A stretch of 45,114 nucleotides of DNA from an uncultured Spirochaetaceae bacterium (GTDB taxonomy: Bacteria > Spirochaetota > Spirochaetia > Sphaerochaetales > Sphaerochaetaceae). Shown piece by piece: positions 1-45,114 of this stretch. The stretch covers positions 1-45,114 of the forward strand of contig OMYY01000023.1 in the NCBI GenBank assembly GCA_900315435.1, in the 5' to 3' direction. The first letter of the stretch is position 1; each line of letters begins with the position of its first letter. The position numbers and the translations under genes are program-made. Under the pieces are notes generated by a model, which was given only the letters and a program-made list of their open reading frames with translations, ran no database searches and was not told where the DNA came from.

Positions 1-71
1 ATCGGTTTGGCCTCTTCCTGAGGAGGTGGAAGACAAGGCCTTTTTAGGGTGGTACATTTTGTGCCGATCAA

Positions 72-878
72 ATGGATCAAAAATTCTTGATTAAACACAC
101 GCTCGCCTACCGGAAGCAGGTGCTCGACGGGAAAAGTTCGGATTTCTATCCGGTCTTTACCCTGGTCCTGTCCTTCTCGCTAAAGCCATGGCCCTATCCG
201 CGGGACCTGGAGGGTGTGCTCCGGATTCCCGAGGAGTACCAGGGTTGCGTGAGCAACTACACGGTGAAGAACCTGTTCGAAGTGGCGTTCCTGCCACGGG
301 AGGTGATCGATGCGTTCACGAGCGACTTCTATTTCGTGGCGGACTGCGTGTGGCAGCTGAGGGCGAAGGGGACCTACACCTATCCCCCCGACCGTGAGGT
401 GAGGCACCTGTTCGCGCTGATGCGGGTGCTGGCCGCCCTGACGGGGGACCAGCGGTTCGTGAAGGTGATGGGAAAGGTATCTTTGGACGAAGGAGGAAAG
501 ACGACGATGGCGAAAGCGTTGGACACCATTTGGAATGGCGGGAAGGCGGAAGGTCTTGCCGAAGGGAAGGCGGAGGGTCTTGCCGAAGGAAAGGCGAAGG
601 GCCATGCCGAAGGGAAGGCGGAAGGACTTGCTGAAGGAAAGGCGAAGGGCCTTGCCGAAGGAAAAGCGGAAGGCCTTGCCGAAGGGAAGGCAAAAGGTCT
701 TGCTGAAGGTCTCGCCGAAGGGAAGGCAAAACAAAAGGACGCGTTCGCGCGGAAGTTGCTCGACGCCCACTTCTCCGACGCCGACATCATCTCCTATGCG
801 GAAATCTCCGCACAGAGGCTGCAAGAGCTAAAGGAACAGATGGTGTCAGAAGGGAAGGAGCCCTACAACGGGCAGTAG
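72..878 (+). pseudogene. Rpn-family nuclease/transposase, N-terminal catalytic half missing
   Basis: The 268-residue product matches the C-terminal half of the Rpn family (recombination-promoting nuclease, putative transposase with a PD-(D/E)XK fold). Seen: a start like AYRKQVL, then FYPVFTLVLSFSLKPW, LFEVAFLPREVIDAF and FVADCVWQLRAKG, which are typical mid-family blocks. The usual N-terminal nuclease part (about 100 residues) is absent: an in-frame TAG at 45-47 closes the frame just upstream, and homology seems to begin around 48-72. The C-terminal third is a charged repeat (residues 158-220) followed by a short helical tail. There is no clear ribosome binding site. I infer a 5'-truncated or frameshifted remnant. 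An upstream part in another frame lies outside the window, so this cannot be settled here. Confidence 0.6.
543..731 (+). repeat. 24-bp in-frame tandem repeat (KAEGLAEG)
   Basis: Seven copies of a 24-bp unit encode the octapeptide K-A-(E/K)-G-(L/H)-A-E-G, followed by an extra LAEG half unit and KAK. The copies vary by single bases. Such repeats are common before the C-terminus of Rpn-family proteins and probably form a long charged helix. Copy number differs from the related array at 973-1044, which has three. Confidence 0.9.
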
Positions 879-882
879 GCCT

Positions 883-913
883 AAGGGCTGGAGCTGGCTG
901 GTTCCAGCCCTTT
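883..913 (+). terminator. Hairpin after the first Rpn fragment
   Basis: A perfect 10-bp stem (AAGGGCTGGA with TCCAGCCCTT) around a 10-nt loop lies 5 nt after the stop codon. The stem ends in only three T residues and no T run follows, so termination would be weak. Confidence 0.4.
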
Positions 914-936
914 CAAGCGGACAAGGGAATGGAGCG

Positions 937-1203
937 ATGGCGAAAGCGTTGGACACCATTTGGAATGGCGGGAAGGCGGAGGGTCTTGCCGAAGGAAAGG
1001 CAGAGGGCCTTGCGGAAGGGAAGGCGGAAGGTCTTGCGGAAGGGAAGGCCTCGCAAAAGGATGCGTTCGCGCGGAAGCTGCTTGACGCTCACTTCTCCGA
1101 CGCCGACATCATCTCCTATGTGGAAATCTCCAGTCAGCGGCTGAAAAAGCTGAAGGAGCGGATGGGGCAGAGGTTCTACGGTGACCATTTCAGTTCCAGC
1201 TGA
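937..1203 (+). pseudogene. Duplicated C-terminal tail of the Rpn-family gene
   Basis: This 88-residue frame repeats the tail of the preceding fragment. Both begin MAKALDTIWNGG, continue into KAEGLAEG repeats (three here, seven there), and then share DAFARKLLDAHFSDADIISY and an EIS(A/S)QRL segment. Nothing of the catalytic or middle region precedes it; the bases before the ATG are only weakly similar to those before position 507. It is best read as the leftover 3' end of a second transposase copy, or as a partial tandem duplication. Its end overlaps the convergent lipoprotein gene by 14 bp. Expression as a free peptide is possible but unsupported. Confidence 0.6.
973..1044 (+). repeat. 24-bp in-frame repeat, second array (3 copies)
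   Basis: Three copies of the 24-bp KAEGLAEG unit. It sits inside a larger direct repeat: 505-560 and 935-990 are nearly identical, and similarity resumes after the arrays (about 735-825 and 1055-1145). Confidence 0.85.
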
Positions 1204-1894
1204 CCGAGGCGTCAATCGGGTGCTGCAATAACAGCACGTCAATCAGCGGGAAGGTGAATGATGCCGTATTCGCGCTCTCCTTCTGCATGTTCGACACAGA
1301 AGTGATTGGTTTCGGAGTGTCGATCTTGATGGTGAAGGAACTCGTCCTCACTGCATCGGGCGCTTCGTCTCCCAGCATGAACGAGAGCATGTCCAGGTAT
1401 TCTTCCTCACTGATGCCTTGGTTGAACCGGGGACCGAAGGGCTGGAAGTCATCGCTAGAGAGGATCGGTACGATTTTCTCCAATTCCGGATAGTTGTCAA
1501 TCGAGAGGTGGATCCTCAAGGTCTGGTCCTTCAGGGTCAGGATATCCTGGCCGGAGCTCCCTCCCAGCGCCTCGACGAGACCTTGGATGTCGTGGAAGGT
1601 GAAGAAGAGCATGTAGCTTCGCTCGCCGACTTTTTCGAGCTCGAGGTTGTCGACTCCGCTTCCCCCTCGGAAGCTCTCCGCCATCTCCTCCATCAGTCGG
1701 TCGACGGAAATTTCTGGGTCATCCGGGTCGGTGAACGTGTCGAAATCGTTCGCCACATTGACGAAGAAGGGCTGGCTTGTCACATAGCTGGTGGCCTCAT
1801 GCTCTCCGTCTGCCTGCTCGATGGAAAGCTGTTGGGTTACACTGCACCCGCAAAGCAGGCAGGTGGCAGCGAAGAGGAAAAGAGATTTCTGCAT
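1190..1894 (-). CDS. Lipoprotein of unknown function
   Basis: A 234-residue protein with a classic lipoprotein signal: MQKS, a hydrophobic stretch, and the lipobox LCGC with the modified Cys near residue 16. The frame is open 36 codons further upstream, but only the ATG at 1894 places the signal peptide at the N-terminus. The mature part is acidic, with no domain I recognise; a segment EEEYLDMLSFMLGDEAPD lies near the C-terminal third. It starts 7 nt after the stop of the radical SAM gene, so the two are probably cotranscribed. No Shine-Dalgarno sequence is visible, but TATAAT sits 6 nt before the ATG (1901-1906), which could also give a short leaderless transcript. Likely anchored in a membrane; role unknown. 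Confidence 0.8.
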   Translation of the reverse strand: MQKSLFLFAATCLLCGCSVTQQLSIEQADGEHEATSYVTSQPFFVNVANDFDTFTDPDDPEISVDRLMEEMAESFRGGSGVDNLELEKVGERSYMLFFTFHDIQGLVEALGGSSGQDILTLKDQTLRIHLSIDNYPELEKIVPILSSDDFQPFGPRFNQGISEEEYLDMLSFMLGDEAPDAVRTSSFTIKIDTPKPITSVSNMQKESANTASFTFPLIDVLLLQHPIDASVSWN

Positions 1895-1901
1895 GGTCTG
1901 A

Positions 1902-3491
1902 TTATACCTGCGGCTCAAAGAAGAGACTACCGTTTTGTTCCTGATAGATGGCCAGCATCCTCTGCCTGGCCGGGTATCGCTTAAGAAAGGTGTCTGGATC
2001 AAGGTGTTCCAGCTCGCTGAGCTCGTTCGGGTCCCAAAAGAGCTCGACGACGGGAGGCTCTCCGGTCTCGAGGAGATAGGCGATCCCCTGATAGAGCTCC
2101 ATGTAGCTTGTGAGGAGTTTCTGGTACTTCTGCTTTCCGAGCTTTTTCAGCACGAGCCGGACAAATTCGTCCTGCAACTGGTAGATATCCTCTGATTCGC
2201 GGCCTTTGCTGAAGACCCCGAATCCATAGCATAGCTCATGGCAGGCAAGCTGGCTGATCTGGGAGAAGAGACCCATCCACGCCCAGGCTTGTCCCTTGGT
2301 GTAGAACAGGTCGCAGCCTTGCTTCATGGTCATGGCTGTGGCGATCGCATTTCTGTCCATCGTAGCGCTTTCCTCCAGCAGGTAGGGGGAATGGTGTTCG
2401 TAGACGATCGGCATATGGATGGCTTCATCCCCGAGTTTTGTACCGGGAAGCAGGCTGAGCAGGAAGATGTCGATGTTGCTTGGCTTGTAGCCGATCGCAT
2501 CATCAAGGCTCTTGGAGAATCCCTCCAAGGTATCTCCTGGCAGGCCGATAATCAGGTCCAGGCCGAAGGTGATACCGCTGCTGGAAAGCATGCGCACGTT
2601 CTTCCGGAACTTGTCCATCTGCATGTGTCGGTCGATTGCTTCCAACGCCTTGGGATTGGAGGATTGCATGCCGATCTGCAGGGCGCAGTCGAGTTGGCTG
2701 AAGAGCCTGACCAGTTCCTCGTCAAGCAACTCGGCCCGGTTCTCGAAGGTGAAATGGACCCCCTTGGCCTTCTTGATGAAGAGCTGGAGCAGCTTCTTGG
2801 TCCGTTCCTTGTCCATGTTGAAGGTGGGATCCAGCACGAAGATGTCACGGACGTGGTGGGCGAGCAGGTAGTCCAGCTCCCGCTCGATCCGCTCCATCGG
2901 AAAGTGGCGCACGCTGCGGATGCCCTTGCTCTCGAAGCAGAAGGCGCAGTGGAAGGGACAGCCTCTGGTCAGTTCCCAGAGCACCGAGCCGGAGATGGCG
3001 AGGAAGGGGTCGGCCTTGTGGTCTAGGATCACGCTCCCCAGTGTCGCCACATCCCCTGGACAGGCGTAGGTGAGATCCCCGCCACGGGTGACGATGCCTT
3101 GGATGCCGGTGGGCATCACGCCACGTCCGACCATTTCCAACGCCTTGGGGACGCTCTCCTCTCCCTCGCCGAGGGAGAGGAAGGTGTAGATATGCAAATC
3201 GAAGCTCTTGGGGTTGGCGGTCACTTCAGGGCCGCCTGCAAAGAGCACCACTTCGGGCCGGAGTCGGGTCAGTTCCTGGACAAACCGGTCGAACCAGGAA
3301 CGGTTCCAGAGGTAGACGGAAATCCCGATGACGTCGCCCTTGGTCTGGCGTGCAGCCTTCTTGGGATCCTCGGAAATGAAATGGTTTTCCAGCTTGGTGT
3401 CGCCGCCCAAGGCCTCCTGTATGCAGAGCGCCCCCAGCGGGTAGCTGAAATTGCCTTTCTCGTAACAGCAGGAGACAAGTGTGGTTCGCAT
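1902..3491 (-). CDS. B12-binding-type radical SAM protein (DUF4080-like)
   Basis: A 529-residue protein with the layout of cobalamin-dependent radical SAM enzymes. Residues 1-145 resemble a B12-binding Rossmann domain (PLGALCIQEAL, VIGISVYLWNR, VLFAGGPEVTANP) but lack the DxHxxG histidine motif. Residues 170-370 are the radical SAM core with the [4Fe-4S] cysteines C178, C182 and C185 (CPFHCAFC). The C-terminal 160 residues, with FYTKGQAWAWMGL, resemble DUF4080. The substrate cannot be told from sequence; family members modify tetrapyrroles, tRNAs, lipids or peptides. The ATG has no Shine-Dalgarno sequence and a promoter sits directly before it. The lipoprotein gene follows 7 nt downstream. 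Confidence 0.85.
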   Translation of the reverse strand: MRTTLVSCCYEKGNFSYPLGALCIQEALGGDTKLENHFISEDPKKAARQTKGDVIGISVYLWNRSWFDRFVQELTRLRPEVVLFAGGPEVTANPKSFDLHIYTFLSLGEGEESVPKALEMVGRGVMPTGIQGIVTRGGDLTYACPGDVATLGSVILDHKADPFLAISGSVLWELTRGCPFHCAFCFESKGIRSVRHFPMERIERELDYLLAHHVRDIFVLDPTFNMDKERTKKLLQLFIKKAKGVHFTFENRAELLDEELVRLFSQLDCALQIGMQSSNPKALEAIDRHMQMDKFRKNVRMLSSSGITFGLDLIIGLPGDTLEGFSKSLDDAIGYKPSNIDIFLLSLLPGTKLGDEAIHMPIVYEHHSPYLLEESATMDRNAIATAMTMKQGCDLFYTKGQAWAWMGLFSQISQLACHELCYGFGVFSKGRESEDIYQLQDEFVRLVLKKLGKQKYQKLLTSYMELYQGIAYLLETGEPPVVELFWDPNELSELEHLDPDTFLKRYPARQRMLAIYQEQNGSLFFEPQV

Positions 3492-3497
3492 GGCACC

Positions 3498-3526
3498 ACA
3501 GTAGCCGTTTCTTGAGTCGAAGGCAA
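3498..3526 (-). promoter_or_regulatory. Promoter of the radical SAM gene, leaderless type
   Basis: TTGCCT, a 17-nt spacer and TACTGT, with the -10 box ending 6 nt before the ATG at 3491. The start of transcription would fall at or next to the start codon. The -10 match is weak (3 of 6). It overlaps the divergent promoter of the next gene. Confidence 0.4.
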
Positions 3527-3540
3527 TGATATGCTACAGT
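3512..3540 (+). promoter_or_regulatory. Promoter of the secreted protein gene
   Basis: TTGAGT, a 17-nt spacer and TACAGT preceded by TGC (extended -10). The ATG lies 18 nt further on behind the ribosome binding site AAGGAG (3547-3552). Confidence 0.55.
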
Positions 3541-3558
3541 GCCGGCAAGGAGTTTTCC

Positions 3559-4347
3559 ATGAGACGTTTTCTTCTCTCCCTTGCCATCGCATGCTCGATG
3601 GGCGCTCTTTTTTCCATGCAGGCCTCGATTGAGAAAAGCTATCCCAACCAGTTTCTGGTAAGCTGGAGCGAAGTGCCCGGAGCGGTCCATTACGATTTGT
3701 ACGCCAATGGCGAGGCGATGGCGCGGGTGGATGGCGCCGTTCTTTCCCATTCGGTCGGCAGCAACGACAAGCCGCTTTTCTCCAACCGGGACTATACCCT
3801 GATTGTCGCCGCCCGCGACGCCGACAACCGGGATCTGGATGCCATCGCCCTGAAGGGGACGACCGGGACCTGGAGCGGTTCTTACCGGTGGACCAACACG
3901 ACCGGGGACGACAACAAGGGGCGATGCACGATGATCCATTACGTCTTGGACGACCGGCCGGAGGGAATGGTCATCCAGAGCGAGTTGCCTGGGCTGGGCC
4001 TGCAGGTAGTCAGTCCCATGCCTGTTTCCGATAGCTGGACCAAGTTCGAGGACCCATCGGCGGAGGTCTACCGGGCCAACTCGGTCATTTTCAACACCAC
4101 CAATTTCAAGCCGAGCAAATTCAAGGTGGAAGCGATCGAACAGGATGCCAGCGGTGTGACCGACATCCTGAAGACCAAGGCGATGAGCTTTACCTTCACG
4201 ACGACCAGCTACTACCGGCTGATTGTCGACGAGGATGGGCGGCGTTGCGTGCTTTTCTCCACCAAGGGGAGCGGACTGGCTGCCACCGGAATCTTCAAGA
4301 ATCCGGATGACCGTTGGGACGGTGCCTTCTGCGTTCCCGAGGAGTGA
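3559..4347 (+). CDS. Secreted protein of unknown function
   Basis: A 262-residue protein with a Sec signal peptide (MRRFLLSLAIACSMGALFSMQA, cleavage likely after residue 22). The start at 3559 is fixed by AAGGAG six bases upstream and by the signal peptide; the open frame begins 11 codons earlier. After the signal, NQFLVSWSEVPGAVHYDLYA resembles the first strands of a fibronectin type III-like domain. The rest is beta-rich with no recognised motif, and no membrane anchor follows. It is transcribed away from the radical SAM gene and is followed by the topA promoter, so it is probably a single-gene unit. Exported to the periplasm or outside; role unknown. Confidence 0.75.
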   Translation: MRRFLLSLAIACSMGALFSMQASIEKSYPNQFLVSWSEVPGAVHYDLYANGEAMARVDGAVLSHSVGSNDKPLFSNRDYTLIVAARDADNRDLDAIALKGTTGTWSGSYRWTNTTGDDNKGRCTMIHYVLDDRPEGMVIQSELPGLGLQVVSPMPVSDSWTKFEDPSAEVYRANSVIFNTTNFKPSKFKVEAIEQDASGVTDILKTKAMSFTFTTTSYYRLIVDEDGRRCVLFSTKGSGLAATGIFKNPDDRWDGAFCVPEE

Positions 4348-4390
4348 GCCCTATATATTAAGAGGTATACGGAAAAATTTTTTCAGGTTT

Positions 4391-4407
4391 CCTCTACATA
4401 GTAGAGG
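4391..4407. repeat. Perfect inverted repeat before topA
   Basis: CCTCTAC-ATA-GTAGAGG: a perfect 7-bp palindrome around a 3-nt centre, 26 bp before the topA -35 box. It has no T tail on either strand, so it is a poor terminator; it could be a protein-binding site. Confidence 0.5.
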
Positions 4408-4432
4408 GGGATTCTCCTTTCGGGTCGTGCGG

Positions 4433-4461
4433 TTGACAAAGTTTTTTTGCTTGGCTATTTC
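4433..4461 (+). promoter_or_regulatory. topA promoter
   Basis: TTGACA (consensus -35), a 17-nt spacer rich in T, and TATTTC. It gives a leader of about 30 nt to the ATG at 4498, with GAGGAAGG acting as ribosome binding site. Confidence 0.65.
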
Positions 4462-4497
4462 TGTGGAGCGAATACTCTGAGGAAGGTGGGTCCAATC

Positions 4498-7032
4498 ATG
4501 GAACAGCCAAAGAAGACGTTGGTGATTGTCGAGTCTCCAACCAAAGCACAGACCATCGGGAAATTCCTCCCGAAGAACTATACGGTGATAGCCAGCAAGG
4601 GGCATATCCGCGACTTGCCTGAGAAATCGATGGGAATCGAGCCTGGTACCTACCAGCCGGAGTACGAGATTGTTCCGGGCAAGCAGCCCCTGATCAAAGA
4701 GTTGAAGAGCGAATTGTCCAAAAGCGACGAGTTGCTGTTGGCGACTGATGAAGACCGCGAGGGAGAGGCAATCAGCTGGCACCTGCTGCAGGTGCTCAAG
4801 CCGAAGGTGCCCTATCGGCGTATGGTCTTCCACGAAATCACCAAACCGGCAATCCTTTCCGCCCTCGACCATGGTCGTCCGTTGGACGAGAATCTGGTGC
4901 GGGCGCAGGAGGCAAGGCGTGTGGTCGACCGTCTGTACGGCTATACGCTTTCCCCGCTGATCTGCACCAAGCTGGCCCAGAAAAAGCTTTCCGCGGGGCG
5001 TGTCCAGTCTGTCGGTTTGAAGCTGACAGTCGACCGGGAGCGGGAGCGCATCCAGTTCGAGACCAACACGTACTTTGACGCGTTGGCCCACCTGGTCAGC
5101 GCAGGCGGGCAACCGTACGATGCCCGCTTGGTCCGTGTCGGGGACCGGAATCTCGCCTCAAGCAAGGACTTCGACTCGGTCACCGGAACGTACAAGGGGA
5201 AAAAGAGCCTGCGGCTGGACGAGGAGGGTGCCAAACAGCTTGTCGAGCGGTTGAAAAAGGCCACGTACCAGGTCATCGATATCCAGAAGAAGCCTTTTTC
5301 CAGCAGTCCGTACGCTCCATTTACCACCAGCACCTTGCAACAGGAAGGCATCCGCAAGCTGCACATGAGCGCCAGCCAGGTGATGGCGACAGCGCAAATC
5401 CTCTATGAGAACGGTTTTATCACCTATATGCGTACCGACAGCATTTCCCTTTCCAAGGAGGGGACGCAGGCGGCACGAGGACAGGTCGAGGAACTGTATG
5501 GGGCGTCCTTCCTTTCCCCGAGTCCGAGGGTTTTCAAGACCCATACCGCCGGAGCGCAGGAGGCCCACGAGGCCATTCGGCCGGCGACGCCTTTCCGGCG
5601 TCCGGAGGAGACAGGCCTTTCCGGTCGTGAGCTGGCCCTGTATGGCATGATTTGGAAACGGACGTTGGCTTCCCAGATGGCAAACGCGCAGAAGGCGACC
5701 ACCACCGTCTCCATCAAGGCCGACGACGCTCTGTTCAGCGCCAGCGGCACCCAGGTGGTCTTTCCCGGATACCTGAAGGTCTATGTCGAGGATATCGATG
5801 ACCCGAATGCTACCCGTGACGACCAGCAGACGCTATTGCCGTCCCTTGCGGTAGGAGAGACGGAGACGCTTGCCGGGCTGGTCGAGGAGTCCCACCAGAC
5901 CAAGCCGAGACCTCGTTACACCGAAGCCAGCCTGGTCAAGGAGATGGAGGACAGGGGTATCGGTCGTCCGAGCACCTACGCCACCATCATCAAGACGCTG
6001 CTTGACCGTTCCTATGTCGAGAAGCAGAACGGGGCTTTGGTGCCAACCTTTGTCGGCTACGGTGTCTGCCAGTACCTGGAGGATTCCTTCGGCAAGTTCA
6101 TCGACTATGATTTTACCAAGCACATGGAGGAGGGGCTCGACCAGATTGCCGCGGCGAGCGAGGACGAACTGACCTTCCTTCGGAGCTTCTTCGAGGGCGC
6201 GGACGGTCTTGAGGCCTTCATCAAGGCGGCAAAGCCGGTTCCCGGAAAGGATTCCCGCAAACTCCGCCTTCCGCAGATTTCCGAGGAGAACCCAATCTAC
6301 CTTGGCCCCTACGGGTGTTTCGTGACCAAGCCGGCCGAAGGGGAGGAAAAACCCGAATACATCTCCATTCCGAGCGAATGGATGCCGGGTACGGTGACCG
6401 ATCGGATGGTCAAGGACCTGCTTTCCAATGGCAAGGAGCCCAAGGCCACCAGCCAGAACGAGGAGATTGGCGAGGGAATCACGCTACGTAGCGGCAAGTT
6501 CGGCCCGTATTGGAGTCGTGACCAGAAGAACGCCAGCGTGCCTTCTTGGGCGAGCGAGGAGGAGAGGCATGACCCTGCTTTCGCCTCCAAGTACCTTTCC
6601 CTTCCCCGCGTATTGGGGCAGGACAGTCAGGGTCAGGAAGTATTTGCGACGGTCGGCAAGTTCGGTCCCTATGTGGGTTGCAACCACCAGTTCCGCAACC
6701 TGAACAAGAAAGACCATGACCAGGAGCTCTTTACCATCACGCTCGAGCAGGCTTTGTCGTTGCTTGCCGAGGAGAAGAAACCCTTCGGGCGTGGCAAGAA
6801 ACGGGCTGCCGCTTCCTCGGCAAGTGCCGCAAGCCAGGTCGCCACTATCGGGCTCTTCGAGGGAAATCCGGTCACGATCGCCCACGGACGCTATGGCTAT
6901 TACGTGAAGTTCGGCGGGGAGAATTATGCCCTGCCGAACCAATACAAGCGGGATGAGGCTACAGCCAAGTCGGTTCCGCTTGACGAGGTCATCGCGATTA
7001 TCGAGAAGAAACGACAGAAGGATAAAAGCTGA
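4498..7032 (+). CDS. topA: DNA topoisomerase I
   Basis: An 844-residue type IA topoisomerase, which relaxes negative supercoils by nicking and passing a single strand. The N-terminal Toprim domain shows VIVESPTKAQ (Glu12) and DEDREGE at 84-90, the metal-binding acidic triad. The catalytic tyrosine is Tyr310 in ITYMRTDS. The C-terminal third carries glycine-aromatic topoisomerase repeats (GKFGPYWS, GKFGPYVG, GRYGYYVKF) rather than the four-cysteine zinc fingers of E. coli TopA. The ATG at 4498 is preferred over one 17 codons upstream because GAGGAAGG precedes it and the product then begins MEQPKKTLVIVES as in the family. A PIN-like protein gene follows 5 nt after the stop codon. Confidence 0.97.
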   Translation: MEQPKKTLVIVESPTKAQTIGKFLPKNYTVIASKGHIRDLPEKSMGIEPGTYQPEYEIVPGKQPLIKELKSELSKSDELLLATDEDREGEAISWHLLQVLKPKVPYRRMVFHEITKPAILSALDHGRPLDENLVRAQEARRVVDRLYGYTLSPLICTKLAQKKLSAGRVQSVGLKLTVDRERERIQFETNTYFDALAHLVSAGGQPYDARLVRVGDRNLASSKDFDSVTGTYKGKKSLRLDEEGAKQLVERLKKATYQVIDIQKKPFSSSPYAPFTTSTLQQEGIRKLHMSASQVMATAQILYENGFITYMRTDSISLSKEGTQAARGQVEELYGASFLSPSPRVFKTHTAGAQEAHEAIRPATPFRRPEETGLSGRELALYGMIWKRTLASQMANAQKATTTVSIKADDALFSASGTQVVFPGYLKVYVEDIDDPNATRDDQQTLLPSLAVGETETLAGLVEESHQTKPRPRYTEASLVKEMEDRGIGRPSTYATIIKTLLDRSYVEKQNGALVPTFVGYGVCQYLEDSFGKFIDYDFTKHMEEGLDQIAAASEDELTFLRSFFEGADGLEAFIKAAKPVPGKDSRKLRLPQISEENPIYLGPYGCFVTKPAEGEEKPEYISIPSEWMPGTVTDRMVKDLLSNGKEPKATSQNEEIGEGITLRSGKFGPYWSRDQKNASVPSWASEEERHDPAFASKYLSLPRVLGQDSQGQEVFATVGKFGPYVGCNHQFRNLNKKDHDQELFTITLEQALSLLAEEKKPFGRGKKRAAASSASAASQVATIGLFEGNPVTIAHGRYGYYVKFGGENYALPNQYKRDEATAKSVPLDEVIAIIEKKRQKDKS

Positions 7033-7037
7033 GCGCC

Positions 7038-8108
7038 ATGGCACGTTTTTTTAGACAGCGCCGGCGTCCCCCACGTACGCCGATGCTGCACTCGGACGCC
7101 TATCTTGACAACCTTGCGGGCGAGTTCAACCTTGCCCCGCAGGAGGTCCTCACCATCATCCGTTCCGTCGGGTTCGACGCTGAGAAGGTGCCGGCCGACT
7201 TGGTGGACCTGCTCCGCGAGGTGATTGCCTGTAAGCTCCACCAGTTGGACCGCTTCAAGAGCGCGGACCCCGCATATGAGCAGAAGCTGGATGAGATGCT
7301 GCGGGATTTCGACGAGATCTACATCGACACCGCCCCCATCATCCAGATGGACTGGTTCCTCCATTTCGTGGCGGACGTCAGGCCGATCCTCCGCAGGAGA
7401 AAGAAGAAGCTGATCATCCTGGAAAAGACCATGGAGGAGCTCCACGGCCTGAAGGACAACCCGGAGAAGGACAGGGATGTCAGGGTACGGGCCACCATCC
7501 GTCCGGATTTGATCCGATGGCTTTGCCGGCAGGGCTATATCCGTATCGGGGATACCGGCAGCGACGGAATCGCCGACGACCATCTGGTCAAGCTCTTTTC
7601 CCGGATCGGGCAGAACGAGAATGTCCTTCTGGTCACCCAGGACCGGGGGCTGAGCGAGCGCATCATCCGTCTTGGCCATGCGTCCTACGAGAAGGGCCCC
7701 CAGTCGGTCAAGCAGAGTTTCTGGGAGAAATTGCTGCGTAAGCCGGTGGTCTACCAGGATCCTCACGAGATGGTGGTCTGCAAGCTGACCGAAGGCGGGC
7801 TGCTCAAGCGTTGCTATATCTGTCCCGATTGCCAGCAAAGCTATTATGACGAGTTCAGTCATGCCGATGGCATGATTCCCGACAGCGCTTGCATCGCCAA
7901 GCATCAGCAGAACGAGGCAAAGCTGAGGGCTGAGGAGGAACGCAAGGTCCGGCTCGAGCAGCAGAGGGCAGCAGCCGCAGCCCGCAGGGCGGCGCGTCCC
8001 TCGGTCGAGAAGCGGATCAGGGAGCGCCAGCGGAAGCTGAGGCGGAATGGCTTGCTGGTCGTGCTTTTCGGTATCTTTCTTGTTTTGGTTCTCCTCTTCG
8101 CCCTGTAA
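7038..8108 (+). CDS. Tail-anchored PIN-like protein with zinc-ribbon segment
   Basis: A 356-residue protein I cannot match to a named family. Residues 93-215 look like a PIN nuclease domain: IYIDTAPII (Asp97), LEKTMEELHGLKD (Glu134), GIADDHLVKLF (Asp180/181) and VLLVTQDRGLSERI (Asp202), the spacing and acidic set of PhoH-associated PIN domains. Residues 257-290 hold CYICPDC and SACIAKH, a possible zinc site (Cys259, Cys262, Cys265, Cys285, His289). Residues 292-336 are a basic, probably coiled helix, and residues 338-356 form one hydrophobic segment ending at the C-terminus, so the protein should be tail-anchored with its domains in the cytoplasm. The gene starts 5 nt after topA and should share its transcript. 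RNase activity is an inference. Confidence 0.7.
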   Translation: MARFFRQRRRPPRTPMLHSDAYLDNLAGEFNLAPQEVLTIIRSVGFDAEKVPADLVDLLREVIACKLHQLDRFKSADPAYEQKLDEMLRDFDEIYIDTAPIIQMDWFLHFVADVRPILRRRKKKLIILEKTMEELHGLKDNPEKDRDVRVRATIRPDLIRWLCRQGYIRIGDTGSDGIADDHLVKLFSRIGQNENVLLVTQDRGLSERIIRLGHASYEKGPQSVKQSFWEKLLRKPVVYQDPHEMVVCKLTEGGLLKRCYICPDCQQSYYDEFSHADGMIPDSACIAKHQQNEAKLRAEEERKVRLEQQRAAAAARRAARPSVEKRIRERQRKLRRNGLLVVLFGIFLVLVLLFAL

Positions 8109-8279
8109 TGGATTCTCCTGAGTGCTCCTTCTTTTGGGTGGGACGTACGGTAGGAAGGACGTTTTGGCAAAAGATAAAGAGAGTCGGGAAACAGGATGCA
8201 AATGCCCCGTCTTTCGAATGATCGGCTGGTAAACGCGGTACAGGAATCTTCTATTGGCGGGAACAACCATTCCGATGAG

Positions 8280-8317
8280 AAAAAAGGAAGTGCCTCGTTG
8301 AGTTGCGAGACACTTCC
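8280..8317 (-). terminator. Terminator of the tRNA-Arg unit
   Basis: A 12-bp stem (one G-T pair) around an 8-nt loop followed by six T residues, read on the minus strand, starting 4 nt after the tRNA 3' end. The 171 bp between it and the end of the PIN-like gene show no feature I can support. Confidence 0.92.
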
Positions 8318-8320
8318 CCT

Positions 8321-8394
<74 letters not shown>

Positions 8395-8403
8395 GTACCC
8401 TCC

Positions 8404-8432
8404 ACTGTATCGAAATATCGGATAGAGAGCAA
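8404..8432 (-). promoter_or_regulatory. tRNA-Arg promoter
   Basis: TTGCTC, a 17-nt spacer and TACAGT, ending 9 nt before the tRNA 5' end. It lies between the stop codon of the upstream transporter gene and the tRNA. Confidence 0.6.
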
Positions 8433-8435
8433 GCG

Positions 8436-9602
8436 TCAGACGAAATCTGTATCAAACTGGACAACAGTGTGGTATCGCTTGTCCAGGCTTGCGGCGTAGT
8501 CGGCAATCTGTTTCTCTAGTCCTTTCATGTCCTTGTAGCCGTTTGGGGGGAGCAGGCAGTCGAAGACCAGGTTGATCGCGTTCTTGCCGGGGACCATGCG
8601 GAAGTCATGGAGGGAAAGGCGGTTGTCGACCGACTTCAGGAATTCCTGCATCTGCTCCTTGACCCTGTTGGTGGTCGGGTCGTTGGTGACGGTGGGATCC
8701 ATGTGGATGCAGATCATCAGATGCATCGATTTGCCGATTTCCCGCTCCGCCTTGTCGATCACCTCGTGGATGGCGACGATGTTGCTGTCGACCGAGACCT
8801 CGGCATGGACGGTAACGATGACACGTCCGGGGCCGTAGTCGTGGACGATCAGGTCGTGCACGCCGTGGATTTCCGGGTAGGAAAGCAGTCTCTCCTCCAA
8901 CTGCCTGACCAGTTCCTTGTCCGGCTCCTTGCCGAGGAGAATGTCAATGGTGTCGTGGCAGACCTCGATGCCGGTCTTCAGGACCAACAGGGCGACGATG
9001 ATGCTCATCCAGCTGTCGATGCTCCACCCTTTGAGCATCTGCAGGACGATGCTGATGAAAATGGCGATTGTTCCGAAAATGTCGCTGATGCTGTCCTTCG
9101 CCTCCGCCTCAAGCGGTTCGGAATGGATGCGCCTCGCCAGTGTCTTGTAGAAGTGGTAGAGCCATCCTTTCAGCGCGATGGAAAGGGAGAGGATCGCGAC
9201 GATGACGGTGCTGGCAGCCAGTTCGGTAGGGTGGAGGACTCCTTTGATGCCATCTTCCAGAAGGTGGTAGCCGGCAAGGATGATGATGCCGCCAATCACC
9301 AGGGAACCGATGTACTCCATGCGGCCATGGCCGAAGGGGTGTTCCTCGTCGACCGGCTTGGCGGCCATGTGGGTGGTGATCAGGCTGACGATGGCGCCCG
9401 ATGCGTCGCCTAGGTTGTTGACGCCGTCAGCGACGATGGCGAGGGAGCCGCTAATTACGCCTGCGACGATCTTGGTGACAGAGAGCAGGCAGTTGACCAC
9501 TATCCCTGTCAGCGATCCAAGCCGTCCATAGGCGGCACGTACCGCAGGATTCTCCGTCTCCTTTGAGTTCTTCACCATGTGGCGGACCAGCCAGTTCGTC
9601 AT
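8436..9602 (-). CDS. Cation diffusion facilitator family metal transporter
   Basis: A 388-residue inner-membrane exporter of divalent metal ions in exchange for protons. The N-terminal 215 residues hold six predicted membrane segments. SLAIVADGVNNLGDASG (TM2) and EAKDSISDIFG (TM5) carry the paired metal-site positions, with HPFGHGRMEY between TM2 and TM3. Residues 216-300 fit the cytoplasmic metal-sensing domain (HGVHDLIVHDYGPGRVIVTVH), and about 85 further residues extend it beyond the usual 300. The TM2 site has Asp and Asn where zinc carriers often have His, so manganese or iron is possible. The ATG follows AGGGGGTG. A terminator for mscL lies only 15 bp upstream, which leaves no room for a separate promoter. 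Confidence 0.9.
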   Translation of the reverse strand: MTNWLVRHMVKNSKETENPAVRAAYGRLGSLTGIVVNCLLSVTKIVAGVISGSLAIVADGVNNLGDASGAIVSLITTHMAAKPVDEEHPFGHGRMEYIGSLVIGGIIILAGYHLLEDGIKGVLHPTELAASTVIVAILSLSIALKGWLYHFYKTLARRIHSEPLEAEAKDSISDIFGTIAIFISIVLQMLKGWSIDSWMSIIVALLVLKTGIEVCHDTIDILLGKEPDKELVRQLEERLLSYPEIHGVHDLIVHDYGPGRVIVTVHAEVSVDSNIVAIHEVIDKAEREIGKSMHLMICIHMDPTVTNDPTTNRVKEQMQEFLKSVDNRLSLHDFRMVPGKNAINLVFDCLLPPNGYKDMKGLEKQIADYAASLDKRYHTVVQFDTDFV

Positions 9603-9616
9603 ACCTTACACCCCCT

Positions 9617-9648
9617 GATAAGAAAACATCCTGCCGTGGGGCAGGATG
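9617..9648 (-). terminator. mscL terminator, directly before the CDF gene
   Basis: A perfect 9-bp stem (CATCCTGCC with GGCAGGATG), loop CCAC, and tail TTTTCTTAT on the minus strand. The tail ends 15 bp before the CDF start codon and adjoins its ribosome binding site. Confidence 0.85.
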
Positions 9649-9671
9649 GTCGAGTCGAGACGCAGTATCCG

Positions 9672-10112
9672 TCAGTTCTGCTTTTTCAGCAAGTCACGGA
9701 TTTCGGTCAGCAGCACCACATCCGGAGCGGGGGCTGGAGCAGGAGCAGGAGCCGCGGCGGCCTCTTTCTTCTTGTTCTCCTCGGCGAGCGCACGGACCCT
9801 GTTGACCCAGCGGACGATGCAGTAGATCACGATGGCGATCAGGATGAAGTTGATGATCGCCTGGATGAAGTTTCCGTAGGTGATGGCGACCTCGGCCATG
9901 TCACCCTCCGCCGGTTTGATGACAAGCTTCAGGTCCGCGAAATTGATCTTGCCAAGGAACAGGCTGAGCACCGGGGTCAGAATGTCCTTGACCATGGAAT
10001 TGACAATGGCGGTAAAAGCAGCGCCCATGATGACGCCGACTGCCATATCCATAACGTTGCCTTTGGTGATGAACTGCTTGAATTCCCCAAAGAAACCTTT
10101 CTTCTCAGCCAT
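9672..10112 (-). CDS. mscL: Large-conductance mechanosensitive channel
   Basis: A 146-residue MscL, the pentameric inner-membrane pore that opens under osmotic down-shock. FGEFKQFITKGNVMDMAVGVIMGAAFTAIVNS is the N-terminal amphipathic helix and TM1; FIQAIINFILIAIVIYCIV is TM2. The cytoplasmic linker is an Ala-Pro run (AAAAPAPAPAPAP), and the C-terminal helix LLTEIRDLLKKQ ends the protein. The ATG at 10112 is chosen over one 14 codons upstream because GGGAGA precedes it and MAEKKGFFGEF is the normal start. It has its own promoter and a strong terminator. Confidence 0.96.
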   Translation of the reverse strand: MAEKKGFFGEFKQFITKGNVMDMAVGVIMGAAFTAIVNSMVKDILTPVLSLFLGKINFADLKLVIKPAEGDMAEVAITYGNFIQAIINFILIAIVIYCIVRWVNRVRALAEENKKKEAAAAPAPAPAPAPDVVLLTEIRDLLKKQN

Positions 10113-10154
10113 ATGAGTTCTCCCTATGCGACCCCGTTTTCCGGGGACCTGCAC

Positions 10155-10183
10155 AATGTACCACTCGCCGGAAACTTTGTGAA
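10155..10183 (-). promoter_or_regulatory. mscL promoter
   Basis: TTCACA (5 of 6), a 17-nt spacer and TACATT (4 of 6) on the minus strand, about 42 nt before the start codon. The leader contains a small CCCCG/CGGGG hairpin. Confidence 0.55.
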
Positions 10184-10279
10184 CTACCGGGTATTTTGCC
10201 TCGGGAGGGAACAGAAAGGGGGGGCTCTTGCACCTGTGGGGAAACTGGTATTTTTTTGTCTTTCCTGTTTGCTAACTTG

Positions 10280-10321
10280 TTGATATCTCGTTCTCATGCA
10301 GATAATTAATCCGAGTATCAA
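10280..10321. repeat. Inverted repeat upstream of livJ, candidate operator
   Basis: TTGATATCTCG and CGAGTATCAA form arms of about 10 bp (one extra base in the left arm) separated by 21 bp and centred near 10300, some 30 bp upstream of the livJ -35 box. The position suits an activator or a looping repressor of amino-acid uptake. Confidence 0.4.
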
Positions 10322-10351
10322 AAGAATTTTGTAAAAAATGCCGAATGTATA

Positions 10352-10380
10352 TTGAATAAATATTCCCATTTGTGTATAAA
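10352..10380 (+). promoter_or_regulatory. livJ operon promoter
   Basis: TTGAAT, a 17-nt spacer and TATAAA. The leader is about 31 nt and carries TGGAGG seven bases before the livJ ATG. Confidence 0.7.
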
Positions 10381-10417
10381 CTATTTCCAATCATTTGAAC
10401 TATATGGAGGTTCCAGA

Positions 10418-11641
10418 ATGAGAAAGCACACTTTTGCGATGGCAGCAGGTGCCGCATTGCTCTTGGCATGTGGGTCCCTGTTTGCGAACGGAAGCGCTGA
10501 ACCTGCCCCTTCGGCATCGTCCAGTGCGTCATCCTCGAAGAGACCTAGCGTCAAGATTGGATTCATTGGCCCCCTTACCGGCGACAACTCCAGTTACGGT
10601 ATTCTTCAGCTGCAGGCTGACCAGCTTGCTCTTGAGGAGTACAATGCTGATCCCAACCACAAGCTCGACATTACGCTTGTCGTAGAGGATTCCGAGGGTT
10701 CCCAGGAGAAGGCTCTTGCTTCCATTCAGAAACTGGACACCTCCGATAAGATCGCGGTCCTGCAGGGACCGGTGTTCACCGGTCCGGCCTTTACCGTCGG
10801 TGATTACTGCGAGGACGTGAAGCTGCCGATGATGTCCGGTTCTGCTTCCCACAAGGACATCACCAAGGACAAGACCTATGTTTTCCGCACCACCGTCAGC
10901 GATGGTCTGCAGGGCGAGGTTGCCGGCAAGTATTTCTACGAGGTGCTTGGTTACAAGAAGCTCGGCATCCTGTATGCCATGAACGACTACTCTGTCGGTC
11001 TGCGGGACGGCATGAAGGCCGCCTTCCAGGCTGATGGCGGAAAGGTCACCGCTGAGGAGACCTGCCAGGTCGGCGACAAGGACTTCAGGACCCAGCTGAC
11101 CAGACTCAGAGACGCCGATGTCGAGGCGATCTACATCCCGAACTACACTGTCGAGATTGCCCAGATTCTGGTCCAGGCCAAGGAACTTGGCATCACCAAG
11201 CCGTTCCTTTCCGGCGACGGTTTCTCCAACCCGCAGGTCCACGATCTGTCCAACAACAATACGCACGGAGTTGTCTACATTGCTTCTCCTGAGAGCAAGG
11301 ACAGCCCGCTGAAGACCCAGTTCGAGGAAGCGTACACCAAGAAGTACAACATCGCCCCGGATGCTTTCGCCCACAACTCCTACGACGCGACCAACATCAT
11401 CATCGCGGCATTGGAGAGAGCGTATGAGAAGGAAGGCAAGTTCAACCGCACGACCGTCCGCAACGAGATTGCGGCCACCAAGGATTTCCAGGGTGTCAAC
11501 GGCACCATGAACTTCCAGCCGAACGGTGACCTTGTCGCCTATGAGGGTGTCTACAAGGTCGAGGGTAACGACCGCGCTTCCGAGACCTATCAGGGTACCT
11601 ATGGCGTTGATGCCAGCGGGAAGCTAGTAAAGATCGAATAA
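10418..11641 (+). CDS. livJ: Branched-chain amino-acid ABC transporter, substrate-binding protein
   Basis: A 407-residue periplasmic binding protein of the LivJ type (type I fold). The N-terminal signal runs MRKHTFAMAAGAALLLACG, then SLFANGSAE. LLAC could be a lipobox with Cys18, but cleavage at FA-NG by signal peptidase I, common in spirochaete binding proteins, is equally plausible. The mature protein starts VKIGFIGPLTGDNSSYG, the characteristic first strand and ligand loop, with GSASHKDITK and YAMNDYSVGLRDGM further on. TGGAGG at 10405-10410 fixes the ATG at 10418. It heads livJHMGF, and an intrinsic terminator separates it from livH. The ligand is probably Leu, Ile or Val, though relatives bind other amides. 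Confidence 0.93.
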   Translation: MRKHTFAMAAGAALLLACGSLFANGSAEPAPSASSSASSSKRPSVKIGFIGPLTGDNSSYGILQLQADQLALEEYNADPNHKLDITLVVEDSEGSQEKALASIQKLDTSDKIAVLQGPVFTGPAFTVGDYCEDVKLPMMSGSASHKDITKDKTYVFRTTVSDGLQGEVAGKYFYEVLGYKKLGILYAMNDYSVGLRDGMKAAFQADGGKVTAEETCQVGDKDFRTQLTRLRDADVEAIYIPNYTVEIAQILVQAKELGITKPFLSGDGFSNPQVHDLSNNNTHGVVYIASPESKDSPLKTQFEEAYTKKYNIAPDAFAHNSYDATNIIIAALERAYEKEGKFNRTTVRNEIAATKDFQGVNGTMNFQPNGDLVAYEGVYKVEGNDRASETYQGTYGVDASGKLVKIE

Positions 11642-11666
11642 GGCTGGCTGCCTTGTGCGATTCCAG

Positions 11667-11702
11667 GGAGCCGGTGTGATGCTACACACTGGCTCCTTTT
11701 CC
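11667..11702 (+). terminator. Terminator between livJ and livH
   Basis: A 12-bp stem (GGAGCCGGTGTG with CACACTGGCTCC, one G-T pair), loop ATGCTA, and TTTTCC. No strong promoter follows before livH, so it probably works partially and keeps the binding protein more abundant than the permease. Confidence 0.85.
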
Positions 11703-11762
11703 ATATTATACTGTCAGCAGGAATTTGCTTTTTCTAGACTTGTTTGAAAGGAGCGTACGACG

Positions 11763-12680
11763 TTGTCATTCGCTGAGTTTTTCCAACACTTTATCAATGG
11801 TGTGACGTTGGGGGGGACCTACGCGCTGATAGCCCTCGGCTACACCATGGTGTACGGCATTCTTGGATTCATCAATTTCGCTCACGGCGACATCCTGATG
11901 GTCGGTGCCTACATCGGGCTTTTCACCTTCAATGCATTGCGTGGAAGCCAGGATTTCGGGCTTTGGCCAACCGTTGCATTCTTCATCGCGATGGTGGTGA
12001 GCATGGTGTTCTGCGCTTGTCTGGGCATGCTGACCGAGCGTATCGCCTACAAGCCCCTGCGCAAGGCTACCCGTCTTGCCCCCTTGCTTTCGGCAATCGG
12101 CGTCTCGTTCATCCTGTCAAACACTGCCGCATGGCTGTGGGGCACCCAGAGCCGCCGCTTCCCGAAGCCATTCGAGGACCAGGCAATCAGCTTCGGCGGG
12201 GTCAGCGTCACCCCACACCAGATTCTGATTCTGGTTGTCACCGTAATCATGATGGTGGCCATGCAGCTGTACGTGACCAAGACCCGCATGGGCAAGGCCA
12301 TGCGCGCCACCAGCCTTGACCAGGATACTGCAAGGCTGATGGGCATCAACAGCGACCATGTCATCTCACTGACCTTCGCCATCGGCTCCGCCTTGGCTGC
12401 CTGTGGCGGTATCCTGATTGCCTTGGACTTCACCTGTTACCCGACCATGGGTACGATGACGGGTACCAAAGCCTTTGTCGCGGCCGTTATCGGCGGCATC
12501 GGCAACATTCCTGGCGCAATGCTTGGCGGTGTGATTCTCGGTCTCTTGGAGACCTTCGGCGTCGCCATCCTGGGCATTCCCACTGGCATGCGCGACACAA
12601 TCGCCTTCGTCGCCCTGATCATCATCCTTCTGGTCAAGCCGGAAGGCATCCTCGGAAAGGCCGAGAAGGAGAAGGTGTGA
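11763..12680 (+). CDS. livH: Branched-chain amino-acid ABC transporter, permease LivH
   Basis: A 305-residue inner-membrane permease with about eight hydrophobic segments. Family blocks are GVTLGGTYALIALGYTMVYG near the N-terminus, FAHGDILMVGAY, and GMLTERIAYKPLR. The start is a TTG at 11763: it is the first in-frame codon that gives the standard FFQHFINGVTLGG beginning, and AAAGGAG lies 9 nt upstream. The next in-frame ATG (MVYGIL) would remove TM1. LivM follows one base after the stop. It forms the transmembrane channel with LivM. Confidence 0.94.
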   Translation: MSFAEFFQHFINGVTLGGTYALIALGYTMVYGILGFINFAHGDILMVGAYIGLFTFNALRGSQDFGLWPTVAFFIAMVVSMVFCACLGMLTERIAYKPLRKATRLAPLLSAIGVSFILSNTAAWLWGTQSRRFPKPFEDQAISFGGVSVTPHQILILVVTVIMMVAMQLYVTKTRMGKAMRATSLDQDTARLMGINSDHVISLTFAIGSALAACGGILIALDFTCYPTMGTMTGTKAFVAAVIGGIGNIPGAMLGGVILGLLETFGVAILGIPTGMRDTIAFVALIIILLVKPEGILGKAEKEKV

Positions 12681-12681
12681 G

Positions 12682-13590
12682 ATGTTCAATTTCATCATTT
12701 TGATTTTCATCTATACCGCCATTTATTCGCTGCTTGCCATGGGCCAGAATGTCATCACCGGATATACGGGCATGCTGAGCCTCTGCCAGGCGGGATTCTT
12801 TGCCATCGGCAGTTATGCGACCGCCTTGCTGTCCGTCAAATGCGGCTGGAACTTCTGGGCGACGCTTCCGGTCTCGATTGGGCTTTCCGCCCTGTTCGGA
12901 CTGCTCATCGGTCTGCCCACCCTGAGGCTGAAGGGCGACTATCTCTGCATCGCCACCCTCGGTTTCGGCGAGATCGTGCGCAACATCCTGATCAACTGGA
13001 TGAGCCTGACCAACGGCCCCAACGGTGTGCAGCGTATCCCCATGGTCAAGATTTTCGGCTTCGCCATCAATCCTCGTTCCCGAAACTGGCAGTACCTGAT
13101 TTTCTGCGTCATCTGGGTGTTGGTCTGCTATCTGCTTTTTGAGCGCTTGGCGAGAAGCCGCATGGGAAGGGCCATGGAGGCCATCCGCGAGGACGAGATC
13201 GCCGCTGCGTCCAATGGCATCAACGTGACCAAGTACAAGGTCGCGGCCTTCATGCTTGGCGCTGGTGTCGCCGGCCTTGCCGGTTCCCTGCAGGCCGAGC
13301 TGATTCTCAGCGTCATGCCTTCGACCTATACCTTCATGCTCAGCGTCATGGTGCTCTGCATGGTCGTTCTCGGTGGTATGGGCAACTTCAAGGCGGTCAT
13401 TTTCGGCGCCTTCATCATCGAGGTCATCGACTACCTGCCGAAGATGCTGGGATTGACCAGCGTGCTTCCGCCGCAGTTCAAGCAGATCCTGTTCGGCCTG
13501 ATCCTGGTTGTCATGATGATTTGCCGGCCGCAGGGCATTCTTGGACGTCAGAACAATGCCTTTAAGAGGCCGAGGGAGGCTGCCAAATGA
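12682..13590 (+). CDS. livM: Branched-chain amino-acid ABC transporter, permease LivM
   Basis: A 302-residue permease, partner of LivH. Seen: LLAMGQNVITGYTGMLSLCQAGFFAIGSYATALL, the LivM signature near residues 18-50; GLPTLRLKGDYLCIATLGFGEIVRNILIN; and the EAA-like loop GRAMEAIREDEIAAASNGINVTKYK. It lacks the long N-terminal extension of E. coli LivM. The ATG overlaps the end of the livH ribosome region by one base spacing, and AGGAGAAGG precedes it. The stop overlaps livG by ATGA. Confidence 0.94.
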   Translation: MFNFIILIFIYTAIYSLLAMGQNVITGYTGMLSLCQAGFFAIGSYATALLSVKCGWNFWATLPVSIGLSALFGLLIGLPTLRLKGDYLCIATLGFGEIVRNILINWMSLTNGPNGVQRIPMVKIFGFAINPRSRNWQYLIFCVIWVLVCYLLFERLARSRMGRAMEAIREDEIAAASNGINVTKYKVAAFMLGAGVAGLAGSLQAELILSVMPSTYTFMLSVMVLCMVVLGGMGNFKAVIFGAFIIEVIDYLPKMLGLTSVLPPQFKQILFGLILVVMMICRPQGILGRQNNAFKRPREAAK

Positions 13591-14381
13591 ATTTGCTGTA
13601 TACGGAGGGGTTGACCCGAGAATTTGGCGGCATCATCGCCGTCAGCAATGTGGATTTCGAGGTTGAGGAGGGCCTGATCACCGGCCTGATCGGCCCGAAT
13701 GGCGCCGGCAAGACCACCTGCTTCAACAACATGACCGGGCTGGACACGCCTACCAAGGGCAAGGTCTTCTTCAAGGTCAATGGCGAGGACAAGGATATCA
13801 CCGGATGGCCGGCCTACAAGATCTGCCGTCTGGGTATCGCCCGTACCTTCCAGAACATCCGCTTGTTCAAGGAGCTGACGGTTGGTGAGAACATCATGGT
13901 CGGATGCCATTTCAAGACGGGAAAGAGCCCGTTCTCTGGACGGTTCACCAATGCCATCAGGAGCTATGTGCGGATGAAGGACGAGACCGAGGAACTGTAC
14001 GAGCGCACCCGCAAGTGGATGGAATTCTTCAACCTGGCCCAGTTCGAGTACGAGACTGCCAAGAACCTGCCCTATGGCCAGCAGCGCGAGCTGGAGATTG
14101 CCCGTGCCATGGCGAGCGACCCGAAACTGCTCTTTTTGGACGAGCCTGCTGCGGGCATGAACCCGAATGAGACCGAAGACCTGATGAAGACCATCCTTCG
14201 CATCCGCGACCTGGGTGTGACAGTCGTCTTGATCGAGCACGACATGCGGCTGGTCATGCAGATCTGTGACAACATCACCGTTCTGAACTATGGACAGAAG
14301 ATCGCATGCGGTACTCCGAACGACATCAAGCACGATCCCCAGGTCATCGAGGCCTATCTGGGCAAGGAGGACGAGGAATGA
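13587..14381 (+). CDS. livG: Branched-chain amino-acid ABC transporter, ATPase LivG
   Basis: A 264-residue ABC ATPase that energises uptake with LivF. Walker A is GPNGAGKTT at about residues 36-44, the signature is LPYGQQRELEIARA, and Walker B is KLLFLDEPAAGMNP, followed by the switch histidine in VVLIEHDM. GIARTFQNIRLFKELTV is the LivG-type Q-loop block. It shares ATGA overlaps with both livM and livF, so translation is coupled. Confidence 0.95.
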   Translation: MNLLYTEGLTREFGGIIAVSNVDFEVEEGLITGLIGPNGAGKTTCFNNMTGLDTPTKGKVFFKVNGEDKDITGWPAYKICRLGIARTFQNIRLFKELTVGENIMVGCHFKTGKSPFSGRFTNAIRSYVRMKDETEELYERTRKWMEFFNLAQFEYETAKNLPYGQQRELEIARAMASDPKLLFLDEPAAGMNPNETEDLMKTILRIRDLGVTVVLIEHDMRLVMQICDNITVLNYGQKIACGTPNDIKHDPQVIEAYLGKEDEE

Positions 14382-15118
14382 GCGATTTGCTTACCATCAA
14401 CGATATTGGTGTCAGCTATGGCAACATCAAGGCGCTGCAGCACGTGAGCATGCACGTGGCCGAAGGCGACATCGTCTGCCTGATTGGCGCAAACGGCGCC
14501 GGCAAGTCGACGCTTCTCAAATCCATTGTCGGCCAGGAACCGCTGGTCAGCGGTTCGATTTCCTATAAGGGTGAGCCGATCGCCGATAGCGAGTGGCCCC
14601 ACCACAAGCGCATCACCACCGACAAAATCGCCGCCAAAGGCATCTCCCTTGTTCCGGAAGGGCGCCGTGTCTTCTCCGGCATGACGGTCGAGGAGAACCT
14701 CGACATGGGAGCCTTCTTGGTGGATGACGAGCGGGTAATCCAGAAACGCAAGGAGGAAATGTATGATTTCTTCCCGATTCTCGGGGCGCGCCGCAAGCAG
14801 AAGACCCGCAGTCTTTCCGGTGGCGAGCAGCAGATGATGGCAATCAGCCGCGCGCTGATGTCCGATCCGAAGCTGCTTCTCTTGGACGAGCCTGGTCTCG
14901 GTCTTGCCCCGCTGGTCGTGCGCGATATCTTTGACAAGATCAAGCTGATCAACGAGGAACGCAAGGTCACGGTTTTCGTCGTCGAGCAGAATGCCCGTAT
15001 GGCGCTGAAGTATTCGACGAACGGATACGTGATGGAGAACGGGAAAATCGTGCTTGCCGACAAGAGCTCGGAGCTTTTGGCCAATGAGCGGGTCAAAAGC
15101 GCCTATCTTGGCGGGTGA
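14378..15118 (+). CDS. livF: Branched-chain amino-acid ABC transporter, ATPase LivF
   Basis: A 246-residue ABC ATPase, second nucleotide-binding subunit. Walker A is GANGAGKST, the signature is SLSGGEQQMMAISRA, and Walker B is LLLLDEPGLGLAP. VPEGRRVFSGMTVEENL is the LivF-type block after the Q loop. The ATG at 14378 overlaps the livG stop (ATGA) and follows GAGGACGAGGA; the longer open frame starting at 14306 lies inside livG and is not needed. It closes the transporter set. Confidence 0.95.
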   Translation: MSDLLTINDIGVSYGNIKALQHVSMHVAEGDIVCLIGANGAGKSTLLKSIVGQEPLVSGSISYKGEPIADSEWPHHKRITTDKIAAKGISLVPEGRRVFSGMTVEENLDMGAFLVDDERVIQKRKEEMYDFFPILGARRKQKTRSLSGGEQQMMAISRALMSDPKLLLLDEPGLGLAPLVVRDIFDKIKLINEERKVTVFVVEQNARMALKYSTNGYVMENGKIVLADKSSELLANERVKSAYLGG

Positions 15119-15179
15119 TGGAAAAATGAGTGGTCGAACCGCGCAATTTCGTTATACATTTGACTAAGGGAGCATCGGA

Positions 15180-15824
15180 ATGATTATCGAAAGAAGAATG
15201 ACCCGCAACCCGGTAACTGCTACGCCGGAGATGTCGATTGCAGAGGCTTCTGCATTGATGAAGAAGGAGAAGGTCCATCGCCTTCCCGTTCTGAACAAGG
15301 AACGCAAGCTGGTAGGCATCATCAGCGAGAAAGATATCCTGTACGCGACTCCGTCTCCTGCCTCGAGCCTCTCGATCCACGAGATGGCCTATCTGTTGTC
15401 CAAGCTGACCGTCAAGCAGCTGATGAGCAAGGACGTCGTCACCATCACCAAGGACACTACCGTCGAGGAGGCCGCGAGGCTGATGGTGGACCAGGATCTT
15501 TCCTGCCTGCCGGTCCTCGAGGACGGCAGACTGATCGGCATCGTCAGCAAGAGCGACATGTTCAAGATCCTGCTCGAGCTGTTTGGCGCACGCCATTTCG
15601 GCGTCCGTGTCTCCTTCCTGGTGCAGGACAAGATCGGCACGATTGCGAGCATCGCCACGGCCTTCGCCAAAGAGGGCATCGATATCATCACGTTCGGCAC
15701 CTTCATGGGCAACGACCCTTCGACTTCGATTTTGACGATCAAGGTGCAGGGTGCCTCCGTCCAGAAGGTCATCGACATCCTCAAGCCGCTGGTGAGTGAG
15801 ATCTTGGATGTGAGGGAAGTCTGA
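15180..15824 (+). CDS. CBS-domain pair with C-terminal ACT domain, AcuB-like
   Basis: A 214-residue cytoplasmic sensor. Residues 1-55 and 76-130 are CBS domains (MTRNPVTATPEMSIAEASALM with HRLPVLNKERKLVGIIS; MSKDVVTITKDTTVEEAARLM with SCLPVLEDGRLIGIVSKSD), a pair that usually binds adenine nucleotides. Residues 141-210 form an ACT domain (VSFLVQDKIGTIASIATAFAKEGIDIITF), which usually binds amino acids. AAGGGAG precedes the ATG. It begins 61 nt after livF on the same strand with no terminator between, so it may be cotranscribed and could link amino-acid level to energy state. That link is an inference. Confidence 0.88.
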   Translation: MIIERRMTRNPVTATPEMSIAEASALMKKEKVHRLPVLNKERKLVGIISEKDILYATPSPASSLSIHEMAYLLSKLTVKQLMSKDVVTITKDTTVEEAARLMVDQDLSCLPVLEDGRLIGIVSKSDMFKILLELFGARHFGVRVSFLVQDKIGTIASIATAFAKEGIDIITFGTFMGNDPSTSILTIKVQGASVQKVIDILKPLVSEILDVREV

Positions 15825-15826
15825 GG

Positions 15827-17167
15827 GTGGCACGGAAACGCAAGCACCAGCAGGCTCCTGCTGCCAAGAAGGAGGATGAGGCGTTCCGTCCCTTTTCTGG
15901 AATCAACCTGAAGGAGAAGGTGTCGAGCATCGCCTCTTCCCCCTCTGGCGAGTCCCGGAAAGTTGTGCGCAGGAATCATGAGCCTGTTGTCGGTGGCTAT
16001 CAGAAGGACGCTGACTTCGGGGATATCCTCGCCGCGTTTGAAGCGGGCGAGGATATCGCTTCTGTATCCAAAGGCGACGATGTGAAAAGCCGCGTGGAGG
16101 ATACCCGTTCCTTCGCCGACATCTTCGCCGAGTGGGAGGAGAGCCAAGGCATCGCTCCCAGGAAGAGCAAGCCCAGGAAAGTCGAGATCAAGAAAAGCGC
16201 TCCCTACAAGCAGACCAAGGATTTCGGCTCGATTCTCTCCCAGTTCGAGGGCAGGCCCCAGCGGCCGGCACCGGCCAAACCCGCACCACAGCCCAAGAAG
16301 CCGTCGTCCGGAAAGCCGATGGAGAAATCTTCCATCGCTTCTTCTGGAAAAAGCTTTGGCGACTTGCTCGCGCAGTATGAGGGCAGGCCGCTTCCCAAGA
16401 AACCTGAGGTGAAGGCCACAGCGCAACCACCCGTGCAACCCAGACAAGTGCAGACCGGGGGTGGGTACGAGGACAAGCACGCGGCGATGCGCCAGCAGCT
16501 GACCGAGGATGGGGTGAAATGGGCGGGCAACGGCATCCATGTGATGATGACCGATGTGGCGCACCAGGAGCTTTCCCTCGCGCAGAAGGATGAGCGTCCC
16601 GTATCGGATCCTGTATCTTCCATTCCTTCCAGCGGGGTAAAGGCTTCGGGAAAGAGCTTTGGCGAGCTGCTTGAGCAGTTCTACCAGGCCAAGGACCCGC
16701 AACCCTCCGAGAAGGGAGGGAACGAGCGGGTTCCAGAGAAGAAAGCGGCAGAGGACTCCAGGCCTTCGCCCTTCGCCAACCTCTACAAGAATTGGTCTGA
16801 CGGACACGACGAGCGTGGCGCCATCGAGCAGTCGAAGGCAGACAAGCACGAGTCAAACCGTTCTTCCTTCACCATCGGGCAACTTCGGGCGATGCTCCCA
16901 TTGGTCACCAAGGACATGCACGGAATGACGGCGGAGGAGGCTGAAGCCGGCACGCTCCGGTTTCTGGCCGACAGCTGGGAGCATGGCGTCCCCAAGATCT
17001 GCATCATCACCGGCAAGGGCATCCATAGCCAGGATGGAATCCCCGTGGTGAAGGAGATGGTGGAGAGCGTGCTCCACGGAAGCCCCTACGTGCGTGAATA
17101 TGCGAGCCCCAAGGCCCGTTATGGTGGCAGCGGAGCGCTCTGGATCATCCTGAAAGAGAAAGCCTGA
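15827..17167 (+). CDS. Smr-domain protein with six FGxLL-type motifs
   Basis: A 446-residue protein with a GTG start two bases after the preceding stop. Residues 355-446 are an Smr domain with DMHGM (373-377) and ITGKGIHS (404-411) plus GGSGALWIIL; Smr domains are nucleases acting on DNA junctions or on stalled-ribosome mRNA. The first 350 residues are low-complexity and rich in Lys, Ser and Pro, but carry six spaced copies of a short motif near F-(G/A)-(D/E/S)-(I/L)-(L/F)-x-x-(F/Y/W): residues 64, 96, 133, 177, 278 and 316. These look like linear binding motifs. A bidirectional terminator follows. Nuclease activity is expected from the family and not otherwise shown. Confidence 0.85.
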   Translation: MARKRKHQQAPAAKKEDEAFRPFSGINLKEKVSSIASSPSGESRKVVRRNHEPVVGGYQKDADFGDILAAFEAGEDIASVSKGDDVKSRVEDTRSFADIFAEWEESQGIAPRKSKPRKVEIKKSAPYKQTKDFGSILSQFEGRPQRPAPAKPAPQPKKPSSGKPMEKSSIASSGKSFGDLLAQYEGRPLPKKPEVKATAQPPVQPRQVQTGGGYEDKHAAMRQQLTEDGVKWAGNGIHVMMTDVAHQELSLAQKDERPVSDPVSSIPSSGVKASGKSFGELLEQFYQAKDPQPSEKGGNERVPEKKAAEDSRPSPFANLYKNWSDGHDERGAIEQSKADKHESNRSSFTIGQLRAMLPLVTKDMHGMTAEEAEAGTLRFLADSWEHGVPKICIITGKGIHSQDGIPVVKEMVESVLHGSPYVREYASPKARYGGSGALWIILKEKA

Positions 17168-17204
17168 CACTATTCCAAAAACAATGTTTCTCGCTTGTTC
17201 GGGA

Positions 17205-17246
17205 ATAAAAGATGGAGGTTGGTTTCCCAACCTCCATCTTGTTTGT
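17205..17246. terminator. Bidirectional terminator between smr and pckA
   Basis: A perfect 14-bp stem (17209-17222 with 17227-17240) and loop TTTC. The plus strand continues TTGTTTGTC; the minus strand continues with TTTTATT, so it can end both convergent genes. Confidence 0.92.
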
Positions 17247-17259
17247 CGGATCACTCCAA

Positions 17260-18864
17260 TCAGGCCTTCGGACCAGCGGCGACCAGAGCCTTGCCGGCGG
17301 CGTTGCCCTCGTACTTGACGAAATTCTTGACGAATCTCTGGGCGAGGTCTTTCGCCTTCTTGTCCCACTCGGCGGGATCCTTGTAGGTGTCGCGAGGATC
17401 CAGGATTTCCGGGTTGACTCCAGGCAGGGAAGTGGGGACTTCGAAATCGAAGTACGGCAGCTTCTTGGTCGGGGCCTTCAGGACTTCGCCATTGAGGATG
17501 GCGTCGATGATGCCACGGGTATCCTTGATGGAGATGCGCTTGCCGGTGCCGTTCCAGCCGGTGTTGACCAGATAGGCCTTGGCGTGGTTCTTCTCCATCT
17601 TCTTGACCAGCTCCTCGGCGTACTTGGTCGGGTGCAGTTCGAGGAACGCCTGGCCGAAGCATGCGGAGAAGGTCGGAGTCGGCTCGGTGATGCCGCGCTC
17701 GGTTCCAGCCAGCTTGGCGGTGAAGCCGGAGAGGAAGTAGTACTTGGTCTGCTCCGGGGTCAGGATGCTGACCGGCGGCAGGACGCCGAACGCATCAGCG
17801 CTGAGGAAGATGACATTCTTGGCGGCAGGACCGTGGCTGATCGGCTTGACGATCTTCTCGATATGGTCGATCGGGTAGGAGACACGAGTGTTCTCGGTGA
17901 CGCTCTTGTCGGTGAAGTCCAGCTTGCCGTTCTCGTCGATGGTGACGTTCTCCAGCAGGGCGTCGCGCCTGATGGCGCCGTAGATGTCCGGCTCGGCTTC
18001 CTTGTCCAGGTTGATGACCTTGGCGTAGCAGCCGCCCTCAAGGTTGAAGACGCCGTTGTCGTCCCAGCCATGCTCGTCGTCGCCAATCAGAAGGCGCTTC
18101 GGATCGGTGGAAAGAGTGGTCTTGCCAGTGCCGGAGAGGCCGAAGAAGATGGCGGTGTTCTTGCCATCCATGTCGGTGTTGGCAGAGCAGTGCATGCTGG
18201 CGATGCCCTTCAGCGGCAGGAAGTAGTTCATCATGGAGAACATGCCTTTCTTCATCTCGCCACCGTACCACGTGTTCAGGATGACCTGCTCGTGGCTGGT
18301 GATGTTGAAGAGGACGGCGGTCTCGGAGTTCAGGCCAAGTTCCTTGTAGTTCTCGACCTTGGCCTTGGAGGCGTTGTAGACGACGAAATCGGGCTTGAAG
18401 TTGGCCTGTTCCTCAGCGGTCGGGCGGATGAACATGTTCTTCACGAAATGGGCCTGCCAGGCGACCTCCATGATGAAGCGGACGGCCATTCTGGTATCCT
18501 TGTTGGCGCCGCAGAATCCGTCGACGACGTACAGCTTCTTGTTGGACAGCTCTTTCTGGGCAAGCTTCTTGCAAGCGTCCCACGCAGCCTGGGAAGCCGG
18601 ATGGTTGTCGTTCTTGTACTCGGGAGTAGTCCACCAGACGGTGTCCTTCGAATTCTCGTCCATGACAATGAACTTGTCTTTCGGAGAGCGGCCGGTGTAG
18701 ATGCCGGTGAAGACATCGACAGCACCCAGCTCGCTGACCCGGCCAACATCGTAGCCAGTCAGGCTCGGCTTGGTCTCTTCCTTGAACAACTCTTCATACG
18801 AAGGGTTGTACACGACTTCGGTGGTACCAGTGATACCATACTTGGTCAGATCAAGATTCTTCAT
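17260..18864 (-). CDS. pckA: Phosphoenolpyruvate carboxykinase (ATP)
   Basis: A 534-residue ATP-type PEPCK, which interconverts oxaloacetate + ATP with PEP + CO2 + ADP in the cytoplasm. Kinase-1a loop [12 protein letters not shown] at 241-252, metal site GDDEHGW at 261-267, and the substrate segment [10 protein letters not shown] at 56-65 are intact. Length is as usual for the family. The ATG at 18864 is chosen over one 13 codons upstream because AGAGGAAAC precedes it and [11 protein letters not shown] is a normal start. infA lies 77 bp upstream on the same strand; no clear promoter is visible in that gap, so read-through from infA is possible. In fermenters it often works in the oxaloacetate-forming direction. 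Confidence 0.97.
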
Positions 18865-18941
18865 ATTGTTTCCTCTTTCTTGATGAGATTTTGCAACTTT
18901 CATCCAACACGCCCCGAACCGGGGTATTGGCTTTTCCTGTC

Positions 18942-19160
18942 TTATCGTTCGCGGAAGGTGATGCGGCCTTTGGTGAGGTCATACGGAGATAGCTCCACGC
19001 GCACCTTGTCCCCCGGTACAATCTTGATAAAATGCTTGCGCATCTTCCCAGAAAGGAATGCGAGAATGATGTGGCTGTTCTCCAACTCCACCCTGAACAT
19101 CGTGTTTGGAAGAGCCTCCTTCACGATGCCTTCCACTTCAATAGCTTCTTCTTTGGCCAC
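18942..19160 (-). CDS. infA: Translation initiation factor IF-1
   Basis: A 72-residue IF-1, an OB-fold protein that binds the ribosomal A site during initiation. The sequence [52 protein letters not shown] is close to the family consensus. The start is a GTG at 19160, set by GAGGAGG eight bases upstream; the TTG six codons earlier would place that binding site inside the gene. It has a good sigma70-type promoter at 19188-19216. Confidence 0.96.
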
Positions 19161-19187
19161 AGAGGCCCTCCTCTTCAATCCTACTGA

Positions 19188-19216
19188 ATACTAAGAAATT
19201 ACAAAATGCCTGTCAA
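19188..19216 (-). promoter_or_regulatory. infA promoter
   Basis: TTGACA, a 17-nt spacer and TAGTAT on the minus strand, giving a leader of about 20 nt with the ribosome binding site. The -35 box overlaps the stop codon of the decayed symporter copy. Confidence 0.7.
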
Positions 19217-19372
19217 TGTACCGATATGTCGATGTAACCTTTTATAAAGACAATGATAAAAGGAATGGGAATGCCCCAGGCCGCCCGCTTCGGAAACCGC
19301 GAACCTTCTCCTGCGTCGGCCTCTTCGATGAAGGCCTTCCACTCCAGCCGATGCGGCGGGTGCAAAAGAAGG
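19213..19372 (-). pseudogene. Decayed 3' end of a second symporter gene
   Basis: The reverse strand encodes a C-terminus closely matching that of the intact symporter next to it: FIIVFIKGYIDISVH with a TGA at 19213-19215, against FILVFIKGYIDILVH. Before it come KAFIEEADAGEGSRFPK (intact: SAFLKEADLGTGLKFPR) and, in a different frame, FFCTRRIGW (intact: FCTQKSGW). The frame change, one base short near 19345, and the loss of everything upstream show it is a remnant about 50 codons long. The adjacent hairpin at 19379-19410 ends the intact copy. A past tandem duplication of the symporter, or a recombination deleting most of one copy, explains it. Confidence 0.8.
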
Positions 19373-19378
19373 AACGTG

Positions 19379-19410
19379 ATAAAAGGGCGGGCACGAAAGC
19401 TGTACCCGCC
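19379..19410 (-). terminator. Terminator of the symporter gene
   Basis: On the minus strand GGCGGGTAC, loop AGCTTTC and GTGCCCGCC form a 9-bp stem (one G-T pair) followed by CTTTTAT, 8 nt after the stop codon. Confidence 0.8.
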
Positions 19411-19417
19411 AGCAAGG

Positions 19418-20791
19418 TTAGTGGACCAGGATATCGATATATCCCTTGATGAAGACCAGAATGAACAGAATTGGAATTCCCCAGGTGACCCAGAGTCGTG
19501 ACCAGCGCGGGAATTTCAGACCGGTTCCCAGGTCGGCTTCTTTGAGGAAGGCGCTCCATCCCCAGCCGGACTTCTGGGTGCAGAACAGGCAGAAGAGCAG
19601 GCTTCCCAACGGCAGCAAGGTGCTGGAGACAAGGAAATCCTCGAAATCCAAGACACCGGTACCTGCTCCGAAAGGCTGGAAGCCGGAGAGGACGTTGAAG
19701 CCCAGGAGGCAGGGAAGCGAGAGCAGGAAGACGGCTATCGCGTTGATGGCGCAGGCCTTCCTCCGGGGCACCTGCCTCACGTCAATCCAGTAGCTCGCGA
19801 TATTCTCGAAGACAGCGATGACGGTGCTCATGGCCGCGAAGCTCATGAACAGGAAGAAGAGGAATCCCCAGAACCGTCCGCCCGCCATCTTTGAGAAGAT
19901 GTTGGGCATGGAGATGAACAGCAATGTCGGTCCGGCGTTGACCTCGACCCCGTAGGCTGAGCAGGCAGGGAAGATGATCAGGCCGCTGACCAAGGCGACG
20001 AAGGTGTCCAGGATGATGACGCGCAGCGACTCGCCGGTCAGCGAGTGGTTCCTGTCGATGTAGGATCCGAAGATCGTCATGGCGCCGATACCCAGCGAGA
20101 GGGTGAAGAAGGCCTGGCTCATGGCGGCGAAGACCACGTCGAAAAGACCTGCCTCCCGGATATGGCCGAGGCTCGGCTTCAGGTAGAAGGCAAGACCCTC
20201 TTCGCCACCGGGCAGCAGGATCGAGTGGACGGCGAGGACCACAATCAGGACAAGCAGGCCGACCATCATCTTCTTGGTGATCGACTCGACACCCTTCTGC
20301 AGGCCGAAGCTGACAATCGCAAAGCCGCCAAAGACGGCAATCGCCATCCACACGATCTGGGAGAAGGGCTGGGAGAGCAACGCTCCAAAATAGGAGGAGA
20401 CTCCCTCGGGTGAAAGCCCCGCCAGGTCCCCGGTTATATAGTGCCAGCAATAGGAAAGCAACCAGCCGGTGATGGTGGTGTAGTACATCATCAGCAGGTA
20501 GTTGCCGGCGATGGCGAAGGGGCTGTAGATGTGCCATCTGCCTCCCTTGGGTTCCAGTGTCTTCAGGGCAAGACCGATGTTCTGCCTGCTGGCCCTGCCG
20601 ATGGCGAACTCCATGACCATGATCGGCAGCCCGAAAACGGCAAGGAAAACCAGGTAGATCAGGACGAAGGTGGCGCCGCCGTAACGGCCGGTGATGAAGG
20701 GGAAACGCCAGACGTTCCCTAGTCCGATGGCGCATCCAGCCGAGAGCAGGATGAAGCCTAGTCTTGAAGACAATGTTTCACGTTGTTGCAT
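19418..20791 (-). CDS. Sodium:neurotransmitter symporter family transporter (NSS/LeuT type)
   Basis: A 457-residue inner-membrane transporter with about eleven to twelve hydrophobic segments, expected to couple Na+ to uptake of an amino acid or related amine. SSRLGFILLSAGCAIGLGNVWRFPF at residues 8-32 is the TM1 family signature with the unwound Na+ and substrate site; GGATFVLIYLVFLAVFGLPIMVMEFAIG follows as TM2. MSFAAMSTVIAVFENI near residue 315 is the TM8 Na+ site region. No Shine-Dalgarno sequence precedes the ATG; a strong promoter ends 7 nt upstream, so the mRNA is probably leaderless. A broken paralogue lies directly downstream. The substrate is not determined; Tyr, Trp or branched-chain amino acids are typical for bacterial members. 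Confidence 0.93.
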   Translation of the reverse strand: MQQRETLSSRLGFILLSAGCAIGLGNVWRFPFITGRYGGATFVLIYLVFLAVFGLPIMVMEFAIGRASRQNIGLALKTLEPKGGRWHIYSPFAIAGNYLLMMYYTTITGWLLSYCWHYITGDLAGLSPEGVSSYFGALLSQPFSQIVWMAIAVFGGFAIVSFGLQKGVESITKKMMVGLLVLIVVLAVHSILLPGGEEGLAFYLKPSLGHIREAGLFDVVFAAMSQAFFTLSLGIGAMTIFGSYIDRNHSLTGESLRVIILDTFVALVSGLIIFPACSAYGVEVNAGPTLLFISMPNIFSKMAGGRFWGFLFFLFMSFAAMSTVIAVFENIASYWIDVRQVPRRKACAINAIAVFLLSLPCLLGFNVLSGFQPFGAGTGVLDFEDFLVSSTLLPLGSLLFCLFCTQKSGWGWSAFLKEADLGTGLKFPRWSRLWVTWGIPILFILVFIKGYIDILVH

Positions 20792-20798
20792 GCAAACG

Positions 20799-20827
20799 AG
20801 TATACGGCGCTATTTTCCAGCGGTCAA
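20799..20827 (-). promoter_or_regulatory. Symporter promoter, leaderless type
   Basis: TTGACC (5 of 6), a 17-nt spacer and TATACT (5 of 6). Only seven bases separate the -10 box from the ATG at 20791, so transcription should begin at or one base before the start codon. The -35 box overlaps the stop codon of the upstream EAL gene. Confidence 0.7.
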
Positions 20828-22722
20828 TCAAACGTATGTGCTCGCAGAAATGCGAGGAATTGGTCCTTGGAAAGCGGTTTGGAGTAGTAGAAGCCCTGGA
20901 TGTAGTCGACCCCGTCGGCGATGACCGCCTCTGCCTCTTCCTTTGTCTCGACTCCTTCGATGAGGGCTTTCATCCCAAGCCGTTTGACGAGGGAGATGGT
21001 GTTTGCGCGGAGCTTTTCCCCCATCGGGTTGATGACAAAGCTCCGGTCCAGCTTGACGACCGAGAAAGGGAGCATGATCAGGTGGTCCAGGTTGGCCTGG
21101 CCTTGCCCGAAATCATCCAGGTAGAGATGGAAACCGGCGGAAGCGAGTTTCTGCAGGTTGTTTTTCGCCACTGCCGGCAAATAGGCGGAGGCGGTCTCGG
21201 TCAGCTCCAAGCAAAAGCGGTCCCGCTTGATGCCCAGGATGCTGGTGGAACGGATGATGTCCCGAATCACCTCTTCCTGCATGCACTCGGCCATGGAAAG
21301 GTTGACGTGGATGGGGAGTCCTGATAGGTCGTTGGAACGCAAGAGTTGCTGGACGATTTTTCTGACGCAGGCGTCGATGCGGATTATCGAGCCGTTGCGT
21401 TCAGCCACCGCAATCAGTTCGTCCGGACGTACCTTCCCAAGGACCGGGTCGGTCAGGCGGACGAGCGCTTCCGCGCTGATGAAGCGCTGGGTCTTCACGT
21501 CCCAGACTGGCTGGTAGACCACTTCCAGCCCGTTCTCCTCGCTGCACTTGCGGCTGAGGATGTCAAGCAGCTTCTGCTTGCGCGCCTCTTCAAGCTGCAG
21601 GTCGTCCCTCAGGTTCATGACGGTCTTGGGCGAGCGTTGCAGTCCGAGGGCGATGAGGATGTCCTGCAACTGCGCAAGGGAATGGAAGTCTCGGGGCGAG
21701 TCGGCTGCCAGAATCTGCAGCCTCAGCCCGATTTGTTCCCCATCAATGCTCCAAGGCCGCTTGGAGCGTTCGTTCAGGGTCCGGACAACCTCGCTTTGGA
21801 CCATTGTGGCGTGGTCGGCGAACCAAAGGGCATAGACGTCGTCCCTGACGGTGTAGACCCAACGGCTGAAGCTGGTCAGGTAGGTGGCGATTTCCTTTTC
21901 CAGACAATGGAAAGCGTGGTCTCCAAGCGATTCGTTCAGCGGTTTCCAGTCTTTCATGTGCACAAGCACCAGCGTGAAGGGGGTATGGTGCTTGAAATCC
22001 CGCTCGCACCAGAGTGTGAAGATATCCCGGTTGAACAGTCCGGTGTTCCATTCCGTCACGTCTTCAAGCCTGCTCAGCGAGACGAAACTGACGAAGATGC
22101 TCAGGTCGATCGTGTAGTTCTCCACCAGAAGGGAAGGGTGGAAGAACTGGATCATGGTACCGATGACGGCAAAGGTCAGGAAGAACGTCTGCGCGATCAG
22201 GGGTTTGCGCATATGCTCGTCACGTTCCTTCAAAAGCAGGTAGTAGCCGTGGATGACGTATCCTGCGACACCGATATACCAGAGGAACCTGAGCGGACCG
22301 CGGTGGTACATGCCGTCCGCGTCGGTATGGAAGAACCAACTGGTCAGGGGATTGAGCAACAGAAGCGGTCCAAGAACCGCCAAGGGAACCCAGAACAGCT
22401 TGGGGACCGGGTCTTCCGCATCGCGGACGTGGTTGAGTTCCAGAAGATAGAGCGAGTAGATGGCGATGCAGGGCAAATGGAAGAGGAAATAGACGTAGTT
22501 GTTGGCAATGTTGACCCACAAGGGCACGTGCGAGTGGAACCAGAGAGGATAGTTCTCCCACAGCGCGTAGAAGAGGTCGCTCGCTGTGGAGAGGAAGGCG
22601 GAAAGAACCAGCAGGGGCAGCAGACGATGCGTATGGATCTGGTTGCGGGGCTTGCAGACGTACAGGAAGACGACCAACAGAAGCAAGGCGAGCCCGACCA
22701 GGTCAAGAATCCAGTTACACAT
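20824..22722 (-). CDS. Membrane protein with degenerate GGDEF and intact EAL domain
   Basis: A 632-residue protein predicted to hydrolyse cyclic di-GMP at the inner membrane. Residues 1-215 hold about seven hydrophobic segments, a sensory 7TM-like module. Residues 225-370 align with GGDEF (WNTGLFNRDIF) but the catalytic motif is replaced by VRDDVYALWF, so no cyclase activity is expected. Residues 385-632 form an EAL domain with every key residue: AEALVR (417-422), HVNLS, ELTE (506-509), DDFG (536-539), KLDR, EGVE (589-592) and QGFYYSKP. The ATG at 22722 overlaps the preceding gene's stop (ATGTGTAA), so the two are translationally coupled; an open frame 14 codons longer is unneeded. Its partner upstream has the same architecture without the catalytic residues. 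Confidence 0.88.
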   Translation of the reverse strand: MCNWILDLVGLALLLLVVFLYVCKPRNQIHTHRLLPLLVLSAFLSTASDLFYALWENYPLWFHSHVPLWVNIANNYVYFLFHLPCIAIYSLYLLELNHVRDAEDPVPKLFWVPLAVLGPLLLLNPLTSWFFHTDADGMYHRGPLRFLWYIGVAGYVIHGYYLLLKERDEHMRKPLIAQTFFLTFAVIGTMIQFFHPSLLVENYTIDLSIFVSFVSLSRLEDVTEWNTGLFNRDIFTLWCERDFKHHTPFTLVLVHMKDWKPLNESLGDHAFHCLEKEIATYLTSFSRWVYTVRDDVYALWFADHATMVQSEVVRTLNERSKRPWSIDGEQIGLRLQILAADSPRDFHSLAQLQDILIALGLQRSPKTVMNLRDDLQLEEARKQKLLDILSRKCSEENGLEVVYQPVWDVKTQRFISAEALVRLTDPVLGKVRPDELIAVAERNGSIIRIDACVRKIVQQLLRSNDLSGLPIHVNLSMAECMQEEVIRDIIRSTSILGIKRDRFCLELTETASAYLPAVAKNNLQKLASAGFHLYLDDFGQGQANLDHLIMLPFSVVKLDRSFVINPMGEKLRANTISLVKRLGMKALIEGVETKEEAEAVIADGVDYIQGFYYSKPLSKDQFLAFLRAHTFD

Positions 22723-24583
22723 TCCACAGCCCCCTCTGCTTGGAAAGCAGGATCGGCCTGCCAAAAAGCGGGCCGGTCAGGTAGCGGACACCAAGGGTCC
22801 CATAGAAGTCGGCATCTTCCTGCCTGACCACGCCTTCCACTTGCACCGCGTAGCGCATGATCCGCATTGCCTCCATGCTGGCGGCGATGATTTCCCTGCC
22901 TCCCCTTGCCAGCGAGCCGGGGGTGGTGAAGGTGGGGCTGAACGAGACCACCGTATCCGGCATGTCGGGGGCGTGGAACACATCGGTATAGCCGGTGCCA
23001 TAGCCGGTCAGGACCAGACGGATACCCGCCTTTTGCATGTCGTCCAGATTGGAGCGGACTACGCTAAGCTGCTGGTGGAACAGGCTGGAAGGCATGGTGA
23101 ACGAAATCGTGCTGCATGGTATCCCGTAGTAGTCGGCCAGCTTCACATAGCGGGGGACCAGCCGGTATTGGAGCCATTGGCGAGGAGTGAGCGTGAGGGT
23201 GAGCCGGTTCATCTGGTACTTTTCGAGAAAGCCTGCCCTGATGAGAAGGCAGCTCTCCTTGATCATCAGGTCGGTGAAATAGCCGATGGTGCCTTCCCTT
23301 TGGGCGATCGGGATGTACTCAATGGGAGTGGCATCCTGGAGCTGGTCGTTTGACAGGAGGAGGGTCGCTTTGGCCGCGTGCATCCGCCTGGTTGTCGTGT
23401 CGTAAGCCGGGATGAGCCGCATCTTCATCTGGACGTTGTCCATGTGTCTGGCCAGGTGGGCGACTGCGATGCGCCGTTTCATGGCTCCGGTGCGGAGCAC
23501 GCTGGCGGAAGTGCTTCCCAAAGCCGAAGCGCTGGTCCTGCTTCTCAGTTGCCGTAGCGCAAGGAAGCAGTCTTCGGTCGTGGTGAAATCATCCGGGTAA
23601 CGGATTGTCGTGACGAAGCCGGTGACCGGCAGCTTGTTCTCGCCCATCAGGAAGGATTCGGAAAAGGCGGAAAGGCAAAGCTGGGTGACCTCGCGGACCG
23701 AGTCCGGATCGGGATGGTTCATCGAGACAAGGAACTGCTGCTTGTTGACCCGGAAGAGGTCTCCGTAGCGGTTGCAACGTTTGACCACATGTCCGATATG
23801 GGAGATGATCTCCCCCATCATTCCCGCCGGCAGCAGGTTGTCGAGCTCCTCGTAGTCGGCGATCGTGGTGACTACGAAGAGACGGCGCTTGTGGCGCCTG
23901 ATGATTTCCCGGGTCTTGTAGATGAATGCCAGCCTGTTGGGAAGTCTTGCCTGTCCGTCAATCAGTTGTTCGGGACTCTGCACGGCGAGAAAGAGCACCG
24001 TGATGCTGAACGAATGGATGCAGCCAACGAACCTGATGGAGGGGAACCGGGTCTGGGTGAGCGTGGAAAACAGCAGGACGGTCAGGTCGATGAGCAGCAG
24101 CGGCAGCTCGTAGGAGTTGTTCAGGTTCTTCCGGTATCTGACGACCAAATACCATCCATAGGCATAATAGCCAAAAAGGACAAGGCCGAGCGGGCAGAGG
24201 TTCCAAAACAAGGGACGGGAAAGCAGAAGGGGAAGGAGCGGAAGGGTGGCGACGAAGCCGATGGCGAAAGGGATGGTCCGGATAAAGAACTCCCGCTGCC
24301 TGAGCCCGATGCCAAGCAATTCGCGGACATACAGCACATGCAGCAACGCGGAGCAACTGAACAGGAAGATGGCGCAGACATGGAAGAATTCGTGCCCGGT
24401 CCGCATGCTTTCCGCCAAGGAAAGATAGGATAAGTCGCAGACAAGGGCAAGCACGATCACAAGGCTGTTGCCGGCCAGTACCTTGCTGGACTGCCAAAAG
24501 GGCGTCGCGCGTAGCAGGTAGACTGCGTACAAGACTGCCATCATCCCCAGTGAAGCGATATCTAGCCAGAAGCCCACATCCAT
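22715..24583 (-). CDS. Membrane protein with degenerate GGDEF and degenerate EAL domains
   Basis: A 622-residue paralogue of the following gene. The N-terminal 200 residues carry about seven hydrophobic segments. Residues 210-345 resemble GGDEF (ARLPNRLAF) but have YGDLFRVNKQQFLV where the signature should be. Residues 375-622 align with EAL, with the motif changed to AKATLLL (404-410), the ELTE block to SFTMPS, DDFGQGQ to TGYGTGY (526-532), and QGFYYSKP to TGPLFGRP; only VEG of EGVE remains. Cyclic di-GMP hydrolysis is therefore unlikely; it may bind the nucleotide or its active partner. No Shine-Dalgarno sequence precedes the ATG, and a -10-like TAACAT ends 6 nt upstream. It is divergent from glyA. 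Confidence 0.82.
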   Translation of the reverse strand: MDVGFWLDIASLGMMAVLYAVYLLRATPFWQSSKVLAGNSLVIVLALVCDLSYLSLAESMRTGHEFFHVCAIFLFSCSALLHVLYVRELLGIGLRQREFFIRTIPFAIGFVATLPLLPLLLSRPLFWNLCPLGLVLFGYYAYGWYLVVRYRKNLNNSYELPLLLIDLTVLLFSTLTQTRFPSIRFVGCIHSFSITVLFLAVQSPEQLIDGQARLPNRLAFIYKTREIIRRHKRRLFVVTTIADYEELDNLLPAGMMGEIISHIGHVVKRCNRYGDLFRVNKQQFLVSMNHPDPDSVREVTQLCLSAFSESFLMGENKLPVTGFVTTIRYPDDFTTTEDCFLALRQLRSRTSASALGSTSASVLRTGAMKRRIAVAHLARHMDNVQMKMRLIPAYDTTTRRMHAAKATLLLSNDQLQDATPIEYIPIAQREGTIGYFTDLMIKESCLLIRAGFLEKYQMNRLTLTLTPRQWLQYRLVPRYVKLADYYGIPCSTISFTMPSSLFHQQLSVVRSNLDDMQKAGIRLVLTGYGTGYTDVFHAPDMPDTVVSFSPTFTTPGSLARGGREIIAASMEAMRIMRYAVQVEGVVRQEDADFYGTLGVRYLTGPLFGRPILLSKQRGLWNV

Positions 24584-24589
24584 GAAGCC

Positions 24590-24619
24590 ATGTTACACAC
24601 ATTTTCCTGCACCTGAAAA
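24590..24619 (-). promoter_or_regulatory. Promoter of the EAL pair, leaderless type
   Basis: TTTTCA, an 18-nt spacer and TAACAT, with 6 nt to the ATG at 24583. Both boxes match at 4 of 6 positions, so this is a weaker prediction that rests partly on the same layout seen at other genes. Confidence 0.35.
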
Positions 24620-24656
24620 GATATGCCACAAGAAGAAAAGGCCGCGTTTCTGCGCA

Positions 24657-24685
24657 TTGACACGCACAAACGCTTGCAGGACAAT
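24657..24685 (+). promoter_or_regulatory. glyA promoter
   Basis: TTGACA, a 17-nt spacer and GACAAT. The transcript would begin near 24692, downstream of the longest open-frame start, which supports the ATG at 24716 for glyA. Confidence 0.55.
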
Positions 24686-24715
24686 GGTTCCAACCCTGTA
24701 TCGGAGGTGGATGGA

Positions 24716-26233
24716 ATGGATGTATTGCAAAGCTATTTGGAGAGCGGGAAGCCGATCAATGCGGGAATGGTTTCCTATGTCGCGTCGCTGGAAAAAGTCG
24801 CAGAGGTGTCACCATTTGTCGCAGGAAGGATTGTCCAGGAGCTCGCGGACCAACGCACCCATCTGAAGCTGATCGCCAGCGAGAACTTCTCCTCTCTTTC
24901 CGTGCAGGGCGCCATGGGGAACCTGCTGACCGACAAGTACAGCGAAGGATTTCCGTATCACCGCTTCTACGCCGGCTGCGACAATGTCGACGCCATCGAG
25001 GCCTTCGCCGACCAGCAGGCCTGCAAGCTGTTCGGGGCGGAGCACGCCTATGTCCAGCCACATAGCGGTGCCGACGCCAACCTGTGCGCCTATTGGGCCA
25101 TCCTGAACACCCGCATCGAGATGCCTGAGATGGAGAAACTCGGCGAGACCAATCCGAGCAAGATGCAGAAGAAGGACTGGGACAACCTGCGCCACATGCT
25201 TGGCAACCAGCGCATCCTTGGCCTGGACTATTATTCTGGCGGACATCTGACCCATGGCTATCGCCAGAACGTCTCCGCCCAGATGTTCGATTCCTACAGC
25301 TACACCGTCGACGAGAAGACCAAGTTGCTTGACTATGATGCCATCGAGAAGCTGGCCATGGAGGTCAAGCCGCTGATCCTGATTGCCGGATACTCCGCTT
25401 ACCCGCGCAAGGTCAACTTCCGCCGCATGAGCGAGATCGCCAAGAAGGTGGGAGCCACCTTCATGGTCGACATGGCCCATTTCGCCGGTCTGGTCGCCGG
25501 TGGCGTCTTTAGCGGTGACTACGACCCGGTCCGGTGGGCCGACGTCGTGACCACCACGACCCACAAGACCCTTCGTGGCCCCCGTGGCGGCATGATCCTG
25601 TGCAAGAAGGAATATGCCGAAAGTGTCGACAAGGGATGCCCACTGGTCATCGGGGGGCCGCTTCCCCAGATGATGGCGGCAAAGGCGATTGCCCTGACCG
25701 AGGCGCTGCAGCCCTCCTTCAAGGAGTACGCCCGCAAGATTGTCGAGAATGCCCAGGCTTTGGCCGAGGCGCTGATGGCCCAGGGGGTTCCCCTTGATAC
25801 CGATGGCACCGACAACCACTTGATGTTGCTCGACGTGACCAAGTTCGGCCTGAATGGCCGTCAGGCGGAAAGCGCCGTACGCGCCGCCGGCATCACCCTG
25901 AACCGCAACGCCCTTCCCTTTGATCCGAATGGTCCTTGGTACACCAGCGGCCTGCGTATTGGAACGCCAGCCGTCACCACGTTGGGCATGGGCAAGGAGG
26001 AGATGAAGGAGATTGCCGACATCATCGCCTTGGTCCTGAAGAACAGCCGCCCTGCGGTCATCACCAAGGGAGAGCATGCCGGACAGTCCTCGAAGAGCAC
26101 CGCGCACACCGCTCCGGCAGTCCGCAAGGAGGCCTATGACCGGGTGCAGGCGCTGCTGAGGAAGTTCCCGCTCTACCCCGAGCTGGACCTGGAGTTCCTG
26201 CAGAAGGCATTCCCTCTGGTGGACGCAGAGTAA
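24716..26233 (+). CDS. glyA: Serine hydroxymethyltransferase, long form
   Basis: A 505-residue PLP enzyme converting serine and tetrahydrofolate to glycine and 5,10-methylene-THF, the main one-carbon source. Seen: LIASENFSS and GNLLTDKYSEGFPYHRFYAGCDNVDAIE near the N-terminus, HSGADANLCAYWAIL, MVDMAHFAGLVAGG, and the PLP lysine Lys284 in TTTTHKTLRGPRGG. It is about 90 residues longer than E. coli GlyA, like the spirochaete and chlamydial forms, with inserts after HSGADAN and at the C-terminus. GGAGG eight bases upstream fixes the ATG at 24716; the frame is open 31 codons further but the promoter lies inside that stretch. A terminator follows. MetF and MetH, which use its product, lie 7 kb on. 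Confidence 0.96.
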   Translation: MDVLQSYLESGKPINAGMVSYVASLEKVAEVSPFVAGRIVQELADQRTHLKLIASENFSSLSVQGAMGNLLTDKYSEGFPYHRFYAGCDNVDAIEAFADQQACKLFGAEHAYVQPHSGADANLCAYWAILNTRIEMPEMEKLGETNPSKMQKKDWDNLRHMLGNQRILGLDYYSGGHLTHGYRQNVSAQMFDSYSYTVDEKTKLLDYDAIEKLAMEVKPLILIAGYSAYPRKVNFRRMSEIAKKVGATFMVDMAHFAGLVAGGVFSGDYDPVRWADVVTTTTHKTLRGPRGGMILCKKEYAESVDKGCPLVIGGPLPQMMAAKAIALTEALQPSFKEYARKIVENAQALAEALMAQGVPLDTDGTDNHLMLLDVTKFGLNGRQAESAVRAAGITLNRNALPFDPNGPWYTSGLRIGTPAVTTLGMGKEEMKEIADIIALVLKNSRPAVITKGEHAGQSSKSTAHTAPAVRKEAYDRVQALLRKFPLYPELDLEFLQKAFPLVDAE

Positions 26234-26247
26234 CCGGTCTTTCCTGG

Positions 26248-26296
26248 AAGCCTCCCGATTCCCTCGTGCAAGGAAAACGGGAGGCTTGTTCTTGTT
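26248..26296 (+). terminator. glyA terminator
   Basis: A perfect 10-bp stem (AAGCCTCCCG with CGGGAGGCTT) around a 20-nt loop, followed by GTTCTTGTT. Confidence 0.75.
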
Positions 26297-26318
26297 CCGG
26301 ATGAGGTGTTGCAATATG

Positions 26319-26346
26319 TTTCGCTTCCCCGATTCAGTGCTATACT
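26319..26346 (+). promoter_or_regulatory. Promoter of the hydantoinase operon
   Basis: TTTCGC, 16 nt, and TATACT preceded by TGC (extended -10). The -35 match is poor, as is usual with an extended -10. The ATG at 26368 has GGAGGG before it. Confidence 0.5.
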
Positions 26347-26367
26347 ACTGTTCGGATAGGAGGGAAT

Positions 26368-27768
26368 ATGCAAGCAACACTTATCAGGAACGCGCTTGTG
26401 GTTGACGCGGAATGGACCCGTAAGGCCGATGTCCTTATCGAGGGCTCCCAGGTGGCCCATATCGCCACGCACATGGATCCGTCACTGGTTCCCGAGGGGG
26501 CCAAGGTCGTCGACGCCCATGGACTGTATCTGCTTCCTGGTCTGATCGACGCCCATACCCATTATCATCTCGTCAGCCGGGGGACGGTCACCTGTGATTC
26601 CTTCCCCGAAGGGAGCAGGCTCGCCGCGTTCGGCGGCGTGACCACTGTCGTCGATTTCGCCGATGACGACAAGAAAGGAAATCTCGCCGCCTGCACCGAG
26701 GCACGCCTGAAAGAGATGGAGGGCGGCATGGCGATCGACTACTCCCTGCACCAGGGGGTCTACGCCTGGAGAAAGACGCTCGGGGCGGAGATGGAGGCCC
26801 TTGCCAAGCGGGGAATCCGCGCCCTGAAGATGTTCACCACCTACAAGAACATCGGATACCTGGTGGACGATCCCAAAGAGCTGCGGGATGTCTTTGCCAA
26901 CGCCAAGCGCGAGGAGATGATGGTCTGCGTCCACTGTGAGGACGAGGCTTTGCTCAATGAAATCCAGTCCACATACCAAGGCTCCTACAACCCTCCGGCG
27001 CACGCTGTGCTTCGCCCCAGCGAGGTCGAGGCGAGAGGAATCCGGACGGTGGGCATGATCGCCCATGACCTCGGCATGACGCTCTATGTCGTCCATCTTT
27101 CCAGCAAGAAAGGCCTGGAGATGGTCCGCTACCTGCGTTCCATCGGTACCCGTGTCATCGTCGAGACCACACCAACCTACTTGTTTCTTGACCGCAGCCT
27201 GCTCGAGGGAGCGGATGGGTCGCTTTTCGTGATGACACCACCGCTCAGGGACAAGGAGGACAACCTGGCCCTGCAGGAGGCTCTCGCAGGAGGGGAGATC
27301 CAGGTGGTCGCCACCGACCATTGTGCCTTTACCCGTCAGCAGAAACTCTCCAGCAACGACTGCCGGACCGTGTATCCGGGTATCCCGGGTACCGAGGAAC
27401 TGCTTCCTTTGCTGCACACCCGGTTTGTGAAGGAGGGGAAGATCACCATCAACCAGCTGGTGAACCTGCTTTCCACCGGGCCGGCGAAAGCTTTCGGGCT
27501 GGCTCCCCGCAAGGGTCGTGTCGAGGTGGGTTCCGATGCCGACCTGGTGCTTTTCGATCCGGACAAGGCATGGATCCTTTCGGGCAAGAGCCTGCACTCT
27601 GCCAGCGGGTATACCGCGTACGAAGGGTGGAAGGTGGAAGGAAAGGCGGTCGCGGTCTACAGGCGCGGCTGCCTGATGGTGGAGGGAAGCGAGTACTATG
27701 GTGTTCCCGGCAGCGGCCACTTTGTTCCCCAGGGCAAGCCAGGCCAGGTAGCCACCATCCTGCACTGA
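26368..27768 (+). CDS. Dihydropyrimidinase / hydantoinase family amidohydrolase
   Basis: A 466-residue binuclear metal hydrolase of the dihydropyrimidinase type, which opens cyclic amides such as dihydrouracil or hydantoins. Seen: DAHTHYH (first two metal histidines), the carboxylated lysine in IRALKMFTTYK, VCVHCED, VVHLSS, and ATDHCAF (the catalytic Asp). The C-terminal GPAKAFGLAPRKGRVEVGSDADLVLFDP is the family's closing sheet. GGAGGG precedes the ATG. A cytidine deaminase gene follows 55 nt downstream on the same strand, pointing to pyrimidine breakdown, although no dihydropyrimidine dehydrogenase or beta-ureidopropionase gene is in the window. The exact substrate stays open. Confidence 0.88.
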   Translation: MQATLIRNALVVDAEWTRKADVLIEGSQVAHIATHMDPSLVPEGAKVVDAHGLYLLPGLIDAHTHYHLVSRGTVTCDSFPEGSRLAAFGGVTTVVDFADDDKKGNLAACTEARLKEMEGGMAIDYSLHQGVYAWRKTLGAEMEALAKRGIRALKMFTTYKNIGYLVDDPKELRDVFANAKREEMMVCVHCEDEALLNEIQSTYQGSYNPPAHAVLRPSEVEARGIRTVGMIAHDLGMTLYVVHLSSKKGLEMVRYLRSIGTRVIVETTPTYLFLDRSLLEGADGSLFVMTPPLRDKEDNLALQEALAGGEIQVVATDHCAFTRQQKLSSNDCRTVYPGIPGTEELLPLLHTRFVKEGKITINQLVNLLSTGPAKAFGLAPRKGRVEVGSDADLVLFDPDKAWILSGKSLHSASGYTAYEGWKVEGKAVAVYRRGCLMVEGSEYYGVPGSGHFVPQGKPGQVATILH

Positions 27769-27823
27769 CCCTTCCTTGTCCAAACCTTCCATATTCCTTA
27801 CCATAGGGAACGAGAGGATCATC

Positions 27824-28753
27824 ATGGTTCGTTGGGTAGTCTGTTCATATGACGAGGCCAGCAAGGTTGAGGGTGGCCCCTTCCTGCTTCACGAGTTGCG
27901 GCAGGCCGCTGTAACCGTTGGCGGCTATTCTGGGCAAAGAGACGTGGAAAGGGGAGATTGCACCTTGCTGGTCAGGCGAGGGGAGGGTCCCCTCGTGCAG
28001 GTGAAAGAGGGAATGTTTTCCTGCGGGGGAACGATGAGCCTTCCGTTGGTGCTTTCCGCCCTCGGGGGAGATGCGGGCGAGGCTCTTGCCATCGCATTCA
28101 CCCCGCAAGAGGTCTCCGAAGCCAAGAGCGCCGGCATGAAGGTCCTGGCGGTCGCCAGCCAGACGGATGCGGTGACTTTGGCCGACAGTGGTGCCGATAT
28201 CATTGTCGACAGCCTGCTTGCCCTCGGCCGGTTTCATGATGCCGGCTCCTTCGAAGCCCAGCTTCTCAAACTGGAGGACACGGAAGGGCAGAGCGGCACG
28301 GTACGCTACGGGCGCAACTTGCTTCGTCCGGTCTCCTCGCCGCTGTTCAGCCTGGAACGCGCCATCACCCTTGCCATCGAGATGGCGACCAATGTCTGGA
28401 AGAACGCCTATGCCCCCTATTCCCGTTTCAAGGTCGGGGCTGCCGTCGTCAGTGCCGCGACCGGAAGGGTCTACTCCGGGTGCAATGTGGAGAACGGCAG
28501 CTACGGCGCCACCATTTGCGCCGAGCGCAACGCCATCCTCCATGCCATCGCCGTCGAGGGGGTCATCGGCATCGAAGCCCTGGTGGTGGCCAGCAAGGGG
28601 AATCCTCTTGCTCCTCCCTGTGCCCAGTGCCTGCAGGTGATCAGCGAATTCGCCCGTCCCGAGACCCAGGTGCATCTGGTCTCTGTCGACGGGAAAAGCC
28701 ACAAGGTCTATCAATTCGGGCAGTTGCTGCCCCATCCTTTCGTGCTGGAGTGA
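27824..28753 (+). CDS. Cytidine deaminase fused to an HAD-like N-terminal region
   Basis: A 309-residue protein. Residues 180-309 are a zinc cytidine deaminase that turns cytidine into uridine: APYSRFKVGAA, the zinc and proton-shuttle motif CAE (232-234), and PCAQC (265-269) are intact. Residues 1-170 are unusual. TPQEVSEAKSAGMKVLAVAS and SGADIIVDSLLALG (93-135) resemble the C-terminal half of HAD phosphatases of the beta-phosphoglucomutase type, but the nucleophile motif DxDGT is absent, so this part should be inactive. The ATG at 27824 follows GAGAGG; a TTG 16 codons upstream is unlikely. It may share a transcript with the hydantoinase gene and ends 3 nt before the next gene. Function of the N-terminal part is unknown. 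Confidence 0.82.
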   Translation: MVRWVVCSYDEASKVEGGPFLLHELRQAAVTVGGYSGQRDVERGDCTLLVRRGEGPLVQVKEGMFSCGGTMSLPLVLSALGGDAGEALAIAFTPQEVSEAKSAGMKVLAVASQTDAVTLADSGADIIVDSLLALGRFHDAGSFEAQLLKLEDTEGQSGTVRYGRNLLRPVSSPLFSLERAITLAIEMATNVWKNAYAPYSRFKVGAAVVSAATGRVYSGCNVENGSYGATICAERNAILHAIAVEGVIGIEALVVASKGNPLAPPCAQCLQVISEFARPETQVHLVSVDGKSHKVYQFGQLLPHPFVLE

Positions 28754-28756
28754 TTT

Positions 28757-30016
28757 GTGAACAAGAAGCATCTTCCCGCGCTACTCGCATGCTGCCTCGT
28801 CCTGCTTTGGGGTTGCGCGTCAACCCGTCCCATGGCCAAGGGGCCGACCGCGGATCCTTCGCTTGGTCTTGTCGAGAAACTGCATCTCGTCGGCCTTCCC
28901 AAGACGCCGATTACCAAACCGACTGTCTGGTACAACGGCAACGCGTGGCGCGACCATGTGACGGAACTGGTGCGAGGCGCGAAGCAATATGTGGTCATCA
29001 CTTCGTTCCTTGCCTCGAACAGCCTTCCGAACGCCGATTTCTACCAGGCGTTGGTCGACAAGGCCAACGAGGGCGTCCCTGTCTACTTCCTTGTGGACGG
29101 CTCGGGCTTGTTCGACATGACCGAGAGCCGTAAGAGCCTGATTCCCCTGATGTACCTGACCCACACGCCCATCCATTTTCTGGAAACCAAACCGATTTCT
29201 GCGGCGCGCCTGGTGGGAGCAAGCGATTTTTTCTTCCGCTACCATCAGAAGGTAGTGATCATCGACGGGCGGGTGATGGCGATTGGTGGCATGAACTTCA
29301 ACTACATCTCTGTCGGAGCTCCCCCGGGAAAGGACCTGCAAAGGGACACGATGTATGAGTTCACCAGTCCGGAAGCGGTCGCCGCCTTCCTCGGCTGGTT
29401 CGTCCCATGGTGGAACGACCAGAGCTGGGACCGCCTTGACTTGAAGGATTTCCCCATCGACTACTCCTACAGGCAGGATGCGCCGAAAGTCGACGCATGG
29501 CTGGTCAACGAGGTACCGGGCAGCCATACCATCGGCTCGGCCTATGGCGCCCTCCTTTCCTCGGCGAAGGAGAGTGTGGAGATCCTGCCCTTCCTGCCAG
29601 CTTTGGATGCCAACATGATGCGGGCGATCAAGGAGACGGTTGCCCGCGGGGTGAAGGTGAGTATGGTCATCTCCTACGACAAACGCACCAGCGACCGGTA
29701 CATGTACCTGCCGTTGCTCGAGGCCGGGGTGGATATGCGCATCGAGCCTCCCAGCGAGAAAGGACTGCTGCATGAGAAACTGATGGTGGTTGACGACCGG
29801 TACGTGATGGTGGGCTCGAGCAACTTCAATGTCCGTTCGATGGCGCTCTCCTACGAGATCTGCATGATCATCGATGACCCCGACCTGGCCAAGATGGCCC
29901 ATCAGCATTACAACGAGCTGTACGACCAGGCGGTCTATGTCTCGCCCGAAGAGGCAAAGCAATGGCGTACCTTCGGGAAGATGCTGATGCACATGCTGAT
30001 GACGGTGGGAGGTTGA
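28757..30016 (+). CDS. Phospholipase D-family lipoprotein, cardiolipin-synthase-like
   Basis: A 419-residue lipoprotein starting at GTG 28757 (GGAG seven bases before). The signal ends in the lipobox LLWGC with Cys20. Two complete HKD motifs are present: HQKVVIID (His163, Lys165, Asp170) followed by GGMNF, and HEKLMVVD (His339, Lys341, Asp346) followed by GSSNF, so it can form the two-motif PLD active site for phosphatidyl transfer or phosphodiester cleavage. It has no N-terminal membrane helices of Cls, and being a lipoprotein it acts outside the inner membrane. Two exported-protein genes follow at once. Resembles ClsC-type or secreted PLD enzymes; substrate unknown. Confidence 0.86.
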   Translation: MNKKHLPALLACCLVLLWGCASTRPMAKGPTADPSLGLVEKLHLVGLPKTPITKPTVWYNGNAWRDHVTELVRGAKQYVVITSFLASNSLPNADFYQALVDKANEGVPVYFLVDGSGLFDMTESRKSLIPLMYLTHTPIHFLETKPISAARLVGASDFFFRYHQKVVIIDGRVMAIGGMNFNYISVGAPPGKDLQRDTMYEFTSPEAVAAFLGWFVPWWNDQSWDRLDLKDFPIDYSYRQDAPKVDAWLVNEVPGSHTIGSAYGALLSSAKESVEILPFLPALDANMMRAIKETVARGVKVSMVISYDKRTSDRYMYLPLLEAGVDMRIEPPSEKGLLHEKLMVVDDRYVMVGSSNFNVRSMALSYEICMIIDDPDLAKMAHQHYNELYDQAVYVSPEEAKQWRTFGKMLMHMLMTVGG

Positions 30017-30018
30017 AG

Positions 30019-30531
30019 ATGAAGCGATTCTGGTTGTTCCTTGTGTTGGTCGCGGTTCTTGCTTGCCCGCTATCGGCGCGGAAGGTAGGCTTCGGCGTGG
30101 CCAAGGATGGAGAGAAGACGGAGGATAACGCCTATGGCGGGTTCTCTGCCTGGCTCGCCTACGAGCCTTTCGAGTTCAAGTTCGGCAATCCCTCCCTGAC
30201 GCTCGCCATGGCTATGGAGAGCGACGAGGATTGGGATATCTCGATTCCGAGCGTGACGCTGGCGGTCAATGTCGACCTGTTCCGGACGCTCCACCATCCC
30301 TTCTGGATCATCGCCCACAACCGTGTCGCCTGGGATCCTGCCTTGAGCCTGGGGGTGCAGGCCCGATTTGACGGGGATGGGAACCGGCCTGCGCTCTATA
30401 TGAGCGTATCTCCTTTCAAGTTCAGCCAGCCCGATTTCTGGTATGAGGCGCTGAGTCCCTTCTTCACCTATGCAAGCGAGGGGTGGAGCTGGGGTGTCGC
30501 ATTGCTCCGCTTTACCTGGATGTTCCTATGA
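30019..30531 (+). CDS. Exported protein of unknown function
   Basis: A 170-residue protein with a signal peptide (MKRFWLFLVLVAVLACPLSA, cleavage before RK). The rest alternates aromatic and polar residues in short strands (AWLAYEPFEFKFG, SLTLAMAME, SVTLAVNVDLF, WGVALLRFTWMFL), and the terminal Phe-Leu follows an aromatic strand, so a small beta-barrel or outer-membrane-associated fold is possible. It starts 2 nt after the PLD gene with GGGAGG before the ATG and overlaps the next gene by ATGA. No family recognised. Confidence 0.72.
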   Translation: MKRFWLFLVLVAVLACPLSARKVGFGVAKDGEKTEDNAYGGFSAWLAYEPFEFKFGNPSLTLAMAMESDEDWDISIPSVTLAVNVDLFRTLHHPFWIIAHNRVAWDPALSLGVQARFDGDGNRPALYMSVSPFKFSQPDFWYEALSPFFTYASEGWSWGVALLRFTWMFL

Positions 30532-31121
30532 GATTGAACCGAGTTTGCGCCGTTGTGGCGTTTGTGTCGCTCTTGGCCCTTCCCGTGACGGCGAAGGGAA
30601 TCGGGAGCTTTGACTTGGGGGTGACTTTGGGTACCCGCTCCCACTACTTCGAGGAGAAATACGATGACTCGAAGCTGGCTGTCCAGTATGGACTGACGTT
30701 GGGCTTGAGCGACGTCTATGAGCTGGATGTGACTGGAACGAGCGAGGTGGTTCCCGATTTCTTTGAAGGCACGAACACCACCATGCAGGTGTTGCTCCAG
30801 CGTTCCCTGCTGGGAGAGCGCAATACAGGAACCGCCGTCAGCGGTATCGGCCTGAATACCCTGCTGGGTTTCGGCGTAGGACTGTCGACCTACCACGAGA
30901 CAGGTGAGTTCTATCCGACCCACCTGCTTTTCAGCCTGACCCCGGTGACCATCGGGACCCCGATGATGGGCAAGAGGGAGAAGCTATGCTCCCTCACGCT
31001 CGCGGTAAACATCTACGACAAGTCGATCAGCCTGTATGTCGATCTGATGTCGTTCGACTTCTATTTGCTGGGCTCTTGGTTCCAGCACCGGCCGCCTACC
31101 TCGTCGACTCAAGCGCTGTGA
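30528..31121 (+). CDS. Exported protein of unknown function, probable beta-rich fold
   Basis: A 197-residue protein with a signal peptide (MRLNRVCAVVAFVSLLALPVTA). The mature part has repeated amphipathic strands (FDLGVTLGTRSHYF, LAVQYGLTLGLSDVYELDVTG, LLGFGVGLSTYHE, LTLAVNIYDKSISLYVDLMSFDFYL), again suggesting a membrane-associated beta structure. Its ATG overlaps the previous stop. The last 26 bp overlap the convergent rpiB gene. It closes the set begun by the PLD lipoprotein; together they look like a small envelope operon of unknown role. Confidence 0.7.
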   Translation: MRLNRVCAVVAFVSLLALPVTAKGIGSFDLGVTLGTRSHYFEEKYDDSKLAVQYGLTLGLSDVYELDVTGTSEVVPDFFEGTNTTMQVLLQRSLLGERNTGTAVSGIGLNTLLGFGVGLSTYHETGEFYPTHLLFSLTPVTIGTPMMGKREKLCSLTLAVNIYDKSISLYVDLMSFDFYLLGSWFQHRPPTSSTQAL

Positions 31122-31542
31122 GCTTGTCGATGCGCTTCTGGTGGCGTCCGCCAGCGAAGGTAGCCGCCATATAGGCGTCGACCATGGCCTCGGGGCTGTC
31201 AGGGTAGTTGGTGATCCGTCCCCCGAAGGCGAGGAAGTTGGCGTTGTTGTGCTCTTTTGCCTTTTCTGCGGCAAAGGCGTTGACCGGCAGGGCGCAACGG
31301 ATACCCTTGATCTTGTTCGCGGCCATGCTGATGCCTTCTCCGGTGCCACAGCAGACGATACCGAAATCGTATCCCCCTTTCTTGTATTCGTCCGTCGCTT
31401 TCTTGGCGATATCGGGGTAGTCGACACTCTCCTCGGTGAAGACGCCGAGATGGTTGACGGTGATTCCTTTTCCTTCCAGATGCGCTTTCAAACGTTGCGC
31501 CAGTTCGACGGCGCCGTGGTCGTTGGCAAGAACAACTTTCAT
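31096..31542 (-). CDS. rpiB: Ribose 5-phosphate isomerase B
   Basis: A 148-residue RpiB/LacAB-family isomerase interconverting ribose 5-phosphate and ribulose 5-phosphate. ANDHG near residue 6, DYPDIA, and CCGTGEGISMAANKIKGIRCAL (catalytic Cys and phosphate loop) are intact, as is EHNNANFLAFGGR. GGAGG eight bases before fixes the ATG at 31542. It supplies ribose phosphate for PRPP, used by pyrE further on. Related sugar isomerases (allose, galactose) cannot be excluded. It converges on and overlaps the exported-protein gene by 26 bp. Confidence 0.93.
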   Translation of the reverse strand: MKVVLANDHGAVELAQRLKAHLEGKGITVNHLGVFTEESVDYPDIAKKATDEYKKGGYDFGIVCCGTGEGISMAANKIKGIRCALPVNAFAAEKAKEHNNANFLAFGGRITNYPDSPEAMVDAYMAATFAGGRHQKRIDKLTALESTR

Positions 31543-31561
31543 GTAAGATCCTCCAACCTGT

Positions 31562-31590
31562 AGTCTACCCACTCTGGCTCTTGGTGAAAA
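31562..31590 (-). promoter_or_regulatory. rpiB promoter
   Basis: TTTTCA, a 17-nt spacer and TAGACT, with about 19 nt to the ATG and a good ribosome binding site. It overlaps the divergent ppaC promoter by 10 bp. Confidence 0.45.
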
Positions 31591-31609
31591 GCGTCCGCTT
31601 GTGTAAGAT
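31581..31609 (+). promoter_or_regulatory. ppaC promoter, leaderless type
   Basis: TTGGTG, a 17-nt spacer and TAAGAT, ending 6 nt before the ATG at 31616. No Shine-Dalgarno sequence lies between. Confidence 0.5.
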
Positions 31610-31615
31610 GTTTCC

Positions 31616-33249
31616 ATGGCTGATATTTTTGTGACGGGACATCGCAATCCCGATATGGACAGTGTCTGCAGCGCCTGGGCGTACGCTAATCTGAAGAACA
31701 CTTTGGACAAGCAGAATACCTACATCCCTGTACGGTGCGGAAACCTGAACGACGCCACCAAGGCGGTCTTCGACCAGCTTTCGCTGACGCCTCCGGGATT
31801 CCTGAAGGATGTCCGTTCCCGTCTTGCCCCGGTGGTGCGCAGGGGGGAGCCGATGGTGGATGTCTCTGATCCATTGACTACGTTGATCCCTCTGTTCCAG
31901 ACCAATCCCGCCGCGGTCGGGGTGATGGACGGTTCCCGCTTTGCCGGCCTGCTCACCGCGGAGGCGGTCAACTCCTTCTTCCTGCAGGATTCCAGCAAGA
32001 AGCGTCCAAGTTATCATTTCGTCATTGACACCATTCCCAAAGTGCTCCCCGGCCACTTTCTCAAGAAAGGGGAGCCGGCGGAGTTCACCGGTCCGATTGC
32101 CATCGGGGCCATGAAGTATGAACTGTTCTGCGAGCACATGGACGCTTGGAGCAAGGAGGGGGTCAGCCCCTTGTGGGTCTTCGGTGACCGCGACCGCCAT
32201 CTGCAGAAGGCGATCGACACCCAGGTTCCCTGCATCGTCCTGACCGGTTCCCAGTACAAGGTCTATGAATCGGTCGACCTTTCCCGTTTCAAAGGGTCGA
32301 TTTTCCTCAGCGAGGCTGACACCAGTGAGACACTACGCCTGCTCAGGCTCTCCGTCCAAGTACGCGAGCTATTGAAGGAGTCCTTGCCCCATCTGGAGGA
32401 CGAAATGCTCTTCGACGAGGCGAAGAACATGCTCCACTCGGGCAAGTTCCGGGCCATGCCGGTCTTTCATGGCAACCAGTATCTTGGCTTCGTCAGCCGA
32501 CGTTGCTTCATGGACAAGCCACGGATCAAGGTGATCCTGGTGGACCACAACGAGAGCCAGCAGAGCGTTTCCGGCCTCGAGGAGGCGGAGGTCCTGGAGA
32601 TTATCGACCACCATCGGGTCGACGGCATCCATACCGACCAGCCAATCTATATTCTTTGCAACCCGCTTGGGTCGACCTGCACGATTGTCTGGACCCTTTA
32701 CCGCAGGCAATGGGTCCCCTTGACCAAAAAGGTGGCCCAGGTGTTGCTTGCCGGCATCACCAGCGACACGGTCGGCCTGAAGAGCCCGACCACCACCGAG
32801 GTGGACCGCCAAGCGGTCAAGGACCTGACGGAAATCGCAGAGGTCGCCGACTATCAGGCCTACACCGAGACGTTGTTCAGCTATGGCGCCTCGTTGGTGG
32901 GCAAGGATCCGTTGATGCTGGTGGAGAGCGATTTCAAGACCTACCAGGAGAAGGGCATGCTTTTTGGAATCGGCCAGTGCGAGGTGACCATGCTGGATGA
33001 CAGCAAGCGCTTCGTCCCGTCCTTCTTCGAGGCTCTGGAGAAAAGCAGGCTCCAGCACGGACTGGACTTCGCCCTGTTCCTGATTACCGACATTGTCCAC
33101 GAGAACAGCCTTCTCCTGGCGACAGGCATGGGGACCCTGGAGTCCCACTTCGCCTATGAGCGGGTGTCTCCCCACCTCTTCTTCCTGCCCGGCGTGCTCT
33201 CCCGCAAGAAACAGCTTTTGCCTGAGGTGGTGCGGGTCCTCGAGGAAGG

Positions 33250-33253
<4 letters not shown>
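31616..33253 (+). CDS. ppaC: Family II inorganic pyrophosphatase with CBS and DRTGG-like regulatory insert
   Basis: A 545-residue manganese-dependent pyrophosphatase (DHH family). GHRNPDMDS at 8-16, VDHNE at 309-313 and DHHR at 331-334 supply the metal and phosphate ligands; the DHHA2 domain fills the C-terminus (TLESHFAYERVSPHLFFLPGVLSRKKQLLP). Residues 60-300 are the insert of regulatory CBS-pyrophosphatases: a CBS pair (60-120 and about 245-300) around a DRTGG-like segment, expected to respond to adenine nucleotides. The mRNA appears leaderless. It overlaps metH by ATGA and so heads ppaC-metH-metF. It removes pyrophosphate, a by-product of SAM and nucleotide synthesis. Confidence 0.93.
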
Positions 33254-36695
<3,442 letters not shown>

Positions 36696-36699
<4 letters not shown>

Positions 36700-37649
36700 A
36701 AGTCATCGATATCCTTACCCGGGCCGACAAGCCAGTTTTCACTTTTGAGATTGTCCCTCCGCTACGTGGAGGGAGCGTCAAGGACGTCTGCGACGCAGTC
36801 GAGACATTGCTTCCTTTCCATCCCGCCTATATCAACATCACCAACCATCAGAGCGTGGTCGACTATGTGGAGCGCGAGGACGGGCTGGTGGAGAAGCATG
36901 TGATCCACAAGAGACCTGGCACGGTGGCGCTCAGCGCCCTCCTGCAATACACATACCATATCCCGGTGGTCAGCCATGTGATCTGTGGCGGCCAAAGTGC
37001 GGAGGAGATCGAGAACACCCTGATCGAGCTCCACTTCATCGGCATCGACAATGTGTTCGTGCTCCGGGGAGACCCTGCGGGAGGGCAGAAGCGCTTCATC
37101 GCCCAGAAGGGTGGCTGGAGCCATGCCACCGACCTGGTCCGGCAGATTGGCAATCTGAACCACGGCCACTATCTGGAGGAGAGCGTCAGGAATCCGGAAG
37201 CCACCGACTTCTGTATCGGAGTCGCCGGTTATCCGGAAAAGCATTCCGAGGCGGCAAACCTGGCGGACGACATCAGGCATCTCAAGGAGAAGGTGGACGC
37301 CGGCGCCTCCTACGTGGTCACCCAGCTCTTCTATGACAACCAGCGGTATTTCGACTTTGTCCGCGCGGCGCGAAAGGCTGGCATCACCGTACCGGTCATT
37401 CCCGGGTTGAAGCCGCTGGCAAGCCGCAAGGATCTGGAGACCATTCCGCAGACGTTCCATGTCGACATTCCCGAGGAGCTTGCCCGTCGCGTCCGCACTG
37501 CCGCTACGTTGAACGATATCCGCGAGGTGGGAATCCAATGGGCCATCGACCAGTCCAAGGAGTTGCTTGCCCACGAGGTGCCTGGCATCCACTATTACAC
37601 GGTGGGCAAGGCCAAGTTGGTGTCCGAAGTGGTCGGGGTGGTATTCTGA
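36696..37649 (+). CDS. metF: 5,10-methylenetetrahydrofolate reductase
   Basis: A 317-residue FAD enzyme reducing methylene-THF to methyl-THF, the substrate of MetH. FTFEIVPPLRGG near the N-terminus carries the catalytic Glu; NVFVLRGDPAGG, CIGVAGYPEKHSEA and YVVTQLFYDNQRYFDF are family blocks. Slightly longer than E. coli MetF. Its ATG overlaps the metH stop, so the two steps are coupled in expression, and glyA supplies the methylene-THF. The stop codon abuts the next promoter. Confidence 0.95.
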
Positions 37650-37678
37650 TTGCCCAAATGAGTAGGGTGGAGTATGGT
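37650..37678 (+). promoter_or_regulatory. Nucleotidyltransferase gene promoter
   Basis: TTGCCC, a 17-nt spacer and TATGGT, beginning one base after the metF stop, with 18 nt to the ATG at 37697 and AGGGAG as ribosome binding site. Confidence 0.5.
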
Positions 37679-37696
37679 GTCCGGTAGGGAGTGTCT

Positions 37697-38440
37697 ATGA
37701 TTGCTTTGGTGCTTGCCGCAGGCTATGCCACACGTCTGTATCCCCTGACCAAGGGGTTTCCCAAGCCGTTGTTGGAGGTGCAGGGGAAACCTGTGCTCTC
37801 CTGGTTGTTGGATGACCTGGAAACCATCCCTGGCATCGACGGGTATGTCATTGTCAGCAACCATGTGTTCTTGCCGTTTTTCCAAGAGTGGAGCAGGGAA
37901 CATCCTTTGCGGCGGAAGGTGACGATCCTTGATGACGGATCGACCGAGAACGAGAATCGCCTTGGCGCGGTGAAGGACATCCTCTTTTCCATCGACAGCC
38001 TTGGGCTGGACGACGACCTGCTGGTGCTTGCCGGTGACAACGTCCTGGAGTTCAGCCTGAAAAGTTTCGTCGACTATTTCCACCAGAAGAAGGCCAGTTG
38101 CATCCTGCGTTTTGAAGAGCGGGATCCAGAACGGCTGCGCCGTACGGGCGTGGCGGAGATCGACGCCGAGGGTCGTGTCCTGCGCATGGAGGAGAAACCG
38201 CAGGACCCGAAGAGCACCTGGGCGGTGCCGCCCTTCTACTGTTTCACGCGGGACGACGTCGGCCATCTGTCCGAGGCAATCGGACAGGGATGCAAGACCG
38301 ATGCACCGGGCTCCTTGGTCAGCTGGGCATGTGGCCGCTTTCCTGTCTGGGCCATGCGGATGCCGGCAGCCCGTTTTGACATCGGAAACCTGGAGAGCTA
38401 CAAGCAGGTCCAGAAGTGTTACCGGGGAATCCTCTGTTAA
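37697..38440 (+). CDS. Sugar-phosphate-type nucleotidyltransferase
   Basis: A 247-residue NTP-transferase with a Rossmann-like fold that joins an NTP to a phosphorylated sugar or alcohol with release of pyrophosphate. The nucleotide loop is ALVLAAGYATRLYPLTKGFPKPLLEV at residues 3-28; LLVLAGDNVLEF holds the metal Asp near 115, and RFDIGNLESY near the C-terminus the second one. AGGGAG five bases upstream favours the ATG at 37697 over the GTG at 37691. The substrate cannot be read from sequence; candidates are glucose-1-phosphate or phosphocholine-type partners. It appears to have its own promoter. Confidence 0.85.
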   Translation: MIALVLAAGYATRLYPLTKGFPKPLLEVQGKPVLSWLLDDLETIPGIDGYVIVSNHVFLPFFQEWSREHPLRRKVTILDDGSTENENRLGAVKDILFSIDSLGLDDDLLVLAGDNVLEFSLKSFVDYFHQKKASCILRFEERDPERLRRTGVAEIDAEGRVLRMEEKPQDPKSTWAVPPFYCFTRDDVGHLSEAIGQGCKTDAPGSLVSWACGRFPVWAMRMPAARFDIGNLESYKQVQKCYRGILC

Positions 38441-38462
38441 GGGAACCGACGGGGGTGAGGGC

Positions 38463-38491
38463 TGGACATGGCTAGGCATCTCTGATATGTT
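38463..38491 (+). promoter_or_regulatory. pyr operon promoter
   Basis: TGGACA (5 of 6), a 17-nt spacer and TATGTT with TGA just before it (extended -10). Transcription would begin near 38498, ahead of the leader peptide. Confidence 0.6.
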
Positions 38492-38516
38492 TGTTCGGAA
38501 ACAGGGGAGGGAGACG

Positions 38517-38576
38517 ATGGCAAGCAGAAGTCGTAATTCGTGGCATGCGAGTCGTTTCCCGTACTGTTTGCAATGA
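38517..38576 (+). CDS. Candidate pyr leader peptide
   Basis: A 19-codon reading frame, MASRSRNSWHASRFPYCLQ, with GGGAGGGAG as ribosome binding site, ending in TGA only 6 nt before the terminator hairpin upstream of pyrBI. A ribosome at the stop codon would cover the hairpin. The layout equals that of the pyrL leader of enteric pyrBI, where UTP shortage slows RNA polymerase so that the ribosome can prevent termination. The peptide itself has no known similarity; its role is in being translated. Confidence 0.6.
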   Translation: MASRSRNSWHASRFPYCLQ

Positions 38577-38582
38577 ATAGAT

Positions 38583-38611
38583 GAGCCGGCGTTGTCGCCG
38601 GCTCTTTTTTT
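38583..38611 (+). terminator. Attenuator terminator before pyrBI
   Basis: A perfect 9-bp GC stem (GAGCCGGCG with CGCCGGCTC), loop TTGT and seven T residues. It ends 14 nt before the pyrBI ATG; the binding site AAGGAGAAGG follows the T run. A terminator placed after the promoter and before the first gene implies regulated read-through. Confidence 0.93.
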
Positions 38612-38625
38612 GAAGGAGAAGGCAG

Positions 38626-40224
38626 ATGGAAGGAAAGAATGTCTTTGAGGCGCGCAGCCTGTGCGAGATCAATGATTTCTCGATAGAGGAACGCAAATAC
38701 CTGTTCGAGAAAACCCGGATTCTCAAGCGCGCGTTCGAGACGAACGACACCAAGACGATGGACGGGTTCCGGATTGGCGACAAGGATTTTGGCATCTACG
38801 AGGTCTTCCTCGAGAACAGCACCCGCACCAAGGAGAGCTTCCGCAATGCGGCCAATTTCCAACAGGTCAAGGTCGAGGAGCTGGATACCTCCACCAGCTC
38901 GATCAACAAAGGAGAGAGCTATGCCGATACCTTCCACATGCTCGGTGGCTTCCACAATTCGGTCTTCATCGTCCGCAGCAAGGTCGAGGGGCTGTGCCGC
39001 TGGCTCGAGATCGACAGCCGCCATTATAGCGAGCGCAACCACCTGAACTACCACATCTCCTTCGTCAACGCAGGGGACGGCAAGCACGAGCATCCCACCC
39101 AGGAGCTGCTCGACGAGTTCTCCTTCCTGGAGGACAACGGCTTTGACTACAGTCATCTGCATGTCGCCTTGATCGGCGACCTGTTCCACGGGCGTACCGT
39201 CCACAGCAAGGCCGATGGTTTGAAGTTGTTCGACCACGTGAAGGTCGACCTGGTCGCTCCCCCGGAGCTGGCCATGCCGGACAACTACGTGGAGGAGATG
39301 CGGGAGAATGGCTTCGAGATCCGTAGCTTCGGCTCGATCGAGGAATATCTGTCCCAGCCGGATATCAGCACCACCTGGTATTTCACCCGTCCGCAGCTGG
39401 AGCGCATGGGCGAGCAGGTGCTGGAGAAGATGGACCAGCTTCGTTGCGCCATCACCTTCCGCAAGGAGTTCATGGACAAGCTGAAGCCCGGCACCCATTT
39501 CTACCACCCGCTTCCCCGCCATAAGGAGCACCCGACCATTCCCACCTTCCTGGACGACACTCCGCTCAACGGATGGGAACGGCAGGCGATTAACGGCATG
39601 TATGTCCGTATCACGTTGCTTTCCCTGATTGGCGGAAAGATCGGCGGGGATTTCGTGCCTCCAGCCGAGAAGCCTGCGCCAGAGGAAAAGCCCTACATCG
39701 TCGAGGTCGACCTTTCCGGCAAGAGTGGCAAGCAGAAGGACTATAGCGAGGGAGTGCACCCGATCCGGAATGGTATCGTCATCGACCATATCGCCCGTGG
39801 CGACAGCCCGAGCGAGATCCGGGACCATATGCGCCTGATCTGCAGAGTGCTGCATCTTGACGACCTGAAGGGTGGCGACTGGATCAGCCAAGGCCACAGT
39901 GGCGAGACCACCTACAAGGGCATCATCTTCCGCCCGGATGCTCCGGAACTGGACCATAAGATGGTCAAACGCTTGGCGGCAGTCGCCCCAGGGTGTACGC
40001 TGAATATCATCAAGGACAGCAAGGTGGTGAAGAAGTACCGGCTCTACATGCCGCCACGCATCTACAACTTTGATGACCTGCAGTGCACGAATGACGCCTG
40101 TATCTCCCATCCGTCCCAGAACGAGGGAGTGCCGGCCATGTTCTACCGTACCGAGGACGGCAAGTTCCGCTGCGCCTATTGCGGCAAGACCCATTCGTAC
40201 AAGGAAATCTGGAAGAAGAACTGA
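38626..40224 (+). CDS. pyrBI: Aspartate carbamoyltransferase, catalytic-regulatory fusion
   Basis: A 532-residue fusion that makes carbamoyl aspartate. Residues 1-345 are the catalytic chain: STRT (65-68) binds carbamoyl phosphate, HPTQ is at 156-159 and PLPRH at 295-299. A linker of about 30 residues rich in Pro and Lys leads to a PyrI-type regulatory chain from about residue 375 (VHPIRNGIVIDHIARG), ending in a four-cysteine zinc site, Cys487, Cys492, Cys516 and Cys519, with the same spacing as E. coli PyrI. Nucleotide feedback control is therefore likely. AAGGAGAAGG precedes the ATG. pyrE follows 17 nt later. Confidence 0.95.
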   Translation: MEGKNVFEARSLCEINDFSIEERKYLFEKTRILKRAFETNDTKTMDGFRIGDKDFGIYEVFLENSTRTKESFRNAANFQQVKVEELDTSTSSINKGESYADTFHMLGGFHNSVFIVRSKVEGLCRWLEIDSRHYSERNHLNYHISFVNAGDGKHEHPTQELLDEFSFLEDNGFDYSHLHVALIGDLFHGRTVHSKADGLKLFDHVKVDLVAPPELAMPDNYVEEMRENGFEIRSFGSIEEYLSQPDISTTWYFTRPQLERMGEQVLEKMDQLRCAITFRKEFMDKLKPGTHFYHPLPRHKEHPTIPTFLDDTPLNGWERQAINGMYVRITLLSLIGGKIGGDFVPPAEKPAPEEKPYIVEVDLSGKSGKQKDYSEGVHPIRNGIVIDHIARGDSPSEIRDHMRLICRVLHLDDLKGGDWISQGHSGETTYKGIIFRPDAPELDHKMVKRLAAVAPGCTLNIIKDSKVVKKYRLYMPPRIYNFDDLQCTNDACISHPSQNEGVPAMFYRTEDGKFRCAYCGKTHSYKEIWKKN

Positions 40225-40241
40225 GAAGGAGGAACTAGGAT

Positions 40242-40925
40242 ATGGAAACGAGCAAGTTTGCGGAACTGTTGGCGAAAAAGGCGCTGGAAAATGGCGCGAT
40301 CAGACTGAACGCGGAAAATCCCTTTACTTGGGCGAGCGGCTACCGCATGCCGATCTACAACGACAACCGCCAGTTCCTGTATGACTGGCAGAGCAGGGCG
40401 ATGATTGCCGATGCCTTCACGCAGATGCTGACGGCTGATGCCTTCGACCCGGACAATATCGCCGGAACATCCACTGCCGGCATTCCCCATGCCACGACGC
40501 TTGCCGACAAACTGCACAAGTCGATGAGTTATGTCCGTTCCTCCAGCAAGGACCACGGCCTGCACCAGAAGATCGAGGGCCTGCATGATGGCGGTTACCA
40601 CCAGGCCTCCGTCCTCCTGGTCGAGGACCTGATTTCCACTGGAGGTTCCTCGATCGCCGCGGTGAAGGCGATTGTCGAGGCGGGAGGACGCTGTCCCTAC
40701 TGCTACGCGATCTTCACCTATGGGCTGGATGCCAGCAAGGAGAACTTCGCCAGTCTGGATCCGCCCTGCAAGGAAGAGACGATCCTGGACTATGATACGG
40801 TGCTGTTCTGGGCCGAGAAGACCGGCTACCTGACTTCCGGCCAGGTCAAGGTGCTTTCCTCCTGGAGGGAGGATCCGTTCGGGTGGGGTATAGCGCATGG
40901 CTTCCCGAAGGAGGAGAGGAAATGA
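40242..40925 (+). CDS. pyrE: Orotate phosphoribosyltransferase
   Basis: A 227-residue type I phosphoribosyltransferase joining orotate and PRPP to give OMP. The PRPP loop VLLVEDLISTGGSS is at 124-137; YVRSSSKDHGLHQKIEG (97-113) is the flexible catalytic loop, and FTWASGYRMPIYNDNRQ (28-44) the orotate-side segment. AAGGAGG precedes the ATG. The stop overlaps pyrF by ATGA. Confidence 0.93.
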   Translation: METSKFAELLAKKALENGAIRLNAENPFTWASGYRMPIYNDNRQFLYDWQSRAMIADAFTQMLTADAFDPDNIAGTSTAGIPHATTLADKLHKSMSYVRSSSKDHGLHQKIEGLHDGGYHQASVLLVEDLISTGGSSIAAVKAIVEAGGRCPYCYAIFTYGLDASKENFASLDPPCKEETILDYDTVLFWAEKTGYLTSGQVKVLSSWREDPFGWGIAHGFPKEERK

Positions 40926-41770
40926 ACTATACCGACCTGCTCCGGTCTTCCGCCCAGGAAACCGGGAACTGCACCTGCATGGGGCTTGATCCCCAGATGG
41001 CGATGCTCCCCGGAACAGGTTCCGGCCGCGCCCGCCTGAACCAGTTTTTCGGAACCCTCTTCAAGCGGATGCGCCAGACGGGGACGATTCCTGCCACCTT
41101 CAAGCCCAACATCGGCTATTGGTCGATCTTGGACCATCCCCGTGAGGGGGATTTTTCCGGCAGCGAGGCTTTGGTGGACGTGCTGGACATGCTGGAGACT
41201 TTTTTCCCTGGTGTGCCGGTCATTCTGGACAGCAAGCGGGGGGATATCGCCCGAAGCAGCGGGAACTATGCCAAAGAGGCCTTCGATTGCTGGAAGGCCG
41301 ACGCGGTCACCGTCGCTCCCTACATGGGTGGCGACAGTGTCGGGCCGTTTGTCTCCTTCGGCCAGGAGAAAGGCGTCTATGTCCTCTGCCGCACCAGCAA
41401 TCCCGGTGGCAAGGACCTGCAGAACCTGACTGTCGAGGGTGTTCCCCTGTACCTGGTGGTTGCGGACAAGATCCGCCAGTGGAAGGCGGGCGCGGTGGTC
41501 GGCGCCACCCATATGGGCGAACTGAAGGATATCGCCCGCTACTTTGCGGACCAACCGGTTCCCCTGCTGGTTCCTGGAGTCGGCAGCCAAGGTGGCAGCG
41601 CCCCTGAGGTGATGGCGGCGCTCAGGGAGGTTGGCTACGACATCACTTTGGTCCGCATCAACTCCTCCAGCGGCCTGACCCATCCGTGGAAGAGCGCTCC
41701 CGTCCCGGAAGACTGGGTGGACCAATGCCTTGGCGCCTTGCGCAAGCTGACAGGAGAGACTGCGGTATGA
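40922..41770 (+). CDS. pyrF: Orotidine 5'-phosphate decarboxylase, type 2
   Basis: A 282-residue decarboxylase producing UMP from OMP, of the longer type 2 subfamily. The catalytic D-K-D set is DSKRGD at 103-108; CMGLDPQMAMLPG near the N-terminus and CRTSNPGGKDLQNL are subfamily blocks, and VPGVGSQGG binds the phosphate. The ATG at 40922 overlaps the pyrE stop and follows AAGGAGGAG. Its stop overlaps the next gene by ATGA. Confidence 0.93.
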   Translation: MNYTDLLRSSAQETGNCTCMGLDPQMAMLPGTGSGRARLNQFFGTLFKRMRQTGTIPATFKPNIGYWSILDHPREGDFSGSEALVDVLDMLETFFPGVPVILDSKRGDIARSSGNYAKEAFDCWKADAVTVAPYMGGDSVGPFVSFGQEKGVYVLCRTSNPGGKDLQNLTVEGVPLYLVVADKIRQWKAGAVVGATHMGELKDIARYFADQPVPLLVPGVGSQGGSAPEVMAALREVGYDITLVRINSSSGLTHPWKSAPVPEDWVDQCLGALRKLTGETAV

Positions 41771-43473
41771 AGGTGATGGAGGTTCTGAGAGGAAATACCG
41801 GACGCATGCTGCTGTCCACCGTCAGCGGCGTGTCGTCGACCAAGGCGGGTTTGATCGAGTACTTCGACCAGGAGGTTCCCGCCATCGACATGATCACCAC
41901 CAAAAGCTTCCAGGTGGTGCCGACGGCAGGCAATCCTGAGCCGATTATCTGCGAACCGGAGACCGGCTCCTTCGGGAACTCGGTCGGACTCCGCAATATC
42001 GGAGCCAACGCGGCCTTCGCCGAGCTTGAGAAGCTCCGTAGGAAAGGACTGAGGTGTCTGCTCGACGTCTCGCTTGCGGCCAAGAGTCCCGAGGACTTCA
42101 TCTCGTTGGTGAAAACCTTCCGTCCGGTGGCCGACCTGCTGGAGCTGAACTTCTCCTGCCCCCATGCGGCTGCCGGTTTCGGGGCGTCGATCGGTACGAG
42201 CGCAGAGGTCGCCAGCGCCTATGTGCGGAGCATCCGTCAGGCAATCCCCGATTTGGAGATTCCGCTGTTCGTCAAGTTGACCCCGAACGTGGAGGACATC
42301 GGTTCCATCGCCAGGGCTGTGGTCCAGGCGGGAGCCGATGGCATCACCGCCATCAACACGGTGGGACCTGACCTGTATATCGAGCCACATGCCCACGAGC
42401 CCATCCTGCAGAACCAGCTTGGAGGCAAGGGGGGCAAAAGCGGTCGTTGGGTCTTTGACGAGGCTGTCGGAAAGATTGCCGAAATCCGGAAGGCGGTAGG
42501 TCCCGACGTGCCGATCATCGGCATGGGTGGTGTCGATGACGGACAGAAGGCTGCAAGGATGATGCAGGCGGGAGCGAACATCGTCGGACTCGGCTCCGCT
42601 TTGGCCATGGTCAACCAGCGGCAGTGGCCAGAGTATCTCTCGTTGGTCAAACGCGAGGCCCAGGAAATCCTGGACGGAAACCTGCCGGAGAGGAGCGCCA
42701 GGAGTTTTCTCCGGCGCGAGGACCGGATGGCCTACAAGCCCTATCGGGTGGTGAAGCGCGAGCAGTATGGGGAGGATATCGTCATTCTTACTTGCGACCA
42801 CAAGCTGGACAGTCAGGCCGGCGAGTTCGTCTTCCTCTGGCTCCCTGGTGTCGGGGAGAAGCCTTTCAGCGTCGCAGGTACCGATCCCTTGAGTTTCATC
42901 ATCAAGAAGCGCGGGAAGGTGACCAAGGAGATTTTCAACCTTCAGGAGGGCGACGAGGTGATGGTGCGGGGCCTGTATGGAGCCCCTGTCGCTGTCAAGC
43001 ACGCAAAGCGGGCCTTGGTGATTGCCGGTGGCACCGGGGTCGCGGTACTTCCTATGCTGGTCCGAAGGCTGAAAGACGAGGGGACCGAGGTGACGATGCT
43101 GGTGGGTACCAGTGTCAGCGTCGAGGGTCCTGCCCTCCTGGAGAAGGAGCTCAGCCCGTATGGACCGTTTACCTGTGTCGCCGATGACGGGAAGCCGGGG
43201 AGAGTGCTTGATTTGCTTGATTCCATGACGATTGACGGGAAGACGGCGGTTTATCTGATTGGCCCGGAGGTCTTCATGTCCATCGCTTGCAAGCTTCTGT
43301 TGCGGAAGGGAGCCAGCGAGGAGATGATCAGTCTCAGCATGGAGCGCATGACCCGCTGTGGCGTCGGTCTGTGCGGCGAGTGTGTCTGCGGCCATCGTCT
43401 TGCCTGCCAGTGGGGCACTTTCATGGACTACTCCTACCTGAAGGCCAACGCGCCGAGCCTGTTGCGCCTATGA
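41767..43473 (+). CDS. pyrDK: Dihydroorotate dehydrogenase, PyrD-PyrK fusion
   Basis: A 568-residue fusion of the two subunits of class 1B dihydroorotate dehydrogenase. Residues 1-305 are the FMN-containing PyrD part with the catalytic Cys131 in ELNFSCPH and IPLFVKLTPN. Residues 320-568 match PyrK: an FAD segment near EKPFSVAG, the NAD-binding GGTGVAVLPML (421-431) and a C-terminal [2Fe-2S] motif CGVGLCGEC with Cys531, Cys536, Cys539 and probably Cys547. It should pass electrons from dihydroorotate to NAD+. The last cluster ligand is closer than in separate PyrK proteins. The PyrD part is slightly unusual in its N-terminal region. ATGA overlaps join it to pyrF and pyrC. Confidence 0.9.
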   Translation: MKVMEVLRGNTGRMLLSTVSGVSSTKAGLIEYFDQEVPAIDMITTKSFQVVPTAGNPEPIICEPETGSFGNSVGLRNIGANAAFAELEKLRRKGLRCLLDVSLAAKSPEDFISLVKTFRPVADLLELNFSCPHAAAGFGASIGTSAEVASAYVRSIRQAIPDLEIPLFVKLTPNVEDIGSIARAVVQAGADGITAINTVGPDLYIEPHAHEPILQNQLGGKGGKSGRWVFDEAVGKIAEIRKAVGPDVPIIGMGGVDDGQKAARMMQAGANIVGLGSALAMVNQRQWPEYLSLVKREAQEILDGNLPERSARSFLRREDRMAYKPYRVVKREQYGEDIVILTCDHKLDSQAGEFVFLWLPGVGEKPFSVAGTDPLSFIIKKRGKVTKEIFNLQEGDEVMVRGLYGAPVAVKHAKRALVIAGGTGVAVLPMLVRRLKDEGTEVTMLVGTSVSVEGPALLEKELSPYGPFTCVADDGKPGRVLDLLDSMTIDGKTAVYLIGPEVFMSIACKLLLRKGASEEMISLSMERMTRCGVGLCGECVCGHRLACQWGTFMDYSYLKANAPSLLRL

Positions 43474-44534
43474 TTGACCCGCACGTACACCTGAGGGATG
43501 GCAGCCAGGCGTCCAAGGAGACACTCGTCCACGGTCTTTCCGTGGCCAGTTTCATCGGGGACCAGTGGCTTTTCGACATGCCCAACTGCGATCCCCCTTT
43601 GACCAGCAGGGAGGCGATTGTCCGTCGTCTTGAGAAGGCCGCTGAGGCAATCGCCATTGTCGGAACGCAGACGGGTCGGGATATCCGCTACAGTCTGTAT
43701 GCGGGTCTGACCAGCGATGACGCGGAAATCCGGATGGCGATCGATGCCTGGAGGGAGCTTTTCCCCCATGTCGTGGGACTCAAGCTGTTCGCAGGAAACT
43801 CGACAGGCGGCATGGGACAGGTAACGGAGCCGCAACAGCGCCATATCTACGAGCAGTTGGCCGGAAATGGCTTTGATGGGGTGCTTGCCGTCCATTGCGA
43901 GAAGGAATCCCTGTTGCATCCCGGGCTGGAGAGGTCCGAGGATTTCTCCACCCACAGCGATGCCCGTCCGGTGGAAGCCGAGATCGAGAGTGTCCGTGAC
44001 CAGATTCGTCTGAGTGGCGAGGCTGGTTTCCCGGGAACGCTCCATATCGCCCACGTCTCCACCATTGAGGCGGTGGAGCTTGTGGAGCAGGCACGTGCGG
44101 CGGGAAGACGGGTCACCATGGGGGTCACCCCCCATCATCTGCTCCTTGACCGGGAGATGGCTAGGAACCAAACACGTTTTGCCAAGATGAATCCGCCGTT
44201 GCGAAGTTCCGGGGAGCGGATGCGGCTCTGGCAAGCGGTGCTGGAGGGAAGGATCGACTGGGTCGAGACCGACCACGCTCCGCATACGCTCGAGGACAAG
44301 CGGAAAGGGGCGAGCGGTATCCCTGGCTTTTGCGGGGTTTTGCTCCTCTTGCAACGGCTGAGGAAGGCAGGGGTGTGCGAGGAGAGGTTGAAGGACCTTT
44401 TCGGGAGAAATGTGCTGAAGGCTTTCAAGCTGGAGCCGGTTTCCATCACTCTGCCAGGAGCAGAGGAGACGGAGGAGCTGGCTGCCATGGCGGCGAGCTG
44501 TTATCCGTTTGACAGCTATCAGGGACTGGAATGA
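43470..44534 (+). CDS. pyrC: Dihydroorotase
   Basis: A 354-residue amidohydrolase closing carbamoyl aspartate to dihydroorotate. IDPHVHLRDG carries the first metal histidines (His5, His7), GLKLFAGNS the carboxylated lysine, AVHCEKE and LHIAHVS further metal histidines, and TDHAPHT the catalytic Asp. ATG overlaps the pyrDK stop; there is no other ribosome binding site of note. It is the last pyr gene; no convincing terminator is visible in the 99 nt before the next start. Confidence 0.94.
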   Translation: MIDPHVHLRDGSQASKETLVHGLSVASFIGDQWLFDMPNCDPPLTSREAIVRRLEKAAEAIAIVGTQTGRDIRYSLYAGLTSDDAEIRMAIDAWRELFPHVVGLKLFAGNSTGGMGQVTEPQQRHIYEQLAGNGFDGVLAVHCEKESLLHPGLERSEDFSTHSDARPVEAEIESVRDQIRLSGEAGFPGTLHIAHVSTIEAVELVEQARAAGRRVTMGVTPHHLLLDREMARNQTRFAKMNPPLRSSGERMRLWQAVLEGRIDWVETDHAPHTLEDKRKGASGIPGFCGVLLLLQRLRKAGVCEERLKDLFGRNVLKAFKLEPVSITLPGAEETEELAAMAASCYPFDSYQGLE

Positions 44535-44598
44535 ACGACGGATTCTAGGAGAATGCGAGAGGCCTTTCCCGTTGCCTTGCCGCTTTCGTGCCACTCTT

Positions 44599-44627
44599 TT
44601 GCTATTCGCGCTTTGCTGTGGTATGCT
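44599..44627 (+). promoter_or_regulatory. Promoter of the AAA-ATPase-like gene, leaderless type
   Basis: TTGCTA, a 17-nt spacer and TATGCT, ending 6 nt before the ATG at 44634, which has no Shine-Dalgarno sequence. Confidence 0.5.
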
Positions 44628-44633
44628 TGAGCC

Positions 44634-45114
44634 ATGAGCAAGCAACTGCTTCCCATCATGACGGCGAACGGCTCGTTCGAGAATCTCCGGCGAGGGGGCT
44701 ACGTGTACGTGGAGTCCCCGAAGGTTTGGGAAGACGTTGACGGTCTCCACGTTGGAGGCGATCTTTCAAGGGAAGCGTGAGCTGTTCAAAGGTCTTGCCA
44801 TCGATGCTCTGGACTACGACTGGAAGACCTACCCGGTCATCCACATCGACTTCGGGGACTGTCCGTTTGACACGCCGGAGGAGCTGGACAGCTGGCTCTG
44901 CGACCTTGTGCTACGGATCGCCAAGGAGAACGGGGTCATCGTGGAAGGGATGCGGAACTCTGCCGTCCTGTTCGCCAATCTTCTTGAGGCTCTGTCCAGC
45001 CGGAAAGGGAAGGTCGTCGTGCTGGTCGACGAGTACGACAAGGTGCTGCTGGACAACGCTTTCTCCCCTGAAGTCGAGGAATTGCGGCGGCAGCTTGGCG
45101 GCTTCTACCAGGTG
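44634..45114 (+). pseudogene. AAA-ATPase-like (PD-(D/E)XK-associated) gene, frameshifted and cut by the window
   Basis: The first 27 codons give MSKQLLPIMTANGSFENLRRG and GYVYVE, the normal start of the AAA-ATPase-like family often joined to a PD-(D/E)XK nuclease. That frame then ends at a TGA at 44778-44780. The family sequence resumes one frame over from 44716: PRRFGKTLT (Walker A), STLEAIFQGKRELFKGLAI, YPVIHIDFGD and VVVLVDEYDK (Walker B). About 20 residues normally lie between GYVYV and the Walker A block (the DKT...YFLSRP stretch); they are missing, so a small internal deletion with frame change has broken the gene. The 3' end is beyond the window. The family is multicopy in many anaerobes; role uncertain. 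Confidence 0.8.

What the first reader, a model, noticed from the sequence alone, without database searches (positions are those of the whole stretch)
38463..38640. Leader-peptide attenuator for a whole pyrimidine operon
Between the nucleotidyltransferase gene and pyrBI, in order: a promoter (TGGACA-17-TATGTT with extended -10), a 19-codon frame with a strong ribosome binding site, its stop codon 6 nt before a perfect 9-bp hairpin with seven T residues, then the pyrBI ribosome binding site. This copies the logic of enteric pyrL-pyrBI attenuation but in front of pyrBI-E-F-DK-C, in a spirochaete-like genome. I see no PyrR-type binding loop. The mechanism is an inference; the parts are directly visible.
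Basis: partly seen in the sequence, partly recalled or inferred. Interest (0 to 1): 0.85.

Follow-up and report, generated by a model that had tools for sequence, protein, structure and literature searches.

The report
Uridine-sensing leader attenuator in spirochaetes
A short leader gene and a terminator hairpin in front of the pyrimidine operon look like a switch that senses shortage of the RNA building block UTP, known from gut bacteria such as E. coli; it is kept across a family of spirochaetes together with a previously unremarked RNA helix that closes the leader gene's ribosome site.

Summary
It is far from chance. Of 118 distinct spirochaete pyrBI leaders, 110 have a terminator. In 83 non-redundant leaders, 67 have an SD-preceded frame reaching the hairpin, against 11.4±3.2 in shuffles. 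The tract before the hairpin is U-rich (about 53% at its peak, against 27% for control terminators), its TTT/TTC have no frame preference, and peptide sequence and exact stop position are not conserved. PyrR is absent from the genome and family. These are the marks of pyrL-type UTP-sensing attenuation, not of codon starvation, arrest peptide, PyrR or riboswitch. The exact '6 nt' spacing is a genus detail.

New here: the leader's initiation region (SD to start codon) base-pairs with a stretch 35-15 nt before the terminator. The pairing covaries across species (z=9.5; pyrB SD control z=-1.2) and is visible in the E. coli pyrL fold. It probably shuts the leader ribosome site once the U-tract has been transcribed, sharpening the race between ribosome and polymerase. 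Regulation itself is untested.

The parts
38463..38491 (+). sigma-70 type promoter TGGACA-17-TATGTT with extended -10 (TG 38483-38484)
   Evidence: the same promoter type (TtGACA / extended TATnnT, -10 end a median 23.5 nt before the leader start) precedes 68 relatives' leaders, TG in 51
38499..38504 (+). outer 5' arm AAACAG, pairs with CUGUUU 38564-38569
   Evidence: MFE and centroid structure; present in this leader, not tested as a family feature
38506..38510 (+). leader Shine-Dalgarno GGAGG
   Evidence: sequence; SD match
38509..38518 (+). initiation-region arm GGGAGACGAU (end of SD, spacer, AU of the start codon), pairs with the anti-initiation arm
   Evidence: covariation
38517..38576 (+). 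leader ORF, 19 codons MASRSRNSWHASRFPYCLQ + TGA
   Evidence: SD frame reaching the hairpin in 67 of 83 independent leaders
38551..38560 (+). anti-initiation arm GUCGUUUCCC
   Evidence: 10-bp helix with 38509-38518; position -32..-22 from the hairpin, as in relatives
38551..38582 (+). pyrimidine/U-enriched tract before the terminator (presumed UTP-sensitive pause region; only moderately U-rich in this species)
   Evidence: window has 6 T in -25..-6, median of relatives 9, control terminators 5
38564..38569 (+). outer 3' arm CUGUUU
38583..38604 (+). attenuator hairpin GAGCCGGCG-UUGU-CGCCGGCUC
   Evidence: terminators in 110 of 118 relatives
38605..38611 (+). T7 run of the intrinsic terminator
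38613..38618 (+). pyrBI Shine-Dalgarno AAGGAG
   Evidence: control shows it does not pair specifically with the tract
38626..40224 (+). pyrBI, fused aspartate carbamoyltransferase catalytic + regulatory chain
   Evidence: NF009916, 798.2 bits against a cut-off of 800; TIGR00670 over cut-off
40242..40925 (+). pyrE, orotate phosphoribosyltransferase
40925..41770 (+). pyrF, orotidine-5'-phosphate decarboxylase
   Evidence: TIGR02127 over cut-off
41767..43473 (+). pyrDK fusion, dihydroorotate dehydrogenase + electron-transfer subunit
43470..44534 (+). pyrC, dihydroorotase

Best explanation
A UTP-sensing, ribosome-coupled transcription attenuator of the pyrL-pyrBI type controls the whole pyrBI-E-F-DK-C operon. 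With ample UTP, RNA polymerase runs through the pyrimidine-rich end of the leader ORF ahead of any ribosome, the hairpin forms and transcription ends at the T run. With scarce UTP, polymerase slows in that tract, a ribosome on the 19-codon frame closes up and, at or near the stop codon, covers the hairpin's 5' arm, so polymerase reads through into pyrBI. Peptide sequence is irrelevant; the frame must only reach the hairpin. Added element: once the stretch 35-15 nt before the hairpin has left the polymerase it pairs with the leader's own initiation region and closes it. A ribosome then helps only if it loaded early; slow, UTP-limited transcription keeps the gate open. Shown: anatomy, conservation, U-tract, lack of frame bias in the tract, lack of PyrR, covarying helix. 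Inferred: response to UTP, ribosome as anti-terminator, and the gate role of the helix (the last at roughly even odds).
For: Frame reaches the hairpin in 67/83 independent leaders against 11.4±3.2 shuffled. T is 53% at -15..-11 from the hairpin against 27% in control terminators, P=1.8e-8. TTT/TTC in the tract fall 86 in frame, 91 and 114 out of frame, so nucleotides and not Phe codons are selected. Peptides are unconserved and the stop lies before, in or after the hairpin, as in E. coli pyrL. No PyrR over cut-off in own genome or family. Published pyrL mechanism: PMC10135430, PMC5021804. Helix: leader SD x tract z=9.5 (0/2000), strict set of 37 z=7.6, pyrB SD control z=-1.2; localised to SD/start x -35..-14; swap test between related leaders 39:7, 27:5 and 13:4 in favour of own partner; SD nucleotides paired with the tract 0.62 against 0.38 shuffled, P=4e-9. 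In the window the initiation site is open in RNA to 38550 and closed in a -29.5 kcal/mol fold by 38582.
Against: No transcript, pausing, translation or uracil-response data. The window's own tract is only moderately U-rich (6 of 20). The leader is short, and ribosomes rarely catch polymerase in the first 100 nt (PMC4824070), so a pause must exist and none is shown. Only 32 of 61 leaders have a long ungapped helix, and single-leader significance is modest (15 of 61 at p<0.05). Eight of 118 leaders lack a recognised terminator, and many deeper spirochaete families lack one.
Confidence: 0.85

Rival explanations
1. Amino-acid starvation attenuator or arrest peptide: ribosome stalling at particular codons or a nascent-peptide motif sets the hairpin.
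For: A leader ORF before a terminator is the classical anatomy; Phe is the commonest residue in the last ten codons.
Against: TTT/TTC are not favoured in frame (86 against 91 and 114) and peptides share no motif. The conserved helix is between the SD and the tract, not an antiterminator overlapping the terminator's 5' arm: heat-map columns at the hairpin are near 0.
Confidence: 0.04
2. PyrR-type or other ligand-RNA attenuator: a protein or UMP/UTP aptamer controls the terminator, and the ORF is incidental.
For: PyrR attenuation is the commonest pyr control outside enterics (established knowledge); the leader is strongly folded (z -3.9 to -5.3).
Against: No PyrR over cut-off in this genome or the 72 other family members sampled. 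No Rfam family at gathering score. The part between the two helix arms is unconserved coding sequence of varying length. An incidental ORF would not stay open to the hairpin in 67 of 83 leaders.
Confidence: 0.05
3. Plain intrinsic terminator of the upstream nucleotidyltransferase gene, with the pyr promoter further down; the ORF is chance.
For: The upstream gene ends only 143 nt before the hairpin (38440 to 38583).
Against: No other promoter-like site between 37600 and 39400. The hairpin sits 18-30 nt before pyrB in most relatives with differing upstream contexts. Control terminators have neither the U-tract nor the ORF excess (4 of 31).
Confidence: 0.03
4. Same attenuator, but the SD:tract helix is a pause hairpin that holds polymerase in the U-tract (trp/his style) and not a gate on ribosome loading. 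(Sub-hypothesis of the best explanation; confidence is for this role of the helix.)
For: The arm ends a median 21 nt before the hairpin and is followed by about 10 U-rich nt, roughly the spacing of a hairpin-stabilised pause.
Against: The covarying partner is specifically the initiation region (-13..+8; other windows z about 0), which a pause hairpin would not need. The loop between the arms is 32 nt here. E. coli pyrL pausing showed no NusA effect or compensatory rescue, though a different local hairpin was tested there (PMC9291695).
Confidence: 0.25
5. Same attenuator, but the helix only silences or stabilises the leader RNA afterwards (fewer wasted ribosomes, protection from nucleases), without affecting the decision. 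(Sub-hypothesis of the best explanation; confidence is for this role of the helix.)
For: The helix persists in the finished leader RNA.
Against: Does not explain why the arm lies just upstream of the U-rich stretch at a near-fixed distance from the hairpin.
Confidence: 0.25

Closest known systems
pyrL-pyrBI attenuator of E. coli and other enterics (Turnbough and colleagues; PMC10135430, PMC5021804)
   Same: Promoter, SD, short leader ORF that reaches the terminator, U-rich segment before it, intrinsic hairpin + T run shortly before pyrB, no dedicated regulator; an SD x tract helix is visible in the E. coli fold too (CGGGAGGA x UCUUCCCG).
   Different: Different phylum; 19 instead of 44 codons; stop before the hairpin; controls a six-function operon with fused pyrBI and pyrDK; extended -10 promoter; no UTP-dependent stuttering start was looked for or recognised.
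pyrE attenuator of E. coli (rph-pyrE)
   Same: UTP-modulated attenuation at an intrinsic terminator just after a translated frame (own knowledge).
   Different: There the translated frame is a full gene (rph); here a dedicated small ORF with its own promoter.
PyrR attenuation (Bacillus and others)
   Same: Premature terminator in a pyr operon leader.
   Different: No PyrR gene, leader ORF instead of binding loop.
trp/his-type leader attenuators
   Same: Leader ORF and ribosome-transcription coupling.
   Different: No regulatory codons, no antiterminator overlapping the terminator.

Membership tests
pyrL-type UTP-sensing attenuator | leader ORF with SD between promoter and terminator | tested here: met
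pyrL-type UTP-sensing attenuator | leader frame reaches or overlaps the terminator so that a ribosome can cover it | tested here: met
   stop 6 nt before the hairpin here; 67/83 in relatives against 11.4 shuffled
pyrL-type UTP-sensing attenuator | U-rich segment before the terminator | tested here: met
   family: P=1.8e-8 against control terminators; weaker in the window itself
pyrL-type UTP-sensing attenuator | intrinsic terminator directly upstream of pyrB | tested here: met
   110 of 118 leaders
pyrL-type UTP-sensing attenuator | no regulatory codon or peptide motif | tested here: met
pyrL-type UTP-sensing attenuator | read-through rises when UTP falls and requires leader translation | not testable with these tools
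   needs expression data
pyrL-type UTP-sensing attenuator | UTP-sensitive RNA polymerase pausing in the leader | not testable with these tools
   needs in vitro transcription
PyrR-controlled attenuator | pyrR gene present | tested here: not met
   NF003549 over cut-off in 3 of 120 sampled genomes, none in the family
Rfam cis-regulatory RNA | match over gathering score | tested here: not met
amino-acid attenuator | in-frame excess of regulatory codons | tested here: not met
   TTT/TTC 86 in frame, 91/114 out of frame

The most novel reading that the evidence does not exclude
UTP-sensing pyr attenuators carry a general, so far undescribed second sensor: an anti-initiation arm next to the pause tract that closes the leader's ribosome site as soon as it is transcribed, so that UTP level is read as a time window for ribosome loading. 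It would be shared by spirochaetes, enterics (E. coli, Klebsiella and Proteus sequences) and perhaps fusobacteria (10 perfect pairs in Ilyobacter).
Probability: 0.4. Interest if true: 0.78.

Novelty: new variant of a known kind. Interest (0 to 1): 0.62.

Why it matters
It places regulator-free, UTP-sensing attenuation in Spirochaetota, in front of a complete pyrimidine operon. No such report was found in the open literature searched, but subscription journals are mostly missing there. The covarying initiation-site helix is a concrete, mutable element. It bears on an open point in transcription-translation coupling: how a ribosome can be early enough on a leader shorter than 100 nt to beat polymerase to a terminator. 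E. coli pyrL, a standard test bed for coupling, can be used directly.

Tried and rejected
(1) Stop exactly 6 nt before the hairpin as the conserved rule: rejected, stops range from -8 to +77 nt. (2) carAB under the same control: the own-genome carA leader has no such attenuator but ARG-box-like TTGCATAA repeats. (3) Phe-codon attenuation: rejected by the phase test. (4) PyrR: rejected. (5) Rfam: only sub-threshold matches, mostly to terminator-bearing sRNAs. (6) Does the tract sequester the pyrB ribosome site instead? No, z=-1.2; pyrB SD with its own early coding also -1.2. (7) A true hold-out set for the helix: 87 further class loci were read, but most new ones lack the terminator or were already in the first set, so only 22 had terminators and few had usable leaders; within-clade swap tests were used instead. 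(8) Helix in other phyla: single-leader P values are only 0.03-0.6, so the extension to enterics is suggestive, not shown; a wider proteobacterial sample could not be drawn with the tools.

Full report
Observation. The sequence holds exactly what was described: TGGACA-17-TATGTT with an extended -10 at 38463-38491; ATG 38517 to TGA 38576 (MASRSRNSWHASRFPYCLQ); six nucleotides; a perfect 9-bp hairpin 38583-38604; T7; and pyrBI ATG at 38626. Downstream are pyrE, pyrF, a pyrD-pyrK fusion and pyrC with overlapping or closely spaced ends. No promoter-like site was found within the operon. The window is contig C59 of a 2.8-Mb genome. The closest named relative, pyrBI 95% identical, is a Spirochaetales metagenome bin; others in the same set are Sphaerochaeta, Bullifex and Ornithospirochaeta. 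The genome groups with them as Sphaerochaetaceae-like.

Conservation. pyrBI was traced in 115 of 120 related genomes at E<=0.001, some of these only weak partial matches, and in 80 named contigs. 118 distinct upstream regions were read. 110 have an intrinsic terminator within 130 nt of pyrB. In 83 leaders made non-redundant by shared 8-mers, 67 have an SD-preceded ATG or GTG frame of at least ten codons reaching within 8 nt of the hairpin or beyond. Dinucleotide shuffles of the leader give 11.4, sd 3.2, maximum 22. If the start is chosen by SD alone, blind to the frame, 67 of 73 frames reach the hairpin against 25.2, sd 3.6. The frame is therefore selected, although the peptides share no sequence. 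The start codon lies a median 73 nt before the hairpin (10-90% 57-90), and the promoter type is conserved, with TG before the -10 in 51 of 68.

What is sensed. The bases before the hairpin are U-rich and G-poor, peaking at 53% U at -15..-11. 31 other terminators in the same loci are flat at about 27%. TTT/TTC in this tract are not in frame (86, 91 and 114 in the three phases), so the tract is selected as nucleotides and not as Phe codons. The stop codon may lie before, inside or past the hairpin (32, 15 and 21 of 68). PyrR is absent from the genome and its family, and no Rfam family is reached. This set of properties matches E. coli pyrL, where UTP-limited pausing lets the ribosome block the terminator (PMC10135430; PMC5021804; anatomy).

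A new element. The window's leader folds far better than its shuffles because 38509-38518 (GGGAGACGAU: end of SD, spacer, start of AUG) pairs with 38551-38560 (GUCGUUUCCC), with an outer helix 38499-38504 x 38564-38569. RNA ending at 38550 leaves the site open (z -0.2); RNA to 38582 closes it (-29.5 kcal/mol, z -3.9). In 61 independent leaders the initiation region pairs with its own tract better than with other leaders' tracts (z 9.5, 0 of 2000 permutations; z 7.6 in a stricter set of 37). The pyrB ribosome site does not (z -1.2), nor does it pair with its own early coding sequence (-1.2). A scan of window pairs localises the signal to -13..+8 of the leader start and -35..-14 of the hairpin (z 3.5-9.3, the top two 9.3 and 8.1); other cells lie between -2.5 and 2.4. 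Shuffling the tract lowers SD-tract pairing from 0.62 to 0.38 (P=4e-9). Shared ancestry does not explain it: in disjoint pairs of related leaders own partners beat swapped partners 39:7, 27:5 and 13:4 by similarity class. An example is CCGGAU x AUCUGG against UUCAGAU x AUCUGAA in L103 and L109. Individual leaders are often weak (15 of 61 at p<0.05), so the claim is statistical.

Mechanism. The arm ends a median 21 nt before the hairpin and the next ten or so nucleotides are U-rich. A polymerase delayed in that U-tract still covers part of the arm (about 14 nt of RNA are buried; general knowledge), so the leader site stays open for a ribosome. A fast polymerase releases the arm and the site closes before a ribosome loads. 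[quoted passage not shown] It is inference. A pause-hairpin role and a mere clean-up role remain open.

Reach. The E. coli pyrL minimum-energy fold contains CGGGAGGA x UCUUCCCG over its leader site. Klebsiella and Proteus have equivalents of 10 pairs, and Ilyobacter has 10 perfect pairs. Single-sequence P values are 0.03-0.17 for these, so generality is only suggested. Within Spirochaetia the attenuator is the rule in the window's family and some others, and is not found in many deeper families.

Verdict. A real, conserved pyrL-type attenuator in a new phylum, with a newly seen covarying initiation-site helix: a new variant of a known kind. Not shown: transcription start, termination, pausing, leader translation and UTP response.

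Noticed in passing
L166 and other carA loci, upstream of carA: carA leaders in this genome and relatives carry several TTGCATAA(ATATGCAA)-like repeats resembling ARG boxes and no pyr-type attenuator, so carAB may be under an ArgR-like control as at E. coli P2.
   Followed up: partly
L082, L090, L095, L104: Bins labelled Clostridiales, Ruminococcaceae or Clostridia carry pyrBI about 65% identical to the window's; L082, L090 and L095 also have the same kind of leader. Either mislabelled bins or transfer.
   Followed up: no
L224-L283: Many deeper spirochaete families (f6, f8, f20, f29, f38, f43, most of f26) have no recognised terminator before pyrBI, so the attenuator is confined to part of the class.
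   Followed up: partly
L152-L154: Three class members (G080, G078, G103) have a true PyrR over cut-off, suggesting a switch of control type within the class.
   Followed up: no
L196 (Ilyobacter polytropus plasmid), 280-450 and on to pyrB at 498: A 56-codon ORF annotated as hypothetical before pyrB, whose AGGUAGAAAA ribosome site is the perfect complement of UUUUCUACCU further down, with a terminator-like hairpin before pyrB: a candidate pyrL in Fusobacteriota.
   Followed up: partly
window 33250-37649: The genes upstream of the finding look like a methionine synthase (metH-like) and a methylenetetrahydrofolate reductase (metF-like) by inspection of the translations.
   Followed up: no
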